Below, piece after piece: positions 1-64,000 of a stretch of 64,000 bases of DNA. Below the pieces are notes generated by a model. It was not told the origin of the DNA. It saw only the letters and a program-made list of their open reading frames with translations, and made no database searches. The stretch is taken from positions 992,001 to 1,056,000 of the forward strand of contig NZ_CP081964.1 in assembly GCF_019844075.1 (NCBI RefSeq), written 5' to 3'. Each line of letters opens with the position of its first letter. Within the stretch, counting starts at the first letter, position 1. This DNA comes from Curtobacterium sp. TC1. Lineage in GTDB: Bacteria; Actinomycetota; Actinomycetes; Actinomycetales; Microbacteriaceae. A program made the position numbers and the translations under genes.

Positions 1-95
1 AGCCCGCCGGCGCCGCTGGCCCGGCGTACGGCGAGCCCGCCGAGGACGTCTCGAACGAGGCCGAGCCCGTGAAGGCCCCGGCCGACGCCAAGTAG
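1..95 (+). CDS. C-terminal end of an unidentified protein (5' partial)
   Basis: An open frame enters from the left edge and stops at TAG 93-95. The roughly 30 visible residues are rich in Ala, Pro, Glu and Lys and end in EPVKAPADAK, which looks like a disordered acidic tail. A strong hairpin terminator follows 20 nt later, which supports a real gene end. The visible part does not identify a family. Confidence 0.5.
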   Translation, partial: PAGAAGPAYGEPAEDVSNEAEPVKAPADAK

Positions 96-114
96 TCCCA
101 GCACCAGCACGCCA

Positions 115-144
115 GAGGCGGTCACCCTTCGGGGTGGCCGCCTC
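115..144 (+). terminator. Hairpin terminator of the upstream gene
   Basis: A 13-bp stem (115-127 with 132-144, one G-U pair) closes on a TTCG tetraloop. No long T-tract follows, as is common in high-GC actinobacteria. Confidence 0.7.
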
Positions 145-179
145 TCGTCGTCGAGGGCATCGGTAGGCTGTTGCGGCCC

Positions 180-253
180 GCCCCCGTGGCCCAATCGGTA
201 GAGGCACGCGACTTAAAATCGCTGAGTTGTGGGTTCGAGTCCCACCGGGGGTA
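180..253 (+). tRNA. tRNA-Leu (anticodon UAA), short variable arm
   Basis: A 74-nt cloverleaf can be drawn. The acceptor stem is 180-186 with 246-252, with a G-U at position 1-72. The D arm is about 189-205. The anticodon stem is 207-211 with 219-223, with a C-U mismatch at its base. The loop is 212-218 with anticodon TAA at 214-216. The T arm is 229-245 with a TTCGAGT loop, and the discriminator is A253. CC but no full CCA follows. UAA reads leucine codon UUA, yet bacterial tRNA-Leu normally has a long class II variable arm; here it is 5 nt (224-228). The cloverleaf is convincing; the leucine identity is inferred from the anticodon and A73. Confidence 0.85.
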
Positions 254-308
254 CCGAAGCACGTCTCGCGAGAGCTCCTGCGCACGACCGCGTCCGGGAG
301 AGATAAAC

Positions 309-327
309 TTAGGGTTGCCTAACCTAA
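309..327 (+). promoter_or_regulatory. DtxR/IdeR-like iron box 1
   Basis: This 19-bp site matches the known DtxR consensus TTAGGTTAGGCTAACCTAA at 16 of 19 positions. It lies 58 nt before the ATG of the HtaA-type gene. Iron-bound repressor binding is inferred. Confidence 0.75.
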
Positions 328-350
328 CTCCTGTCCCTATGCTCAGGGAG

Positions 351-369
351 TTAGGTAAGGCTACCCAAA
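351..369 (+). promoter_or_regulatory. DtxR/IdeR-like iron box 2
   Basis: A second 19-bp site, also matching the DtxR consensus at 16 of 19 positions, ends 16 nt before the ATG at 386. Its start is 42 nt from the start of box 1, about four helical turns, so both dimers could sit on one DNA face. Confidence 0.7.
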
Positions 370-385
370 CTTGGAGACCACCCGA

Positions 386-1882
386 ATGCACCTGTCCTCT
401 CCTCGCGCCCGGCGTCTGGCCGCCGGCGCGACCGCCGTCGCCCTCGGCACGACGATCGCCGCGGCCGCCGCGCTCGGCGCCGCCCCCGCGAACGCCGCCT
501 CCGCCGACGTCACCGACGCGTCGCTGTCCTGGAGCCTCAGCAACGAGGCCAACGCCGGCGCCTACTTCGGCGGCTGCAACTTCCTGTCCGCCGGGGTCGC
601 CGGCAACTCGGGAGCCTCGGCTCCGTGGACCGCGACCAACCCGTCGCCTGGCTACGCCGCTTCGGCCGGCAACGTCTCGATCGCCTACCCGACGACCGCG
701 GGCGGCACCTCGACCCCGACCTTCGCCACGAAGTGCCAGACCGGCGACGGCACCACCGTCACCCCGGCGACGAGCACCCGCGGCGTCCTGACCCTGGCCG
801 AGGGTACCGGCACCGTCGACGCCGCAGCCGGCACCGCGGACATCGCGTGGGACGGCGGCTTCACGGTCGCGTTCTACGGTGGCTTGACGTACTGGTCCGC
901 CGAGGACCCGGAACTGCACGTCGCAGCGGACGGCACGGGTGAGCTCACCGCCACGGTCTCGGGCTACGCGGCCTCGCGCGACGGGGGCAGCTGGGCGCCG
1001 CTCACCCCGCGCACCGTGCACCTCGCCACCCTCACCGACGTCGACGTCACGAGCACGGGGATCACCGTGAGCCCGGACTGGCAGGGCGTCGAGCCCGCGT
1101 CGGCGACGAGCCTGAACAAGACGAACGCCGACTGGGGTTCGTGGCCGGCGGACTTCGTCGACTTCCAGAACGAGACCGGTCAGAGCTCGTACTGGTACAC
1201 GTCCGGCGCGAACGACGCCGCGGCCAAGAAGCCGCAGCCGATCTCGATCGCCTACACGGCGGCCGAGGCACCCACGCCCGAGCCGACCACCCCGGTGGCG
1301 CCGGAGCCGACGACCGAGCCGAGCGAGCCCGGCACGCCGGAGCCGACGACCGAGCCGAGCGAGCCCGGCACGCCGGCGCCCACGACCGGCCCGACCACGG
1401 AGCCGACCACCGCCCCGACCACCCCGGCTCCGTCGATCAGCACCGGCGGCACCACCACCTTCACGGTCGGCGACTCGGTGCCGCTGCGCGCCGAGGGCCT
1501 GCCGGCAGCGACGGAGTACTCGATCGTCCTGCACAGCGACCCCGTCGTCCTCGGCACCGTGACCACGGACGCCGACGGGGCCTTCGCGACCTCGGTCGTG
1601 ATCCCCGCGGACACCCCGGCCGGCGCGCACACCGTCGCGGTGGAGTCCTCGGACGGCACCGCCGTGGTCTCGCTCGCCATCACGGTCACCGCTGACGGCA
1701 CCGTCGTCGTCGACCCGGTCGACACCACCACGGCCGTCACCACCGGCGCAGCCGTGAACACCGGAGGCACCGTCTCCGGCACCTCGGCCCTGCCGTGGAT
1801 CGGGCTGTCGGCCGTCGGCGTCGTCGCCCTCGGCTCGGTCGCGTTCATCGCGTCCCGCCGCCGCGTCACCCAGCAGGACTGA
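386..1882 (+). CDS. Secreted HtaA-domain haem-binding protein, membrane anchored
   Basis: 498 residues. A signal peptide (about 1-38, ending in ANA/AS) precedes an HtaA domain at about 42-290. That domain shows the family's FYGGL, GWG-like DWGSWP, VDFQ and SSYWY elements. HtaA proteins bind haem at the cell surface in Corynebacterium iron uptake. A Pro/Thr/Glu linker with a duplicated 12-residue unit, an Ig-like segment (about 360-440), the sequence LPWIG (about 471-475), one membrane span and an RRR tail follow. LPWIG resembles an LPxTG sorting signal with Ile for Thr, and a sortase gene comes next. ATG 386 was chosen over upstream TTG 371 because GGAG (373-376) sits 9 nt before it. Two iron boxes suggest induction by iron starvation. 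Confidence 0.85.
   Translation: MHLSSPRARRLAAGATAVALGTTIAAAAALGAAPANAASADVTDASLSWSLSNEANAGAYFGGCNFLSAGVAGNSGASAPWTATNPSPGYAASAGNVSIAYPTTAGGTSTPTFATKCQTGDGTTVTPATSTRGVLTLAEGTGTVDAAAGTADIAWDGGFTVAFYGGLTYWSAEDPELHVAADGTGELTATVSGYAASRDGGSWAPLTPRTVHLATLTDVDVTSTGITVSPDWQGVEPASATSLNKTNADWGSWPADFVDFQNETGQSSYWYTSGANDAAAKKPQPISIAYTAAEAPTPEPTTPVAPEPTTEPSEPGTPEPTTEPSEPGTPAPTTGPTTEPTTAPTTPAPSISTGGTTTFTVGDSVPLRAEGLPAATEYSIVLHSDPVVLGTVTTDADGAFATSVVIPADTPAGAHTVAVESSDGTAVVSLAITVTADGTVVVDPVDTTTAVTTGAAVNTGGTVSGTSALPWIGLSAVGVVALGSVAFIASRRRVTQQD
1301..1372 (+). repeat. 36-bp tandem duplication in the linker of the HtaA-type protein
   Basis: Two identical or near-identical in-frame 36-bp units (1301-1336, 1337-1372) each encode a 12-residue Pro-Glu-Thr linker unit. 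Copy number could vary between strains. Confidence 0.8.
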
Positions 1883-1886
1883 CGCA

Positions 1887-1928
1887 CCGGGATCCGCGAG
1901 GCGGTCGACCCCGCCACGCGGATCCCGG
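1887..1928 (+). terminator. Hairpin terminator after the HtaA-type gene
   Basis: A 12-bp perfect stem pairs 1887-1898 with 1917-1928, just after the TGA at 1880-1882. It separates the haem protein gene from the sortase gene. Confidence 0.65.
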
Positions 1929-2004
1929 CACCCACCTGTCGGACTGGGCCCACGCCGCCGGTTCCGGAGCGACGCGCCAGCGGCGCTCCGGCCGTGCCGG
2001 TGGG

Positions 2005-2020
2005 GGGAGGCGCGCCTCCC
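2005..2020. repeat. Short member of the GGAGGC/GCCTCC palindrome family
   Basis: A 16-nt perfect palindrome is followed by GTCCGAC, the same right flank as the longer copies elsewhere in the window. It lies between the HtaA-type gene and the sortase gene. Confidence 0.6.
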
Positions 2021-2055
2021 GTCCGACACATTCGTCACCACCCCCGGAACGGAAG

Positions 2056-2715
2056 ATGACCGCCCCACGCACCCGACCGCGCACCGCGCTGCTCTGGACG
2101 ACCGCCGTGCTCGCCGCGGCGACCCTCGTCGTCGGCGTGGTCGGTGTGGTCACGGCGACCACCGGCGCCGCATCGCCGACGGCGATCACCGGCACGTCGC
2201 TCGACGGCAAGCAGGTCACGCTCGACCCGGGCGAGTCAGGAACGGCGGCGGCGGCGTCGAACGCAGTCGCCGACACCGGCGCGCAGCTCGTGGTGCCGTC
2301 GGTCGGGCTCGACGTGCCGCTCGGCGAACTGGACGCCGTCGACGGGCAGATCACGCCACCGGGGTTCAGCGAGGCCTACCGGGTCCGCAACCTGGGGGTC
2401 CCGCTGGCGGACCGCGCGGACGGCACCGTGTTCGTCGTCATGCACTCGCTGCGGAACGGTGCGATCGGCCCCGGCAACCTGCTCATCGACGTCGACGGGC
2501 AACGTTCCGAGGTCGCGGTCGGCAGCAGGGTCCGGATCGGCGACGCGCGGTGGACGGTGACCGGTTCCGAGCGGATCACGAAGGCGACCGTGGCCGCCGA
2601 TGCCGACGTCTGGGCGGACGAGCCCGGCCGACTGCTGCTCATCACGTGCCTGCAGCGTCCGGACGGCGCCGCCTCGGTCGACAACGTGGTCATCGAGGCC
2701 ACGCTCGATCGCTAA
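2056..2715 (+). CDS. Small class F-like sortase
   Basis: 219 residues: an N-terminal signal anchor (about 12-35) and a sortase domain (about 75-218). Sortases are transpeptidases that link sorting-signal proteins to the wall or to each other. The catalytic His is H130 in VVMHS and the Cys is C198 in LLITC. The expected Arg before the DNVV strand is not where class F enzymes have it: the protein reads ASVDNVV. R201, three residues after Cys, is the nearest Arg. ATG 2056 follows GGAACGGAAG. The gene sits 170 nt after the HtaA-type gene; a dedicated role in anchoring it is possible but not shown. Confidence 0.75.
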   Translation: MTAPRTRPRTALLWTTAVLAAATLVVGVVGVVTATTGAASPTAITGTSLDGKQVTLDPGESGTAAAASNAVADTGAQLVVPSVGLDVPLGELDAVDGQITPPGFSEAYRVRNLGVPLADRADGTVFVVMHSLRNGAIGPGNLLIDVDGQRSEVAVGSRVRIGDARWTVTGSERITKATVAADADVWADEPGRLLLITCLQRPDGAASVDNVVIEATLDR

Positions 2716-2718
2716 CAT
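2713..2718 (+). promoter_or_regulatory. -10 hexamer TAACAT, leaderless start of the ThrE-type gene
   Basis: The hexamer overlaps the sortase stop codon and ends 7 nt before GTG 2726, too close for a 5' leader. Confidence 0.6.
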
Positions 2719-2725
2719 CGCCTGC

Positions 2726-4066
2726 GTGGTCGGACTCGGAAGCGCACTCGCGAACCTGCAGAACGCCCTCCGTCGGCCCGAGGCCCACGTCGAGGTCGTC
2801 GACGGCGAGACCGTCCCCGTCGGCATGCTCCTCGGCACGCTGGGTGCGCTGCTGCTCGACGCGGGCAGCTCCGTCACCGACGTCCGCTCGGCGCTCGAGA
2901 AGGCCCGCGACGCCGCCGGCGTCGGACCGACCCTGGCGATCGGGGTGCTGCCAGCGCTCGTGATGGTGAGCGAGGTCTCGACCGGTGCGGCGACCATCGT
3001 GAACGCCGAGGGCGTCGAGCTGTCGTCGCGGCAGGCCGCACGCGCGAACCGGGTCGTGCTCGGGCTGGAGAGCGGTTCCATCGCCCTCGCCGAGATCCCC
3101 GCGCGGGTCCGTGCCATCCGCGCCGGTACCGTCCCGCCGCCCGCACTGCCCTGGATCCTCGGCAACGCGCTGACCTCCGCCGGGCTCGCCGTCGTCTTCC
3201 GCTGCCCGTGGTGGGCCATCGTCCTCGCGCTCCTGGTGGGCGGGCTCGTCGGGGTCATCGGCCTGCTGCTCCGGCGCTTCCGCGAGGCCGTCGCGATCAT
3301 CCCGTTCCTGGCGGCCTTCGTGTCGACCGCCATAGTCGGGCTCGTCGCCGCCGGCGCCGGGTTCGAGCAGGTCCCGCTGTTCGCCGTGTGCGCGCCGGTG
3401 GCGGTGTTCGTCCCCGGCGCCCTGATCACCAACGCCCTGCTCGAGCTCACCGCCGCCGACATCGTCACCGGGTCCTCGCGGCTCGTCCAGGGGCTCATCA
3501 TGCTCGGGTTCATGGCCGCGGGCATCGCCTCGGGCAGCGCACTGACCGGGCTGCACGTCGACCCGTCCTCGGCGGCGCTCGTCGGCGAGGTCGCCGGTGT
3601 CGGCACGGACCTGGCCGGGTGGGAGTCCGTCCCGTCCTACTGGGTGTCGTGGGTCGCCGTGGTGGTCCTGGCGGTCGGACTCGGCCTGGTGTTCCGGTCG
3701 GGCTGGCGGCTGACGCTCGTCTCGGTGGCGGTCATGGTCACCGCCTACGCCCTGGTGAGCGGGACGACGCCGGTGTGGGGCAGCGTCGTCGCGACGGGGG
3801 CGACGGCGGCCCTGCTGTTCGTCGCGACGCGGGTGCTCGAGCGGCTCGTGCCGGCGATCCCCGCGACGGTGTCGTTCTTCCCGGCGTTCCTGCTGCTCGT
3901 CCCCGGGACGGTCGGGCTGGTGGCGGTGGCGACGTTCGACCCCGAGTCCCTCGCGACACCCCTGGCGACCTTCGTCAGTCTGTGCATCGGGACGAAGATC
4001 GGCGGGCTGCTGCCGGGCCTGTTCGCCCGGAACGCGCCGAGCCGCGGGGTGGACGCGACCAGCTGA
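2726..4066 (+). CDS. Threonine/serine exporter family membrane protein (ThrE-like)
   Basis: 446 residues. An N-terminal soluble domain (about 1-130, ThrE N-domain type) carries a charged helix and is followed by about ten hydrophobic segments in two blocks (about 140-270 and 290-435). This matches ThrE proteins, which export threonine and serine across the membrane. The C-terminal block ends in a conserved-looking FFPAFLLLVPG stretch. GTG 2726 fits a leaderless start behind TAACAT. The substrate is by family only. Confidence 0.8.
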   Translation: MVGLGSALANLQNALRRPEAHVEVVDGETVPVGMLLGTLGALLLDAGSSVTDVRSALEKARDAAGVGPTLAIGVLPALVMVSEVSTGAATIVNAEGVELSSRQAARANRVVLGLESGSIALAEIPARVRAIRAGTVPPPALPWILGNALTSAGLAVVFRCPWWAIVLALLVGGLVGVIGLLLRRFREAVAIIPFLAAFVSTAIVGLVAAGAGFEQVPLFAVCAPVAVFVPGALITNALLELTAADIVTGSSRLVQGLIMLGFMAAGIASGSALTGLHVDPSSAALVGEVAGVGTDLAGWESVPSYWVSWVAVVVLAVGLGLVFRSGWRLTLVSVAVMVTAYALVSGTTPVWGSVVATGATAALLFVATRVLERLVPAIPATVSFFPAFLLLVPGTVGLVAVATFDPESLATPLATFVSLCIGTKIGGLLPGLFARNAPSRGVDATS

Positions 4067-4072
4067 CGGCCC

Positions 4073-4104
4073 GGAGGCGCGGGGCGGGACCGCCACGGGC
4101 CTCC
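4073..4104. terminator. GGAGGC/GCCTCC palindrome between convergent genes
   Basis: GGAGGC 4073-4078 pairs with GCCTCC 4099-4104, with an imperfect inner stem. It sits between the convergent ThrE-type and acyl-CoA ligase genes and is one of the dispersed palindromes. Confidence 0.6.
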
Positions 4105-4133
4105 CGTCCGACGCCGCGCACCTGCAGAGCCCG

Positions 4134-5837
4134 CTACGGCTCGATCAGCCGGCCCGCCGCCTGGTCCTCCGCTGCCGTCGCCTTCGCGAGGTAGTGCACC
4201 TTCTTGCCGGTGGCGTTGTACGGCAGTTCGGTGACGAACCGGTAGAGCCGCGGCCGCTTGTAGCGGGCGAGGCCGGGGTGCGACGCGGTCCACTCCTCGA
4301 GGGCGGCGGCGGCTTCGACGTCGTCCTCCGGCAGCCGCCCGGGCGCGCGGACGACGTACGCCGTCACGACCTCGCCCCAGCGCTCGTCCGGGACGCCGAC
4401 CACGATCGCGTCCGCGACGCCCGGGTGCTCCTGCAGCGCGGCCTCGACCTGCACGGGGTGCACGTTCTCGCCGCCGGAGATGACCATGTCGTCCTTGCGG
4501 CCGACGATCGTCACCCGTTCGTGCTCGTCCCACGTCGCGAGGTCGCCGGGGTAGAACCAGCCGTTCGCGAACTTCTCGGCCTCGAGCCCCGGGTTGCGGT
4601 ACGAGTACCCGGACTTGACGGTCCGGACCGCGAACTCACCGATCTCGGAGCCGTCCTTCGGCACGGTGTCGGTCGGGTCGGCCAGGCGGTCCTCGTAGAC
4701 CCGCACCACCGCGACGTCGTCGTCCGTCGATGCACGTCCGGTGGAGCCGGCGCCGTCGGGGAAGTCCTCGGGACGCAGGAACGTGTTCCAGAAGGTCTCG
4801 GTCGTGCCGTAGCCGTTGAAGATCCGCGGGGACAGGAGCTCCTGGAAGCGGAGTGCGGCGGCACGGTCGAGCGGCGCGCCCATCGTGACGATGCCGTGCA
4901 ACGACGACAGGTCGCGGGGCCGGGCCTCCTGCGCGTCCGCGAGCTGTACCAGGTTCGGGGGTGCGCCGATCAGGAACGTCAGCCGCTCGGACTCGACCAG
5001 GTCGAGCACCCGCTCGGCGTCGAAGTGCCGCAGGGTCGTGAGCTCGGCACCGACGTAGAACACCGGGTTCGGGCCGCCCGAGTACAGGCCGCCCCGGTGG
5101 AACAGCGGCGACATGTTGAGGGTCTTGTCGAACGGGCTGAGCGGGAAGTGCATCACGACGTCGTGGGCGCTGAGCACCTCGACCAGGCTCGGCAGGGGCA
5201 CCGGCTTCGGTCGTCCCGTGGTGCCGGAGGTGTAGAGCCGAGTGGTCTCGTCGTAGACGCTGCGCGGCTCGGTGGCGGCCAGCTCGGCGGGCGTGACCGG
5301 GTCGGCGGCGAGGAGGGCGGTGAACGCGACGCGCGCGTCGCGTGCGGGCTCGTCGTCGTGCGCGTCTTCGTCGTCGTCGCCGACGACGACGAGGTGGTCG
5401 GGACGGTGCGGCGAGGTCTCGAGCGCGCGGGCGATGTCGGCGGTGCGGCTGGCGTCGTGCACCAGCACCACCGGTGCGGAGTCCTCGATGATGAAGGCGA
5501 CCTCGTCCGGCGCGAGCCGGAAGTTCGTGGGGGAGAACACCGCGCCGATGCGGTGGCACGCCAGGTAGAGCATCGCGAACTCGGGGGAGTTGAACAGCTC
5601 GACCATCACGACCGAACCGCGGCCGGCGCCGTGCCGGACGAGCCACCCGCCGATGCGGTCGACGGCGTCGCCGAGCTCCGCGTACGTCCACGATCGACCC
5701 GTGTCCGGCTCGCGCAGCGCCGGGCGGCCTGCGAAGCGGTGGGTGTTCCGCGCGAAGCCGTTCGCGTACGTGAAGCTGCCCTCGAACACCTCTCGGAAGC
5801 GCGTCGGGTCGTAGTCGGATCGGGTCTCGGTCATCAT
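4134..5837 (-). CDS. AMP-dependent acyl-CoA synthetase/ligase
   Basis: 567 residues of the ANL superfamily, which adenylates a carboxylic acid and transfers it to CoA. The P-loop reads YTSGTTGRPKP, followed by GYGTTE, then YPGDLA and GRKDDMVISGGENVHP at the domain hinge. The catalytic C-terminal lysine lies in NATGKK. Closest in style to medium/long-chain fatty acyl-CoA synthetases (FadD type), but the acid cannot be read from sequence. The start has tandem ATG ATG; GGGAG lies a few bases upstream. Confidence 0.85.
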   Translation of the reverse strand: MMTETRSDYDPTRFREVFEGSFTYANGFARNTHRFAGRPALREPDTGRSWTYAELGDAVDRIGGWLVRHGAGRGSVVMVELFNSPEFAMLYLACHRIGAVFSPTNFRLAPDEVAFIIEDSAPVVLVHDASRTADIARALETSPHRPDHLVVVGDDDEDAHDDEPARDARVAFTALLAADPVTPAELAATEPRSVYDETTRLYTSGTTGRPKPVPLPSLVEVLSAHDVVMHFPLSPFDKTLNMSPLFHRGGLYSGGPNPVFYVGAELTTLRHFDAERVLDLVESERLTFLIGAPPNLVQLADAQEARPRDLSSLHGIVTMGAPLDRAAALRFQELLSPRIFNGYGTTETFWNTFLRPEDFPDGAGSTGRASTDDDVAVVRVYEDRLADPTDTVPKDGSEIGEFAVRTVKSGYSYRNPGLEAEKFANGWFYPGDLATWDEHERVTIVGRKDDMVISGGENVHPVQVEAALQEHPGVADAIVVGVPDERWGEVVTAYVVRAPGRLPEDDVEAAAALEEWTASHPGLARYKRPRLYRFVTELPYNATGKKVHYLAKATAAEDQAAGRLIEP

Positions 5838-5905
5838 CGCTCCCTGGGGCGGTCGAGCGGCGCGTCACGCACCGTTCGTCACTGTATCCGCCGCGCGGGG
5901 ACGGC

Positions 5906-5922
5906 GGACGGGAGGCCCGGTG
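5906..5922. repeat. Half copy of the dispersed palindrome
   Basis: One arm (GGACGGGAGGCCCGGTG) is present without its inverted partner, downstream of the Ig-like gene end at 5927. It looks like a decayed copy. Confidence 0.45.
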
Positions 5923-5926
5923 CGGG

Positions 5927-8308
5927 TCAGGCGCGCGCGTCCGGTTGCGTGGTGCGCGCCCAGAACCACGCCCCGATCGCACCCCCCACGCAGGCCGCGC
6001 CGACCGCGCCGAGCAGCACCGGCGACACGTGCGTCCCCGACGGGCCTGAGTAGACCGCGGCGGTGAGCGCGACCGCGACGACGGCGAGCGCGACGTACCG
6101 GCCGCGTGAGGCCGCGAGGAGCGCGCTGCCGGCGGACCCGGCGAACGGCAGCAGCGTCGCGATGACGGCTCCGACCCCGCCCACGCACAGGGTGATGGCG
6201 AACTCCGACGTCAGCGCGTGCCAGAAGCCCCCGCCCGCGGTCAGGCTGTGCAGCACCCAGCCCGAGGCCGCGAGTGCGAGCAGGGCGACCGTCCGCCAGG
6301 TCGCACTCCGGGCACCCGCGGCGATCGCCGAGCCGAGGCGCAGCGCGCCGGTGTCCAGGTCGGGGCGACCCGACGGCACGAGCACCACCCCGACGATCAG
6401 GGCGGGGGAGAGGTCGGCGGCCCGCGTGATGCCGCACGCGATCAGCGCCGCGAGCACCAGCCACGGGGACACCCGGAAGCCCACGGCGCGGTGGTCGGGT
6501 CCGGCCGCCCATCGGGTCACGAGCACCACGGCGGCGGTGAGCACCGTGGTCCCGAGCAGCACGGCGATCGCGAGGCGGACGTAGCGGGCCTCGAGCGAGA
6601 CGCCCACGCCCAGCAGCGTGCAGAGGGCGGCCACGGTCACCGCGATCGTGATCGACACCCACGTCGGCAGGACGTCGTCCGTTCCCGAGCGGTCCGAACG
6701 CGAGCGGTTCCGTCCGAGCAGGCCGGCGAAGGGCGACCGGATGCGACCGCGGGCCGCCGCGGCGACGAGGGCGAGGGGCGCGGCGATGAGCAGGAGGAAG
6801 CCCGCGGCGACGGCCGTGGCGATGAGCACGGTCCGCCACGAGAACGCGGCCTGGATCGTCGGCACGGTGCGGTCGTAGGCGGTGGCTGCGGTCCAGTCGC
6901 CCGCGGGGCCGGACCAGTCGGTGTGGCCGCCGCCGGGGCCCGCCGCGCCGGGGGCGCTGGTGCCGCTCGTCGCGGTGCCGTCGCCGGGTCCGGCCGACGA
7001 TCCGGACCCACCGCTGTCGTCGGATCCGCCGCCGTTCCCGTTCGTGCCGGTGCCGCTGCCGGTGCTGGTGCCGTTTCCGTTCTCGTGCCCGCCTGGGGGG
7101 CCGGTGTCACCGGGGTGCTGGCCGTCGACGGGCGGGGTCGTGGTGCCGGTGCCGTTCGTGGGTGCGTCCCCGCCGGTACCGGGCGTCCCGGTGGGGGTGC
7201 CCGACGTCGACCACACCATGACCCGCACGGCAGCGGACGACCGCGAGTAGTTGCCCGCGGCGTCGTGTTGCGTCGCGGTGAGGTCGTGGCCGCCGGACCG
7301 GAGCTGCGACCCGGCGGTCGAACAGGACCAGGACCCGTTCGCAGCCACCTCGGCACGGCAGACCGGTGCTCGGTCGACGTACACGGTCACGTCGGCGCCG
7401 GGCTCGCCGGTGCCGCGGACGAGCGTGGCACGCGAACCGACGCGGTCGCCGTCGCCGGGCGCCGTGATCCGCGGAACCGTCGGCGCGGTGCGGTCGACGG
7501 TGACCCGCACCGGGGCCGAGGACGCACTGCGCAGGTCGGAGCGGTAGCCGTGCGCCGTGCTCGCGGTCTGCGACGCGGTGACCGTGACGGTGGCGTCGGA
7601 CCGCAGCGCGAGCGAGGCCACCCATCGACCGTCCGGTCCGACCGGGGCGCTCTGCTGCGACGACGACCCGGAGACCGACAGGAGCACGGTGGACCCGGGG
7701 TAGCCGGTACCGGACAGTGCGCCGCTGGTCGGGTGGTCGGACGCGACGGTCGGCGGCACGATGACGTCGGACGCCGGAGCGCTCGCGGACGGCTGGGTCG
7801 GGGTCGTGGCGTCACGCACCGTGAAGACCTGCTGGGGGCCCGACCGCACCGTGCCCAGGCAGGCCCACGACCCGTTCGCCTGCACCTGCGCGGAGCACCC
7901 GGCCGACCCGGTGGACGCCGGGCCGGTGACGCGGACCACGTGCGCCGGGGTGCCGGTGCCGTGGAACCGGGCGGTGCTGCTCGTGATGTCCCCCGGGTCG
8001 GCGATGGTCGGCGCGACGGGTGGTCGCCCGGTGGACGCGGGCGGGGGCGTCGGGGTGCCGGGGCGGCCGCTGCTCGGCGGGCCCACGAGTTCGCCCGGCT
8101 GCGGGGTCGCGGTGGTCGCGGCGCTGATGCGCTCGGTGTCCGCGGCGCCGGCGACGGCGAACGCGGGGGCGGCTACGGCTGCCGACAGTGCCGCGGCGAG
8201 GAGCGCCGTGGCCGAGGCGAGTGCGACGAACCGGGTACGACGACGAGGGCCGTCGCCCCCGACGGCCCGGTCGTCCACGTTGTCCCCGCGCGTGCTCACC
8301 GACTCCAT
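5927..8308 (-). CDS. Large secreted/membrane protein with Ig-like repeats and a multi-span C-terminus
   Basis: 793 residues. A signal segment (about 26-52) is followed by at least three Ig-like modules (about 85-360). Two of these carry a paired-Cys pattern (CSAQVQANGSWACL and CRAEVAANGSWSC). A Gly/Thr/Asn-rich low-complexity linker (about 365-465) leads to a C-terminal half with about eight hydrophobic segments (about 480-790). The Ig modules should lie outside the cell. ATG 8308 was chosen because the signal peptide begins shortly after it; the much longer open frame upstream runs through the lemA region on the other strand. The function is unknown; similar multi-Ig proteins are often adhesive. 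Confidence 0.7.
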   Translation of the reverse strand: MESVSTRGDNVDDRAVGGDGPRRRTRFVALASATALLAAALSAAVAAPAFAVAGAADTERISAATTATPQPGELVGPPSSGRPGTPTPPPASTGRPPVAPTIADPGDITSSTARFHGTGTPAHVVRVTGPASTGSAGCSAQVQANGSWACLGTVRSGPQQVFTVRDATTPTQPSASAPASDVIVPPTVASDHPTSGALSGTGYPGSTVLLSVSGSSSQQSAPVGPDGRWVASLALRSDATVTVTASQTASTAHGYRSDLRSASSAPVRVTVDRTAPTVPRITAPGDGDRVGSRATLVRGTGEPGADVTVYVDRAPVCRAEVAANGSWSCSTAGSQLRSGGHDLTATQHDAAGNYSRSSAAVRVMVWSTSGTPTGTPGTGGDAPTNGTGTTTPPVDGQHPGDTGPPGGHENGNGTSTGSGTGTNGNGGGSDDSGGSGSSAGPGDGTATSGTSAPGAAGPGGGHTDWSGPAGDWTAATAYDRTVPTIQAAFSWRTVLIATAVAAGFLLLIAAPLALVAAAARGRIRSPFAGLLGRNRSRSDRSGTDDVLPTWVSITIAVTVAALCTLLGVGVSLEARYVRLAIAVLLGTTVLTAAVVLVTRWAAGPDHRAVGFRVSPWLVLAALIACGITRAADLSPALIVGVVLVPSGRPDLDTGALRLGSAIAAGARSATWRTVALLALAASGWVLHSLTAGGGFWHALTSEFAITLCVGGVGAVIATLLPFAGSAGSALLAASRGRYVALAVVAVALTAAVYSGPSGTHVSPVLLGAVGAACVGGAIGAWFWARTTQPDARA

Positions 8309-8527
8309 CCCACGTGATGTGGGCCGCCGGGTCAATACGCCTCGCGGATGATGTCGGGCATCCGGTCCGGTTCGTCCGTCAGTCCGAATGCCCGGTGTGC
8401 ATGACTCGGGAATCGCCCGTGAACCCTGGTGGTCGACGGGAGCACCGCGCACGCGTCGGTAGACTTCACGACGGCCGTTCAGGCCACGCAGCACCGCGGA
8501 TCCGAACGCGAGAAGGAGCACCCCAAC

Positions 8528-9109
8528 ATGGACACCGGACTCGTCACGACGCTGATCGTCGTCGGAGTGGTGGTGGTGATCCTGGTCATCATCGGGATCT
8601 ACCTCTGGGTGACGTACAACTCCCTCGTCACGCTCAAGGTGCGGGTGGACGAGGCCTGGAGCGACATCTCGGTGCAGCTGAAGCGGCGTGCCGACCTCAT
8701 CCCGACCATCGTCGACACGGTCAAGGGGTACGCCACCCACGAGAAGGCCGTCTTCGACGACGTCACCAAGGCGCGCTCGGAGACCCTCACGGCCGGAGAC
8801 GCCGGGACGGCCTCCGCGGCCGAGGGGCACATGCAGAAGGCGCTGAAGAGCGTGTTCGCCGTTGCCGAAGGGTACCCGCAGCTGCAGTCGAGCCAGAACT
8901 TCCTGCAGCTGCAGACCGAGCTCGTCGACACCGAGGACAAGATCCAGTCCGCCCGGCGCTTCTACAACGGCGGCGTGCGCGAGCTGAACACGAAGATCCG
9001 GGTCTTCCCGAACTCCACGTTCGCCAAGCGACGGGGCTTCGCCGAGGCGACGTTCTTCGAGACGGCCGAGCCGGCAGCGATCGCCGAGCCGCCGCGCGTC
9101 CAGTTCTGA
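8528..9109 (+). CDS. lemA: LemA family protein
   Basis: 193 residues. One N-terminal membrane helix (about 7-28) precedes the LemA helical domain with YNSLVTLKVRVDEAWSDI, LKRRADLIP and the FYNGGVRELN motif. LemA proteins are inner-membrane helical bundles, commonly encoded beside M48 proteases as here. ATG 8528 follows GAGAAGGAGC. The next gene begins 19 nt after the stop, so the two are probably co-transcribed. The exact role of LemA is not settled. Confidence 0.92.
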   Translation: MDTGLVTTLIVVGVVVVILVIIGIYLWVTYNSLVTLKVRVDEAWSDISVQLKRRADLIPTIVDTVKGYATHEKAVFDDVTKARSETLTAGDAGTASAAEGHMQKALKSVFAVAEGYPQLQSSQNFLQLQTELVDTEDKIQSARRFYNGGVRELNTKIRVFPNSTFAKRRGFAEATFFETAEPAAIAEPPRVQF

Positions 9110-9128
9110 CCCCAGTCCCGCAGCTGCC

Positions 9129-10031
9129 GTGTACAGCGCCATCGCGCGGAACAAGCGCAACACCGTCGTCATCGTCCTGGTCTTCCTGCTGATCATCGGC
9201 GCGCTCGGGTTCCTGGGCGGCTACCTGGCCGGGAACGTCTCGATCGGTGTCATCGCGCTCGCGGTCGCCCTGGGCTACGCGGTGCTGCAGTACTTCTTCG
9301 CCGCTCGGCAGGCGACCGCCATCGCCGGCGGCATCGAGATCGACCGCACATCCGAACCGCGGCTCTGGCGGACGGTCGAGAACCTGGCGATCTCGACCGG
9401 CATGCCGATGCCCCGGGTCTACGTCATCCAGGACCCGTCGCCGAACGCCTTCGCCACCGGGCGCGATCCCGAGCACGCCGTCGTGGCCGCGACGACCGGG
9501 CTGCTGCAGATCATGGACGACCAGGAGCTCCAGGGCGTGATGGCCCACGAACTCGGGCACGTCCGGAACTACGACATCCGGGTCTCGACGATGGTGTTCG
9601 GGCTGGTGGTGGCCGTCGGTCTGATCGCCGACGTGCTCCTGCGCATCTCGATCTTCAGCGGCCTGTCCGGCGGCCGGAACCGCAACTCCGACAACGGCGG
9701 CGGCGCGAACCCCGTGCTGCTCATCGCCGGCATCGTGGCCGTCGTCGTCGCGCCGATCGCCGCAGCGGGTGTGCAGGCCGCCGTGTCCCGGCAGCGCGAG
9801 TACCTCGCCGACGCCACCGGTGCGATGACGACCCGCCATCCCGAAGGACTCGCACGGGCGCTCGAGAAGCTCGGCGCGTACGGTCGCCCGATGCAGACGC
9901 AGAACTCGTCGATGGCCCACCTGTGGATCGCCGACCCGATGCGCCCCGGTGTGATGGACCGGCTGTTCTCCACACACCCGCCGCTGCCGGACCGCATCGC
10001 GCGGTTGCGGGCCAACGCCGACCGCTTCTGA
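9129..10031 (+). CDS. M48 family membrane zinc metalloprotease (HtpX-like)
   Basis: 300 residues with two N-terminal membrane helices (about 15-60). The zinc motif HELGH lies in GVMAHELGHVRN (about 141), the downstream glutamate ligand is in REYLADA, and a second hydrophobic pair lies between them. M48 enzymes degrade misfolded membrane proteins. It begins with GTG 9129 and pairs with lemA upstream, an association seen in many bacteria. Confidence 0.88.
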   Translation: MYSAIARNKRNTVVIVLVFLLIIGALGFLGGYLAGNVSIGVIALAVALGYAVLQYFFAARQATAIAGGIEIDRTSEPRLWRTVENLAISTGMPMPRVYVIQDPSPNAFATGRDPEHAVVAATTGLLQIMDDQELQGVMAHELGHVRNYDIRVSTMVFGLVVAVGLIADVLLRISIFSGLSGGRNRNSDNGGGANPVLLIAGIVAVVVAPIAAAGVQAAVSRQREYLADATGAMTTRHPEGLARALEKLGAYGRPMQTQNSSMAHLWIADPMRPGVMDRLFSTHPPLPDRIARLRANADRF

Positions 10032-10037
10032 CGCCGG

Positions 10038-11309
10038 TCAGGCCTCCGCTGCGTCGAGCTGCTCGGCGGGTTCCGGAGGATCGGCGTCGTCCACGGCCTC
10101 GTGGGGGACCAGCGGGAGCCCGAGTGCACCGGCGACGGCCGCCGCGGCCGTGCCCCGATCGGTGACCTCGACGGCGTCGAGTCCCTGCCACGCGGCGGTG
10201 CGTCGGAGCGTCTCGGCCAGCCGCTCGGCATCGAGGTGCTCGCCGGGCTCCTGCCACGCGGTCCGGACCCGGAGCACGCCCCGCTGCCGGTCGCTCTTCA
10301 GGTCGATCCGGCCGACGAGCCGGTCGTCCTGCAGCACGGGGAGCACGTAGTACCCGAAGACCCGCTTCGGCGCCGGTGTGTAGATCTCGATCCGGTAGTG
10401 GAACCCGTACATGCGCTCCGCCCGGCGGCGGAACCACACGACCGGGTCGAACGGGCTGAGCACGGCGTCGGCGGTGAGCTGTCGGGGCACCCGGGCGTCG
10501 GGGTGGAGCCAGGCCCGCTCGCCCCAGCCCTCGACCCGCACGGGCAGGAGCTCGCCGGCGGCCGTCAGCTCCGCGATGGCGGCCGCGGTGTCGTCCGACC
10601 GCAGCCTGTAGTAGTCGGCGATGTCCGCCCGGGTGCCGACACCGAGGGCGCGGGTGGCGTGCCGGACGAGTTCGAGCACGGCGGCGGCGCGCGGCGGGGC
10701 CGTCTCGAGGAAGCCGGCCGGCAGGACCTGCTCGGGCAGGGCGTACACGCGCTCGAAGCCCGACCGCCCGGCGCTCACGGCCTCGCCCCAGCGGAACATC
10801 TGCTCGAGCCCGGTCTTCACGTCGCTCCAGCCCCACCACGGACCACGGCGCACGTTCGACTCGTGCTCGACCGCGCTGGCACGCATCGGCCCCTCGGCAC
10901 GCAGCAGCGCGTGCAGCTCGCGTCGGACCGCGGCGGTGCGGGTGACGCCGTCGATCCGGGTCGGGCCGGCGTCGCGCTGCCGCAGGGCGTCCATCCGCCA
11001 GCGGAACAGCCGCAGGTCGTCGCGTGGGATGAGGGCGGCCTCGTGCGCCCAGTACTCGGTGTACGGGCCGGACCGTCCGAGGGTCAGCCGGTCGAGCGTG
11101 GACCGGTCGTACGGCCCGAGGCGTGCGAAGAGCGGCAGGTAGTGGCTGCGTTCGAACACGTTCACGGAGTCGATCTGCAGCAGCCCGAGGCGGGCGAAGG
11201 CGGCGTTCACCGCGCGTGTCGAGACGTCCAGCGCCGGCGGCCGACCGAACCCCTGCGCGGCGAGGGCGACGCGGCGGGCTTCGGCATCGGAGAGCGAGGA
11301 CCTGACCAT
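10038..11309 (-). CDS. Winged-helix DNA glycosylase, AlkX/YcaQ type (HTH_42 family)
   Basis: 423 residues of the AlkZ/YcaQ family (PF06224-like). These proteins unhook interstrand DNA crosslinks or remove bulky alkylated bases. The catalytic Q-x-D signature appears as LLQIDSVNVFERSHYL near residue 50; Q-x-D is typical of the YcaQ/AlkX branch, whereas AlkZ has Q-x-Q. Other family marks are YTEYWAHEA and the FDPVVWFRRR segment. The start is leaderless behind TAGCGT. Confidence 0.82.
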   Translation of the reverse strand: MVRSSLSDAEARRVALAAQGFGRPPALDVSTRAVNAAFARLGLLQIDSVNVFERSHYLPLFARLGPYDRSTLDRLTLGRSGPYTEYWAHEAALIPRDDLRLFRWRMDALRQRDAGPTRIDGVTRTAAVRRELHALLRAEGPMRASAVEHESNVRRGPWWGWSDVKTGLEQMFRWGEAVSAGRSGFERVYALPEQVLPAGFLETAPPRAAAVLELVRHATRALGVGTRADIADYYRLRSDDTAAAIAELTAAGELLPVRVEGWGERAWLHPDARVPRQLTADAVLSPFDPVVWFRRRAERMYGFHYRIEIYTPAPKRVFGYYVLPVLQDDRLVGRIDLKSDRQRGVLRVRTAWQEPGEHLDAERLAETLRRTAAWQGLDAVEVTDRGTAAAAVAGALGLPLVPHEAVDDADPPEPAEQLDAAEA

Positions 11310-11315
11310 GCGCCG

Positions 11316-11321
11316 ACGCTA
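11316..11321 (-). promoter_or_regulatory. -10 hexamer TAGCGT, leaderless start of the glycosylase gene
   Basis: The hexamer ends 6 nt before ATG 11309 on the minus strand. Confidence 0.6.
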
Positions 11322-11389
11322 CCGAACCCCGCCGACAGCACGGCGTCGGAACGTATGCCGTATCTGGAACGCGACGCCGAGCGCATCGC

Positions 11390-11395
11390 TAGGAT
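11390..11395 (+). promoter_or_regulatory. -10 hexamer TAGGAT, leaderless start of the AI-2E family gene
   Basis: The hexamer ends 6 nt before ATG 11402; no ribosome binding site can fit. Confidence 0.65.
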
Positions 11396-11401
11396 CGGCC
11401 C

Positions 11402-12652
11402 ATGGCCTGGGGCAAGAAGACACCGCACACCGATCCCGTCGTCGTCGATGACGCGGTGCCACCCGGCATGCGGATCGCCGGTGCGTGGTCGTGGCGCATC
11501 CTCGTCGTGGTGGGTGTCGTCGCGGTGGTCATCTACCTGGTGACCCTCTTCAGCGAGATCCTCATCCCGTTCCTCATCGGCATCGTGGTCGCCGCGCTCC
11601 TGGTCCCGCTGTCGAACTGGATGCAGCGCCACCACGTGCCGAAGTGGGTCGCCGTCATCGTCAGCCTGGTCGGTGGGCTCGCCGCCGTCGGGGCGCTCAT
11701 CTGGCTCGTCGTCGACCAGATCGCCGCCGCGTACCCGTCGCTCCGAGACCGCACGCTGTCGCAGTACGACAACATCCGCGACTTCGTGCTCGGGTCCGGA
11801 CTCGGCATCAGCCAGAAGGACCTGAACTCCTACCTCAACCAGGCGACGGACTGGCTGCAGAGCAACTCCGGCTCGATCCTGTCCGGGGTGGCCAGCGCCG
11901 GGTCGTCGCTGACGCACATCCTCACCGGGTTGTTCATCGTCATCTTCACGGTGATCTTCCTGCTCATCGACGGCAAGAACGTCTGGCGCTGGACGGTTCG
12001 ACTCTTCCCGAAGAACGCCCGCAGCGCGATCGACGGCGCGGGTGTCGCGGGGTGGACGACGCTGACGAGCTTCATCCGCGTGCAGATCTTCGTCGCGTTC
12101 GTCGACGCCGTCGGCATCGGCATCGGCGCCGCGATCCTGCAGCTGCCGCTCGTGGTGCCGATCGCCGTGTTCGTCTTCCTCGGGTCGTTCATCCCGGTCG
12201 TCGGGGCGATCGTCACCGGGTTCCTGGCGGTGTTCGTCGCCCTGGTGTTCAACGGCTGGGTGGCCGCGGTCTGGATGCTCGTCGTGATCCTCGTCGTGCA
12301 GCAGGTCGAGGGACACATCCTGCAGCCGCTCGTCATGGGCAGCGCCGTCAAGGTGCACCCGCTCGCCGTCGTCCTCGGGGTCACCGCGGCCTCGGGCCTG
12401 GCGGGCATCGCGGGCGCGTTCTTCGCCGTCCCGCTCATCGCGACCGTGAACTCGATGGTCACGACGATCTCGAGCGGCCGCTGGAAGACGATGGACTCCG
12501 ACCACGTGCGCGAGGCCAAGCAGGAGGCGCACGACGAGAACGTCCGGACCAAGCGCCGGCGCAAGATCCTCAAGCTGCGGGAGCGCCGTGGCGACGTCCC
12601 GAAGCCCGGCACCGACGAGCAGCCGACCGCGGTCAAGGGAACGGCAGGCTGA
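11402..12652 (+). CDS. AI-2E family transporter
   Basis: 416 residues with about eight membrane helices between residues 30 and 355. Family landmarks include the early PFLIGIVVAALLVPLSNWM, the FIPVVGAI motif and the helix reading VQQVEGHILQP, both typical of PF01594. The family contains autoinducer-2 exporters and Na+/H+ antiporters, so the substrate is open. The C-terminal 60 residues are charged and cytoplasmic. Confidence 0.85.
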   Translation: MAWGKKTPHTDPVVVDDAVPPGMRIAGAWSWRILVVVGVVAVVIYLVTLFSEILIPFLIGIVVAALLVPLSNWMQRHHVPKWVAVIVSLVGGLAAVGALIWLVVDQIAAAYPSLRDRTLSQYDNIRDFVLGSGLGISQKDLNSYLNQATDWLQSNSGSILSGVASAGSSLTHILTGLFIVIFTVIFLLIDGKNVWRWTVRLFPKNARSAIDGAGVAGWTTLTSFIRVQIFVAFVDAVGIGIGAAILQLPLVVPIAVFVFLGSFIPVVGAIVTGFLAVFVALVFNGWVAAVWMLVVILVVQQVEGHILQPLVMGSAVKVHPLAVVLGVTAASGLAGIAGAFFAVPLIATVNSMVTTISSGRWKTMDSDHVREAKQEAHDENVRTKRRRKILKLRERRGDVPKPGTDEQPTAVKGTAG

Positions 12653-12714
12653 CGCTGCACGATCCCTCGTGTCACGGGTTCGCCGCAGACGCCCGGAACG
12701 ACGATGATGGGGGA

Positions 12715-13974
12715 GTGACCGACACCAGCGCCTCCCAGCACACGCTCGCCGCGATCCCCACCCTGGCGGACATCGAGACGGCACGGGAGACCATCTCGGG
12801 CGTCGCGCGCGTCACTCCGATGGAGACGTCGCAGTTCCTGGCCGAACTGCTCGGGTCGCCCGTGCACCTGAAGTGCGAGAACCTGCAGCGCACCGGTGCG
12901 TACAAGGTCCGCGGCGCGTACAACCGCCTGTCGACCCTGTCCGCGGAACAGCGCGCCAAGGGCGTCGTCGCCGCCAGCGCCGGCAACCACGCCCAGGGCG
13001 TCGCCCTCGCCGCACGCGAGCTCGGGATCCCGGCGACGATCTTCACCCCGGTCGGCGTCGCGCTGCCGAAGCTGCAGGCCACCCGCCACTACGGAGCCGA
13101 GGTCGTGCTGCGCGGCCACTCGGTGGAGGAAGCCCTGAGCGCCGCCAAGGACTTCGCCGCGCACACGGGAGCGGTCTTCATCCCGCCGTTCGACCACCCG
13201 GCCGTCATCGCCGGACAGGGCACCCTCGGTCTCGAGATCATCGACCAGGTGCCCGACGTCGACACCGTCGTCGTGCCGATCGGCGGTGGCGGTGTGATCT
13301 CCGGCATCGCCCTCGCGGTCAAGGGCATGGCCGAGCGGCTCGGGCGCCCGATCAAGGTCATCGGGGTGCAGGCCGAGAACGCCGCCGCCTACCCGTCGTC
13401 GATCCGCGCCGGCGAACCCGTCACCATCACGACGAAGCCGACCATCTCCGACGGCATCGCGGTCGCCCGTCCCGGTGACCTGAACTTCCCGATCATCCGC
13501 GACCTGGTCGACGACATCGTCGCGGTCTCCGACGACGACACCGCCCGCGCCCTGCTCGTGCTGCTCGAGCGCGCCAAGCTCGTGGTCGAGGCCGCCGGGG
13601 CCGTCGGCGTCGCCGCCATCATGTCGGGAGCCGTCCGCGACACCGGGCGCACCGTCGTGCTGCTGAGCGGCGGCAACATCGACCCGCTCATGATGGAGCG
13701 CGTGATCACCCGCGGTCTGGTCGCCGCGTCACGGTACATCGGCATCCGCATCATGCTGCCGGACCGTCCGGGCCAGCTCGCACGGGTCGCGCAGGTGATC
13801 TCGGACGCCGGTGCGAACGTGGTCGAGGTCCTGCACACCCGCCACGGACAGGGCCTGGTCATCAACGAGGTCGCCCTCGACCTGTCGATCGAGGCCCGCG
13901 GGCCCGAACACGCGCAGGAGGTCATCCAGCGCCTGCACGAGGTCGGCTTCCGCCCGGAGCTCCTCGAGCACTAG
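12715..13974 (+). CDS. ilvA: Threonine ammonia-lyase with one C-terminal ACT domain
   Basis: 419 residues. It deaminates threonine to 2-oxobutanoate using PLP, feeding isoleucine synthesis or threonine breakdown. The PLP lysine lies in RTGAYKVRGAYN (about 63) and the phosphate loop in PIGGGGVISG. The C-terminal 75 residues form one ACT-like domain (RPGQLARVAQ), as in the shorter form of the enzyme. GTG 12715 is the first start; a GGGGGA stretch abuts it, so it may be leaderless behind a weak GATGAT. Confidence 0.9.
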   Translation: MTDTSASQHTLAAIPTLADIETARETISGVARVTPMETSQFLAELLGSPVHLKCENLQRTGAYKVRGAYNRLSTLSAEQRAKGVVAASAGNHAQGVALAARELGIPATIFTPVGVALPKLQATRHYGAEVVLRGHSVEEALSAAKDFAAHTGAVFIPPFDHPAVIAGQGTLGLEIIDQVPDVDTVVVPIGGGGVISGIALAVKGMAERLGRPIKVIGVQAENAAAYPSSIRAGEPVTITTKPTISDGIAVARPGDLNFPIIRDLVDDIVAVSDDDTARALLVLLERAKLVVEAAGAVGVAAIMSGAVRDTGRTVVLLSGGNIDPLMMERVITRGLVAASRYIGIRIMLPDRPGQLARVAQVISDAGANVVEVLHTRHGQGLVINEVALDLSIEARGPEHAQEVIQRLHEVGFRPELLEH

Positions 13975-14051
13975 TCCACGACGATCCGCGAGTCGTTCGA
14001 CGCGTGGACTGTCGGAAATGCGGTGCGCGCCCTGGGCGCGACCGGCGGACA

Positions 14052-14091
14052 GACGGGAGGCCCGTGGCGGTGTCGCCACGGGCCTCCCGTC
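14052..14091. terminator. Palindromic terminator between ilvA and greA
   Basis: An 18-bp perfect stem (14052-14069 with 14074-14091) lies between two convergent genes. It is a full copy of the dispersed GGAGGC/GCCTCC palindrome family. Confidence 0.75.
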
Positions 14092-14106
14092 CGTCTGTGG
14101 TGCTGC

Positions 14107-14595
14107 CTACGGCTCGTAGCGCTCGATCTTGACGACCTCGACCGCGATCTCCTTGCCGTTCGGCGCCGTGTAGGTGGCCTTGTCGCCGGCCTTGAGGCCG
14201 ACGATGGCGGCGCCGACGGGGCTGACCGGGCTGTAGACCGTCAGGTCGGAGCCCTCGGCGACGATCTCGCGGCTGCCGACCAGGAAGGTCGACTCGTCGC
14301 CCGCGATGACGGCGGTGACGACCGTGCCGGGCTCGACCGTGCCGTCGAAGACGGCTTCGCTGACGGTGGCGTGCTTGAGGAGGTTCGTGAGGACGCGGAT
14401 GCGCGCCTCGATCTTGCCCTGCTCGTCCTTGGCGGCGTGGTAGCCGCCGTTCTCCTTGAGGTCGCCCTCTTCGCGAGCGGCCTCGATGCGGCGCGCGATC
14501 TCGGCACGGCCCTCGCCGCTCAGCTCGTCGAGCTCCGCCTGGAGACGGTCGTGCGCCTCCTGGGTCAGCCAGGTGACCTGCGTGTCGTTGCTCAT
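14107..14595 (-). CDS. greA: Transcription elongation factor GreA
   Basis: 162 residues. An N-terminal coiled coil (about 5-80) has the acidic tip motif GDLKENGGYHAAKD, which enters the RNA polymerase secondary channel and triggers cleavage of backtracked RNA. The C-terminal FKBP-like domain contains SPVSPVGAAIVG. Full length for the family. The gene is separated from the upstream DUF4307 gene by an intrinsic terminator. Confidence 0.95.
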   Translation of the reverse strand: MSNDTQVTWLTQEAHDRLQAELDELSGEGRAEIARRIEAAREEGDLKENGGYHAAKDEQGKIEARIRVLTNLLKHATVSEAVFDGTVEPGTVVTAVIAGDESTFLVGSREIVAEGSDLTVYSPVSPVGAAIVGLKAGDKATYTAPNGKEIAVEVVKIERYEP

Positions 14596-14615
14596 CTTCT
14601 GTCCCTTCGACCATG

Positions 14616-14645
14616 AAAAACGAGACCGGCCGAGTGGTCGGTCTC
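14616..14645 (-). terminator. Intrinsic terminator of the DUF4307 gene
   Basis: On the minus strand a 10-bp stem (14645-14636 with 14631-14622, one G-U) is followed by GTTTTTC. This is one of few classic T-tract terminators in the window. Confidence 0.8.
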
Positions 14646-14665
14646 GAGAGGCGAATCAGGTCAGT

Positions 14666-15076
14666 CTAGGGAATCCAGCAGTCGTGGATCAACCCGGTGA
14701 CGCCACGGGTCGTCGTCGTCACCTCAGTGCTGACGCTGCGCGTGCGCTGCTCGGACGGGGCGAGGGTGATCTCCTTCCAGCCCACGATCGAGTAGCTCTT
14801 GTCGAGGACCTGGACGGCGCACTTCGCGCGGACCCCCGGGTCGACGGAGACCTGCGAGTGCACGACCGTGCTGTGCTGGGAGAGGACCTCGTACCCCACG
14901 ACGTCGTCGGTCAGGCCGCGGTCGGACTGGTCCAGACCCGCCCAGATCACCCAGGCGGCGAAGACCACGACGACGGCGATCGCGGCGGTGATCGCGACGG
15001 CCTTGCTGCGGCGCGCGCGGGCCGGGGTGCGGCCGTAGCGGTCGTCGAGGGTGGCGGCGTGGTGCTGTTCGGACAG
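14666..15076 (-). CDS. DUF4307 membrane protein, apparent CTG start
   Basis: 136 residues if translation begins at CTG 15076. The N-terminus carries the DUF4307 signature LDDRYGRTP, one membrane helix (about 24-46) and an outside domain with AKCAVQVL and HDCWIP cysteines. No ATG, GTG or TTG lies in frame before this signature. The first GTG (14968) would delete it and half of the membrane helix. GGGAG at 15084-15088 (minus strand) is 7 nt before the CTG. The gene diverges from mca, the usual actinobacterial context. Function unknown. Confidence 0.75.
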   Translation of the reverse strand: MSEQHHAATLDDRYGRTPARARRSKAVAITAAIAVVVVFAAWVIWAGLDQSDRGLTDDVVGYEVLSQHSTVVHSQVSVDPGVRAKCAVQVLDKSYSIVGWKEITLAPSEQRTRSVSTEVTTTTRGVTGLIHDCWIP

Positions 15077-15179
15077 TTCGGGGCTCCCGGGGTGATTATC
15101 CTGATCCCAGGGTAGTTCACGCGTCGCTGTGCACTTCCCGTCCCCGCTCGCCCACGCTCACCACACGTGAGGAAGTCCT

Positions 15180-16070
15180 GTGCCGTACCGCTTGCTGGCC
15201 GTCCACGCCCACCCCGACGACGAGTCGAGCAAGGGGGCGGCGACCGCTGCGAAGTACGTGGCCGAGGGGCACGAGGTGCTCGTCGTGTCCTGCACGGGCG
15301 GTGAAGCCGGCGACATCCTGAACGACCAGCTCGGCGAGCCGGCGACCAGCCGTGCGCACCGCGACATGGCCGGGTACCGCCGCACCGAGATGGCCGCCGC
15401 GCAGGCGGCCCTCGGCATCGACCACCTGTGGCTCGGCTACCACGACTCCGGTCTGCCCGATGCCGACAAGGGTGAGACCGTCCGACCCGGCACCTTCTCG
15501 ACCGTGCCGCTCGAGTACAGCACCGAGGCGCTCGTCCGGGTCATCCGACGCTTCCGCCCGCACGTGCTCGTCACCTACGACGAGAACGGCGGCTACCCGC
15601 ACCCCGACCACATCCGCACGCACGAGGTGTCCGTCGCCGCCTGGACCGCCGCGGCGGACCCCGCCGCGTACCCCGGCGCCGGCGAACCGTGGTCGATCGC
15701 GAAGCTCTACTACGAGCGCACGATGAACCCGCGACGCTTCAGCACCATCTTCGAGGCGCTGCAGGAGCGCGACCCGGACAGCCCCGCGATCGAACAGCTG
15801 CGCGAGTGGGTCGAGCGGTTCGCCGACCGACCCGACCTCGCCACCACGCACGTCGACGTGCACGAGTACTTCGACCACCGCGACGCCGCGCTCCGTGCCC
15901 ACGCCAGCCAGGTGGCGCCGGACAGCGCGTTCTTCTACTGGCCGAACGACCTCCTGGCCACGGTGTGGCCGACCGAGGACTACCAGCTCGTGGAGGCCCG
16001 CGTGCCGACCGAGCTCCCGGAGACCGACCTGTTCGCCGGGATCCCAGCCGACAAGGAACCGACCCCGTGA
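15180..16070 (+). CDS. mca: Mycothiol S-conjugate amidase
   Basis: 296 residues of the PIG-L/LmbE zinc deacetylase fold. It cleaves mycothiol conjugates to a mercapturic acid and GlcN-Ins, detoxifying electrophiles in actinobacteria. The zinc motif HPDDE is near residue 12 and the second motif reads PHPDH; KGAAT and the TGGEAGD segment are typical of Mca rather than MshB. GTG 15180 follows GAGGAAG. The next gene overlaps by 4 nt. Confidence 0.9.
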   Translation: MPYRLLAVHAHPDDESSKGAATAAKYVAEGHEVLVVSCTGGEAGDILNDQLGEPATSRAHRDMAGYRRTEMAAAQAALGIDHLWLGYHDSGLPDADKGETVRPGTFSTVPLEYSTEALVRVIRRFRPHVLVTYDENGGYPHPDHIRTHEVSVAAWTAAADPAAYPGAGEPWSIAKLYYERTMNPRRFSTIFEALQERDPDSPAIEQLREWVERFADRPDLATTHVDVHEYFDHRDAALRAHASQVAPDSAFFYWPNDLLATVWPTEDYQLVEARVPTELPETDLFAGIPADKEPTP

Positions 16071-16372
16071 GCTCCATCGCGGCGGCACTCGCCGCCACCC
16101 CCAGTCCCAGCCCCAGCGTCGTGCCGGACGTGAACGTCACCCCGGGGGTCGTCGGCTTCATCGCCATCGCCCTCGTCGCCGTCGCGACGATCGTCCTGGT
16201 CGTCGACATGACCCGGCGCATCCGGCGGACGCGCTACCGGTCGGAGATCCGCGAGCGTCTCGAGGCGGAAGCGAACGGCACCGCGGTCGACGGTCCGGCG
16301 ACGGACGAGTCGGAGCGGCGTGCGGCCGAGGACGGCCGAGCCGACGTCGGGGACGACACCGAGCGCGGTTGA
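16067..16372 (+). CDS. Small single-span membrane protein
   Basis: 101 residues, with GTG overlapping the mca stop (GTGA), so the two are translationally coupled. It has one hydrophobic helix (about 27-47) followed by a basic RRIRRTRYR segment and a charged acidic tail. No family recognised. Its tight coupling suggests the same regulation as mca, not a known function. Confidence 0.65.
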   Translation: MSSIAAALAATPSPSPSVVPDVNVTPGVVGFIAIALVAVATIVLVVDMTRRIRRTRYRSEIRERLEAEANGTAVDGPATDESERRAAEDGRADVGDDTERG

Positions 16373-16425
16373 CGCGCACCCACGCGCCTGCCGGAACCGG
16401 GTGTACCTGATCGGATCGGGCGTAC

Positions 16426-16465
16426 CTGGTCGGAATTTCCGGGTGAGTACGCCCGGAACGACCAG
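16426..16465. terminator. Nested inverted repeat between convergent genes
   Basis: CTGGTCG 16426-16432 pairs with CGACCAG 16459-16465, and inside it TCCGGG 16438-16443 pairs with CCCGGA 16452-16457. It lies between two converging genes and could terminate both. Confidence 0.5.
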
Positions 16466-16504
16466 CTATCGCACCCCTTCTGGGAAGGAACGTGCGACGG
16501 ACGG

Positions 16505-17212
16505 TCAGCGCACCGGGTCCAGGGCGACGATGAGCACGCCGACCCACTGCGCGCCGAAGGCCACCACCGTCAGGGCGTGGAACACCTCGTGGAAGCCGAA
16601 CTGGGTGGGGACCGGGTTCGGACGCTTGAAGCCGTAGACCAGCGCCCCGATGATGTAGGCGACGCCACCGGACAGCACGAGCACCGTCATCGGCACGCTC
16701 GCCGCGAAGAACTGCGGCAGCAGCCCGAGCGCCGCGCACCCGAGCACCAGGTAGATCGGCACGTACAGCCACCGTGGCGCGTTGATCCAGAGCACGCGGA
16801 AGGCGATCCCGAGCGCCGCCCCGGACCACATCACCCAGAGCACGACCACCATCAGGGTGTGCGGCAGGGCGCAGATCGCGATCGGCGTGTAGGTGCCGGC
16901 GATGAGCAGCAGGATGTTCGTGTGGTCGATGCGCTTGAGCACCGCCTTGACGGTCGGCCCCCACGGGAACCGGTGGTACGTCGCGGAGACCCCGAACATG
17001 GCCAGCGACGTCGCCATGAACACCGCGCTGCCGACCTTCGCCGCCGTGCTGTCGGCGAGGGCGATGAGGACGATGCCCATCGCGATGGCGAACGGGAACG
17101 CTCCGAGGTGGATCCACCCGCGCCAGGCGGGGCGGGGGTCCTCCGTGGTCGTCGCGGCCTCTTCGGTGAACGGGACGTGGGGGAGGGTGGCGGTCTCGTG
17201 CTCGTCCTGCAT
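16505..17212 (-). CDS. Hemolysin III / PAQR-type membrane protein
   Basis: 235 residues with seven membrane helices. It has the family's SATYHR motif after helix 2, KRIDHTNI before helix 3 and FHEVFH near the last helix; these His, Ser and Asp residues form a metal site in the CREST/PAQR superfamily. Despite the name, haemolysis is not implied; members act in lipid metabolism or membrane homeostasis. ATG 17212 follows TACAGT by 6 nt, a leaderless start, so a 57-nt longer frame was not used. Confidence 0.85.
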   Translation of the reverse strand: MQDEHETATLPHVPFTEEAATTTEDPRPAWRGWIHLGAFPFAIAMGIVLIALADSTAAKVGSAVFMATSLAMFGVSATYHRFPWGPTVKAVLKRIDHTNILLLIAGTYTPIAICALPHTLMVVVLWVMWSGAALGIAFRVLWINAPRWLYVPIYLVLGCAALGLLPQFFAASVPMTVLVLSGGVAYIIGALVYGFKRPNPVPTQFGFHEVFHALTVVAFGAQWVGVLIVALDPVR

Positions 17213-17218
17213 GGTGCG

Positions 17219-17224
17219 ACTGTA
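17219..17224 (-). promoter_or_regulatory. -10 hexamer TACAGT, leaderless start of the hemolysin III-type gene
   Basis: The hexamer ends 6 nt before ATG 17212 on the minus strand. Confidence 0.6.
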
Positions 17225-17295
17225 AGCCCCGCGCCCGAACGGATGCCACGAGTTCCGGGGGAGCCGCACTCGGGACGCTCCGACCGACGGTGCAC

Positions 17296-17301
17296 TACGC
17301 T
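17296..17301 (+). promoter_or_regulatory. -10 hexamer TACGCT, leaderless start of uppS
   Basis: The hexamer ends 6 nt before GTG 17308. Confidence 0.6.
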
Positions 17302-17307
17302 CGGTGC

Positions 17308-18093
17308 GTGACCGGCAGGGTGGGATGGGCAGGACGAGGGATCCTCTACCGCGCCTACCAGAGCCGCATCCGCCGCCAGATCGAGGGCAGCGCGAAGCCG
17401 AAGCACGTCGCCATGATCGTCGACGGCAACCGTCGGTGGGCGAAGCAGCTCGGCCTCGAGTCCGCCGCGCACGGCCACCGCGCCGGCGCCGCGAAGATCC
17501 CGGAGTTCCTGACCTGGTGCGACGAACTCGGCATCGAGGTCGTGACGCTGTACCTGCTCTCCGCCGACAACCTGACCGGGCGTGCCGGAGCGGAACTCAG
17601 CGAGCTCGTGGGGATCATCGGCGACCTGGCCGGGGTCCTGGCCGACACCACGGACTGGCGCGTCCAGCACGTCGGGTCGAACGAAGGCCTGCCCGACTCG
17701 CTCGTGTCCGCGCTCGCCCAGGCCGAGGAGCGCACCGCCGGCCGGACCGGTCTCCACATCAACCTGGCCGTCGGGTACGGCGGACGCCGCGAGATCGCCG
17801 ACGCCATGCGCAGCATCGTGGAGTCGCACGGCGCGGGCGGCGGCACGATCGACACCCTGGCCGAGGTCCTGACCCCCGAGCTCATCGGCGACCACCTGTA
17901 CACGCAGGGCCAGCCCGACCCCGACCTGGTGATCCGGACCTCGGGCGAGCAGCGGTTGTCCGACTTCATGTTGTGGCAGAGCGCGCACAGCGAGTTCTAC
18001 TTCGTCGAGGCGCTCTACCCCGACCTGCGCGAGGTCGACTTCCTGCGCGCCGTCCGCGACTTCGGCCTCCGCTCGCGACGCTTCGGCGGCTGA
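17308..18093 (+). CDS. uppS: Isoprenyl transferase (cis-polyprenyl diphosphate synthase)
   Basis: 261 residues. It adds isopentenyl units in cis to make the polyprenyl diphosphate carrier for cell wall synthesis. The DGNRRWAK motif, with its catalytic Asp, is near residue 40, and the end carries the typical DLVIRTSGEQRLSDFMLWQ block and FYFVEALYPDL. Product chain length cannot be read. ispH of the same pathway lies further along the window. Confidence 0.93.
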   Translation: MTGRVGWAGRGILYRAYQSRIRRQIEGSAKPKHVAMIVDGNRRWAKQLGLESAAHGHRAGAAKIPEFLTWCDELGIEVVTLYLLSADNLTGRAGAELSELVGIIGDLAGVLADTTDWRVQHVGSNEGLPDSLVSALAQAEERTAGRTGLHINLAVGYGGRREIADAMRSIVESHGAGGGTIDTLAEVLTPELIGDHLYTQGQPDPDLVIRTSGEQRLSDFMLWQSAHSEFYFVEALYPDLREVDFLRAVRDFGLRSRRFGG

Positions 18094-18208
18094 CCGACGG
18101 ACGTCGCCCAGGCTGCTGACGCGCTGGCCACGTCCCGCGTCGGTTCGGCCACGGCAGCCCCGTCCCAGTAGGCTCACAGGGTTCCACCCCGCGAAAGGTG
18201 CACCACCT

Positions 18209-19318
18209 GTGAACATCGACGAGTACGCCGCCGGCTTCTCCGAAGACCCCGGCTACCTCGACCACGCTGCGTTCGGCCCCGTGCAGACCGCCGTGCTCGA
18301 GGAGCAGCGCGTGCTCGGCACGATCCAGGAGCACATGCGCTTCGGCGCCATGGAGACGCTCGACGAGCAGGACGCCCGCGTCCGCACCGTCGCCGCCCGG
18401 TTGGTCGGTCGCCGCGAGGACCAGGTCGTCTCGCAGACCGCCACCACCCCCGGCCTGCTGCACACCGCCTTCGGCCTGACCGGCGGGGTGCTGGTGTCGG
18501 CGGACGAGTACCCGTCGCTGCCGCTCGCGCTGGCGAGCGCCGCCTCGGCGACCGGCGGCCGGGTCCAGCCCGTCGTCATCGAGTCCGGCGCCGGGTGGAT
18601 GACGCCGTCGCGCATCCAGGAGCGTCTGACCGACGACGTGACGGCCGTGGCGGTCTCGCTGGTCGACTGGCGCACCGGCTACCTGGCCGACCTCGCCGGC
18701 ATCCGCGAGGTCATCGGCGACCGCCTGCTGATCCTCGACGCGATCCAGGGCTTCGGGGTCGTCGACGCCCCGTACGAGATCGCGGACGTCGTCGCGACGG
18801 GCGGCCAGAAGTGGCTGCACGCCGGGTGGGGCACGGGCTTCACCGCGTTCAGCGACCGTGCCCTGAACCGCCTGCGTCCGGCGCTGTCCGGCCCGCACGG
18901 CACCACCGGCTGGCCCGTCGACGTCCCCGCCGTGCGCCCCGGTGCCGCCGGGTACCAGATGACCCGCATCGACCCGATCGCGCAGGCCCGCCTGGCGGTG
19001 TCGCTGGACCGGCTGACCGCCGTCGGTGTCGCCGCCGTGCAGGAGCGCGTGACCGAGCGCGTCGAGCGCGTGTTCGCGATCGCCGACGAGTTCGGGCTCG
19101 AGGTCGAGTCCAGTCGCGACCCGCGCGAGCGCGCCGGCATCGTCGTGCTGCGGCCGGCCGAGGGGCGCCTGACGGCACTGTCCGCGGCGCTGCACAACCA
19201 CGGTGTCACGGCGACCACGCGGCTCGGCGTCGCGCGGGTGTCGGTGTTCGCGTCGACCACCGACGAGACGCTCGACATGTTCCGGGACGCCTGCGTCTCG
19301 TACGCGACGCTGCAGTAG
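18209..19318 (+). CDS. Class V aminotransferase family PLP enzyme
   Basis: 369 residues with the fold-type I class V layout. The PLP lysine is in ATGGQKWLHAGWGTGF, and the Asp that holds the pyridine nitrogen is in LLILDAIQGFG. Family members include cysteine desulfurases and isopenicillin N epimerase-like proteins; the N-terminal DHAAFGPV fits the latter group. GTG 18209 has AAAGG about 11 nt upstream. Substrate unknown. Confidence 0.78.
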   Translation: MNIDEYAAGFSEDPGYLDHAAFGPVQTAVLEEQRVLGTIQEHMRFGAMETLDEQDARVRTVAARLVGRREDQVVSQTATTPGLLHTAFGLTGGVLVSADEYPSLPLALASAASATGGRVQPVVIESGAGWMTPSRIQERLTDDVTAVAVSLVDWRTGYLADLAGIREVIGDRLLILDAIQGFGVVDAPYEIADVVATGGQKWLHAGWGTGFTAFSDRALNRLRPALSGPHGTTGWPVDVPAVRPGAAGYQMTRIDPIAQARLAVSLDRLTAVGVAAVQERVTERVERVFAIADEFGLEVESSRDPRERAGIVVLRPAEGRLTALSAALHNHGVTATTRLGVARVSVFASTTDETLDMFRDACVSYATLQ

Positions 19319-19332
19319 CGCGCCCCACCAGC

Positions 19333-19374
19333 GGACGGGAGGCCCGTGGCGGCGCCGCCACGGGCCTCCCGTCC
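19333..19374. terminator. 42-nt perfect palindrome terminating the aminotransferase gene
   Basis: 19333-19353 is the exact inverse of 19354-19374. It is a full copy of the dispersed palindrome family and lies 15 nt after the stop codon. Confidence 0.75.
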
Positions 19375-19376
19375 GG

Positions 19377-19591
19377 CGGCCGGATGCGTCGACTGCCGGA
19401 GTCGCGTTGTTCACGTGACCGTAACGCCGGAATCCGCGTGTCGCTGGCGGGGTGTCGGAGGGCGGACGTACGTTGTCCCCATCGGGCACCGCGCCCGATC
19501 GAAGCGGCCACAGTCGGTGCTTCGGGACCCGCTCCACGGCCGCGTTCGAGGACATGGACCGGGCTGCTCGCGGCCCGGGGATGGAGTGGTC
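19377..19591 (+). other. Structured untranslated leader or promoter region of phoH
   Basis: About 210 nt with no credible gene precede the phoH start. Several hairpins can be drawn: 19481-19487 with 19493-19499; GCGGCC 19504-19509 with GGCCGC 19538-19543; and CCGGGC with GCCCGG just before the ribosome binding site. I do not recognise a known riboswitch class. Confidence 0.4.
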
Positions 19592-20947
19592 GTGACCTCT
19601 CAGAACGTCTCTCGCGGAACCCAGCACCAGCACACCGCGGACTCGTCCACATCGGTCGCCCAGCGCACGTACGTGCTCGACACATCGGTGCTCCTCAGCG
19701 ATCCGCGGGCGTTGTTCCGCTTCGCCGAGCACGCGGTGGTCCTGCCCGTGGTGGTCGTCAGCGAACTCGAGTCGAAGCGCAACGACCCGGAGATCGGGTA
19801 CTTCGCACGGCAGGCCCTGCGGCTGCTCGACGAGATGCGCATCGAACACGAACGGCTCGACTTCCCGATCGCGCTCGGTGACGGCGGTTCCTTCCGCGTC
19901 GAGCTGAACCACTCCAACCAGTCCGTCCTGCCGTCCGGGCTGCAGCTCGGCGACAACGACTCCCGCATCCTCGCCGTCGCCTCGAACCTGCAGAACGACG
20001 GGCTCGACGTCGTCGTCGTCTCGAAGGACCTGCCCCTCCGCGTCAAGGCGTCGTCGATCGGCATGGCGGCGGAGGAGTACCGCGCCGAGCTCGCGGTGGA
20101 CTCCGGCTACACCGGCATCGCCGACCTGCAGGTGTCCGGCGAGCAGATGGCCGACCTGTACGAGAAGGAGGAGATCCGCTCCGTCCAGCTCGACGGCGTG
20201 CCGGTCAACACCGGTGTCGTCATCCACTCCGAGCGCGGTTCGGCCCTCGGGCGCGTGCACACGGCCGGTTCCGTGGCCCTGGTCCGTGGCGATCGCGAGG
20301 TCTTCGGGCTGCGCGGCCGGTCCGCCGAGCAGCGGCTCGCGATCGACGCCCTGCTCGACTCCGAGATCGGCATCGTGTCCCTGGGTGGCAGCGCCGGCAC
20401 GGGCAAGTCCGCGTTGGCCCTGTGCGCCGGGCTCGAAGCGGTCCTCGAACGGCAGCAGCACAAGAAGATCATGGTGTTCCGGCCGCTGTACGCCGTGGGC
20501 GGCCAGGACCTCGGCTTCCTGCCCGGTGACGCAGGCGAGAAGATGAACCCGTGGGCGCAGGCGGTCTACGACACCCTCGGTTCGGTGGTGTCCGACAACG
20601 TCCTCGACGAGGTCGTCGAACGCGGGCTCATCGAGGTGTTGCCGCTCACGCACATCCGCGGCCGGTCCCTGCACGACGCGTTCGTGATCGTCGACGAGGC
20701 CCAGTCGCTCGAACGGAACGTCCTGCTGACGATGCTCTCCCGCATCGGGCAGAACTCCCGCGTCGTGCTCACCCACGACGTCGCGCAGCGCGACAACCTG
20801 CGGGTCGGCCGCCACGACGGCATCGCGAGCGTCATCGAGCGGCTGAAGGGCCACCCCTTGTTCGCCCACGTCACGCTGACCCGGTCGGAGCGCTCGGCGA
20901 TCGCCGCCCTCGTGACGGACCTGCTGGACTCGCCCGAGCTGGTGTAG
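19592..20947 (+). CDS. PIN-PhoH ATPase/ribonuclease (PhoH2-type)
   Basis: 451 residues. An N-terminal PIN nuclease domain (about 25-160) has acidic residues in [16 protein letters not shown] and VSKDLPLR. The C-terminal PhoH ATPase has Walker [11 protein letters not shown] (about 265) and Walker [12 protein letters not shown]-PhoH fusions are known in mycobacteria as RNA helicase/RNases. GTG 19592 follows GGAG by 6 nt. No separate antitoxin-sized gene precedes it here; a long structured leader does. Confidence 0.88.
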
Positions 20948-20968
20948 CGCCCGGCAAACCCCTCGTGA

Positions 20969-21011
20969 AAGCGACAGATCTCCGCGAACGGTTCGCGGAG
21001 ATCTGTCGCTT
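20969..21011. terminator. Long inverted repeat between phoH and fumC
   Basis: Two 21-nt arms (20969-20989 and 20991-21011) are exact inverses around one base. It is unrelated in sequence to the GGAGGC family. It sits between convergent genes and should terminate both. Confidence 0.7.
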
Positions 21012-21056
21012 CGGCGGAGGGTTCAGCGCCGAGGCGTCAGCGCTGAGGCGGAGGGG

Positions 21057-22460
21057 TCAGTTCGGGTGGGTCATGGACAGGACGTCCAGTGCCGCGTCGA
21101 GCTGCTCCTCGGTGACCTCGCCACGTTCGACGTGTCCGAGCGCCACGACGGCCTGGCGGACGGTGATGCCCTCGGCGACGGCGTACTTCGCGACCTTTGC
21201 GGCGGCTTCGTAGCCGATGACCCGGTTGAGCGGGGTGACGATCGACGGCGACGACTCGGCGAAGGCCCGGGCGCGCTCGAGGTTCGCCTGCAGGCCGTCG
21301 ATCGTCTTGTCGGCCAGCACCCGCGAGCTGTTCGCCAGCAGCCGGATCGACTCGAGCAGGGCCGTCCCCATCACGGGGATCGCGACGTTGAGCTCGAACG
21401 AACCGGACGCACCCGCCCAGGCGATGGTGGCGTCGTTGCCGATGACCCGCGCGCCCACCATCAGGGTGGCCTCGGGGATGACCGGGTTGACCTTGCCGGG
21501 CATGATCGACGAGCCCGGCTGCAGGTCGGGGATGTGCAGTTCGCCGAGCCCCGTGTTCGGGCCGGAGCCCATCCAACGCAGGTCGTTGTTGATCTTCGTC
21601 AGGCTGACCGCGAGCACCTTGAGCGCCCCGGAGGCCTCGACCAGTGCGTCGCGCGCGCCCTGGGCCTCGAAGTGGTCGACGGCCTCGGTGATCGGCAGGT
21701 CGGTGTCGCTCGCGAGCTGGGCGATGACCCGCTGCGGGAAGCCCTTCGGGGTGTTGATGCCGGTGCCGACGGCGGTGCCGCCGAGCGGGACCTCGGCGAC
21801 GCGGGGGAGCGTCGCGGTGACCCGCTCGATGCCCAGGCGGATCTGGCGCGCGTAGCCGCCGAACTCCTGCCCGAGGGTGACCGGGGTGGCGTCCATCAGG
21901 TGCGTGCGGCCCGACTTCACGGCGTCGGCCCACAGCGTCGCCTTGGCCTCGAGCGACTCGGCGAGGTGCTCGAGCGACGGCACGAGCGTGCGGAGCAGGG
22001 CCTCGGTCACGGCGACGTGCACCGAGGTCGGGAACACGTCGTTCGAGGACTGCGAGGCGTTGACGTGGTCGTTCGGGTGCACCGCGGTGCCGCCGATCTC
22101 CGACGCCAGGGTTGCCAGGACCTCGTTCATGTTCATGTTCGACGAGGTGCCGCTGCCGGTCTGGTAGACGTCGACGGGGAACTGGTCGTGGTGCTGCCCA
22201 CCGATGATCAGGTCTGCGGCGCCGGCAATGGCGTCGGCGACGGCGGGCTCGACGATGCCGAGGTCGCCGTTCACGATGGCCGCGGCGCGCTTGATGCGGG
22301 CGAGCGCCACGATCTGGGCCGACTCGAGCCCGGTGCCCGAGATGGGGAAGTTCTCGACCGCGCGCTGGGTCTGGGCGCGGTACAACGCCGACTTCGGCAC
22401 CCGCACCTCGCCCATGGTGTCGTGCTCGATGCGGAACTCGGTCTCGGTGGTGTCGGTCAC
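21057..22460 (-). CDS. fumC: Class II fumarate hydratase
   Basis: 467 residues. It interconverts fumarate and malate in the TCA cycle without an Fe-S cluster. The fumarase/aspartase signature [11 protein letters not shown] is present, with SGTSSNMN and the THLMDATPV segment holding active-site residues. GTG 22460 was chosen; AGGAAGGA lies about 10 nt upstream. The order fumC, carbonic anhydrase, DUF4245 and xseB on one strand suggests a shared transcript. Confidence 0.95.
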
Positions 22461-22622
22461 GTCGTCGTGGTCCTTCCTGGGGTGCTCGCCGGACGCGGTC
22501 GCGTCGGGGGACTGCGCCGGCGCACGAGGTCCCCGTGGGTCACGGAACCGGCGCCGGGCGTCGCGTTCGACTGTACCGGTGCGTCGGGTGTGGGGACGTG
22601 CGGGTGCGGCGCCGAGGCGGCG

Positions 22623-23237
22623 TCAGGCGTTGCCGACGACCGTGTCGATGGTGACCTCGCCCGTGCCGAGGTCGTAGGTCGCGCCGACCACGGCCAGCCG
22701 ACCCTCGGCGATCGCGTCGGAGACCGCACCGGAGCGCTCGAGCACCTGGCGCAGCGTGGCCTCGAGGTGGGCGGCGCCGATCGCCTCCTGCGGGAGCTCG
22801 GCGTCGGTGGCGCGGACCTTCTCGACGCTCGGGGCGATGGCGTCCACCAGGGCCTGCAGGTGCGGCGCGGGGACGGGCTCACCGGAGCGGGCGGCGGCGA
22901 CGGCACCGCACCGGGTGTGGCGCAGGACGACGACGAGCGGGGTGCCGAGCGCGACGACCGCGAACTCGATCGAGCCGAGCACGACGTCGTCGACGATCTG
23001 CCCGGCGTTGCGGATGGCGAAGAGGTCGCCGATGCCCGCGTCGAACACGTGCTCGAACGGCACGCGTGAGTCGGAGCAGCCGAGGACGGTCGCGAACGGC
23101 GACTGCGAGCCCTGGAGCTCGGTGCGACGGTCGGGGTCCGTGCGGCCCATGCGGCGCTTGTCGGCGGCGAAGCGGGCGTTGCCGTCGACGAGCAGGCGCA
23201 GGGCGTCGGACGGGGTGGAGGCGGCGCGGTCGGGCAT
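22623..23237 (-). CDS. Beta-class carbonic anhydrase
   Basis: 204 residues. It hydrates CO2 to bicarbonate with a zinc held by two Cys and one His. The ligand motifs are GCSDSRVP (about 53) and LRHTRCGAV (about 107), and the dyad Asp-Arg is intact in CSDSR. The start is ATG 23237 with GAGGAG just upstream. The short spacer to the fumC start holds no gene. Confidence 0.92.
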   Translation of the reverse strand: MPDRAASTPSDALRLLVDGNARFAADKRRMGRTDPDRRTELQGSQSPFATVLGCSDSRVPFEHVFDAGIGDLFAIRNAGQIVDDVVLGSIEFAVVALGTPLVVVLRHTRCGAVAAARSGEPVPAPHLQALVDAIAPSVEKVRATDAELPQEAIGAAHLEATLRQVLERSGAVSDAIAEGRLAVVGATYDLGTGEVTIDTVVGNA

Positions 23238-23307
23238 GGGGCTCCTCGGATCGGGTCGGGCGGTGTCGGGTTGCGGAGGTGTCCGGCGGTGCGGCGTCCG
23301 GCGGTGG

Positions 23308-23943
23308 TTACCGGGCGAACTGCTCGGCGACGGCCTTGGCCACGGTGCGGTACGACGAGTCGTCGGCGGTGCCGGAGAGCACGACGGTGTTCGCGCCGAA
23401 CGTCGACACGAGCGAGTACGCGTGGTTGCCGGCGTCGGAGCCTTCGTCCCGTCGGTCGTAGACGGTCCACTTCGTGCCGTCGATCACGCGGCTGCCGGTG
23501 GACGGGCGCTGGTCGAGCTGGTTCGACACCCACGAGCCGTTGGCGTCGATGCCCTGCTGCAGGCTGAGGTACTGCTTGTCCGGCGTCACGAACCCGACGG
23601 TCCAGACGTCGACGTCGTCCGAGGCCTTGTCGGAGAAGTCGGCGCGGTTCGACGTGAAGCCGCTCGGCAGGTCGGGGGCGGCCAGGGTGATGTCCCCGAC
23701 GTGGGCGTCGGCCGCGATCTGCTGGTAGTCGACGGTGCGGTCGACCGTGGTGTCCGGCCGCACGACCACGGCGACGAGGAACAGGACGATGCCGAGCGAC
23801 GCGATGAGCGCGATCACGAGGTTGAAGGCGGTCTGGTGCTGGCGGCGAGCGGTCCGTGCGGCGTCCTTGCGCGCCCAGGTCTCCTCCGCCGTCTCGGGGC
23901 GACCGAGTTCGGCGACGATCGGACGACCGTTCGCGTCGGTCAT
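23308..23943 (-). CDS. DUF4245 membrane-anchored protein
   Basis: 211 residues. A charged N-terminus with an [15 protein letters not shown] segment is followed by one membrane helix (about 42-62) and a soluble extracytoplasmic domain of about 145 residues. This is the DUF4245 layout of actinobacteria. ATG 23943 overlaps the xseB stop (ATGA), so translation is coupled to xseB. Function unknown. Confidence 0.8.
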
Positions 23944-24185
23944 CGGGCGGAGCCGTCCTCGGCGCTGCTGGCCGCGCGCGCCGCGTCGAGCCGTGCCCGG
24001 GCGCCCACGAGCCACTCTTCGCAGCGCGAGGCGAGGGCCTCGCCGCGCTCCCAGAGCGACAGCGAGCGTTCGAGGGTCGCGGAGCCCTGTTCGAGCTCGC
24101 TCACGACGCGCACGAGTTCGTCGCGGGCGGCTTCGTAGCTCAGCGACTGGACGTCGGTCTGCTCGGGTTCCTGCTGGGATGGCAC
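23940..24185 (-). CDS. xseB: Exodeoxyribonuclease VII small subunit
   Basis: 81 residues, the normal size. The core [20 protein letters not shown], and the following [11 protein letters not shown] and CEEWL segments, match XseB, which binds the XseA helices to form ExoVII. Here xseA lies upstream on the same strand but a gene on the other strand separates them. xseB has its own leaderless promoter (TAGGAT, 6 nt before GTG). Confidence 0.92.
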
Positions 24186-24191
24186 GACCCG

Positions 24192-24197
24192 ATCCTA
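24192..24197 (-). promoter_or_regulatory. -10 hexamer TAGGAT, leaderless start of xseB
   Basis: The hexamer ends 6 nt before GTG 24185 on the minus strand, so xseB is expressed independently of xseA. Confidence 0.6.
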
Positions 24198-24254
24198 CCG
24201 AGCGTCCACCGACGCACGGTCCCGCCCGCTGCGCCTGGGGAGAACACCGGCCGG

Positions 24255-24260
24255 TAGGGT
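24255..24260 (+). promoter_or_regulatory. -10 hexamer TAGGGT, leaderless start of the hydrolase gene
   Basis: The hexamer ends 6 nt before ATG 24267, back to back with the xseB promoter. Confidence 0.6.
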
Positions 24261-24266
24261 CGCGCC

Positions 24267-25025
24267 ATGGCTGATCTCCCCGAGGGCGTGGACTGGTACC
24301 CGGCACCGGGTGCAGGACCCGGAGCGGAGCACGACGGACGGGCGGGCCGCCCCGCGCTCGCGGTCGTCCTGCCCGGTGGCGGGTACGGCATGCACGCTCC
24401 GCACGAGGGGGAGGGGTACGCCCGCTGGCTCAACGGCATCGGCATCGACGCGGTCGTGTTCGCGTACCCGCTCGCCCCGCACCGTCACCCGGACGCCGTG
24501 GTGGCGACCCGCGCGCTCGTCCGCGACCTGCGCGCCGGACGCTGGGCGGGCCTCCCGTCCGATCCGCGGATCGTCGTGATCGGGTCGTCGGCGGGCGGGC
24601 ACCTGGCGGCCCTCGTCTCGAACGCACCGACGGCGGCGGAGCGCGCCGTGTCGGACGTCGACGACCGACCCGACCTGACGGTGCTCTGCTACCCGGTGAC
24701 GTCGATGACGGACAATTCGCACGTCGGCAGCACCGACAACCTGCTCGGACCGGGCGCGAGCGTCCGCGAGCGGTCCGCGGTGGACGCGGACCTGCTCGTC
24801 GACGACCGGACCCCGCCGACGTTCCTGTGGCACACGGCCGAGGACGAGCACGTGCCCGTGACGCACTCGCTGTCCTACGCACACGCGCTGGCGCGACACG
24901 GGGTGCCCTTCGAACTGCACGTGTTCGAGCGCGGGGTGCACGGCATCGGGCTGGCCGAAGGGCTCGGGCCGGCCGAGGCGTGGAGCACGCTGGCGACGAC
25001 CTGGCTGCGCGACCGCGGGTGGTGA
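24267..25025 (+). CDS. Alpha/beta hydrolase (BD-FAE/acetyl-esterase type)
   Basis: 252 residues. The oxyanion segment PGGGYGMH (about 37), nucleophile elbow GSSAGG (about 110), an Asp in AEDEHVP and the His in GVHGIG form a complete triad. The pattern fits carbohydrate acetylesterases and related carboxylesterases. It lies on the plus strand between xseB and xseA, interrupting that pair. Substrate unknown. Confidence 0.8.
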   Translation: MADLPEGVDWYPAPGAGPGAEHDGRAGRPALAVVLPGGGYGMHAPHEGEGYARWLNGIGIDAVVFAYPLAPHRHPDAVVATRALVRDLRAGRWAGLPSDPRIVVIGSSAGGHLAALVSNAPTAAERAVSDVDDRPDLTVLCYPVTSMTDNSHVGSTDNLLGPGASVRERSAVDADLLVDDRTPPTFLWHTAEDEHVPVTHSLSYAHALARHGVPFELHVFERGVHGIGLAEGLGPAEAWSTLATTWLRDRGW

Positions 25026-25050
25026 GCAGACCGTCCGTGACCCCGACGGG

Positions 25051-26304
25051 TCAGGCGGCCGACCCCGAACCCGAGCCGTCCGGACCCGGCCCGTCCGGCT
25101 CGAGCGTTCCGGTCGCCGTCCCCGCGCCGAGCGTGACGTGCACCGGCGTCTGCCCGGACAGGTCGTCGGACGACCGCACCACGCCACCGTCGGCCCGCTG
25201 CACGATCGCGTAGCCACGACGCAGGGTGTCCCGCGGCGAGAGCGCCCGGAGCCTGGCGGTCAGGTGCCCGACCTCGGAGTGCCCCCGCTCGAGCCGGCGG
25301 TCGAGCAGCTCCCGCGACCGGGAGAGGTCGCGGGCGACTTCTTCCGCACGGGTGTCGACGAGCCACGCGGTGGACGCGAGCGCGGGCCGCGAGCGGAGTG
25401 CCGCGATCCGGTCGGCCTCGACCGCGAGGGTCTGCGACAACCGCAGGCCGATGCGGGCGCGGGCCTGCCGGACGTTCGCGAGCTCTTCCGCGACGTCCGG
25501 CACGACACGCTTGGCGGCGTCGGTCGGGGTGGATGCACGGAGGTCCGCGACCTCGTCGAGGATCGGACGGTCGGCCTCGTGCCCGATGGCCGACACGATC
25601 GGGGTGCTCGCCGCTGCTGCTGCGCGGACGAGCCCTTCGTCGCTGAAGCCGAGCAGGTTCTGGAAGTCGCCGCCGCCGCGGGCGATGATGATGACGTCCA
25701 CCGTCGGGTCGGCATCGAGCTCGAGGATCGCCGCCGTGACCTCGCCGACGGTGCGCTCGCCCTGCACCGCGGTGTGGACGGTGCGGAACTCGACCTGCGG
25801 CCACCGGAGCTGCGCGTTGCGCTTGACGTCCTTCTCGGCGTCGGAGTCCTTGCCCGTGATCAGGCCGATGCGGTGCGGCAGGAACGGCAGGCGCTTCTTG
25901 CGTGCGGGGTCGAACAGGCCCTCTTCGCCCAGGGTGCGGCGCAGGCGTTCGAGTCGTTCGAGCAGGTCACCGAGGCCGACGTGCTTCATCTCGACGACCT
26001 GCATGGTCAGCGAGCCGCCCTTGACCCAGTAGTTCGGCTTGACGGCCGCGACGACCCGGTCGCCCTGCTTGATGTCCGCCGGCACCCGGGACCGCACGCT
26101 CGACCAGATCGAGAACGAGACCGTGGCGTCGACCTCGACGTCCTTGAGCTTGCCGTACACGTTGCCGCCGGCGACGTTCCACTGCGTGATCTCGCCCTCG
26201 ATCCACGCGGTGCCGAGCCGGTCGATCCAGTCGCGGAGCTTCGCGCCCAGGAGTGCGACCGGCCACGGGTTGTCGGCCGTCGGCGGGCCTTGTTCGATCG
26301 CCAT
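25051..26304 (-). CDS. xseA: Exodeoxyribonuclease VII large subunit
   Basis: 417 residues. An N-terminal OB-fold (about 15-110, with YGKLKD and [13 protein letters not shown]) is followed by the catalytic domain with [12 protein letters not shown] and the [15 protein letters not shown] motif, then a helical XseB-binding region. ExoVII degrades single-stranded DNA from both ends. ATG 26304 follows AGAAGGAGC. The upstream in-frame extension has no start with a ribosome site. Confidence 0.94.
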
Positions 26305-26416
26305 GTCGCTCCTTCTCGTGCGGGACGTCCATCGTGCCCGACACCGGTGACAGCGGGCGAGCGGCGGGATCTCCACGGATGGTGCCCGCGCCCAGGTCGC
26401 GCGCGTTCCGCTCACC

Positions 26417-26422
26417 TATCAT
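26417..26422 (+). promoter_or_regulatory. -10 hexamer TATCAT, leaderless start of ispH
   Basis: The hexamer ends 7 nt before GTG 26430. Confidence 0.6.
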
Positions 26423-26429
26423 CGGGGAC

Positions 26430-27494
26430 GTGACGATCACCAACGGCCACACGGTCCCGCTCGCCCCGCCGCGTGTGCACGCGGCGCGTGGGCGCCTGCG
26501 GGACGAGCCGGTCGCCGGTCCGAAGAAGGTGCTGCTCGCAGCCCCGCGCGGCTACTGCGCCGGGGTCGACCGGGCGGTCGTGGCGGTCGAGAAGGCGCTC
26601 GAGCAGTACGGCGAGCCCGTCTACGTCCGCAAGCAGATCGTGCACAACGTCCACGTCGTGTCGACCCTCGAGCAGCGCGGCGCGGTCTTCGTCGACGACG
26701 TCGCCGAGGTCCCGCGCGGGTCACACGTCGTCTTCAGCGCCCACGGCGTCTCACCGGCCGTCGTGGCAGGGGCTGCCGAACGCGACCTGCACGCCATCGA
26801 CGCCACCTGCCCCCTGGTCACCAAGGTCCACCGCGAGGCCACCCGCTTCGCGAAGGCCGAGCGCACCATCATCCTCATCGGGCACACCGGCCACGAAGAG
26901 GTCGAGGGCACCATGGGCCACGCCCCCGACCGCACGATCCTGGTCAACGGACCGGACGACGTCGCCGCGCTCGACGTCCCCGACCCCGACAACCTGGTCT
27001 GGCTGTCGCAGACCACGCTGAGCGTCGACGAGACGATGGAGACCGTCCGCCTGCTGCGCGAGAAGTACCCCACGATCGCGAACCCGCCGTCGGACGACAT
27101 CTGCTACGCCACCCAGAACCGCCAGGTCGCGATCAAGAAGGTCGCACCGGGCACCGACCTGGTGATCGTGGTCGGCTCCGCCAACTCGTCGAACAGCGTC
27201 CGCCTGGTCGAGGTCGCGCTGGAGCACGGCGCGAAGGCCGCGCACCGCGTCGACTACGCGGAGGAGATCCGCCAGGAGTGGCTGGACGGCGTCGCCACCG
27301 TCGGCGTCACGAGCGGTGCGTCCGTCCCCGAAGAGCTCGTCGCCGAAGTCCTCGAACAGCTCGCCGACGCCGGGTACGGCGCCGTGGAAGAAGTCGTGAC
27401 CGCACACGAAGACCTGATGTTCTCGCTCCCCAAGGAGCTCCGCACCGACGCGTCGGGCAACCCGACGCGCGCGCTCGGCGGGCGTCGGGCATGA
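26430..27494 (+). CDS. ispH: 4-hydroxy-3-methylbut-2-enyl diphosphate reductase
   Basis: 354 residues. It is the last enzyme of the MEP isoprenoid pathway and makes IPP and DMAPP with a [4Fe-4S] cluster. The three cluster cysteines are in [19 protein letters not shown] and [11 protein letters not shown]. The His residues IVHNVHVV and SAHGVSP and the catalytic Glu region [11 protein letters not shown] are present. GTG 26430 fits a leaderless start; about 35 N-terminal residues precede the core. Confidence 0.95.
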
Positions 27495-28246
27495 GCGGCG
27501 CGGACGGCTGGGGCTCGGTGCCGCGACGCGAGCCGGGTCACGTCGACGACACGGCGGCAGCCGGCCAGGAGGCCCGGGGCACGTCCCCGACGACGGCCGA
27601 CGGTGCCGCGAGCGGCCGGGTCCACGGCCGACCCGCCCCCGCGTACGGCGAGTACGCGCCCGAGGGATGGGTCAACCCGGTCCTGGTCGAACGGGAACGA
27701 CAGGAGCGTGAGCAGCAGGAGCGCGACCGCCGCCAGCAGGCAGCGAGCCAGGCAGGGCGGGACGGTGCGACGGCGTACCGGTCCGGTGCCGGTGCGGGCA
27801 CCCCGGACGGTGCCGTGCCCGGCGGTCGTCCGGGCGCACCCGACGGGGCGCAGCGAACGACTTCGACGAGCCGGTTCGGCCGCACCCCCGCCGACTTCGT
27901 CCTGACGGTCGGGCTGCTCGCCTTCGGACTCATCTCCGTCGTGCAGTCGCTCGCCGTCACGAACGTCGCTTCGACGGTCCGGCGGACCCTCGAGACGCAG
28001 TACACGGCGCTGAACGACCCGAGCGCACTGAGCGGTGCCGCGATCATCGGCGCGATCACGAACGTCGTGGTGTTCGCGCTCGTGGCGTGGTGGTCGATCC
28101 GCCGGCTCCGGGCACGGAAGCGCACGTTCTGGGTACCGATCGTCGGCGCGGTCGTCGCCACGTTCGTGAGCACCATCGCGTTCATCGTCGTGGTGTTCCA
28201 GGACCCGCAGTTCGTCGAGTTCATGATGCGCCAGACCGGCGCCTGA
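27491..28246 (+). CDS. DUF6264-like membrane protein
   Basis: 251 residues, with ATG overlapping the ispH stop (ATGA). The N-terminal half is low complexity but carries [16 protein letters not shown], which I associate with DUF6264 proteins of Microbacteriaceae, and a charged coiled segment [14 protein letters not shown]. The C-terminal half has three membrane helices (about 135-155, 180-200, 215-235). Function unknown; coupling to ispH may be only positional. Confidence 0.7.
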
Positions 28247-28271
28247 CCGCAGCCGGGTCCGGCCGGGCGGG

Positions 28272-28316
28272 GCTCAGTCCTCCAGGGCTCAGCCCGCCAG
28301 TGCTCAGCCCGCCAGG
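28272..28316. repeat. Three 15-bp tandem repeats at the end of the aminopeptidase gene
   Basis: Units at 28272-28286, 28287-28301 and 28302-28316 (GCTCAGCCCGCCAGK type, first copy with two changes). The last unit encodes the end of the M18 aminopeptidase and its stop. Slippage would have extended the 3' flank without changing the protein. Confidence 0.65.
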
Positions 28317-29563
28317 AACGCCGCGACGGCGCCGTGCAGCGACGCCAGGTCCTCGACGTGCACGAGCTCGCGGATCGAGTGCATCGAGAGCAGCCCGACG
28401 CCGATGTCGATCGTCGGGATCCCGAGCCGCGTCGCCGCGATCGGGCCGATGGTCGAGCCACCGGGGATCGTGTTCACGTTGACGAACGGCTGCCACGGCA
28501 CCCCGGCCGTGTCGCACGCGGCGGCCCAAACGGCCTCGCCCTTGGCCTCGGTCATGTAGCGCTGGTTCGCGCTGATCTTCAGCAACGGGCCGGCACCGGG
28601 GCGTGGACGGTTCGTCGGGTCGTGCTTCTCCGGCTGGTTCGGGTGCACCAGGTGGCCAGCGTCGCTCGACAGCAGCCACGAGGCGCGGAACGCCCGGGCG
28701 GCCTCGGAGCGGGTGGCGCCGAGGCCTTCCTGCACGCGGCCGAGGACGTCCTCGAGGAACGGACCACCGGCTCCGGACGGGGTCGAGGAACCGATCTCCT
28801 CGTGGTCGAACGCGGCGAACACGGGGATGTGGTCGCCGTCGACCGGGGCGTCCACGATGCCGCGGAGTCCGGCGTGCACGCTCGTCAGGTTGTCCATCCG
28901 GCCCGAGGCCAGGAACTCGCGCTCGATGCCGATGCGGGCGGGGGCCTGGGTGTCGGCGAGGAAGAGGTCCCACGACACGGCATCGGCTCCGAGGCGGGCG
29001 CGCAGCCACTCCACGACCGAGGTCCCACCGGCGTCGCCGTCGACCCCGACGATCGGCAGCGTGTGGCGCTGGCGATCGATCTCCTTGCCGTCGTTCACCC
29101 CGCGGTCGAGGTGGATGGCGAGGTTCGGGATGCGAGCGACGGCGTCGGTGCTGACGAGCCGGACGCTGCCGTCGGCGTCGACGACCCGGCCGGCGATGCG
29201 GAGGTCGCGGTCGAACCAGGTGGACAGGAGCGCGCCGCCGTAGACCTCGACGTTGAGCTGCTCCCAGCCCCCGGTGCGGACGCCGGGGTTCGGCTTCACG
29301 CGGAAGCCGGGGGAGTCGGTGTGGGCGCCGAGGATCCGGAACGGGGTCGTCGCCGACGCACCCTCCGGCAGTCGCCACGCGATCACCGCACCGTCGCGGA
29401 CCACCACGTACGCGCCGGGTTCGGTCGGCCAGGCGTCGAGCTCGGACAGCTCGGTGAACCCGGCTGCGACGAGGCGGTCACGGGACGCCGCTGCCGCGTG
29501 GAACGCGGTGGGCGACTCGGTGACGAACTGGGCGAACTCGGAGGCGATGGCGTCGACGGTCAC
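28304..29563 (-). CDS. M18 family aminopeptidase
   Basis: 419 residues. It is a dinuclear-zinc enzyme that removes acidic or neutral N-terminal residues. Zinc ligand motifs are ILGAHTDSPG (about 78), FDHEEIGSSTPSGAG (about 248) and the C-terminal LSMHSIRE. The length and order match bacterial ApeB/PepC-type proteins. The GTG start at 29563 has no clear ribosome site. Confidence 0.92.
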   Translation of the reverse strand: MTVDAIASEFAQFVTESPTAFHAAAASRDRLVAAGFTELSELDAWPTEPGAYVVVRDGAVIAWRLPEGASATTPFRILGAHTDSPGFRVKPNPGVRTGGWEQLNVEVYGGALLSTWFDRDLRIAGRVVDADGSVRLVSTDAVARIPNLAIHLDRGVNDGKEIDRQRHTLPIVGVDGDAGGTSVVEWLRARLGADAVSWDLFLADTQAPARIGIEREFLASGRMDNLTSVHAGLRGIVDAPVDGDHIPVFAAFDHEEIGSSTPSGAGGPFLEDVLGRVQEGLGATRSEAARAFRASWLLSSDAGHLVHPNQPEKHDPTNRPRPGAGPLLKISANQRYMTEAKGEAVWAAACDTAGVPWQPFVNVNTIPGGSTIGPIAATRLGIPTIDIGVGLLSMHSIRELVHVEDLASLHGAVAAFLAG

Positions 29564-29602
29564 CCGCCCATCGTGGCATGCGGTGGCGGCGACCGGACGC
29601 AG

Positions 29603-29632
29603 AACGGGGCACGTCCGTCGGACGCGCCCCGT
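29603..29632 (-). terminator. Hairpin terminator between fbaA and the M18 gene
   Basis: A stem of about 14 bp with one bulge (29603-29616 with 29620-29632) lies after the fbaA stop on the minus strand, separating it from the aminopeptidase gene. Confidence 0.6.
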
Positions 29633-29668
29633 TCCTCCCGGCCGGTGGACCCGACCGGACGGACCTGC

Positions 29669-30697
29669 TCAGCCCTTGGTGTGACCGGCGGAGCCGAGCA
29701 CCTTCGCGGCCTCGCCCACGCGAGCCGCCATGGCGGACTCGGCGACCTTGCCCCAGGCGCGGGGGTCGTACTGCTTCTTGTTGCCGACCTCGCCGTCGAT
29801 CTTCAGGACGCCCTCGTAGTTCCGGAACATCGAGTCGGCGATCGACCGCGTGAACGCGTACTGCGTGTCCGTGTCGATGTTCATCTTGATGACGCCGTTG
29901 CGGACGGCCTCGTGGATCTCGTCGTCGGTCGAGCCGGAGCCGCCGTGGAAGACGAGGTCGAGGGGGTTCTCGCCGGTGCCGTGCTTGGCCGCGACCGAGG
30001 CCTGGATCTCGCCGAGGAGCTCGGGCCGGAGCTTGACGCCCCCCGGCTTGTAGACGCCGTGCACGTTGCCGAAGGTGAGCGCGGCGATCCAACGTCCCTT
30101 GTCGCCGAGGCCGAGCGCGTCGACGACCTTCTCGACGTCGTTCGGAGTCGTGTAGAGCGCGTCGTTCGTGCCCTCGTGCTCGACGCCGTCCTCTTCGCCG
30201 CCGACGACGCCGATCTCGACCTCGAGGATCGCGTTGATGTTCCGCGTCTTCTCGATCATGGTCTTCGCGATCTCGATGTTCTCGTCGAGCGGCACGGCCG
30301 AGCCGTCCCACATGTGCGACTGGAAGATCGGGTTGCGCCCGGCGCGGACCTCTTCCTCGCTCGCCGCGATGAGCGGCAGGACGAAGCCGTCGAGGGCGTC
30401 CTTCGGGCAGTGGTCGGTGTGCAGCGCGACCGTGATGTCGTAGTTCTTCGCGACCTCGTGGGCGAACTTCGCCATCGCGAGGGCACCGGCGGCGCGGTTC
30501 TTGATGGTGTGGCCGGCGAAGTAGTCGGCACCGCCCGTCGTCACCTGGAGGATGCCGTCCGAGCCGGACTCCTGCAGGCCCTGGAGGACCGCGTTGATGG
30601 TCTGCGACGAGGACACGTTGACCGCGGGGTACGCGAACTTGCCCGCCTTCGCGCGTTCGATCATCTCGGCGTACTGTTCCGGCGTTGCGATGGGCAC
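29669..30697 (-). CDS. fbaA: Class II fructose-bisphosphate aldolase
   Basis: 342 residues. It cleaves fructose 1,6-bisphosphate in glycolysis with a zinc ion. Signatures are ALHTDHCPKD (catalytic Asp and zinc His), EVEIGVVGGEEDG, FHGGSGS and the NIDTDTQ segment. GTG 30697 follows a strong GAAGGAG. It diverges from glpX, so opposing steps of glycolysis and gluconeogenesis flank one intergenic region. Confidence 0.96.
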   Translation of the reverse strand: MPIATPEQYAEMIERAKAGKFAYPAVNVSSSQTINAVLQGLQESGSDGILQVTTGGADYFAGHTIKNRAAGALAMAKFAHEVAKNYDITVALHTDHCPKDALDGFVLPLIAASEEEVRAGRNPIFQSHMWDGSAVPLDENIEIAKTMIEKTRNINAILEVEIGVVGGEEDGVEHEGTNDALYTTPNDVEKVVDALGLGDKGRWIAALTFGNVHGVYKPGGVKLRPELLGEIQASVAAKHGTGENPLDLVFHGGSGSTDDEIHEAVRNGVIKMNIDTDTQYAFTRSIADSMFRNYEGVLKIDGEVGNKKQYDPRAWGKVAESAMAARVGEAAKVLGSAGHTKG

Positions 30698-30774
30698 GTG
30701 GATCTCCTTCGACTTCGGTGATGTCCCCGCCGATCGTAGTCAGCCGGACTGGAGTGTGACTCGACGGGGGTCGG

Positions 30775-30780
30775 TAAGCT
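30775..30780 (+). promoter_or_regulatory. -10 hexamer TAAGCT, leaderless start of glpX
   Basis: The hexamer ends 6 nt before GTG 30787. Confidence 0.6.
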
Positions 30781-30786
30781 CAGGTC

Positions 30787-31776
30787 GTGACTCCCACTAC
30801 GGAAACCGGCTCCCTGTTCCTCCAGCCCGACCGCAACCTGGCCCTCGAGCTCGTGCGTGCGACGGAGGCCGCCGCGATCCGTGCGCAGCCGTGGGTCGGG
30901 CGCGGTGAGAAGAACCTCGCCGACGGCGCCGCGGTCGACGCGATGCGCAAGTTCCTCGGCACGGTGAACTTCGACGGCGTCGTCGTCATCGGTGAGGGCG
31001 AGAAGGACAACGCCCCGATGCTCTACAACGGCGAGCACGTCGGCAACGGACACGGTCCGGCCTGCGACATCGCGGTCGACCCGATCGACGGCACCTCGCT
31101 CACCGCCGCCGGCCGCCAGAACGCCATCTCCGTCATGGCAGTCTCCGACCGCGGTTCGATGTACGACCCGTCCGCCGTGTTCTACATGGACAAGATCGCC
31201 GCCGGTCCCGAGGGTCGCGGTGTCCTGGACCTCGAGAAGCCGATCGGTGACAACATCCGCGCGCTGGCGAAGGCGAAGGGCAAGGACCTCGAGGACATGG
31301 TCGTCGCCGTGCTCGACCGTCCCCGCCACGACGAGCTGATCCGTGCGATCCGTGCGACCGGTGCCGGCACGCGACTGCTGCTCGACGGTGACGTCGCCGG
31401 TGGCATCGCCGCCGCCCTGCCCGGCTCGACGATCGACATGTGCGTCGGTGTCGGCGGCACCCCCGAGGGCATCATCACCGCGTGCGCGATCAAGGCGCTC
31501 GGCGGTGTGATCCTCGGCAAGCTCCAGCCGAAGGACGACGAGGAGCGCGAGCGCGCCATCGCCGCCGGCCACGACCTGGACAAGGTCCTCGACCAGGACG
31601 ACCTGGTCACCGGTGACAACACGTTCTTCGTCGCCACCGGCGTCACCGACGGTGTCCTGGTCGACGGTGTCCGTCGCTCGCGCGGCGTCATCCACACCGA
31701 CTCGCTCGTGCTGCGGTCGCGGTCGAACACCATCCGCCGGATCCAGGCGGACCACCGCGCGGAGAAGTGGTTCTGA
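30787..31776 (+). CDS. glpX: Class II fructose-1,6-bisphosphatase
   Basis: 329 residues. It dephosphorylates fructose 1,6-bisphosphate in gluconeogenesis. GlpX marks are [12 protein letters not shown] (metal Glu/Asp), [14 protein letters not shown] and [13 protein letters not shown]. Its length is normal for the family. It is followed by an excellent terminator. Confidence 0.95.
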
Positions 31777-31821
31777 TCCGTCGGCGGTCCTGATCGGCGC
31801 AGATCCGCGCTGCACCACTGC

Positions 31822-31861
31822 AACCCGTCCGAACCACGTGATCCCGTGGTTCGGACGGGTT
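31822..31861. terminator. Strong bidirectional terminator between glpX and rmuC
   Basis: A 17-bp perfect stem (31822-31838 with 31845-31861) closes on a 6-nt loop and is followed by TTTCGTTG on the plus strand. Confidence 0.85.
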
Positions 31862-31908
31862 TTCGTTGTGCGGAGCGGAGCGGAGCAGTGCGGTGCGCCG
31901 CTGCGCAG

Positions 31909-33171
31909 TCAGTCGTCGTCGACGGCGCCGACGAGCTCCGGGGCCGTGAGCAGCCGCGGCTCGTCCTCGATCGACGCCGGGTCGGCGATCACCTTCGACT
32001 CGTCGAGCAGCGACAGCCGACGGGCACTCGGCAGGACCTGGCGTTCGAGCGACCCGACGAAGCGGTTGTAGTCGACGACCGAACCGCGGATCGAGCGGCC
32101 GAGCTTGTCGACGTGCCCCGCCATCGTGGACAGCCGGCCGTAGAGCTCGCGGGAGACCTTGAAGAGCTCGTGCGCCTCTTGGGAGACGACGTCCTGCTGC
32201 CACGAGAACGCCACGGTCTTCAGCACGGACCACAGGGTCACGGGCGAGGCGAGGGCGATGCGCTTGCGGAAGGCGTGGTCGAGCAGGCCGGGGTCGGCGG
32301 CGAGGGCGCTCGAGATGAGCGACTCGGACGGGATGAAGGCGACGGTGAGCTCGGGGGAGGCGTCGTACCCGGTCCAGTACTCGCGCGCGGCGAGGGCGTC
32401 GACGTGCGCGCGGAGCGCCTTGACGTGCTGCCCGATGAGCGCGTCGCGGCGGGCCCCCTCGGCTCCGGTGGCGGTCGCCGGGATCTCGGCGGCCTGCAGG
32501 TAGGCGCTGAACGGCACCTTGGCGTCGACGGCGATGGTCTTGCCGCCGGGCAGGTGCACGACCATGTCGGGTCGGGCGGTGCCGGCCGAGGTGGTGACCG
32601 ATGACTGCACGTCGAAGTCGACCCGCTCGAGCAACCCGGCGGCCTCGACCACGTTGCGCAGCTGCGTCTCGCCCCACACGCCGCGGGTGCTGTTCGACGA
32701 CAGGGCACTGGCCAGGGTGTCGGCCGTGGCGCGCAGGCGTTCCTCGGACTCGGCGGCCGACCGGAGCTGGGCGGACAGGGCGCCGTACTGCTCGCTCCGG
32801 GACTGCTCGAGCTCGGCGATCTTCGTGCGCATGACGTCGAGGGTCTGCGCGACGGGGCTGAGGGCGGAGAGCACCTTCGACTCGTTCTGGTTCCGGGCCG
32901 AGTCCGCGCCGTGCATGCGCTGCACCAGGTGCTCGAGCTCGGCGGAGCGACGCTCGAGGGAGTCGACCTGTCGGCGGTACTGGGCGTCCTGCGCATCGAG
33001 GCGCTCCTCGGCGTCGCGGCGGACCTCGTCGAGCCGCGTGCGGAGCGCCTCGGCGCTCGCGCGCGAGGCGGCGGCGTCGACGCCGGCGCGTGACCGCGCG
33101 AGCGACCAGGCGACGACCGCACCGACGGCGATGCCGATCACGAGACCGATGACCAGGGCGAGGATCTGCAT
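31909..33171 (-). CDS. rmuC: DNA recombination protein RmuC
   Basis: 420 residues. An N-terminal membrane helix (about 3-23), a long coiled coil (about 30-150) and a C-terminal nuclease-like domain with GVWGETQLRNVVE, the PDMVVHLPGG segment and VDAKVPFSAYL. RmuC limits inversion of short repeats, and its restriction-nuclease fold uses the Asp/Lys seen in VDAK. ATG 33171 was chosen, with AAGG upstream; the longer frame lacks support. Confidence 0.92.
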   Translation of the reverse strand: MQILALVIGLVIGIAVGAVVAWSLARSRAGVDAAASRASAEALRTRLDEVRRDAEERLDAQDAQYRRQVDSLERRSAELEHLVQRMHGADSARNQNESKVLSALSPVAQTLDVMRTKIAELEQSRSEQYGALSAQLRSAAESEERLRATADTLASALSSNSTRGVWGETQLRNVVEAAGLLERVDFDVQSSVTTSAGTARPDMVVHLPGGKTIAVDAKVPFSAYLQAAEIPATATGAEGARRDALIGQHVKALRAHVDALAAREYWTGYDASPELTVAFIPSESLISSALAADPGLLDHAFRKRIALASPVTLWSVLKTVAFSWQQDVVSQEAHELFKVSRELYGRLSTMAGHVDKLGRSIRGSVVDYNRFVGSLERQVLPSARRLSLLDESKVIADPASIEDEPRLLTAPELVGAVDDD

Positions 33172-33280
33172 GTCGTGACCTTGGCAGGACCCACCGACAC
33201 CGCGCCTCCCGGCACACCGACGCGCCCGCAGAACCGGCGTCACCGGCGACACGGGACCAGCGCAGCAAGCTCCGAATCCC

Positions 33281-33292
33281 ATGTCATGACAT
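33281..33292. promoter_or_regulatory. Inositol regulator operator 1 (TGTCATGACA palindrome)
   Basis: A perfect 12-bp palindrome lies 69 nt before iolC and overlaps the probable -35 region. The same TGTC-N2-GACA core recurs before the tautomerase gene and before the GntR repressor gene. A weaker match, TGTCGTGACC, lies at 33171-33180. Confidence 0.7.
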
Positions 33293-33309
33293 TAGGGCAA
33301 ACAGGGTGT

Positions 33310-33315
33310 ACAGTC
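33310..33315 (+). promoter_or_regulatory. -10 element of the inositol operon
   Basis: TACAGT at 33310-33315 lies 18 bp from ATGACA (33286-33291), a five-of-six match to TTGACA, inside the operator. Repressor bound there would block RNA polymerase. Confidence 0.5.
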
Positions 33316-33360
33316 GTGAACGTCCGCCGATGAAGCCGCACGGAAGGTCCACCGCGTCGC

Positions 33361-34392
33361 ATGACGAACCAAGCTCCCCACGCCTACGACGTGATCACGA
33401 TGGGACGCGTCAGCGTCGACATCTACCCGCAGCAGACCGGCCCGCTCGAAGACGTCACGACGTTCTCGAAGTCCGTCGGCGGCAGCGCGACCAACGTCGC
33501 CATCGCCGCGGCCCGCCACGGTGCCGACGCAGCGGTCATCACCCGCACCGGCAACGACCCGTTCGGCCGGTACATCGCCCGCACCCTGCCGGAGTTCGGC
33601 GTCGCGAACGCCTTCGTCGAGACGGTCGACGGGCTGAACACCCCCGTCGCGTTCTGCGAGATCTTCCCGCCGGACGACTTCCCGCTGTACTTCTACCGGG
33701 CCCCGAAGGCACCGGACCTGATGATCACGGCGAAGTCCCTGCCGCTGCACGAGATCGAGCGGGCGAAGATCTTCTGGACGACGGTGACCGGCTTGAGCGA
33801 AGAGCCGAGCCGCAGCGCACACCACACCGCGTTCCAGGCGCGGAGCGCCGCCGACGCCCCGACAGCACTGCACACCGTGTTGGACCTGGACTACCGCTCG
33901 GTGTTCTGGTCGAGCCCCGAGGCCGCGACGCGCAAGGTCGCCGTCGCCCTCGAGCACGCCACGGTCGCCGTCGGCAACCGCGAGGAGTGCGAGGTCGCCG
34001 TCGGCGAGACCGACCCGGTCCGCGCGGCCGACGCCCTGCTCGAGCGCGGGGTCGAGATCGCCATCGTCAAGCAGGGCCCCAAGGGCGTGTTGGCGAAGAC
34101 CCGCGACGAGTTCGTCGAGTTCCGCCCGCACCACATCGACGTCGTCAACGGGCTCGGCTCCGGTGACGGCTTCGGCGGCGCGCTGACCCACGGCCTGCTG
34201 CAGGGCTGGGGCCTCGAGCGGATCCTCGCGTTCTGCAACGCCGCCGGCGCCATCGTCGCGACACGGTTCGAGTGCTCGACGGCCATGCCCACGAGCGACG
34301 AGATCGAGTCGTTCATCGCCAGCAACCCCGCCGACGGCACGAACCACACGAGCACGGGTGCGACCAACACCGAGGAGAAGACCCATGCCTGA
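33361..34392 (+). CDS. iolC: 5-dehydro-2-deoxygluconokinase
   Basis: 343 residues of the PfkB kinase family. It phosphorylates 5-dehydro-2-deoxygluconate in myo-inositol breakdown. The N-terminal VGGSATNVAIAAARHG and the C-terminal anion-hole motif GLGSGDGFGGAL (catalytic Asp) are intact. First gene of the operon. A GGAAGG lies about 13 nt upstream, rather far; the following gene overlaps its end by 8 nt. Confidence 0.92.
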   Translation: MTNQAPHAYDVITMGRVSVDIYPQQTGPLEDVTTFSKSVGGSATNVAIAAARHGADAAVITRTGNDPFGRYIARTLPEFGVANAFVETVDGLNTPVAFCEIFPPDDFPLYFYRAPKAPDLMITAKSLPLHEIERAKIFWTTVTGLSEEPSRSAHHTAFQARSAADAPTALHTVLDLDYRSVFWSSPEAATRKVAVALEHATVAVGNREECEVAVGETDPVRAADALLERGVEIAIVKQGPKGVLAKTRDEFVEFRPHHIDVVNGLGSGDGFGGALTHGLLQGWGLERILAFCNAAGAIVATRFECSTAMPTSDEIESFIASNPADGTNHTSTGATNTEEKTHA

Positions 34393-35326
34393 GATCAGCC
34401 CCGCTGACTTCCAGCGCCTCCGGGACATCCGCGCCGGACAGCCCGAACTGGTGCGGTCCGTGCTCGACGCTCGGCACAAGCGCTCCCTGCTCGCCGACGA
34501 CGGCAAGCTCTTCATCGTCGCCGCCGACCACCCGGCACGCGGTGCCCTGGCGGTCCGGAACGACGAGTCCGCCATGGCCGACCGCTACGACCTGCTCGAG
34601 CGGCTCGTCACGGCGCTCGGCCGCCCCGGCGTCGACGGGGTGCTCGGCACGCCCGACATCCTCGAGGACCTGGCACTGCTCGGCGCCCTCGACGGCAAGG
34701 TCGTCGTCGGGTCGATGAACCGCGGCGGGCTGCGCGGGGCGACGTTCGAGATGGACGACCGCTACACGGCGTACTCGGCACAGGCCATCAAGGACTCCGG
34801 ACTCGACTTCGCCAAGCTCCTCGTCCGCATCGCCCTCGAGGACGCGGGCACCGCACCGACGCTCGAGGCCACGGCCCGTGCGGTCAGCGAGGCCGCCGCA
34901 CTCCAGCTGCCGATCATGCTCGAGCCGTTCATGTCCGCGTGGCAGGACGGCCGGGTCGTGAACGACCTGACCGCCGACGCCGTCATCACCTCGATGGCGA
35001 TCGCCGCGGGCCTGGGCGAGTCCAGCGCCTACAGCTGGCTCAAGATCCCGGTCGTCGACGACATGGAGCGGGTGATGGCGGCGACGACGCTGCCGACGCT
35101 CCTGCTCGGGGGCGACCCGTCGAGCAAGCCGCTCGAGACCTACGCCAAGTGGGCCGACGCCCTCGCGCTCCCCGGCGTGCGCGGCCTGGTCGTCGGCCGC
35201 ACCCTGCTCTACCCGCCGGACGGCGACGTCGCCACCGCGGTCGACGTGGCCGCGGGTCTCGTCCACACCGGCAGCGCCGGCGCCACGCACGCAGCAACCA
35301 CCACACTCGAAGGAAGCAACGCATGA
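34385..35326 (+). CDS. Cgl0159-family (beta/alpha)8 protein, probable aldolase
   Basis: 313 residues. It resembles the class I aldolase-like protein encoded between iolC and iolA in Corynebacterium glutamicum. Motifs include FIVAADHPARG near the N-terminus, GSMNRGG and SWLKIPVV, where the lysine may form a Schiff base. Because no IolJ-type class II aldolase is present here, it is the best candidate to cleave the IolC product into dihydroxyacetone phosphate and malonate semialdehyde; that is inference. ATG 34385 follows GAGGAG and overlaps iolC. Confidence 0.75.
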   Translation: MPEISPADFQRLRDIRAGQPELVRSVLDARHKRSLLADDGKLFIVAADHPARGALAVRNDESAMADRYDLLERLVTALGRPGVDGVLGTPDILEDLALLGALDGKVVVGSMNRGGLRGATFEMDDRYTAYSAQAIKDSGLDFAKLLVRIALEDAGTAPTLEATARAVSEAAALQLPIMLEPFMSAWQDGRVVNDLTADAVITSMAIAAGLGESSAYSWLKIPVVDDMERVMAATTLPTLLLGGDPSSKPLETYAKWADALALPGVRGLVVGRTLLYPPDGDVATAVDVAAGLVHTGSAGATHAATTTLEGSNA

Positions 35327-36834
35327 CCACCACGGAGACCGCCACCACCACCGTCGGCCACTGGATCGGCGGCAAGCACGTCGAGTCCGCGTCGGGCAAC
35401 AGCGCCCCCGTGTACGACCCGGCACTGGGCGTCGCGACGAAGCAGGTCGCCCTGGCGAACGAGGACGAGATCCAGGCCGCCATCGCGAGTGCCAAGGCGG
35501 CGTTCCCGGCGTGGAGCAACCTGTCGCTCACCAAGCGCCAGCAGATCCTCTTCTCGTTCCGCGAGATCCTGAACCGCGACAAGGGCGAGCTCGCCGAGAT
35601 CATCACGAGCGAGCACGGCAAGGTCATCGACGACGCCCTGGGCGAGATCGCCCGTGGGCAGGAGGTCGTGGAGCTCGCCACGAACATCCCGAGCCTGATG
35701 AAGGGCGAGTTCTCCGACCAGGTCTCGACCGGCATCGACGTCTACTCGATCCGGCAGCCGCTCGGTGTCGTGGGCATCATCAGCCCGTTCAACTTCCCGG
35801 CGATGGTGCCGCTGTGGTTCCTGCCGATCGCGATCGCCGCGGGCAACACCGTCGTGCTGAAGCCGTCCGAGAAGGACCCGAGCGCCGCCATCTGGCTCGC
35901 CGAGAAGTTCACCGAGGCCGGTCTGCCCGACGGCGTCTTCAACGTGCTCAACGGCGACAAGCTCTCGGTCGACGGGCTGCTGACCAGCCCGGACGTCGAG
36001 TCGATCTCGTTCGTCGGTTCCACGCCGATCGCGCAGTACGTCTACGAGACCGGCACGAAGCACGGCAAGCGCGTGCAGGCCCTCGGCGGCGCGAAGAACC
36101 ACATGCTCGTGCTGCCGGACGCCGACCTCGACCTGGTCGCGGACAACGCCATCAACGCGGGCTTCGGCTCCGCCGGTGAGCGCTGCATGGCGATCTCGGT
36201 CGTCGTCGCCGTCGAGCCGGTGGCCGACGAGCTCATCCAGAAGATCACGGACCGCGCGGCGACCCTGCGCATCGGCGACGGTCGTCGCGGGTGCGACATG
36301 GGCCCGCTCGTCACGAAGCAGCACCGTGACAAGGTCGCCTCGTACATCGAGGTCGCAGAGCAGGACGGTGCGGTGGTTGTGGTGGACGGCCGCACCGTCC
36401 GACCCGACGGCGACGAGAACGGCTTCTGGCTGGGCCCGACGCTGATCGACCAGGTCCCCACCACGAGCCGCGTCTACACCGAGGAGATCTTCGGCCCGGT
36501 GCTGAGCGTCGTCCGCGTCGCCACGTACGAAGAGGGCCTCGAGCTCATCAACTCCGGTGCGTACGGCAACGGGACCGCCATCTTCACCAACGACGGCGGC
36601 GCCGCCCGTCGCTTCCAGCGCGACGTGCAGGTCGGCATGATCGGCATCAACGTCCCGATCCCCGTGCCGGTCGCGTACTACTCGTTCGGCGGCTGGAAGA
36701 ACTCGCTGTTCGGTGACCACAAGGCGTACGGCGCCGACGGCGTGAGCTTCTTCACCCGCCAGAAGGCGATCACGAGCCGTTGGCTCGACCCGTCGCACGG
36801 CGGCATCAACCTCGGCTTCCCGTCGAACAACTGA
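35323..36834 (+). CDS. iolA: Methylmalonate/malonate-semialdehyde dehydrogenase (acylating)
   Basis: 503 residues. It oxidises malonate semialdehyde to acetyl-CoA at the end of inositol catabolism, using NAD and CoA. The catalytic Cys lies in SAGERCMAIS, with FNFPAMVPLW and the GAKNHMLVLPDAD motif typical of MMSDH. ATG overlaps the previous stop (ATGA). Confidence 0.94.
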   Translation: MTTTETATTTVGHWIGGKHVESASGNSAPVYDPALGVATKQVALANEDEIQAAIASAKAAFPAWSNLSLTKRQQILFSFREILNRDKGELAEIITSEHGKVIDDALGEIARGQEVVELATNIPSLMKGEFSDQVSTGIDVYSIRQPLGVVGIISPFNFPAMVPLWFLPIAIAAGNTVVLKPSEKDPSAAIWLAEKFTEAGLPDGVFNVLNGDKLSVDGLLTSPDVESISFVGSTPIAQYVYETGTKHGKRVQALGGAKNHMLVLPDADLDLVADNAINAGFGSAGERCMAISVVVAVEPVADELIQKITDRAATLRIGDGRRGCDMGPLVTKQHRDKVASYIEVAEQDGAVVVVDGRTVRPDGDENGFWLGPTLIDQVPTTSRVYTEEIFGPVLSVVRVATYEEGLELINSGAYGNGTAIFTNDGGAARRFQRDVQVGMIGINVPIPVPVAYYSFGGWKNSLFGDHKAYGADGVSFFTRQKAITSRWLDPSHGGINLGFPSNN

Positions 36835-36842
36835 CCCGCAGC

Positions 36843-37775
36843 ATGGCGAACGAACAGCACGAGCACGACCAGTGGTTCATCCCGGCGGGCTCCCGGCCCG
36901 AGGCGGGCTGGACCGACGTCATCGACGGTCGCATCGCAGGATGGACGCACACCGGGCTCCGGACCGGCACCCTGACGGACAGCGACCCGACCGGCACACG
37001 CGAGCTGCGCCTCCCGGCCGACGCCGTGGAGCGCATCGTCGTGCCGCTCGCCGGGGCGTTCCACGTGACCTACGCGGGCGACGCCGGTGACGGCGAGCAG
37101 GTCCTGCAGGGGCGCGCGAGCGTGTTCGAGGGTCCCACCGACGTCCTGTACCTGGGGTCCGGCACCGCGGCGACGATCACCGGCAGCGGCCGGTTCGCGG
37201 TCGCCGAGGCGCCCACGGACACCGTCAAGCCGACCACCTACGTGGCCCGGCAGGACGTGCCGGTCGAGCTCCGCGGTGCCGGGCAGTCCAGCCGCCAGGT
37301 GCACAACTTCGGCACCCCGGCCGCCCTCGACGCGGACAAGTTCATCGTGTGCGAGGTGATCACGCCGGCCGGCAACTGGTCGTCGTACCCGCCGCACAAG
37401 CACGACACGAACGTGCCCGGCGAGGAGTCGAACCTCGAGGAGATCTACTACTACGAGTCCGCGGTCGCACGCGGCCTCTCCGCGCCGGCCACCGCCGATC
37501 CGTTCGCGCTGCACCGGACCTACGCCTCGGACGACCGTCCGATCGACGAGTTCCGCGAAGTCCGCACCGGCGACGTCGCCCTCGTCCCGCACGGGTGGCA
37601 CGGCCCCGCCGTCGCCGCTCCGGGCTACGACATGTACTACCTCAACGTGATGGCCGGGCCCGACCCGGAGCGCGTCTGGAACATCACCGACGACCCGGCG
37701 CACGGCTGGGTCCGCCAGGTGTGGGAGAGCGAGCAGCTCGACCCGCGCCTGCCCTACGAAAGGAAGCAGGCGTGA
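36843..37775 (+). CDS. iolB: 5-deoxy-glucuronate isomerase
   Basis: 310 residues of the KduI/IolB cupin fold. It isomerises 5-deoxy-D-glucuronate to 5-dehydro-2-deoxy-D-gluconate. Metal-binding histidines are seen in YPPHKHD (about 180) and PHGWHGP (about 250), with EIYYYE between. ATG 36843 lies 8 nt after the iolA stop; the upstream in-frame TTG falls inside iolA and was rejected. Confidence 0.93.
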   Translation: MANEQHEHDQWFIPAGSRPEAGWTDVIDGRIAGWTHTGLRTGTLTDSDPTGTRELRLPADAVERIVVPLAGAFHVTYAGDAGDGEQVLQGRASVFEGPTDVLYLGSGTAATITGSGRFAVAEAPTDTVKPTTYVARQDVPVELRGAGQSSRQVHNFGTPAALDADKFIVCEVITPAGNWSSYPPHKHDTNVPGEESNLEEIYYYESAVARGLSAPATADPFALHRTYASDDRPIDEFREVRTGDVALVPHGWHGPAVAAPGYDMYYLNVMAGPDPERVWNITDDPAHGWVRQVWESEQLDPRLPYERKQA

Positions 37776-39700
37776 CCACCACCACGCGCCGGATGACCGT
37801 CGGTCAGGCACTCGTCGAGTTCCTGGCCAACCAGTGGACCGTCGACGGCGACGTCCGCGAACGCACCATCCCGGGGATCTTCGGCATCTTCGGGCACGGC
37901 AACGTCGCCGGCGTCGGACAGGCCATCAAGCAGCTCCACGTCGAGCAGCCCGGACTGCTGCCGTACCACCAGGCCCGCAACGAGCAGGCGATGGTGCACG
38001 AGGCCGTCGGCTTCGCCCGCATGCACCGCCGCCGTGCGACCTTCGCCGCGACGGCGTCGGTCGGTCCGGGTGCCGCGAACATGCTCACCGCCGCCGCGCT
38101 CGCGACGACGAACCGCCTGCCCGCACTGCTGCTGCCGTCGGACACGTTCGCGACGCGGACCACCGACCCGGTGCTCCAGCAGATCGAACTGCCGCACGAC
38201 ACCTCCCTGCAGGTGACCGACGCGTTCCGTCCGCTGTCGCGCTACTTCGACCGTGTCGAGCGCCCCGAGCAGCTGTTCTCGATCGCCCTCGCGGCGATGC
38301 GGGTGCTGACCGACCCGGCCGAGACCGGTGCCGTGACGATCGCCCTGCCGGAGGACGTGCAGGCCGAGGAGTTCGACGTCCCCGTCGCGTTCCTGCAGCC
38401 GCGCGAGTGGCACATCCGTCGGCCGCTGCCCGAGCACGGACCGCTGGCGCGTGCGGTCGCCGCGATCCGGGCGGCGGAGCGCCCCGTCATCGTCGCGGGC
38501 GGTGGCGTGCTGTACTCCGGCGCGGAGCACGAGCTCGCCGCCTTCGTCGAGGCCACCGGCATCCCGGTCGGCACCTCGCAGGCCGGCGGCGGCTCGCTCG
38601 TCTGGGACCACCCGCAGTCCCTGGGTGGCATCGGCGCGACCGGCACGGCCGCGGCGAACGCGGTCGCCGCGCAGGCGGACGTCGTGATCGGGATCGGGAC
38701 GCGCTACAGCGACTTCACGACCGCGTCGCGGACCGCGTTCCAGAACCCGGACGTCACGTTCGTGAACGTCAACGTGGCCGCGTTCGACGCCTACAAGCAC
38801 GGTTCGCAGCTGCCGCTGATCGCGGATGCCCGGGAGGCCCTGGTCGCGTTGACCGCGGCGCTCACGTCGACCGGGTCGTCACCCGCAGAGCCCGCGTACG
38901 TCGTCGACGCCGCCTACGCTGCGGAGATCGCGTCGCTGAAGGCCGCGTGGGACGCAGCCGTCGACGGCGCGTTCGCGCCGTCCGGCGCGGACCTGCCCGG
39001 CCAGCCGGAGATCATCGGCGCCGTGCAGTCGGTGTCCGACCCGCGCGACGTCGTCATCCAGGCGGCCGGCTCGCTGCCCGGCGACCTGCACAAGCTCTGG
39101 CGCGTGCGGGACGCCCTCGGCTACCACGTCGAGTACGCGTTCTCGTGCATGGGCTACGAGATCGCCGGCGGCATCGGCGTCCGTCGTGGCGCCCCGGACC
39201 GCGACGCGATCGTCATGGTCGGCGACGGCAGCTACCTCATGCTGCACACCGAGCTCGTCACCGCCGTGGCCGAGGGCATCAAGATCATCGTGGTGCTCAT
39301 CCAGAACCACGGGTACGCGTCGATCGGGCACCTGTCCGAGACCGTCGGGTCCGAGCGCTACGGCACGAAGTACCGCTACCTGGACGAGACGCAGTCGTTC
39401 GACAACGGCGACCCGCTGCCCGTCGACCTCGCGGCGAACGCGCGGTCGTACGGCGTCGACGTGCTCGAGGTCCAGCCGGGCCCGGACAGCATCGAGGACC
39501 TCAAGGCCGCGCTGCGTCAGGCGAAGGCGAACGACCACACCACCCTCGTGCACATCAACTCGGACCCGCTGGTCTACGCCCCCGAGGGCGACGGCTGGTG
39601 GGACGTGCCGGTCGCGCAGACCTCGACGCTGTCGAGCACGCAGACCGCCCGCACCGAGTACGAGCAGCAGGTCGCCGCCCAGCGCCCGCTGCTCGGCTGA
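37772..39700 (+). CDS. iolD: 3D-(3,5/4)-trihydroxycyclohexane-1,2-dione hydrolase
   Basis: 642 residues, thiamine diphosphate dependent. It opens the ring of the inosose-derived dione. The N-terminal domain has IFGIFGHGNVAG and the ThDP Glu in ARNEQAMVHEA; the C-terminal domain has the GDG motif VGDGSYLMLHTEL ending in QNHGY. GTG overlaps the iolB stop (GTGA), with AAGGAAG upstream. Confidence 0.95.
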   Translation: MTTTTRRMTVGQALVEFLANQWTVDGDVRERTIPGIFGIFGHGNVAGVGQAIKQLHVEQPGLLPYHQARNEQAMVHEAVGFARMHRRRATFAATASVGPGAANMLTAAALATTNRLPALLLPSDTFATRTTDPVLQQIELPHDTSLQVTDAFRPLSRYFDRVERPEQLFSIALAAMRVLTDPAETGAVTIALPEDVQAEEFDVPVAFLQPREWHIRRPLPEHGPLARAVAAIRAAERPVIVAGGGVLYSGAEHELAAFVEATGIPVGTSQAGGGSLVWDHPQSLGGIGATGTAAANAVAAQADVVIGIGTRYSDFTTASRTAFQNPDVTFVNVNVAAFDAYKHGSQLPLIADAREALVALTAALTSTGSSPAEPAYVVDAAYAAEIASLKAAWDAAVDGAFAPSGADLPGQPEIIGAVQSVSDPRDVVIQAAGSLPGDLHKLWRVRDALGYHVEYAFSCMGYEIAGGIGVRRGAPDRDAIVMVGDGSYLMLHTELVTAVAEGIKIIVVLIQNHGYASIGHLSETVGSERYGTKYRYLDETQSFDNGDPLPVDLAANARSYGVDVLEVQPGPDSIEDLKAALRQAKANDHTTLVHINSDPLVYAPEGDGWWDVPVAQTSTLSSTQTARTEYEQQVAAQRPLLG

Positions 39701-39750
39701 GCACCACCGTCCACCACACGCACCACACCCAGAGAGCAGACGACGACGTC

Positions 39751-40677
39751 ATGACCGACACCGCCACCGCAACCGACGCCATCCGGATCGGCACCGCCCC
39801 CGACTCGTGGGGCGTCTGGTTCCCCGACGACCCGAACCAGGTCCCGTGGGAGCGCTTCCTCGACGAGGCGGCCGCCGCCGGGTACGAGTGGATCGAGCTC
39901 GGACCGTACGGCTACCTGCCGACCGACCCGTCGCAGCTGTCGGACGAGCTCGAGTCGCGCGGGCTGAAGCTCTCCGCCGGCACCGTGTTCACCGGGTTCC
40001 ACAAGGGCGAGGACCAGTTCCAGCGCGCCTGGGACCAGGCCGTGGCGGTCGCGGGTCTGGCGGCCAAGCTCGGCGCCCAGCACCTCGTGACGATCCCGGA
40101 CCTCTGGCGCTCGGACGCCACGGAAGAGGTGCTCGAGTCGCGCACCCTGACCGACGAGCAGTGGGACCGCCTCGGCACGGGGCACGACCAGCTCGGCAAG
40201 GCGCTGCTCGAGGAGTACGGCGTCCACCAGCAGTTCCACACGCACGCCGACAGCCACGTCGGCACCTACAAGGAGACCGTGCGGTTCCTCGAGGTGACGA
40301 ACCCGGAGTACACGAACCTCTGCCTCGACACCGGTCACTTCGCGTACTACGGCGGCGACAACCTCAAGCTCATCGCCGCGCACCCGGAGCGCATCGGGTA
40401 CCTGCACCTCAAGCAGGTCGACACCGACCTGCTGTTCGACGTGCTGAAGAACGACGTGCCGTTCGCCACCGCCGTGTCGCAGGGCATCATGACCGAGCCG
40501 CCGCACGGTACCCCGGAACTCGCCCCGATCATCGAGGCCGTCGCGAAGATCAACCCGGACGTCTTCGGCATCGTCGAGCAGGACATGTACGGCTGCTCGG
40601 TCGACGCCCCCGGCCCGATCGCCGAGCGCACGTTCCAGCACATCTTCGGTTCCACGTCCGCCGCCCGCGTGTCCTGA
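39751..40677 (+). CDS. iolE: Inosose dehydratase-type TIM-barrel protein
   Basis: 308 residues of the AP endonuclease 2-like isomerase/epimerase fold. The N-terminus TAPDSWGVWFPDD and the metal residues in WIELGPYGYLP, HTHADSHVG, CLDTGHFAYYG and the final VEQDMYG fit IolE, which dehydrates 2-keto-myo-inositol. Assignment rests on these motifs and its place after iolD. The ribosome site is weak, and a 50-nt spacer follows iolD. Confidence 0.82.
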   Translation: MTDTATATDAIRIGTAPDSWGVWFPDDPNQVPWERFLDEAAAAGYEWIELGPYGYLPTDPSQLSDELESRGLKLSAGTVFTGFHKGEDQFQRAWDQAVAVAGLAAKLGAQHLVTIPDLWRSDATEEVLESRTLTDEQWDRLGTGHDQLGKALLEEYGVHQQFHTHADSHVGTYKETVRFLEVTNPEYTNLCLDTGHFAYYGGDNLKLIAAHPERIGYLHLKQVDTDLLFDVLKNDVPFATAVSQGIMTEPPHGTPELAPIIEAVAKINPDVFGIVEQDMYGCSVDAPGPIAERTFQHIFGSTSAARVS

Positions 40678-40728
40678 CCGGCCACCGACAGCCGTCCACG
40701 CAGCGTCATCTACCCCAGGAGCACCGCC

Positions 40729-41760
40729 ATGAGCACCACTGACAACCTCCGCGTCGCCGTCGTCGGCGCGGGCGCCATGGGCAGCGACCACATCCGTCGC
40801 ATCACCTCGACCATCGCCGGCGCCGACGTCGTCGCCATCGTCGACCCCGACAGCGGCCGCGCGACCGCCGCCGCGGCGAAGGCGCCCGGTGCGATCACCG
40901 CAGCGTCGTTCGAGGACGCACTCGACGCCACCCCGATCGACGCCGTCATCGTCGCGACGCCGGGCTTCCTGCACGAGCCGGTCCTGGTGCCGGCGCTCGA
41001 GCGCGGCCTGGCCGTCCTGTGCGAGAAGCCGCTCACCACGTCGGCCGAGGACTCCCTGCGGATCGTCGAGCTCGAGCAGCAGCACGCCGACCGCCCGAGG
41101 ATCCAGGTCGGCTTCATGCGCCGCTTCGACAAGGGGTACCAGGAGCTGCGTGCCCTGCGGGAGTCCGGTGCCAACGGCGCCCTGCTCGCGCTGCACCACG
41201 CGCACCGCAACCCGACCACACCGCCGAACTTCAGCGAGTCGATGCTCATCCACGACTCGGTGATCCACGAGATCGACATCATCCCGTTCATCACGGGCGA
41301 GGCGATCACGAGCGTCGAGGTGAAGAAGCCCCGCAAGAACTCGCTCGCGCCGGCCGACCTGCCCGAGCCGCAGTTCGTGCTGTTCACCACCGAGTCCGGC
41401 ACCATGGCGATCGTCGAGATCAACGTGAACGCCCAGTTCGGCTACCAGGTCACGACCGATGCGGTGTTCGAGTCCGGGGTCGCCTACATCGGCCGCGAGA
41501 CCTCGTTGAACCTCGTTTCGCAGGGCGTCTCCGGCCAGGGCGTCACCCCGTCGTTCGTCGAGCGCTTCGGTGCCGCCTACGACGAAGAGGTGCAGCGCTG
41601 GGTCGACGCCGCGCGGGCCGGCGGGATCGACGGGCCGAGCGCCTGGGACGGGTACACGGCGTCGGTCGTCGCCGAGGTCGCCGTGCGTGCGCAGCAGTCC
41701 GGTGCGCTCGAACCGATCACGTACGCGACCGCGAAGCCCGCCTTCTACGAGACGGCCTGA
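40729..41760 (+). CDS. iolG: Inositol 2-dehydrogenase
   Basis: 343 residues, Gfo/Idh/MocA family. It oxidises myo-inositol to 2-keto-myo-inositol with NAD, the first catabolic step. The Rossmann motif VGAGAMG is at the start, CEKPLT near residue 100 holds the catalytic Lys, and the dyad appears as DSVIHEIDI with the proton-relay His. ATG 40729 lies 51 nt after iolE; CAGGAGC is upstream. Confidence 0.93.
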   Translation: MSTTDNLRVAVVGAGAMGSDHIRRITSTIAGADVVAIVDPDSGRATAAAAKAPGAITAASFEDALDATPIDAVIVATPGFLHEPVLVPALERGLAVLCEKPLTTSAEDSLRIVELEQQHADRPRIQVGFMRRFDKGYQELRALRESGANGALLALHHAHRNPTTPPNFSESMLIHDSVIHEIDIIPFITGEAITSVEVKKPRKNSLAPADLPEPQFVLFTTESGTMAIVEINVNAQFGYQVTTDAVFESGVAYIGRETSLNLVSQGVSGQGVTPSFVERFGAAYDEEVQRWVDAARAGGIDGPSAWDGYTASVVAEVAVRAQQSGALEPITYATAKPAFYETA

Positions 41761-41763
41761 TCG

Positions 41764-42633
41764 ATGCCGAAGATCGCACTCGACCCCACGCCCTACCACC
41801 ACGACCTGTCGCTGCTGGAGTTCCCGCAGAAGGTCGCCGACCTCGGCTACGAGTACCTGCAGCTCACCCCGCACAAGGACTTCATCCCCTTCTACCGGCA
41901 CCCCACGGCCGACGACGACCTCGTCGACGCGTTCGCCGCGGCGTGCACGACGGCCGGGGTGCAGGTCGCATCGGTCCTGCCCGTCCTGCGCTGGGCCGGT
42001 CCGGACAAGGAGGCCCGCGAGGCCGCCGTCAAGAAGTGGAAGCGGGTCATCGAGATCACGAAGCGCCTCGGCGTGGACACGATCAACACGGAGTTCTCCG
42101 GCCGCCCCGAGCGCGCCGAGGAGTCCGAGGACCAGTTCCACTGGGCGATGGAGGAACTGCTGCCGATCATCGAGGACTCCGGCATCCGGGTCCTGATCGA
42201 CCCGCACCCCGACGACTTCGTCGAGGACGGACTCGAGGCGCTCCGGGTGATCCGTGGCCTGAACTCGAAGAGCATCGGCTTCGTCTACGTCGCCTGCCAC
42301 ACGTTCCACTACGGCGGCAACATGGACGAGATCATCGACGCCGCGGGCGACTCCCTGCAGCTCGTGCACGTCGCCGACGCCTACGACCACCACCGGTCGC
42401 ACGGCCTGCGCTACATCACGAACCCGCCCGGCAACCCGGTCCGGGTGCACCAGCACCTGCCGGTCGGGCAGGCGGACGTCGACTTCGACGCCTTCTGGGC
42501 CGCCCTCGACCGGGTCGGCTTCACGGCGCGCGAGGACACCGTCGCGGTGTCGAGCGTCTTCGCGGAGGACGAGAACGCCGACCAGGTCTCGCGCTTCCAG
42601 CTCGACACGATCAAGAAGGGACTCACACGATGA
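41764..42633 (+). CDS. Second TIM-barrel sugar isomerase/epimerase (IolH-like)
   Basis: 289 residues of the AP endonuclease 2-like fold. Metal-binding residues are seen in NTEFSGRP, LIDPHPDDF and HVADAYDHH. It starts 4 nt after iolG and is overlapped by the next gene, so it is in the operon. C. glutamicum has a similar gene called iolH. Its reaction is not fixed; inosose isomerase or epimerase activity is plausible. Confidence 0.75.
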   Translation: MPKIALDPTPYHHDLSLLEFPQKVADLGYEYLQLTPHKDFIPFYRHPTADDDLVDAFAAACTTAGVQVASVLPVLRWAGPDKEAREAAVKKWKRVIEITKRLGVDTINTEFSGRPERAEESEDQFHWAMEELLPIIEDSGIRVLIDPHPDDFVEDGLEALRVIRGLNSKSIGFVYVACHTFHYGGNMDEIIDAAGDSLQLVHVADAYDHHRSHGLRYITNPPGNPVRVHQHLPVGQADVDFDAFWAALDRVGFTAREDTVAVSSVFAEDENADQVSRFQLDTIKKGLTR

Positions 42634-43742
42634 CCGACACCCTCGAGACCACGACGCCCACCGGCGCCGACACCCGACCCGTCACGCTGCAGGCCGCGTC
42701 GCAGGCCGTGACCGCCCTGTGGAACGACTCCGCCGACCCGCGCGAACTGTCGACCGCGATCCACGAGTACGGCGCCGTCGGGGCGACCTGCAACCCGGTG
42801 ATCGCGTACACGTGCATCAAGCAGGACCCGGAGACCTGGGTGCCGCGCATCCGCGAGATCGCCGCCGAGCACCCGACGGCGGGGGAGTCCTGGATCGGTT
42901 GGAAGGCCGTCGAGGAGCTCTCCATCGCCGCGGCCGAGCAGCTGCTGCCCGCGTTCGAGGCATCCGGCGGCCGCAACGGCCGCCTGTCGATGCAGACCGA
43001 CCCGCGGTTCCACCGTGACGCCGACGCCCTGGTCGAGCAGGCGGTGCGGTTCTCGCAGCTCGCCCCGAACATCATCGTGAAGATCCCCGCCACCAAGGTC
43101 GGCATCGCCGCGATCGAGGAGGCCGCGTACCGCGGTGTCTCGATCAACGCGACCGTGTCCTTCACGGTGCCGCAGGTCGTGGCCGTCGGCGAGGCCATCG
43201 AGCGTGCGCTCGACCGTCGTGCCGCCGACGGGCTGCCCGACCAGGAGTTCGGCCACGTCGTCACGCTGATGGCCGGCCGGTTCGACGACTGGCTGAAGAC
43301 CGTCGTCAAGCGCGACCACGTCCTGGTCGACCCCGGCATCCTCGAGTGGGCCGGCGTCGCCGCGGTGAAGAACGCCTACCGCGTGTTCCAGGAGCGTGGT
43401 TTCCGGTCGCGCGTGCTCGTCGCCGCCTTCCGCAACGCGCTGCAGTGGTCGGAGTTCCAGGGCGGCGACCTCGTCGTCTCGCCGCCGTTCCAGTGGTCGA
43501 AGGACATCAACGCGAACGCGTTCCCGTTCCGTCCGGACGCCATCGACGACGAGGTGCCGGTCGACGTCATCGCAGCCCTGCGCGCCGCGACCCCTGAGTT
43601 CGCGCGCGGCTACGACGTCGACGGCATGACGATCGACGAGTTCGACCGGTTCGGCGCCACGGTGACGACCCTGCGCCAGTTCCTCGACGCCGACGCGCAG
43701 CTCGACGCCCTGGTCCGCGACATCATCGTCCCCGCCGCATGA
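42630..43742 (+). CDS. Transaldolase-family protein in the inositol operon
   Basis: 370 residues. The Schiff-base lysine lies in NIIVKIPATKVG, preceded by the family-like GATCNPVIAY and RLSMQTDP and followed by NATVSFTVPQV. True transaldolases have related TSNP and K-IPAT motifs. ATG overlaps the previous stop (ATGA) and the next gene overlaps its end, so expression is coupled on both sides. An aldol cleavage or C3-transfer step in inositol-related sugars is likely; the substrate is unknown. Confidence 0.8.
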   Translation: MTDTLETTTPTGADTRPVTLQAASQAVTALWNDSADPRELSTAIHEYGAVGATCNPVIAYTCIKQDPETWVPRIREIAAEHPTAGESWIGWKAVEELSIAAAEQLLPAFEASGGRNGRLSMQTDPRFHRDADALVEQAVRFSQLAPNIIVKIPATKVGIAAIEEAAYRGVSINATVSFTVPQVVAVGEAIERALDRRAADGLPDQEFGHVVTLMAGRFDDWLKTVVKRDHVLVDPGILEWAGVAAVKNAYRVFQERGFRSRVLVAAFRNALQWSEFQGGDLVVSPPFQWSKDINANAFPFRPDAIDDEVPVDVIAALRAATPEFARGYDVDGMTIDEFDRFGATVTTLRQFLDADAQLDALVRDIIVPAA

Positions 43743-44956
43743 CCGCCGGGAACACCGTCGCGCCGGACACCATCGGCGTCGGCCTCATCTCGGTCGGCTG
43801 GATGGGGCGGCTGCATTCGCGGGCCTACCGCGCCCTGCCGGACCACTTCCCCGAGCTCGGCGTGCAGCCCCGGCTCGTCGTCGCCGCCGACCCGATCGAG
43901 GCCGCTCGCGACCAGGCCGTCACCCGCCTGGGCTACGAGCGGGCCGTCGCCGACTACCACGAGGTCCTCGCCGACCCGGCCGTCGACGTCGTCTCGATCT
44001 GCTCGCCGAACTTCCTGCACCGCGAGATGGCGGTCGCTGCTGCCGAAGCAGGCAAGCCGTTCTGGATCGAGAAGCCGATGGGCCGCTACGCCAGTGACTC
44101 ACGCGAGATCCACGAGGCCGTGCAGCGCGCAGGCGTCATCACGAGCGTCGGGTTCAACTACCGGCACGCGCCGGCGATCGAGCGGGCGCGCGAACTCGTC
44201 CGCAGCGGCCGCCTCGGTCGGATCACGAACGTGCGGGGTTCGTTGCTCGCCGACTACTCGTCCGACCCCGCGGCGCCGCTGACCTGGCGCTTCGAGCGGG
44301 AGCGTGCCGGTTCGGGCGTGCTCGGCGACCTGCTCTCGCACGGCCTCGACCTGGCGCAGTACGTCGTCGGTCGGATCGCCAGCGTGAGCGCCCTCGCCGA
44401 GACCTTCATCCAGGAGCGCCCGAAGCCGGCCGCGGGCATCGTCGACCGGAGCGCCGCAGCCACCGGTGCGCTGGGCAGCGTCGAGAACGAGGACTACGCC
44501 GCCCTGCTCTTCCGCTTCGAGGACGGCGCCGTCGGCACCATGGACTCGAGTCGTGTCATGCGGGGACCGCACGCCGAGTACACGCTCGAGATCTACGGCA
44601 CCAAGGGGTCGGTGCGGTGGGACTTCCAGCGTCTCAACGAGCTCGAGGTGTACCTCGACGGCCAAGAGGTGGACGGCTACGCCACGCACTACGTCGCCGC
44701 GGGCGACGGCGAGTTCGCGCGCTTCCAGCCCGGCGCCGGCACGGCCATGGGCTACGACGACCTGAAGACGATCGAGGCCGCCCAGTTCATCGCGAGCATC
44801 CGTCGCGGGGAGCAGCTCGCCCCGTCCGTCGCCGACGGACTGGCCGCAGCGTCCATCGTCGAGGCGGCGGAGGCGTCCCTCGCCGACGGTGCGTGGCACG
44901 ACGTCGCGCGCGTCGACGGGCCGCTCACCTACGCGGCGGCGACCCCCGTGCTCTAG
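43739..44956 (+). CDS. Gfo/Idh/MocA family oxidoreductase, last gene of the operon
   Basis: 405 residues. The Rossmann start reads GLISVGWMGRLH, EKPMGR carries the catalytic Lys, and DLLSHGLDLA carries the His/Asp pair. It is longer than IolG and probably acts on another inositol isomer or a sugar derivative. Its ATG overlaps the transaldolase-like stop. A 44-nt palindromic terminator follows. Confidence 0.85.
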   Translation: MTAGNTVAPDTIGVGLISVGWMGRLHSRAYRALPDHFPELGVQPRLVVAADPIEAARDQAVTRLGYERAVADYHEVLADPAVDVVSICSPNFLHREMAVAAAEAGKPFWIEKPMGRYASDSREIHEAVQRAGVITSVGFNYRHAPAIERARELVRSGRLGRITNVRGSLLADYSSDPAAPLTWRFERERAGSGVLGDLLSHGLDLAQYVVGRIASVSALAETFIQERPKPAAGIVDRSAAATGALGSVENEDYAALLFRFEDGAVGTMDSSRVMRGPHAEYTLEIYGTKGSVRWDFQRLNELEVYLDGQEVDGYATHYVAAGDGEFARFQPGAGTAMGYDDLKTIEAAQFIASIRRGEQLAPSVADGLAAASIVEAAEASLADGAWHDVARVDGPLTYAAATPVL

Positions 44957-44970
44957 ACGGTCGCGGACGA

Positions 44971-45014
44971 CGGACGGGAGGCGCGGTGCCAGCTGGCACC
45001 GCGCCTCCCGTCCG
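44971..45014. terminator. 44-nt perfect palindrome ending the inositol operon
   Basis: 44971-44992 is the exact inverse of 44993-45014, centred on AGCT. It is a full copy of the dispersed GGAGGC/GCCTCC family. Confidence 0.8.
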
Positions 45015-45042
45015 TCTGTTGCTGGGTCTCGATCCATGTTAG

Positions 45043-45056
45043 TTTGTCAGGACAAA
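45043..45056. promoter_or_regulatory. Inositol regulator operator 2 (TTTGTCAGGACAAA)
   Basis: A perfect 14-nt inverted repeat, with core TGTC-N2-GACA, lies 22 nt before the tautomerase ATG, just after a TTAGTT -10-like hexamer. Confidence 0.7.
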
Positions 45057-45078
45057 GTCCCGAACTGCAGGAGGCACC

Positions 45079-45486
45079 ATGCCGCTCGTCCGTATCGACC
45101 TCGCCACCGGCCGCACGCCGCAGGCGGTGCGCGCCATCGCCGACGCCATCCAGCAGGCCATCGTCGACGTGTACGCGATCCCCGTGCGCGACCGGTTCCA
45201 GGTGATCACCGAGCACCCGGCGCAGCAGATCATCGCCGAGGACGCCGGCCTGGGGTTCGAGCGCACCGAGGGTGTCATCGTCATCCAGGTCTTCACGCAG
45301 CGCGGGCGCACCGACGAGGCGAAGACGACGCTGTACGCGGCCATCCACGACGCCCTGGCGGCGATCGGTGTCGCCTCCGAGGACGTCTTCATCGGCTACG
45401 TCGAGAACGGCCCGCAGGACTGGTCGTTCGGCTTCGGACGTGCGCAGTACGTGACCGGCGAGCTCGGCGTGCCCTCCCTCGCCTGA
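45079..45486 (+). CDS. Tautomerase family protein
   Basis: 135 residues. The mature N-terminus would be Pro1 (MPLVRIDL), the catalytic base of the 4-oxalocrotonate tautomerase superfamily. The length suggests a double-unit or cis-CaaD/MSAD-like subgroup. AGGAGG lies just upstream of ATG 45079. The operator in front suggests control by the inositol repressor, so it may handle a keto-enol intermediate of the pathway; this is inference. Confidence 0.82.
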   Translation: MPLVRIDLATGRTPQAVRAIADAIQQAIVDVYAIPVRDRFQVITEHPAQQIIAEDAGLGFERTEGVIVIQVFTQRGRTDEAKTTLYAAIHDALAAIGVASEDVFIGYVENGPQDWSFGFGRAQYVTGELGVPSLA

Positions 45487-45502
45487 GCGCCTGACCCGTC
45501 CC

Positions 45503-45602
45503 GCCGAGGTTCCGAAATCTCGGCATCTCGAGGCGTTCAGCGGCAGTTCGTGGAACCTCGGCGTCACGCGCGCGGCGGTTCGTGGAACCTCGACGTCACG
45601 CG
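45503..45602. repeat. Direct and inverted repeats between the tautomerase and iolR genes
   Basis: Two 30-nt direct repeats (45541-45570, 45573-45602) differ at two positions and each contains GTTCGTGGAAC, itself an inverted repeat. GCCGAGGTTCC at 45503-45513 is the inverse of GGAACCTCGGC at 45552-45562 in copy 1, so a long hairpin can form between the two convergent genes. Confidence 0.6.
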
Positions 45603-45617
45603 GACCGCGCGGACTTC

Positions 45618-46376
45618 CTACTTGTCGACGAGGGTGACCTCGAACGAGTAGCGGTCGGGGCGGTAACAGTGCACGCCGTACTCGACCGCGCGGCCCGAGG
45701 CGTCGTACGCGGTGCGGCTCATCGTCAGGACGGGGTCGCCGTCCTCGATCTCGAGCAGACCGGCCTCTTCGTCGGTGACCGCGCGGGCGCCGATCCGCTG
45801 CTTCGCCACCCGCATCGTCACACCACGACCGCGGAGCAGCTGGTACAGCCCGTGGTCCTGCAGGTCCTGGTCGGTGATCTCGAGGAACTCCGGCGGCAGG
45901 TAGTTCTCGAGGATCGCCATCGGGACGTCCTCGGCGAACCGCACACGGCGGATGTGCGCGACGGTCGTGCCGGGCTCGACGCTCAGCGCGGCTGCGACGT
46001 CGTCCGGAGCCGGCACGTCGTTGCGCTCGAGGAGCTTCGTCGCCGGCGCCTGCGACCCCTGGGCCAGGTCGTCGTACAGGCTCGTGAGCTCGACCTTGCG
46101 GGTCACCGGGCCGTGTACGACCTGCGTGCCGATGCCGCGGCGGCGGACGAGCAGCCCCTTGTCGACGAGGTCCTGGATCGCCCGACGGATCGTCGGTCGG
46201 GACAGTCCGAGGCGCTCACCGAGCGCGATCTCGTTCTCGAGACGGGCGCCGGGCGGCATCACGCCGGAGCGGATCGACTCCTCGATGCGCGAGGCCACCT
46301 GGAAGTAGAGGGGCATGGGACCCGACCGGTCCAGGTCCATGAACAGGTCGGACGGCAGCTGGCCTTCGTTGGTCAT
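45618..46376 (-). CDS. iolR: GntR-family repressor with UTRA domain, probable inositol regulator
   Basis: 252 residues. An N-terminal winged helix (about 20-90, with LGERLGLSRPTIRRAIQDLVDKG) is followed by a HutC-type UTRA ligand domain ending in YRPDRYSFEVTLV. It is encoded convergent to the operon it should control. A TTGTCGTGACAA palindrome 47 nt before its start suggests autoregulation. The ligand is probably an inositol intermediate. The symbol is assigned by context. Confidence 0.8.
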   Translation of the reverse strand: MTNEGQLPSDLFMDLDRSGPMPLYFQVASRIEESIRSGVMPPGARLENEIALGERLGLSRPTIRRAIQDLVDKGLLVRRRGIGTQVVHGPVTRKVELTSLYDDLAQGSQAPATKLLERNDVPAPDDVAAALSVEPGTTVAHIRRVRFAEDVPMAILENYLPPEFLEITDQDLQDHGLYQLLRGRGVTMRVAKQRIGARAVTDEEAGLLEIEDGDPVLTMSRTAYDASGRAVEYGVHCYRPDRYSFEVTLVDK

Positions 46377-46422
46377 CGCGGTCCTTCACACGTGCGGAGA
46401 TGCCGGCGTCGGTGCCGACGGC

Positions 46423-46436
46423 ATTGTCGTGACAAT
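46423..46436. promoter_or_regulatory. Inositol regulator operator 3 (ATTGTCGTGACAAT)
   Basis: A perfect 14-nt inverted repeat, core TGTC-N2-GACA, lies 47 nt before the repressor start, consistent with autoregulation. Confidence 0.7.
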
Positions 46437-46481
46437 ACCACCGGGAATGTGGCACCCCGGCCGCGCGCAGCGGGCGTTGCG

Positions 46482-47120
46482 TCAGTCGGCGAACACCATC
46501 GGACGGTTTGACAGCCGCGGCTGCGGCGTCGACGCCTTGGGCTTCTCGGCGCGGGCCCGGACCGGGGCGATCGCCACCCGGGTCGCCGCACCCAGGGCCT
46601 CGACCGTGTCGGTGCCATGGTGGCCGGCAGCATGGATGACGATCGCAGCACATGCCTCGGCATCGGCGGCGGCGTCGTGGTGCTGGAACCCCTCGAACCC
46701 GGCGGCCATCGCGGCGACCGGCAGGCGGTACGAGTCGAGCGTGTAGGTCTTGCGGGCGACCGCCAGGGAGCAAAGCGAGTGGTGCTCGGCCAGGTCGATG
46801 CCCGTCGCGGAGCAGCCACCGGCGATGACGCCCATGTCGAAGCGGGCGTTGTGGGCCACCAGCACGTCACCCTCGGCGAAGGCGACGAGGTCGGGGTACT
46901 GCTGCTCCCACGTCTTCGCCCGGACGACGTCCTCGGCGACGATCCCGTGGATCCGCGTGTTCCACTCGAGGAACGCGTCGTGTCCGAGGGGCGGGCGGAT
47001 GAACCACGATGCCCGGTCGACGACCCGGCCCGCGCGGACCTTGACGAGTCCGACGGAGCACGCACTGGCGGGCGAGCTGTTCGCGGTCTCGAAGTCGATC
47101 GCGGTGAAGTTCAACGGCAC
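46482..47120 (-). CDS. DEDDh 3'-5' exonuclease (DnaQ-like)
   Basis: 212 residues. Exonuclease motifs are FTAIDFETAN (Asp, Glu), VLVAHNARFDMGV (Asp) and the terminal HHDAAADAEAC (His, Asp). The domain fills residues 1-170; the tail is basic and Pro-rich. It resembles the epsilon-type exonucleases found alone in actinobacteria. GTG 47120 was chosen because the catalytic strand follows within three residues, as in related proteins; ATG 47150 is the alternative. Confidence 0.85.
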   Translation of the reverse strand: MPLNFTAIDFETANSSPASACSVGLVKVRAGRVVDRASWFIRPPLGHDAFLEWNTRIHGIVAEDVVRAKTWEQQYPDLVAFAEGDVLVAHNARFDMGVIAGGCSATGIDLAEHHSLCSLAVARKTYTLDSYRLPVAAMAAGFEGFQHHDAAADAEACAAIVIHAAGHHGTDTVEALGAATRVAIAPVRARAEKPKASTPQPRLSNRPMVFAD

Positions 47121-47182
47121 GGTCCCGATCGTCGCACGGGGTGCCGACATCCCCCTCCGTTCCCGTCGGCGTTGCGTGTGGC

Positions 47183-47188
47183 TACTCT
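47183..47188 (+). promoter_or_regulatory. -10 hexamer TACTCT, leaderless start of the small hydrolase gene
   Basis: The hexamer ends 6 nt before ATG 47195. Confidence 0.6.
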
Positions 47189-47194
47189 CAGCGC

Positions 47195-47752
47195 ATGGGG
47201 AACGATGCCGACTGCCGTCCGCTCGTCCTGGTGCTCGCCGGTGCCGGCTACGGGCAGCAGGCGCCGCTGCTCTGGTGGACGAGCGAGATCGCCGCCGCGG
47301 CCGGGTGCGAGGTCGTCGCGCCACGCTGGCACGTCGACGACGCTGCCGGTGTCGATCCGGTCGGGTTCGTCGAGACCGCTGTCGCCTCGGCGCTGGGGGA
47401 CCGGCTGCCCGACCTCGTCGTCGCGAAGTCGTTCGGCTGCTTCGCCCTGCCCTGGGCGCTCCGCAACGACGTCCCCGGGGTCTGGCTGACGCCGGTCCTC
47501 ACCCACGACGACGTCGCGGCAGCGCTCGCCCGCGCGACCGACGCGCACGACGCGATCGGGGGTGGAGACGACACCATGTGGCGGCCGGAACGCGCGTCGG
47601 GGACCAGGGCGCGCCTCCGGACCGTCGCCGCTACCGACCACTCGCTGCAGGTGCCGGGCGACTGGCGGCGATCGCAGCGGCTGCAGGCCGATGTCTTCGA
47701 CGTCGTCGAGCGGCGCATCACGGCCCTACGGCGCCGGATGCCGACGGACTAG
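47195..47752 (+). CDS. Small alpha/beta-hydrolase-like protein
   Basis: 185 residues. An N-terminal strand LVLVLAGAGYG with oxyanion-type glycines, a nucleophile-elbow-like VVAKSFGCFA (Ser near 80) and later Asp/His in THDD and ATDHSLQ suggest a minimal hydrolase fold. No family member is recognised with certainty. Its stop codon forms part of the next gene's -10 hexamer. Confidence 0.6.
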   Translation: MGNDADCRPLVLVLAGAGYGQQAPLLWWTSEIAAAAGCEVVAPRWHVDDAAGVDPVGFVETAVASALGDRLPDLVVAKSFGCFALPWALRNDVPGVWLTPVLTHDDVAAALARATDAHDAIGGGDDTMWRPERASGTRARLRTVAATDHSLQVPGDWRRSQRLQADVFDVVERRITALRRRMPTD

Positions 47753-47755
47753 GTT
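47750..47755 (+). promoter_or_regulatory. -10 hexamer TAGGTT, leaderless start of the 69-residue gene
   Basis: The hexamer includes the previous stop codon TAG and ends 6 nt before ATG 47762. Confidence 0.55.
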
Positions 47756-47761
47756 CGGCGC

Positions 47762-47971
47762 ATGGGGGAACCGCAGGACATGGACGAGCTGCTGGCACAG
47801 GCGGAGCGCGTCGACGCAGTGCCGCACACCGCACGGCGTGCCGTCGCGTTGGCCGCCGCACTCCTCGCGGCCGGTGCCGCCGTCGCGATCGTGGCCACCG
47901 GATCGGCCCGTGGCCTCCTCGCCGCGATCCTGTGGCTGATCACGCTGGGCGGGTCGCCACCGCTGGACTGA
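47762..47971 (+). CDS. Small membrane protein, 69 residues
   Basis: A short charged N-terminus is followed by one long or two short hydrophobic segments (about 25-62, Ala/Leu-rich). No family recognised. The leaderless promoter and clean stop support it; the small size keeps confidence moderate. Confidence 0.55.
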   Translation: MGEPQDMDELLAQAERVDAVPHTARRAVALAAALLAAGAAVAIVATGSARGLLAAILWLITLGGSPPLD

Positions 47972-48016
47972 CGGACGGACTGGAGGCCCGGGTCGGCTCC
48001 GACAGGTCGCCGCCGG

Positions 48017-48022
48017 TAGGCT
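48017..48022 (+). promoter_or_regulatory. -10 hexamer TAGGCT, leaderless start of ychF
   Basis: The hexamer ends 8 nt before GTG 48031. Confidence 0.5.
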
Positions 48023-48030
48023 GACCTCCC

Positions 48031-49104
48031 GTGGCACTCACCATCGGAATCGTCGGTCTCCCGAACGTCGGCAAGTCGACCCTGTTCAACGCCCTGACCA
48101 AGAACCAGGTCCTCGCCGCGAACTACCCGTTCGCGACGATCGAGCCGAACGTCGGGGTGGTGAACCTGCCCGACTCGCGGCTCGACCAGCTCGCCGAGCT
48201 CTTCCACTCGGAGAAGACCGTGCCCGCGCCGGTATCGTTCGTCGACATCGCCGGCATCGTCAAGGGTGCGAGCGAGGGTGAGGGGCTCGGCAACAAGTTC
48301 CTCGCCAACATCCGCGAGGCCGACGCCATCGCGCAGGTCGTCCGTGGCTTCACCGACGACGACGTCGTGCACGTGGCGAACAAGGTCTCCCCGAAGGACG
48401 ACCTCGAGGTCATCAACACCGAGCTGATCCTCGCCGACATGGAGACCATCGACAAGGCGCTCCCGCGGTACGAGAAGACCGTGAAGCTCAAGCAGGCCGA
48501 GCCGATCGTTCTCGAGACGGCTCGCGAGGCCCGTGCCGCGCTCGAGCAGGGCACCCTGCTGTCCGCGACGAAGATCGACCTCGCGCCGATCGCCGAGCTC
48601 GGACTCCTGTCCGCCAAGCCCTTCATCTTCGTGTTCAACGTCGACGAGGCGATCCTGACCGACGACGCCCGCAAGGCCGAGCTGGCCGCGCTCGTCGCCC
48701 CGGCCCAGGCTGTCTTCCTCGACGCCCAGGTCGAGTCGGAGCTCATCGACCTCGACCCCGCCGACGCCGCCGAACTGCTCGAGTCGACCGGGCAGTCCGA
48801 GTCCGGACTCGACCAGCTCGCACGCATCGGATTCGACACCCTCGGGCTGCAGACCTACCTGACGGCCGGTCCGAAGGAAGCCCGTGCGTGGACGATCGGC
48901 AAGGGCTGGAAGGCTCCCCAGGCTGCCGGCGTCATCCACACCGACTTCGAGAAGGGCTTCATCAAGGCCGAGGTCATCTCGTTCGACGACCTGGTCGAGA
49001 CCGGCTCCATCGCCGAGGCCCGCGCTGCCGGCAAGGCCCGGATCGAGGGCAAGGACTACGTCATGCAGGACGGCGACGTGGTGGAGTTCCGCTTCAACAA
49101 CTGA
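48031..49104 (+). CDS. ychF: Ribosome-binding ATPase YchF (Obg family)
   Basis: 357 residues. The P-loop GLPNVGKST, switch region ATIEPNVG, DIAGIVKGAS and the NVDEA nucleotide-specificity motif (in place of NKxD, giving ATP preference) identify YchF. The C-terminal TGS domain ends FRFNN as usual. YchF binds the ribosome and damps the oxidative stress response. The accessory island begins immediately after this gene. Confidence 0.96.
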   Translation: MALTIGIVGLPNVGKSTLFNALTKNQVLAANYPFATIEPNVGVVNLPDSRLDQLAELFHSEKTVPAPVSFVDIAGIVKGASEGEGLGNKFLANIREADAIAQVVRGFTDDDVVHVANKVSPKDDLEVINTELILADMETIDKALPRYEKTVKLKQAEPIVLETAREARAALEQGTLLSATKIDLAPIAELGLLSAKPFIFVFNVDEAILTDDARKAELAALVAPAQAVFLDAQVESELIDLDPADAAELLESTGQSESGLDQLARIGFDTLGLQTYLTAGPKEARAWTIGKGWKAPQAAGVIHTDFEKGFIKAEVISFDDLVETGSIAEARAAGKARIEGKDYVMQDGDVVEFRFNN

Positions 49105-49167
49105 CCTCAAGCTTGACGAGCGATCGGTATGCTCAATTTCGAGCAACGTTCCTTGGGGGGAAGATAC

Positions 49168-50574
49168 GTGACCGCGAGCGTAGAGATCGATTACACGAAC
49201 TGGGACTGGCTTCCCCGTGCGGCTTCGGAGTTCCAGGCGTACCTCGTTCGCCTGCTTGCTGAGCAGACGATAAAACCGCACGATGTGTCGGCACGGGCAA
49301 AGTCGATCGCCTCGTTCCAGCGGAAAGCTGCGAAGCCGTACGAGGATCCTGTCGGCGAGATCACGGACACCGTCGCAGTACGGGTCATCACGTTCTCGAT
49401 CACCGATCGAGATCGGATTGCGGAGATCATCAAAGACCGCTTCGTCGTGAAGCCGGGCGAAGACCGCAACCCGGGTCTTGAGAAGAGCGAGCGTCGCCGC
49501 GGCTACGACTGCTGGCACATCGTCATCACGGGGGAGAAGCAGCCAGAGTCTGGCTGGCTGATCGAGCGGGGCGACCTGAGTCGGTACTTCAACACGTTCG
49601 GCGGTCTGGAAGTGCAGCTGCGAACGGTGGCTGCCCACGCCTGGGCGGAGTTCGAGCACGCTCGCCGCTACAAGGGACGTTCCTACAATGCCGTGACGGA
49701 ACAGGATCGAGAGACCATCGATCAACTGTTCGGCGCGGCCTCCGATGCTCGGCGCGCCCTCGACGAAACCTTTGTTGCCATCGACAGGATTCTGGCGCAT
49801 CCAACGTCCTCGGCTCCCCAACCGGAGCTCGACGAAGCGGTAAACCTCGACGAGGGCCGTGCGGAATCCGAGAACGCGCCACCTGGGCCGGACGGTGTCT
49901 CCGACGCCGAGGTTGCTGATCTTCTTCATCGCCAATTCCCGGGCGACAAGGAGGCTTCCGAGAGCGGCATGCGTTTCGCCCGCGAGTTGCTATCCGCGGT
50001 GGGGTACACGAGCGTCCAAGCGATCGAGGATGATCTGCTCTCGATCGACAGTGATCAGGTGCGCTCCCTGATGGACTACGAGGTGCCGGTCACCAGGGTG
50101 CGTCGGCTCGACGACGACCTCCTGTCGCTGCACGGAGAGAAGTACATCCGGCTCACCGCAGACCTTGGCAACGTTCGCTCTCGGGCGAAACAGCTCGAAT
50201 GGCGCTTCGATCGTCTGCGCGGGAAGACGGGCTACTCCCGGTACTCGCTCGAGGGCTCGGATTGCCCTCCCGAGCTGCTCTCGAAACTCCTCCCTGGGGC
50301 AGCAGCGGTCCGGGCCGTGGTCGTAGCCGTGAGTCGGGTCGCGGGTCCCGGGGCGGCCGTCATGCCTGACATCGTCAGCCTTCGAGACGACCTGCCCAAG
50401 TGGACCCGTGCCAAGGCGGTCGATCTTGAGGACGGCGAGGTGCTCTACGTCGCCACGAACCTCAACAGGGAAGCGTCGGAGCGGATCATCTCGGACCTGT
50501 TGTCGTCCAACTCCGAGGTGGACCTGCGAGTCATCAAGGACGGACGCGCTCTGCTCAGTCCTTCGATTGCCTGA
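49168..50574 (+). CDS. RelA/SpoT synthetase-domain protein with a long C-terminal extension
   Basis: 468 residues. The N-terminal ~205 residues form a RelA/SpoT-type pyrophosphokinase domain. Basic substrate residues lie in SARAKSIASFQRKAAK (R43, K45), Asp/Arg in ITDTVAVRV (D67, R72), the GY-x3-H motif in RGYDCWHIV and the Mg-binding Glu in LEVQLRT (E148), followed by HAWAEFEH. The active site looks intact. There is no HD, TGS or ACT domain, so it is a stand-alone alarmone synthetase type, which includes toxic SAS enzymes. The remaining 260 residues are unrecognised. GTG 49168 follows GGGGGGAAG. Codon use is less GC-biased than in neighbours. The next gene starts 3 nt after its stop. Confidence 0.8.
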   Translation: MTASVEIDYTNWDWLPRAASEFQAYLVRLLAEQTIKPHDVSARAKSIASFQRKAAKPYEDPVGEITDTVAVRVITFSITDRDRIAEIIKDRFVVKPGEDRNPGLEKSERRRGYDCWHIVITGEKQPESGWLIERGDLSRYFNTFGGLEVQLRTVAAHAWAEFEHARRYKGRSYNAVTEQDRETIDQLFGAASDARRALDETFVAIDRILAHPTSSAPQPELDEAVNLDEGRAESENAPPGPDGVSDAEVADLLHRQFPGDKEASESGMRFARELLSAVGYTSVQAIEDDLLSIDSDQVRSLMDYEVPVTRVRRLDDDLLSLHGEKYIRLTADLGNVRSRAKQLEWRFDRLRGKTGYSRYSLEGSDCPPELLSKLLPGAAAVRAVVVAVSRVAGPGAAVMPDIVSLRDDLPKWTRAKAVDLEDGEVLYVATNLNREASERIISDLLSSNSEVDLRVIKDGRALLSPSIA

Positions 50575-50577
50575 CCG

Positions 50578-51768
50578 ATGTCGTTCGGCCGCAGCGTCTT
50601 CGTTCCGAGCGCGAGTACCGAGCTGTCGAGCTGGTGGGCGCATCTCGCCGCGAAGTGGTCCTGGGATGATCCGACCCTGCTCCTGGGCCTCGTCACGATT
50701 GCTGTCACCGCACTCATTCCGATCTTCTTGTGGCGGCTCGGGTCGCGGCAGGCGGAGCGCGACGCTCTCCTGAACAAGTCCCAGGCTGCCACTCTCGAAC
50801 GACAAGAGGGCATCCTTCGGCGACAGCGACGAGACTCGCTCCTCGAGATCGTCGGCCGCTCGTCGGACGCAGCGCACATCTCGCTCCTGTGGCGAGAGGT
50901 CGGTGAGTACGACGATGGAGACCGCGAACTCCTCCTCTCGGTATTCCGAACCAATCCTTCGCTCGCTCTTCCCGGCACGTCGTTCGGCGTTCGGGTGGAG
51001 GGCCGCCTCGACGACGTCATCGTGGAGCAGTACGTCAACGGGCTCGAACGTCGCTACTCGGAGGACGCCAGCGGGTATCGATCCTTTCCGGGACTCCTCG
51101 ACTTTCTCGTGGCGGCGAGGGAACAAGGAACCCGAGTTGATGCATCTAGGATCACATCGCTCGTGACTGGCCAGGCTTCTGAGCATCAGCGTCCTGGGCA
51201 CAGTTTCTTCCGCGCGTTGGTCGGAGTGTTCCCTGAGAGTGCGAGTGGATTGCTCAGGGCGGTGGAGGGCATCGACTCTCGCAGCGCGGGTGGCCTGCGA
51301 CTGAACGTCCTCACGGGGACGCTGTTAGCGGTGAAGGACGCGGACCTAGGGCGACTTGGGCCTCGATCCGTCCCCCGCGACCGTGCCGTGGCGGAGCTAC
51401 GTAGTTCACTGCCTGTTGCACTCGCTACCCTGATTCATCGAGATAATTTGCGGTCCTTTGATCGCTGGTCGCTCAGCGGGTCGACAGAACCCGTCACAGC
51501 CACCGTCGCCTGGCTGATCAGGGCTGTTGGTTGGCTGAGTGACACTGACGATCACCTCGCCATGCGCATGACGCAGAACCTCGCCGATGCGATCCGCTCC
51601 GCGTCACGCGCCGCAGACACCCGCGGGTGGGGAATCGACGACGAAGACGTTCGAGTCGGCTTTGATCGGATCAAGCGCATCCAGCCGTACCTGTGGGCCG
51701 AGTACGGTCCCGAACTTGAAGCCGCTGCCAGTGCCGTCGGCGCGTGGCGAGAACGTCCAACGAGTTGA
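50578..51768 (+). CDS. Unknown membrane-anchored partner of the RelA/SpoT-domain protein
   Basis: 396 residues, starting 3 nt after the previous stop, so surely co-transcribed. One membrane helix (about 33-52, with LLLGLVTIAVTALIPIFL) is followed by a charged coiled-coil (about 55-90) and a large soluble domain of about 300 residues without known motifs. Codon use matches the previous gene, not the chromosome. It could anchor, sense for or neutralise the synthetase; none of this is shown. Confidence 0.7.
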   Translation: MSFGRSVFVPSASTELSSWWAHLAAKWSWDDPTLLLGLVTIAVTALIPIFLWRLGSRQAERDALLNKSQAATLERQEGILRRQRRDSLLEIVGRSSDAAHISLLWREVGEYDDGDRELLLSVFRTNPSLALPGTSFGVRVEGRLDDVIVEQYVNGLERRYSEDASGYRSFPGLLDFLVAAREQGTRVDASRITSLVTGQASEHQRPGHSFFRALVGVFPESASGLLRAVEGIDSRSAGGLRLNVLTGTLLAVKDADLGRLGPRSVPRDRAVAELRSSLPVALATLIHRDNLRSFDRWSLSGSTEPVTATVAWLIRAVGWLSDTDDHLAMRMTQNLADAIRSASRAADTRGWGIDDEDVRVGFDRIKRIQPYLWAEYGPELEAAASAVGAWRERPTS

Positions 51769-52057
51769 GGGCTCCCTACCCAGCCGCCCCATTACCTGTC
51801 AGATGCTGGTGACCTCGGCGAAAAGTGAGCTAGCGGGTCCGTCCTCTCGAGCCTGGAATGGACTCAGCTTCGATGGACGGTCATTTGCACTGCAGGGGCA
51901 CTTCTCCGGAGCCGACGTCCCGTGATCCGACGATGCTCGTCAATCCCGGAGATCCGGCCGTGGTCGGCCTGAGTCTGATGCTGGGCGTCGCCAGGATCAG
52001 CGAGAGCCTCGCCGAGGGCGAACGCGACCGATGGGACGGCACCCGCCCTTGGCGCAC
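51769..52057. other. 289-bp non-coding stretch inside the accessory island
   Basis: It lies between the membrane-protein gene and the convergent hepT gene. Overlapping open frames here lack coding character. I see no repeat, RNA motif or attachment site. Confidence 0.4.
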
Positions 52058-52444
52058 TCAGTCCACCAGCGCGAGAATGACAGCCGGGATCCGATGCTCG
52101 ATCGCATCCCAGACGATCTCCTTCCGCGCCTTGCGATAGTCGTGCGACAGGATGTTCCGGGTCTTCCGGACGGCGGCGAGGGACAGGTCGGACGGCAATC
52201 GCGCTTCGCGTCCCGTGGGCACACGTCCGAGCAGGTCGTCGAAGTGGATGATGACGGCCTCGGCTGCACGGTAGGTCAGACTGCGCGGTGCTCCGAACTC
52301 GTCTCGACCGCGCTCGACGATCATGGAGCACTCGGCGAGCAGGTCGTGGAAGCTGTCCTGCAGCAACGGCCAACGCTCGCGGACAGCGCCGTCGGCGTCT
52401 CCGTCGGCGCGCGGACGCGGCGTGAAGCGGTGCTCGGGAGTCAC
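52058..52444 (-). CDS. hepT: HEPN-family toxin ribonuclease (HepT)
   Basis: 128 residues of the DUF86/HEPN fold. The RNase motif R-x4-H-x-Y appears as RNILSHDY (R96, H101, Y103). In the known MntA-HepT system the nucleotidyltransferase antitoxin AMPylates this Tyr and silences the RNase. GTG overlaps the mntA stop (GTGA), giving the usual antitoxin-first operon. Confidence 0.85.
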   Translation of the reverse strand: MTPEHRFTPRPRADGDADGAVRERWPLLQDSFHDLLAECSMIVERGRDEFGAPRSLTYRAAEAVIIHFDDLLGRVPTGREARLPSDLSLAAVRKTRNILSHDYRKARKEIVWDAIEHRIPAVILALVD

Positions 52445-52905
52445 AGTGGCACGGCCTCGGTGAGGACGTGCGCGAAGTGCGCATCGTCTTCGAGGTCGTC
52501 GGTGAGCACGTCGACCTCGAAGCCGGTGATGGCCTCGACCTCGTGGGCGAAGCCGCCGAGGTCGAACAGGGATGCGGCAGGGGTCAGGTGCACGAGCAGA
52601 TCGATGTCGCTGTACTCGGTGTCCTGCCCGCGGAGCGTGGAACCGAAGACGCGAACGTTCTCGAGGTGGAACCGCTCCGCCTCGTCGAGGATCGCGTCGG
52701 CGTAGACGGCGAGAGGGATGCTCGGACGCGTTTGCGCAGCAGCGAGGATTCGCTGGAGCGACTCGAGCCGCGGCTGCTTGCGTCCGCTCTCGTACGCGGA
52801 GATGGTCGGCTGCTGCATCCCGGCGGCGGCGGCGAGGCTGGTCTGTGAGAGGCCCAGGTCCTCGCGGGCAGCGCGGATGAGTTGTGCTGCGCGTTCGACT
52901 CGCAT
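52441..52905 (-). CDS. mntA: XRE-nucleotidyltransferase fusion antitoxin (MntA type)
   Basis: 154 residues. An N-terminal XRE helix-turn-helix (about 6-58, with GLSQTSLAAAAGMQQPTIS) is fused to a minimal nucleotidyltransferase domain with GSTLRGQDTEYSDID (G88, S89, D100, D102). This is the GS-x10-D-x-D motif that binds ATP and metal. It should AMPylate HepT and, through the HTH, repress its own operon. ATG 52905 follows GAGGAGG; GTG 52911 is less well placed. Confidence 0.85.
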   Translation of the reverse strand: MRVERAAQLIRAAREDLGLSQTSLAAAAGMQQPTISAYESGRKQPRLESLQRILAAAQTRPSIPLAVYADAILDEAERFHLENVRVFGSTLRGQDTEYSDIDLLVHLTPAASLFDLGGFAHEVEAITGFEVDVLTDDLEDDAHFAHVLTEAVPL

Positions 52906-52916
52906 GAGCACCTCCT

Positions 52917-52935
52917 CTATAGCTCTCGACTATAG
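52917..52935 (-). promoter_or_regulatory. Operator/-10 region of the mntA-hepT operon
   Basis: Two CTATAG hexamers (52917-52922, 52930-52935) flank TCGAGAG just before the ribosome site. The TATAGT within is a -10 candidate, so XRE binding here would block transcription. Confidence 0.55.
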
Positions 52936-53007
52936 ATGCTTCGCGCTCGCTCGGGAAGGTGCGCGGTGGACTAGATTCGGCTCGTCCGAGCGCTCGAGGA
53001 GGCCCCC

Positions 53008-53472
53008 ATGTCGTACGTCGTCGACTTCGTGAACGTGACCACGGTGGGTCTGGAGTCCTCGCCGGTCGCCGATGCACTCGCCGGGCTCCGGGCCAACGAG
53101 GCGCGGTACTTCGCGAACAAGTACGACCACGTGTTCACCACGCATGCCGCAGCTGACGTGCCGGACCTCGTCGAGTCCGTGCGCCGGGTGCTCGAGGAGG
53201 AGCGCGGGCTGGTCATCGCGTCACCACCGCTCGAAGCCACGGAAGCGCTCGTCGACGGTGTGCGATGGACGTACGTGTTCTACGAATCCGGTCTCGCGAT
53301 CAACGTGCTCTACACGCTGGAGCCGGGCGGCAAACGCGCGGTCGGCTTCAAGCTCTCCGACGGCATGGAGGTCCCCGAGGAGCTCGCCGACAAGTTCAAG
53401 TTCGCACGGCAGAAGTCGAAGCTCGCCGGCACGATCCGCGGCTCGTTCTTCGTCGTGAAGGGCGAGTACTGA
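53008..53472 (+). CDS. Conserved-looking cytoplasmic protein, unknown
   Basis: 154 residues, ATG 53008 preceded by GAGGAGG. It has mixed alpha/beta composition and contains the segments NKYDHVFTTHAAADVPD and GTIRGSFFVVKGEY, with no signal peptide or membrane helix. Not recognised. A perfect terminator follows its stop. Confidence 0.65.
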   Translation: MSYVVDFVNVTTVGLESSPVADALAGLRANEARYFANKYDHVFTTHAAADVPDLVESVRRVLEEERGLVIASPPLEATEALVDGVRWTYVFYESGLAINVLYTLEPGGKRAVGFKLSDGMEVPEELADKFKFARQKSKLAGTIRGSFFVVKGEY

Positions 53473-53473
53473 C

Positions 53474-53499
53474 GCACCACGCACCACGCACCACGCACG
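53474..53499. repeat. 7-bp tandem repeat (ACGCACC unit) after the stop codon
   Basis: About three and a half copies of a CACGCAC-type heptamer fill the space between the stop and the terminator. Confidence 0.6.
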
Positions 53500-53501
53500 A
53501 C

Positions 53502-53533
53502 GAAGCGCCGCCGGGATAGCCCGGCGGCGCTTC
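53502..53533. terminator. Bidirectional hairpin terminator
   Basis: A 14-bp perfect stem (53502-53515 with 53520-53533) with an ATAG loop lies between two convergent genes. Confidence 0.8.
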
Positions 53534-53552
53534 GCGTTCGTCCTGGTGGAGC

Positions 53553-53840
53553 CTAGGCCGCGAGGGCCATCTCGCCCGCCTGCACGGACTGAGCCTGCAG
53601 CAGGGTGCGGCTGGCCTCGCCCGCCCAGGAGCGGCCCGGGACGGTCCAGCCGGCCTCGCCGACGGCGTCCAGACGGGTGCCGCGGGTGACGAAGGTCTGC
53701 AGGTCGTCGGCCGCGATGCGGACGAGGTACTCGCGCTGCGAGCGGTCGTCACGCACGGGGAACTCGGCGATGCGGTCGGGGGTGATCGTCGGGGCCGCGA
53801 GTGCGGTCCCGAACACGGTGATTCGTTCGTTGCTGGTCAT
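53553..53840 (-). CDS. Small protein of unknown function
   Basis: 95 residues from ATG 53840, with AGGAAG about 10 nt upstream. No membrane segment; it contains EYLVRIAADDLQTFVTRGT. No family recognised. The good ribosome site and terminator at its end support it as real. Confidence 0.6.
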   Translation of the reverse strand: MTSNERITVFGTALAAPTITPDRIAEFPVRDDRSQREYLVRIAADDLQTFVTRGTRLDAVGEAGWTVPGRSWAGEASRTLLQAQSVQAGEMALAA

Positions 53841-54113
53841 GGTGCTGTACTTCCTGGTCATTCGGCGCCAGGGCGACTCGGTGTCGGCGGACGTCTCAGT
53901 CCGGCGCGACGCATCGAGTGCGGGGCGCGCACGTCGAGTTTCAACGTGCTGCTGATCCGTTCGGATCGAGCGGTGGTCTCGCTTGGAATGCGACTCGGGT
54001 GAGTCGGTGTCGAGACGTTGGTGTGCGCGAGTCAGATGGGTTCGCGGCAGTGCACCAACCAAGAACTATACGCACTCGAGGCGAAGAAGTCCAGCGATGG
54101 CCGGAAAGACGGC
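53841..54113. other. 273-bp intergenic region
   Basis: It lies between the 95-residue gene and the end of the HD-domain gene, both on the minus strand. A TATAGT hexamer on the minus strand (54063-54068) could promote the downstream gene. I see no RNA or repeat. Confidence 0.4.
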
Positions 54114-54725
54114 TCAGGACGCCAGGAACGCGTCCCAACGGGCGGCTCCGGCAGCCACGTTGCCGGAGCCGTCGAGTCGTCCAGCGGCGGAGGCCGGCTT
54201 GCGCGAAGCCTGCGCGTGGATCAGTTCGTCGAACGAGCCGGAGAACCCGAGGCGGGGCAGTGCGGTGGCGACGGCGTGCAGGTCGTCGGTGGACCACCGG
54301 GAGAACCCGGCACCGGAGACGTCGAGCGAGGTGGCGACCTCGAGCAGGTGCCCCTCCACGTCCAGCGCGGGGTCGACGGAGGTCCACATGTGCCGCTCGA
54401 TGACCTCACCGACGCGTCGAGCGCGGGCTGCGTCCCACCCGGCGCCGAGGGCGAAGACGGAGCCCACGGCGCCGCCGGCGTCTTCGAACGGTACGGCGTG
54501 GGCGTCGAACGACGGTGTCACGCCGAGGTCGTGCAGCATCGTGGCGACGAAGAGCAGCTCGCGGTCGGGCTCGAGGTCGACGGTCGGGGCGAGCAGGACC
54601 GCCCACGCCCACGAGCGCAGGCAGTGGTTCACCAGCGCGGGGGAGGACCAGGTGCGGACGGCGTCCAACGCCCGTGCGGCGACGGGGGAGGGCGGGGTGA
54701 GCAGGGCTTCGACGTCGAGCGGCAT
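54114..54725 (-). CDS. HD-domain phosphohydrolase-like protein
   Basis: 203 residues. The HD pattern is H in VNHCLRSW, HD in ATMLHDLGV and a later His in VIERHMW, which form a metal site in this superfamily. The fold resembles the cyanamide hydratase-like HD group. Start ATG is leaderless behind TACTGT. Substrate unknown. Confidence 0.78.
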   Translation of the reverse strand: MPLDVEALLTPPSPVAARALDAVRTWSSPALVNHCLRSWAWAVLLAPTVDLEPDRELLFVATMLHDLGVTPSFDAHAVPFEDAGGAVGSVFALGAGWDAARARRVGEVIERHMWTSVDPALDVEGHLLEVATSLDVSGAGFSRWSTDDLHAVATALPRLGFSGSFDELIHAQASRKPASAAGRLDGSGNVAAGAARWDAFLAS

Positions 54726-54731
54726 GGCACG

Positions 54732-54737
54732 ACAGTA
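54732..54737 (-). promoter_or_regulatory. -10 hexamer TACTGT, leaderless start of the HD-domain gene
   Basis: The hexamer ends 6 nt before ATG 54725 on the minus strand. Confidence 0.6.
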
Positions 54738-54862
54738 GCGCTGCGACGGAGCCGTAACGGCGCGGAAACGTGCCGGGCCCGAGCCGGAAACAGCGCACCG
54801 TTAGCTTTCGGATCACTGAGTACCCGCTCAGCACCCGACCTCCTCCCGAAGGACCTGCACCC

Positions 54863-55690
54863 ATGCAGCACCGCCTCCGGCTGCGCCCCCGCGCGACGAT
54901 CGTGTCCTCGACACTCGTCGCCGCCGGGGCGATCGGCCTCGCCGCCCTGACCGCCGCACCGGCACAGGCAGCACCGACCGCGACGACCGCGACCATCGAC
55001 GCCCCCACCACTGCGACCGTCGGCACCGCGTTCGACGTCGACCTGACGATCCCGGCGACGACCGACGTCTACGCGTACGAGATCACGCTCGACGCCGACG
55101 CGGACTCCGTGGCGTACGTCGACGACAGCGTCACCGGTCCCGACGGCGGGTTCGACAGCGTCGAGCAGGACGGCGACACCCTGACGGTCGTGCACACCCG
55201 CCTCGGGACCTCCCCGGCGCTCAGCGGCGACCTCGCTGCCTCGATCGGCCTGACGCCGACCGCGCCGGGCAGCGTCGACCTGGCGGTCACGAGCATCACG
55301 CTCGTCGGCTCCGACGGCACCTCGACGACCCTGACCGACCCGGCGAGCACCTCGATCTCGATCGCTGCAGCGGCGACGGCCACGCCGACGCCCACCCCGA
55401 CGGCCACGCCCACCCCGGGCGCCACCGCCACGGCCGACCCGGGCACCGGCGCGGGCGACCCCGACCCGACGGCCACGGCCGGCCCGAGCGACCCCTCCGA
55501 CCCGACCAACGGCGCCACCGCCGTGGCCGCAGCGGGTGGCGACCGTCCGACCGGCGGCGAACTCGCCTGGACCGGCGCCGACGTCGCCCCGTGGATCGCC
55601 GCATCGCTGGCCCTCCTCGCCGCCGGCGGAACCCTGATCACCATGCGTGCGCGCCGCGCCCGCCGCGAGCGCACCGGAGCAGCCGAATGA
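54863..55690 (+). CDS. Wall-anchored cohesin-like protein (LAWTG sorting signal)
   Basis: 275 residues. A signal peptide (1-36) is followed by a cohesin-like beta-sandwich (about 40-168), with the pattern VGTAFDVDLTI, VYAYEITLDAD, a hydrophobic TLTVVHTRLG and a closing SVDLAVTSITLVGSDG. A Thr/Pro/Ala linker (170-230) leads to LAWTG (234-238), a membrane helix and a RARRARRER tail. LAxTG is the class E sortase signal of actinobacteria. The next gene, overlapping by 4 nt, has a dockerin, the known binding partner of cohesins. GAAGGA lies about 10 nt upstream of ATG 54863. Confidence 0.75.
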   Translation: MQHRLRLRPRATIVSSTLVAAGAIGLAALTAAPAQAAPTATTATIDAPTTATVGTAFDVDLTIPATTDVYAYEITLDADADSVAYVDDSVTGPDGGFDSVEQDGDTLTVVHTRLGTSPALSGDLAASIGLTPTAPGSVDLAVTSITLVGSDGTSTTLTDPASTSISIAAAATATPTPTPTATPTPGATATADPGTGAGDPDPTATAGPSDPSDPTNGATAVAAAGGDRPTGGELAWTGADVAPWIAASLALLAAGGTLITMRARRARRERTGAAE

Positions 55691-57573
55691 CCGCCAAGAA
55701 GCCGGCCACAAGCAAGCAGGTCGCGGCAACGCCCACGACCAGCCGGAAGCGCACCGCCGTCGCGGGCGCCTCGCTCATCGCCCTCGTCGGCACCGTCCTC
55801 GCCGCGACCCCGGCGATCACGGCAGCAGCGGCTCCGGCGGCCGTGGACGCCAGCCCCGCCGCGATGCTCGCGCCGTACTACACGGACCTCGACCTGACCG
55901 GCGACGACCAGGTCACGAAGTCCGACCTCGCGGTGCTCACCGACCACCTGGGCACGACGAGCGCCAGTGACGACTGGGCGACGGTCAGCGCCGCGGACAC
56001 CGACGCCGACGGCACGATCACCGTCGCGGACCTCGCGGCGCTGTCCCAGCGGATGATCTACGACGACGGCCCGTTCACGCTCGTCGAGGCGTCCACCATC
56101 GACATGCAGGCCGCCATGAACGCCGGGGTCACCACCTCGGTCGCCATCACGCAGGACTACCTCGACCGCATCGCCGCGTACGACCGCACCAAGGTCGACA
56201 CCGCGTCGACCGGTCGCGCGCTCAACTCGATCGTCACGACGAACGCCGAGGCCCTCGCCGCGGCGAAGACGGCGGACGCCGAGCGGGCCGAGCACGGCAT
56301 GACGAGCATGCTGCTCGGCGTGCCGATCGCCGTGAAGGACAACTACGACACCAAGGACATGCCGACCACGGGCGGCTGCGGCTGCTGGGACGACAACCAG
56401 ACCGACACCGACGCCACGATGGTCGCCGGCCTGCGCGGTGCCGGTGCGGTGATCCTCGCCAAGGCCAGCCTCGACGAGTTCGCCTACGGCTTCGTCTCGG
56501 AGTTCTCGTCGAACCAGCCCGCCGGTTCGTCGTTGCTGGTCGCCAGCCCGTACAACACGGCGCAGACCGCCGGCGGCTCCAGCGGCGGTACCGGTGCGGC
56601 GATCGCGGCGAACCTGGCCGGCATCGGGTTCGGCACCGACACCGGTGGCTCGATCCGCATCCCGTCCACCTACAACCAGCTCGTCGGTATCCGTCCGACG
56701 GTCGGCCTGGCCAGCCGCGACGGCATCATCCCGCTCGCGCTGACGCAGGACACCGGTGGGCCCATCGCCCGGTCGGTGACCGACGCGGCCGTCGCGCTCG
56801 ACGCCGTCACCGGTGTGGACGCGGCCGACCCCGTCACGAGCGCGCAGTCCGGCAAGGTGCCCACCTCGTACACGTCGTCGCTCGACGCCGACTCGCTCGA
56901 GGGTGCCCGCATCGGCTACGTCACGAGCATGGTCGGCACGAACGCCACGACCAAGCGGCTGTTCGACGCGTCCGTCGCGAAGCTCGAGGCCGCCGGCGCG
57001 ACCGTCGTCCCGATCACCGCGACGACCGCGTTCAACCGGGTCCTGTCCGAGGGCAGCGGCAGCACGAACGAGTTCAAGCACGACCTGGACGAGTACGTCG
57101 CGAAGCACCTCGACCCCGACGTGACCGCCCGGTCGCTGCAGGGCATCCTGGCCTCGGGCGAGTACGTGCCGAGCCGCAAGTCGACCTACGAGTCCCGCGA
57201 CCTGATCACCGACGCGCAGTACCAGGCGTGGGCCGGGCCGACGGGTTCGCACACGACGCAGCTCGCCACCGGCAAGCAGCTCGTCACGCAGATGCTCGAC
57301 GACCAGGACCTCGACTCGCTCATCTACCCGTCGGGTACGCCGTACGGCACGCAGTCGACGAACATGCGTCTGAGCCCGAACACGGGCATGCCGGCGATCA
57401 CCGTCCCGATGGGGCAGGCGACGGCGGCCGACGGCACGATCACCGGCGCCGGCGTGAACCTCGAGTTCCTCGGCCGCTCGTTCGACGAGAGCACGTTGAT
57501 CGGCCTCGGCTACGCCTTCGAGCAGGAGACGAAGGCGCGCACCACGCCCGCGCTGTACCCGGCGCTCGGCTGA
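55687..57573 (+). CDS. Secreted dockerin-amidase fusion protein
   Basis: 628 residues. A signal segment (about 22-50) is followed by a type I dockerin-like pair of calcium loops: D69-x-T71-x-D73...D80 and D104-T-D-A-D-G-T-I-x3-D115. Residues 130-625 form an amidase-signature hydrolase with Lys217 in GVPIAVKDNY, the Ser pair in GGSSGG (about 298) and Ser322 in DTGGSIRIP, a complete Ser-cisSer-Lys triad. ATG overlaps the cohesin-like stop (ATGA). The pairing predicts that the enzyme is held on the cell wall by cohesin-dockerin binding. The amide substrate is unknown. Confidence 0.85.
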   Translation: MTAKKPATSKQVAATPTTSRKRTAVAGASLIALVGTVLAATPAITAAAAPAAVDASPAAMLAPYYTDLDLTGDDQVTKSDLAVLTDHLGTTSASDDWATVSAADTDADGTITVADLAALSQRMIYDDGPFTLVEASTIDMQAAMNAGVTTSVAITQDYLDRIAAYDRTKVDTASTGRALNSIVTTNAEALAAAKTADAERAEHGMTSMLLGVPIAVKDNYDTKDMPTTGGCGCWDDNQTDTDATMVAGLRGAGAVILAKASLDEFAYGFVSEFSSNQPAGSSLLVASPYNTAQTAGGSSGGTGAAIAANLAGIGFGTDTGGSIRIPSTYNQLVGIRPTVGLASRDGIIPLALTQDTGGPIARSVTDAAVALDAVTGVDAADPVTSAQSGKVPTSYTSSLDADSLEGARIGYVTSMVGTNATTKRLFDASVAKLEAAGATVVPITATTAFNRVLSEGSGSTNEFKHDLDEYVAKHLDPDVTARSLQGILASGEYVPSRKSTYESRDLITDAQYQAWAGPTGSHTTQLATGKQLVTQMLDDQDLDSLIYPSGTPYGTQSTNMRLSPNTGMPAITVPMGQATAADGTITGAGVNLEFLGRSFDESTLIGLGYAFEQETKARTTPALYPALG

Positions 57574-57606
57574 GCTGAGCGGGTCGCGTGACGCGACCAG
57601 AGAGAT

Positions 57607-57646
57607 GACGGGAGGCCCGGTGCCAGCTGGCACCGGGCCTCCCGTC
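57607..57646. terminator. 40-nt perfect palindrome after the amidase gene
   Basis: 57607-57626 is the exact inverse of 57627-57646, centred on AGCT like the copy at 44971-45014. It lies between convergent genes. Confidence 0.75.
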
Positions 57647-57657
57647 CGTCTTCTTCG

Positions 57658-58434
57658 TCAGTTCAGGGTCGGGGTGTCCTCCGGCACGACGCCGTCGGCG
57701 TACAGGTCGGTCGCCAGGTCGCGCAGCGCGCGCAGCGCGACGCGCTGCGTGAGCGGACCGTAGGAGATGCGGGCGACGCCGAGCGCCTCGTACTCGGCAG
57801 CGGGCAGGGCACCCGGCAGACCGATGACCGACAGCTTGCCGCGGCCGAGGCCGTCGACGAGCTGCTCGACGACGTCGCGCTGGATCGCGCCGGGCACGAA
57901 GACGAGCGCCGCGCCGTTGTCGAGGAACGCCTTCCCGCGTGCGATCGCGTCCGCGATGCTCTCGTCGATCGGACGGTCGCCGCCGCGGGCGATCGCGTCG
58001 GTGCGGGCGTTCAGCTGGAAGTCGACGCCCTCGGCCTGGGCAGCGGCGGTGATCGCGGCGACCCGGGCGACGGCTTCGTCGAAGGGGCGCAGGCGGTCCT
58101 CGACGTTGGCGCCGACGATGCCGGAGCCGATCGCGCGCCGGATGGTCTCAGCGGGGTCCTCGAACCCGTCGTCGAGGTCCGCGGTGACCGGCAGGTCGGT
58201 CGCGGCGGCCACGATCGCGGCGCCCGACAGTGCGAGGTCGAGGGGCATCCCGCCGTCCTCGTAGCCGTACGACGCGGCGATCGAGTGTCCGGCGGTCGCG
58301 ATCGCCTTCGTGCCGGGCAGGTCGCTGACGACCTTCGCGGTGATCGCGTCCCACACGTTCACGACGCGGAGGATCTCCGGGGCTTCGTGCAGCTGCTTGA
58401 GGGTGGTGGCCTTGTCGGCGGTGCTCGTGCTCAT
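57658..58434 (-). CDS. Isocitrate lyase/PEP mutase family protein
   Basis: 258 residues, TIM barrel. Family motifs include VVNVWDAITAKVV near the start, TADLDDGFED (metal Asp), GANVEDRL and the FQLNARTDAI segment. The loop Cys of true isocitrate lyases (KKCGH) is missing, so C-C bond cleavage of a 2-methylisocitrate- or oxaloacetate-like acid is not certain. Leaderless start behind TACTGT. Confidence 0.82.
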   Translation of the reverse strand: MSTSTADKATTLKQLHEAPEILRVVNVWDAITAKVVSDLPGTKAIATAGHSIAASYGYEDGGMPLDLALSGAAIVAAATDLPVTADLDDGFEDPAETIRRAIGSGIVGANVEDRLRPFDEAVARVAAITAAAQAEGVDFQLNARTDAIARGGDRPIDESIADAIARGKAFLDNGAALVFVPGAIQRDVVEQLVDGLGRGKLSVIGLPGALPAAEYEALGVARISYGPLTQRVALRALRDLATDLYADGVVPEDTPTLN

Positions 58435-58441
58435 GGGACCG

Positions 58442-58447
58442 ACAGTA
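58442..58447 (-). promoter_or_regulatory. -10 hexamer TACTGT, leaderless start of the PEP mutase-family gene
   Basis: The hexamer ends 7 nt before ATG 58434 on the minus strand. Confidence 0.6.
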
Positions 58448-58544
58448 GGCGGGGCGACGCCCTGCGTCCCAGGGTGCGCGGAAGACGACGCTCGATGACA
58501 GGCGGGCTCGCGCCGGGCCTCCCGGTCGGTGCATGCTGGGACGC

Positions 58545-59732
58545 ATGGCGAGCGACGAGCAGGACCCGGTCGGCACGCTCCGCGGGGTCCGGACGAGCAT
58601 CAAGTGGACGCGGTACGCACCCGACGTGCTGCCCCTGTTCGTCGCCGAGATGGACCACGACGTCGCGCCGGAGATCCGGCAGGCCCTGATCGAACGCGTG
58701 TCGCAGTCCGACCTCGGCTACCTCGACGGCCCCGGGCCGCTCGCGCCGGCGTTCGCGCAGTTCGCTCTCGACCGTTGGGGCTGGGAGATCGACCCGTCCC
58801 GGATCCACCTGGCCACCGACGTCAGCGTCGGCATCGTCGAGTCGCTGCGACTCGCGCTGCCCGACGGCGGCCGCGTCGCGATCACGCCGCCGGTGTACCC
58901 GCCGTTCTTCGAACTCGTCGACGAGGCCCGATGTCAGGTGGAAGAGGTCCCGCTGCTCGAGCAGTGGGGGCAGTACCGGCTCGACCTCGACGGACTCGAG
59001 CGGGCGTTCGCCAGCGGGGTCGGCGTCTTCCTGCTCTGCAACCCGCACAACCCCGTTGGCCTGGTGCACGACCGGGCCGACCTGCTCGCGATCGCCGAAC
59101 TCGCGGCGAAGTACGACGTGCTCGTCATCAGCGACGAGATCCACGCACCCCTGACCCACCCGGGCGTGCAGTTCACCCCGTTCGCAGCCGTCGCCGAGTC
59201 CGTCGGAGCCCGCAGCGTCTGCGTGACCTCGGCGAGCAAGGGGTGGAACCTCGCCGGTGTGAAGTGCTCGATCATCGTCGCCGGTGACGACCGCACCGCC
59301 GCGCTCCTCGACACCCTGTGGGAGGAAGTTGCCTGCCGCACGAGCATCCTCGGGCTGCACGCGAACCTGGCGGCGTTCACCGTCGGGACCACCTGGCTCG
59401 ACGAGGTGGTGTCCCAGATCGTGGCCAATGACCGGCTGCTCGCGAAGCTCCTCGCCGAGCACCTGCCCGGTGTCGTCTACACACGGCCGCGCGCGGGGTA
59501 CCTGGCGTGGCTCGACTTCCGCGGCATCGGGCTCGGTGACGACCCGGCCGTACCACTGCGTGAGCACGCCTACGTCGCGCTGAACTCCGGACTCGGGTTC
59601 GGGAGCGAGGGGCGCGGGTTCGTGCGCCTCAACCTGGCGTGCTCACCGGAGACGCTGCGCGAGGCCGTGTTCCGCATCGCCTCGGCGTACCCGTCGAGTG
59701 CGCAGGAGGGGCTGGTCTGGCACGTCGCGTGA
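58545..59732 (+). CDS. MalY/PatB-type PLP enzyme (cystathionine beta-lyase-like)
   Basis: 395 residues of the class I/II aminotransferase fold. PLP Lys lies in TSASKGWNLAG, the pyridine Asp in VISDEIHAPL, and the family Asn in LCNPHNPVG. The N-terminal KWTRYAPDVLPLFVAEMDHD is typical of the PatB/MalY group, which split C-S bonds. ATG 58545 was chosen over 58533; CATGCT lies 7 nt upstream, a leaderless-like spacing. Confidence 0.85.
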   Translation: MASDEQDPVGTLRGVRTSIKWTRYAPDVLPLFVAEMDHDVAPEIRQALIERVSQSDLGYLDGPGPLAPAFAQFALDRWGWEIDPSRIHLATDVSVGIVESLRLALPDGGRVAITPPVYPPFFELVDEARCQVEEVPLLEQWGQYRLDLDGLERAFASGVGVFLLCNPHNPVGLVHDRADLLAIAELAAKYDVLVISDEIHAPLTHPGVQFTPFAAVAESVGARSVCVTSASKGWNLAGVKCSIIVAGDDRTAALLDTLWEEVACRTSILGLHANLAAFTVGTTWLDEVVSQIVANDRLLAKLLAEHLPGVVYTRPRAGYLAWLDFRGIGLGDDPAVPLREHAYVALNSGLGFGSEGRGFVRLNLACSPETLREAVFRIASAYPSSAQEGLVWHVA

Positions 59733-59741
59733 GCGCGTGGG

Positions 59742-59927
59742 TCAGTCGATGTACTGGTTGCGCCCGACGACGCGGATCTGCAGGTCGTCGGTGCGGTCCA
59801 TCGCCAGGACCTCGCGTGCGACGAAGCCGACGGCTGGCCAGCGGTCGACCTCGGTGACCATGAAGCCGTCGATGAACACCTGCCACGCGCCGCGCTCGCG
59901 GACCGCCTGCACTTCGTACGTCGCCAT
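59742..59927 (-). CDS. Small protein, 61 residues
   Basis: It has alternating polar and hydrophobic residues with AWQVFIDGFMVTEV, which suggests a small beta-sheet protein. The start is leaderless behind TACGCT. No family recognised. It ends 7 nt from the convergent PatB-type gene. Confidence 0.6.
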   Translation of the reverse strand: MATYEVQAVRERGAWQVFIDGFMVTEVDRWPAVGFVAREVLAMDRTDDLQIRVVGRNQYID

Positions 59928-59933
59928 GCCGCG

Positions 59934-59939
59934 AGCGTA
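59934..59939 (-). promoter_or_regulatory. -10 hexamer TACGCT, leaderless start of the 61-residue gene
   Basis: The hexamer ends 6 nt before ATG 59927 on the minus strand. Confidence 0.55.
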
Positions 59940-59956
59940 CCGAAACCGGGCCGCTG

Positions 59957-60445
59957 TCAGTGCAGCTCGAGGGTCATGTGGACGTCGGCACGGACGTAGG
60001 GGCTCGGCACGAGCTCGTCGGCGCGCAGGTGCCGGAAGCCGAACGCCTCGTACAGGTGCACGGCGCTGGCCAACTGCGCGTTGCTCTCGAGGTCGATGCG
60101 GTGCGCGCCGAGCTCCCGGGCCCGGTCGAGTGCAGCGGCGATGAGCTTCCGACCGGTGCCGTGCCCCTGGTGTCCGGGCGCGACGGCCATCTTCACGAGC
60201 TCGAACACCCCCGGGGTCGTCGGCACGATGCCGATGCACCCGATCACCTGGTCGTCGAGCCGCGCGACGAAGACGGCGCCGCCGGGCTCGACGACGTGAC
60301 CGACGGGGTCGCCGAGGAACTTGCGGTCCTCGTCCTCGAGCGCGAAGAACTGCGTGATCCAGGCCTCGTTGAGGACACGGAACGCCTCGGCGTCGGCGGG
60401 GGTGGCGAGGTCGGCGATGGTGACGGTGGAGGTCGCTTCGGGCAT
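59957..60445 (-). CDS. GNAT family N-acetyltransferase
   Basis: 162 residues. The acetyl-CoA site reads VKMAVAPGHQGHGTGRKL, with the R/Q-x2-G-x-G/A core altered only slightly. A final strand motif LYEAFGFRHL follows. ATG 60445 has GGAG just upstream. It diverges from a LysR gene, which may regulate it. Substrate unknown. Confidence 0.85.
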   Translation of the reverse strand: MPEATSTVTIADLATPADAEAFRVLNEAWITQFFALEDEDRKFLGDPVGHVVEPGGAVFVARLDDQVIGCIGIVPTTPGVFELVKMAVAPGHQGHGTGRKLIAAALDRARELGAHRIDLESNAQLASAVHLYEAFGFRHLRADELVPSPYVRADVHMTLELH

Positions 60446-60501
60446 GGCTCCATCCTCCGATCCGGATGGGGTCACGTCCAATACTCGTTCGCGTTGATCG
60501 A

Positions 60502-60507
60502 TACGCT
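60502..60507 (+). promoter_or_regulatory. -10 hexamer TACGCT, leaderless start of the LysR gene
   Basis: The hexamer ends 6 nt before ATG 60514. Confidence 0.6.
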
Positions 60508-60513
60508 GCATGC

Positions 60514-61398
60514 ATGGATCGGGAACCGGACGTCGACCTCCGCCAGCTCCGTGCATTCCTCGCAGTGGCCGACGAACTGCACTTCGGCCGCGCTGCCGAG
60601 CGCCTCCGTATCGCGCAGCCCGCGCTGTCCCAGCAGATCCGCCGCACCGAGCGCGAACTCGGCGTCGACCTGTTCGTCCGCACGAGCCGCAGCGTCGCCC
60701 TCACCGCCGCCGGCCAGGCGCTGCAGGGGCGCGCGCGGTCGTTGCTCGGGCAGGTGCGCCGCGACCTCGACGAGACGGTCCGGGTCGGTCGGGGCGAGGC
60801 CGGCCGGCTCGACGTCGGCTTCGTCGTGTCGGCGCTGCCCCTCGGTCCGATCGAGCGGGTGCAGGCGTTCCGTGAGGTCTACCCCCTGGTCCGTGTGGAC
60901 CTGACCGAGGGCTACTCGTCGACGCTCCTGGCCCGGATCGTGCGGGGCGAGCTCGACCTGGCCGTCGTGCGAGACCCGGATCCGGAGCCCGCCGTACGGC
61001 TGCTGCCGTTCCGGACCGAGGCGTTCGTCGCGGCGGTCCCACGCGGACACCGGCTCGCCGATCGTCGAGCCATCAGCGGCACCGAGCTCGTGGACGAGCC
61101 GTTCGTGTTCTTCCCCGCCGTGGCCGGTTCGCTCGCGACCGAGCGCAACCTCGCACCGGTCACCGCCGGCGGTCGACGACCCACGGTCGTTCAGGAGGCC
61201 ACGACCTGGGCCACCGTCCTGCACCTGGTGGGTGCGGGACTCGGCGTGACCGTGGCTCCGGAGAGCGCCGCGCTCGCCGCACCGGACACCGTCGTGCTAC
61301 TGCCGCTGACCGACAGCGATCACCGCAGCGAGTTGTCGTGGGCGATGCGTGTCGACGACGACCGCGAGATCCTGCGGAACTTCGTCGAAGCCGACTGA
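60514..61398 (+). CDS. LysR-family transcription regulator
   Basis: 294 residues. The winged helix (about 8-67) contains DELHFGRAAERLRIAQPALSQQIRRTE, and the periplasmic-binding-protein-like effector domain covers about 95-290. It diverges from the GNAT gene, the classic LysR layout, so that gene is its most likely target. Effector unknown. Confidence 0.9.
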   Translation: MDREPDVDLRQLRAFLAVADELHFGRAAERLRIAQPALSQQIRRTERELGVDLFVRTSRSVALTAAGQALQGRARSLLGQVRRDLDETVRVGRGEAGRLDVGFVVSALPLGPIERVQAFREVYPLVRVDLTEGYSSTLLARIVRGELDLAVVRDPDPEPAVRLLPFRTEAFVAAVPRGHRLADRRAISGTELVDEPFVFFPAVAGSLATERNLAPVTAGGRRPTVVQEATTWATVLHLVGAGLGVTVAPESAALAAPDTVVLLPLTDSDHRSELSWAMRVDDDREILRNFVEAD

Positions 61399-61452
61399 GC
61401 GAAGCAGACTGAGCGACGCCGACTGCGCGACGCCCGGCGGGAAGCGCTCCGC

Positions 61453-61707
61453 TCAGCCGAGTGCGAGCACGGGTGCACGGTGGTCGCCGAGCTCGTCGAC
61501 GTGCCACGGTCGCGCGCCGCGCAGGGTCAACCCGAGCTGCACGAGCACGAACCCGACGTGGGGCTCGACGTCCGGGTCCCACGGCCCCTCGACCCCGAGA
61601 CCGAACGTACCGAGCTCGTCGTCGGCCTCGTCGCGAAGGGTCAACCGCCAGCGTCCGTCGCCGAGCTCGTCGACCACGGCCCAGCGGGCGGTGCCGAAGC
61701 GGTTCAC
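61453..61707 (-). CDS. Small protein coupled to the FBP-domain gene
   Basis: 84 residues; GTG overlaps the previous stop (GTGA). It contains RWAVVDELGDGRWRLTLRDEADDELG, with beta-rich character and no membrane segment. No family recognised. Translational coupling suggests a partner of the FBP-type protein. Confidence 0.6.
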   Translation of the reverse strand: MNRFGTARWAVVDELGDGRWRLTLRDEADDELGTFGLGVEGPWDPDVEPHVGFVLVQLGLTLRGARPWHVDELGDHRAPVLALG

Positions 61708-62186
61708 GCCGACTTCATGATGTCCGCGGTGAAGTTCTGCACGCGTTGCAGCAGCGAGGCGCCGCGCATCGCGATGGTCGCCGGCGGGTTGAGGTGCGGG
61801 GGCGCGGTGCGGATGAGCATCGAGCAGCCGAGGTCCTCGCAGATGTAGGTACCGATGGTGTTGCCGTTGCGCCCGGCCTCGCCCGCACGGGGCGCCGAGA
61901 ACAGCCGCACCTGCGTCGCCGGCTGCGGGGAGTGGCAGAACGAGCACATCGCGGCGATGCCGGCGCGGAGGGACCCGCCCGCGGACCGGACGATGATGCC
62001 CACGGGGCGGTCGTCGATCCAGGACACGATGTACCCGCGGCGGGCGGCCTGCGGGTCGCGCCAGCCCAGGAACTCGCGCTCGTCCCAGAGCATCTCGTGC
62101 AGGCCGGGGATCGGCAGCTGCTCGAGCTCGTCGGGGGTGGCGTTGACGAACGAGGATCGGATGTCGGCTTCGGTCAGTGGCTTCAC
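61704..62186 (-). CDS. FBP-domain protein with treble-clef zinc finger
   Basis: 160 residues. The N-terminal half resembles elongation-factor-binding FBP proteins, and the C-terminal half has a Cys4-type finger with MCSFCHSP and YICEDLGCSML. In mycobacteria an FBP protein binds EF-G and confers fusidic acid tolerance; the same role here is inference. GTG 62186 was chosen because the motif region starts just after it. Confidence 0.78.
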   Translation of the reverse strand: MKPLTEADIRSSFVNATPDELEQLPIPGLHEMLWDEREFLGWRDPQAARRGYIVSWIDDRPVGIIVRSAGGSLRAGIAAMCSFCHSPQPATQVRLFSAPRAGEAGRNGNTIGTYICEDLGCSMLIRTAPPHLNPPATIAMRGASLLQRVQNFTADIMKSA

Positions 62187-62225
62187 GGTCCGATCACCAT
62201 ATGCCTCGCCTCCGACACGTGCTCG

Positions 62226-62302
62226 CTCAGGAGAGACGTGCGGGCGACGGCGCGGTCGCGGATCGCCCCGCTCAGGAGAGACGGGAGGCGCGGATCGCCC
62301 CG
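62226..62302. repeat. Imperfect duplication at the end of the M56 gene
   Basis: GCTCAGGAGAGACG occurs at about 62226 and again at 62271, and GCGGATCGCCCCG at about 62256 and 62290. The second copy encodes the protein's C-terminus; the first lies just outside it. Confidence 0.55.
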
Positions 62303-63009
62303 AGCGCGCTGCTCTCGTCCGCCACCAGGACGGCCCGGCGCAGGGCGTCGCGTCCGACGCGTCGGGCTGCGGCGTCGTCGGCGGCGAACTCCACGAGGAC
62401 GCGCGTCGAGCGCGCCATCGCGCGCGCACCGGGCACCCACGGGACCGCACGCTCGATCGATTCGGCGACCGCGACCGCCGCCGCGTGGTGCTGGGTCAGG
62501 TGGGCGCGTTCGTGGGCGACCACGGCCTCCAGTTCGTCCGTCCGCAACCGGTCTGCCAGGCCGGTGCTGACCAGCACACCGCCGCTCCGTCCGGGCACGG
62601 CGCAGGCCAGGGCGTGGTCCGCGTCGACGACGGCCACCGGGGTGCCGTCGATCTCGCGGTGCGGGGCGACGCCGGAGCGCATCGCCTGGCGGACGGCTTC
62701 GTGCTCGGGCCCGGGGCGGACGCGGACGGCGACCACGAACGCGATGACCGCGAGCAGTGCGACGCCGACGTTGAAGCCGTGGGTGGGGGAACCGTCGCCG
62801 CCCAGGAGGTCGGTGAGCGGGCGGTCGGCGAGCACGACGAGGGCGATGCCGGCGACGAACCCGACGACGCCGAGCAACACCGCGAGCGACCAGCACACCA
62901 GGGCGGTGCGCGGGCGGTCGATGGTCCAGGCGGAGCGGGTCAGCACCCTCGGGGCGAACACGACCACCAGCAGGGCGAGGACGATGAGCGCGATGCCGGC
63001 GACGACCAC
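62272..63009 (-). CDS. M56 family metalloprotease (BlaR1-like, no sensor domain)
   Basis: 245 residues. Three N-terminal membrane helices (about 3-22, 35-58, 75-95) are followed by a zinc protease domain with HERAH (in VVAHERAHLTQHH) and a downstream EFAADDAAAR glutamate. There is no penicillin-binding sensor domain. It lies 13 nt after a BlaI-type repressor gene, which it presumably cleaves in response to a signal. Confidence 0.85.
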   Translation of the reverse strand: MVVAGIALIVLALLVVVFAPRVLTRSAWTIDRPRTALVCWSLAVLLGVVGFVAGIALVVLADRPLTDLLGGDGSPTHGFNVGVALLAVIAFVVAVRVRPGPEHEAVRQAMRSGVAPHREIDGTPVAVVDADHALACAVPGRSGGVLVSTGLADRLRTDELEAVVAHERAHLTQHHAAAVAVAESIERAVPWVPGARAMARSTRVLVEFAADDAAARRVGRDALRRAVLVADESSALGAIRASRLS

Positions 63010-63022
63010 GGAGCGACCCCGG

Positions 63023-63397
63023 TCAGGAACGTGCGCGGGCGTCGAGGGCGCGGCGCAGGGCCTCGAGGTCGTCGGAGGCGAGCGAGCCGGTGAACTGCAG
63101 CAACGCTGCTTCACGGTCGGCCGAGGCGGCGAGCGCACTCGACATGAGGGACGCGGTCTGCTCGTCGCGACTGTGCACGGCGCGGAAGCTCAGCGGGGCG
63201 TCGTCGTGCTCCTGCCGCTCCACCTGCCCCTTGCGGCCGAGCCGGTCGAGGACGGTGAGCACCGTGGTCAGTGCTGGACGGGGCTCCGGGAAGGCGTCGA
63301 GCACCTGGCGGGCGGTGAGGCCGTCGGTCACGGAGCGGAGCGCGTCGAGCACCGCCTGCTCGAGCTGCCCCCTGGGGCGTGATCGCTGTCCGGCCAT
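63023..63397 (-). CDS. BlaI/MecI/CopY family repressor
   Basis: 124 residues. A winged helix with LTARQVLDAF and TTVLTVLDRLGRKGQVER is followed by a short dimerisation helix. No Cys-rich metal motif is present, so BlaI type rather than CopY. The start is leaderless behind TAGAAT. Confidence 0.88.
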   Translation of the reverse strand: MAGQRSRPRGQLEQAVLDALRSVTDGLTARQVLDAFPEPRPALTTVLTVLDRLGRKGQVERQEHDDAPLSFRAVHSRDEQTASLMSSALAASADREAALLQFTGSLASDDLEALRRALDARARS

Positions 63398-63403
63398 CCC
63401 CGC

Positions 63404-63409
63404 ATTCTA
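63404..63409 (-). promoter_or_regulatory. -10 hexamer TAGAAT, leaderless start of the BlaI-type gene
   Basis: The hexamer ends 6 nt before ATG 63397 on the minus strand. Confidence 0.6.
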
Positions 63410-63458
63410 CGAGATGTCGAAGGCCGGTACGCGACACACGTTCGTAACGCGGTCTCGG

Positions 63459-63464
63459 TATGCT
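63459..63464 (+). promoter_or_regulatory. -10 element of the glycine riboswitch/gcvT transcript
   Basis: TATGCT lies about 40 nt before the first aptamer; no clear -35 is visible 17 bp upstream. Confidence 0.5.
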
Positions 63465-63500
63465 CGGCGCGGACAACTGAACACACCGGCCGTTCATCCG

Positions 63501-63754
63501 TCGCGGGAGACGCCGTGCAGTGCCCACGGGTACCTCGTGCCCACGGGCACATCGTGCCCTCGGGCGCACGCACGGCACCGAAGGAGCAATCCCCCCGTCA
63601 ATCTCTCAGGTCCCACACCGCAGCGGACAGGCCACTCTGAAAAGCAGACGCTCAGTCGTCTCGCCCACGGTGAAAGCCGCCGGACCTCACGGGCCGCGGT
63701 GAAACTCTCAGGCCCATGACAGAGGGGGAGTTCCACCCGGCGATCGTCGCCGGG
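63501..63754 (+). ncRNA. Tandem glycine riboswitch upstream of gcvT
   Basis: Two aptamers can be seen. Aptamer 1 has GCGGGAGA (63503-63510), GCACCGAAGGAGCAA (about 63575-63589), CTCTCAGG (63603-63610) and GGACAG (63625-63630). Aptamer 2 has CTCTCAGG (63705-63712) and TGACAGAGGGGG (63717-63728). A CCCGGCGA/TCGCCGGG hairpin (63736-63743 with 63747-63754) may be the expression switch. The glycine riboswitch class commonly controls glycine cleavage genes, as here. Confidence 0.9.
63519..63569 (+). repeat. Three 17-nt self-complementary tandem units inside aptamer 1
   Basis: Units at 63519-63535, 63536-63552 and 63553-63569 each read GTGCCC-N2-GGG with a complementary end. They extend the variable stem of the first aptamer. 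Confidence 0.7.
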
Positions 63755-63781
63755 CCCTGCTGATGCCAGGAGAACTCCGCC

Positions 63782-64000
63782 ATGAGTCCGACGCCACTGC
63801 GTTCGTCCCCGCTCGAACCCGCGCACGAAGCCGCCGGTGCGACCTTCACCGACTTCGCCGGGTACCGCATGCCCGTGCGCTACTCGTCCGACCTCGCCGA
63901 GCACCACGCCGTCCGACAGTCGGCCGGGGTCTTCGACCTGTCGCACATGGCCGAGATCGGGGTGACCGGTCCGGACGCCGTCGCCTTCCTCGACCACGCG
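63782..64000 (+). CDS. gcvT: Aminomethyltransferase, glycine cleavage T-protein (3' partial)
   Basis: 73 residues before the window ends. The N-terminus [25 protein letters not shown] and FDLSHMAEI match T-protein, which transfers the methylene group of glycine to tetrahydrofolate. AGGAGA lies 9 nt before ATG 63782, and the glycine riboswitch is directly upstream. Confidence 0.93.

Follow-up and report, generated by a model that had tools for sequence, protein, structure and literature searches.

Overlapping genes for a cohesin protein with a wall-sorting signal and for a secreted dockerin-amidase suggest a two-protein surface display device in Microbacteriaceae

Two adjoining genes of the genome examined here probably encode a two-protein surface display device, made of a wall cohesin and an exported dockerin-amidase, and we put the probability of this reading at about 0.8. 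Cohesins and dockerins are best known from cellulosomes; the pair described here suggests that some bacteria of soil and plants use a simple two-part hold to keep a single enzyme on the cell surface. A stricter reading, that of a dedicated one-to-one, non-cellulosomal socket which exists as a two-gene unit in at least 16 genera of one actinobacterial family and in a second family, in both gene orders and once as a fusion, is given somewhat better than even odds. The sequence studied is a stretch of 64,000 nt, referred to throughout as the window, that runs from 992001 to 1056000 on contig 3 of a 4.16 Mb genome (G000).

Gene 1 (54863..55690, + strand, by translation) encodes a single-cohesin protein of 275 aa with a wall-sorting signal and starts at an in-frame ATG at 54863 that lies inside a longer ORF (54770-55690), whilst gene 2 (55687..57573, + strand, by translation) encodes a secreted dockerin-amidase of 628 aa from an ATG at 55687, a longer ORF from a GTG at 55591 giving 660 aa. 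The first-pass annotation had proposed two overlapping genes at this position and both the ORFs and the 4 bases that they share, ATGA, bear this out. The gene 1 protein is ordered as signal peptide, cohesin, Thr/Pro-rich linker, LAWTG, hydrophobic helix and Arg-rich tail, and the gene 2 protein as signal peptide, dockerin with two calcium loops and amidase. In all 22 genomes of the genus that hold gene 2 an orthologue of gene 1 is found in the same position, the stop of the one overlaps the start of the other as ATGA and the junction is out of frame; a docking construct in which read-through of the gene 1 stop codon would lead on into gene 2 was dropped for this last reason. Elsewhere in the window, at 63494-63732 (+), there are tandem glycine riboswitch aptamers that score 42.0 and 36.9 bits against a gathering score of 32.

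The gene 1 protein begins with a signal peptide (residues 1-36, 54863..54970, +) recognised by inspection from its basic n-region, hydrophobic core and AQA-AP cleavage-like site, and this is followed by the cohesin domain (residues 39-170, 54977..55372, +) and a Thr/Pro/Gly-rich linker (55373..55561, +), identified from the sequence, within which residues 185-239 have a pLDDT below 50 in the model. The cohesin assignment rests on the predicted structure, a beta-sandwich with the cohesin fold, and so the absence of such a fold, which had been named beforehand as a ground for giving up the idea, is not what the prediction returned. In the profile searches proposed at the same time the dockerin model PF00404 scores above its cut-off in gene 2 (25.6 bits against 22.9) and the cohesin model PF00963 stays below its own in gene 1 (18.7 bits against 24.1). 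Gene 1 is nonetheless the single PF00963 match of the whole genome at E <= 1, 15 of its 22 orthologues in the genus match the model at the same threshold (best 1.5e-7), and among six related cohesin-type proteins that were scanned four pass the cut-off (29.7 to 44.8 bits), a fifth falls short of it at 18.5 bits and the sixth gives no match at 0.01. A phmmer search of PDB with the gene 1 protein gave no match at E <= 1, unlike profiles of gene 1, which do match PDB chains; with one cohesin protein of the second family phmmer placed antibody chains at the top of the list (E 0.01), and integrin domains, pilins and adhesins stand lower down in the structural match lists of the cohesin domain. The segments best conserved across genera are G-G-F and R-L-G-T-S-P plus the G-D that follows, and these map on or beside strands 96-103 and 106-113 of the model and the loop after them, on a face which we take to be the one that forms the dockerin site in solved complexes.

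The wall-sorting signal claimed in the first-pass annotation is present in gene 1 as LAWTG at residues 234-238 (55562..55576, +, read from the sequence), with LA[W/F]TG in 22 of 22 orthologues of the genus, and after it come a hydrophobic stretch and an Arg-rich tail (55577..55687, +, likewise from the sequence) modelled with low confidence as a helix at 242-274. A C-terminal LAXTG, a hydrophobic helix and a basic tail are the features of class E sortase substrates, and two NCBIfam sorting-signal models match gene 1 below threshold, one at 28.1 bits (cut-off 65) and the other at 25.4 bits (cut-off 27). There are two sortase matches in the genome, one of class E (NF033747, 223.6 bits, cut-off 160) and one of class F (171.8 bits, cut-off 166). 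LAXTG proteins are displayed by class E sortases, according to excerpts of one account (PMC5148588).

In gene 2 a signal peptide (approximately residues 1-49, 55687..55833, +) can be recognised by inspection from a basic n-region, a hydrophobic core and an AxA-like site, and after it lies a type I dockerin (residues 61-125, 55867..56061, +), the PF00404 match covering residues 69-122. The two dockerin-type calcium loops are where they had been placed, loop 1 at residues 69-80 (DLTGDDQVTKSD, 55891..55926, +) and loop 2 at residues 104-115 (DTDADGTITVAD, 55996..56031, +), and they stand in F-hand (loop-helix) repeats as in a type I dockerin. Across 22 orthologues D69, D73 and D80 of loop 1 and D104, D106 and D115 of loop 2 are invariant, and D108 is nearly so; position 3 of loop 1 is Thr and not Asp or Asn. 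Scanned alone, the dockerin domain scores 31.1 bits with PF00404 as against 13 to 17 bits with EF-hand models, and for the whole gene 2 protein Dockerin_1 is the only calcium-binding family matched at E <= 1. This is also the sole PF00404 match of the genome at that threshold. The domain of each of the 22 orthologues matches PF00404 at E <= 1, with 2.3e-8 as the best value, and each matches EF-hand models too, in one orthologue with an E-value of 4.5e-7, the best of these. When a profile of the 22 dockerin domains is compared with PDB chains calmodulins rank first, and no dockerin is found among the best 60 of 202 matches.

The remainder of gene 2 is an amidase-signature catalytic domain (residues 128-628, 56068..57570, +), which PF01425 matches at 177-478 with 253.1 bits (cut-off 27), and together with the signal peptide seen by eye and the PF00404 match this upholds the idea of a secreted amidase with a dockerin. 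Lys217, Ser298/299 and Ser322 are invariant in the 22 orthologues, so that conserved Lys, Ser and Ser accompany the family profile, and we take these residues to be the amidase-signature triad. All NCBIfam models among the best 25 of 29 matches to the amidase stay below their cut-offs. A Ser-cis-Ser-Lys triad is named for the amidase family in the excerpted text of PMC11708778. The best solved relative is a peptide amidase, 5ac3 (E 1.1e-71 over residues 128-621), and the peptide amidase 1m21 follows with E 6.7e-71 over 129-621; these alignments cover the catalytic part of gene 2 and, unlike the peptide amidases, the gene 2 enzyme adds an N-terminal dockerin ahead of the aligned part. The enzyme is likely to act outside the cell and to release ammonia from the amides of small peptides or amino acids. 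Inspection of its sequence reveals no anchor of its own. A CGCW segment at residues 231-234 (window 56377-56388) has cysteines, C231 and C233, that are invariant in the 22 orthologues of the genus and are missing in two genomes of the second family (G639 and G552).

Within the genus PF00404 (E <= 0.001) matches in 22 of 66 genomes, once in each, always above the curated cut-off and always within the N-terminal part of a gene 2-type amidase, and the amidase itself (E <= 1e-60) has its matches in exactly these 22. The search for gene 1 covered 60 of the 66 genomes and gave a near full-length match in 19, all of them among the 22 that bear a dockerin, the other three dockerin-bearing loci being read directly; in the remaining 41 there is no match or a weak one (best 6.1e-8), mostly to the linker and tail. 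Contigs of named genomes supplied 23 loci from Curtobacterium, Leifsonia, Herbiconiux, Subtercola and unclassified Microbacteriaceae, in 21 of which the dockerin-amidase follows the cohesin gene, and in the other two (L070 and L075) the sequence ends within or just after the cohesin gene.

A survey of 398 genomes of the family, which the first-pass annotation had called for, finds the pair again and again: the cohesin profile (E <= 1e-10) matches in 28 genomes, from 16 of 85 genera, the amidase (E <= 1e-100) in 30, and all 28 are included in the 30. Absences in this survey are not exhaustive because few candidates were scored per genome, 10 for the cohesin profile and three for the amidase. 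As to the two amidase genomes that lack a cohesin match, in one (G159) the contig starts 363 bases before the amidase alignment, and in the other (G286) tblastn finds a divergent cohesin-like segment with TRLGTS in the gene upstream of the amidase, which has no Pfam cohesin match. In one genome (G257) the cohesin and amidase genes are on separate contigs, each of them at a contig end. PF00404 (E <= 0.001) matches in 26 of the 398 genomes and at the start of the amidase in 25 of the 30, the dockerin of the other five (G125, G159, G286, G425 and G437) being found by tblastn at 46 to 61% identity; it is absent from the 26 remaining genomes whose best amidase match falls between 1e-60 and 1e-100. 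The 26th PF00404 genome, G363, has neither a cohesin nor an amidase partner. Its match lies in a frame of 86 aa where a contig ends, next to an Asp-rich repeat protein, and was set aside as likely to come from a stray contig.

Across the family's 28 cohesin loci the cohesin protein ends in L-A-x-T-G or L-S-G-T-G in 22 (by a script pattern) and in LPGTG or LPSTG in three more (by eye); of the rest one (L094) is truncated by the contig end, one (L112) is a fusion with an internal LSATG segment and one (L115) has no clear sorting signal. Their junctions overlap as ATGA or GTGA in 23 cases and as TGATG in two more. Such conservation across genera means that the arrangement of cohesin and dockerin-amidase is not a chance reading.

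The order of the genes can be reversed, as in G251, where the cohesin comes after the amidase. Among 394 genomes drawn from across the class the cohesin profile (E <= 1e-6) matches in 10, six of which belong to the second family, and seven of these loci were read. One from Microbacteriaceae itself (G795) has the usual order of cohesin and then dockerin-amidase, five from the second family (G704, G824, G750, G639 and G552; L195 to L199) have the dockerin-amidase and then the cohesin, and at the last (G779) a cohesin match of 60.4 bits is accompanied by no amidase match within the 6.5 kb read. The five second-family cohesin proteins beside an amidase extend beyond the cohesin domain, and two that were scanned match the Ig-like model Big_3_5 below its cut-off. 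None of the five carries an LAXTG signal and wall anchoring is therefore not universal.

In G437 the cohesin protein and the dockerin-amidase are joined in one open frame of 874 codons (L172, 2276-4900) on a 2.7 Mb contig, with cohesin, sorting-signal-like region, signal-peptide-like region, dockerin and amidase in that order, Pfam detecting the cohesin and the amidase. This fusion argues that, as far as sequence can tell, cohesin and dockerin-amidase work together, docking itself not being established by it; the dockerin is kept, and the fusion is therefore no proof that the dockerin has been made redundant. Its 330-residue segment from cohesin to dockerin was modelled as a single chain, without a control, and gave a pTM of 0.54, with a pLDDT of about 92 in residues 1-130, 78 to 85 in 271-320, 54 and 63 at the ends of the dockerin and mostly below 50 in the linker. 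The modelled dockerin has helices at 278-285, 297-303 and 313-321 and only a 3-residue turn (262-264) before loop 1, that is, loop-helix, helix, loop-helix, which is the dockerin pattern. Scaled from the gene 1 model, a rough estimate of pTM is about 0.45 without a fixed relative position of the two domains and about 0.61 with a firmly fixed one, and by this estimate of ours, made without a control, the value of 0.54 suggests partial confidence in a defined placement of cohesin and dockerin. The other ground for giving up the idea that had been named beforehand was the lack of any predicted or measured interaction, and on this point the single-chain model lends the docking idea moderate support. 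The alignment used (A7) consisted of the target itself, 40 copies of the target, either whole or trimmed at the ends, that hold the register, and fragments, 31 of 55 cohesins and 29 of 53 dockerins collected, leaving out the genus loci L034-L054, L139, L178 and L179 and the target's own (L112) and including the cohesin of the window but not its dockerin; in a local test linker tails of cohesin rows still lay over some dockerin columns. An earlier alignment (A6), in which the cohesins overlay the dockerin with their C-terminal half, was dropped.

Co-evolution was assessed by mirror-tree on 66 loci, 63 of which have all three parts and 57 of which were left after removal of duplicates, the amidase distances being taken from the first 120 residues only. 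With amidase distances controlled for, the distances of cohesin and dockerin have a partial correlation of 0.18 over all 57 loci (permutation 0.0005); for L033-L054, which make up 22 of these, it is 0.28, and for the remaining 35 it is 0.26. Among the latter the correlation of cohesin and amidase with the dockerin controlled for is 0.51, and there is therefore no dockerin-specific co-evolution signal.

On the reading that we prefer, the cohesin protein would be exported and joined to the wall by the class E sortase through LAWTG, which would leave one cohesin on a flexible stalk. The amidase, seemingly without an anchor of its own, would also be exported, as a product of the same translationally coupled operon, and its N-terminal dockerin would bind calcium and plug into the gene 1 cohesin. 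In this way a single enzyme would be kept at the surface by a one-to-one socket dedicated to it, with no scaffoldin involved. A cellulosome has a scaffoldin of several cohesins and many dockerin enzymes, and this genome has one PF00963 and one PF00404 match, with no other dockerin or scaffoldin by these two models at E <= 1; the counts support the earlier view of one enzyme with no cellulosome around it.

It would seem unlikely, at something like one chance in eight, that the two proteins share a pathway and do not dock, with the dockerin-like part serving the amidase as an N-terminal domain stabilised by calcium and the domain of cohesin fold binding a sugar or other surface ligand. The matches of EF-hand models to the dockerin domain, the calmodulins at the head of the PDB profile list, distance correlations with no dockerin-specific signal and the resemblance of the cohesin beta-sandwich to integrin domains, pilins and adhesins would all sit well with this. 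Against it, 28 of the 30 family genomes with the dockerin-amidase have a cohesin by profile, and of the other two one has the divergent cohesin-like gene upstream and one is truncated by the start of its contig; the pair occurs in both gene orders and once in a single frame; and Dockerin_1 is the sole calcium-binding family for the whole protein (E <= 1) and the best for the domain of the window.

The cohesin might instead be a general socket that holds other secreted proteins too, in which case the system would be a small scaffold rather than a device for one enzyme, and this we think quite improbable. Each of the 22 dockerin-bearing genomes of the genus has one PF00404 match (E <= 0.001), and that of the window has one even at E <= 1, which speaks against further clients, but a second PF00404 match exists in two of the 398 family genomes and would agree with them. 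It lies in the middle of secreted-looking proteins of 1251 aa in G419 (L181, 3357-7112, +; 19.2 bits, cut-off 22.9) and of 1239 aa in G456 (L182, 1466-5185, -; 26.0 bits), neither with another Pfam match at 0.01, and the former has an LAATG-like tail of its own. Slightly less probable still is a role of the cohesin in storing, folding or inhibiting the amidase as its partner on the wall, with display for catalysis secondary; translational coupling with the cohesin first in most loci suits the co-expression of partners, and the amidase has no other anchor by inspection, but the invariant active-site residues and the placing of the dockerin in a separate stretch N-terminal to the catalytic domain argue otherwise.

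If true, the display reading would make the pair a minimal natural form of cohesin-dockerin display, with an amidase in the place of a glycosidase. To our knowledge the function of the scattered non-cellulosomal copies of cohesins and dockerins is mostly open, and Peer et al. 2009 is said to be a review of them. Here one cohesin adjoins one dockerin, with a recognisable anchor and enzyme, in a unit found in 22 of 66 genomes of the genus, and the function of a non-cellulosomal pair is therefore testable with two proteins. Surface display could also gain a new coupling pair from these two proteins, and one may ask what a bacterium gains by keeping an amidase on its wall.

Titles and the beginnings of abstracts in the open-licence literature, together with excerpts of PMC3544764 and PMC12915301, contain no apparent description of an actinobacterial cohesin with a dockerin-amidase, and PMC3544764 reports that Cellulomonas genomes have no cohesins or dockerins. 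Sortase-anchored single cohesins and non-cellulosomal cohesins are already known. ScaE of Ruminococcus flavefaciens is, in the excerpted accounts, a single cohesin with a C-terminal sorting motif that is bound to peptidoglycan by sortase (PMC2930009, PMC4081043), and gene 1 is like it in being a single-cohesin protein with such a motif, its link to the wall being predicted. Non-cellulosomal cohesins of Clostridium perfringens have solved structures (NagJ/GH84C 2jh2, 2o4e, 2ozn and 2w1n; GH33 2vo8), and by the titles of the PDB entries the cohesin there is a module of the glycosidase itself. Unlike these modules, the cohesin of gene 1 stands alone on a sorting signal and its partner is an amidase.
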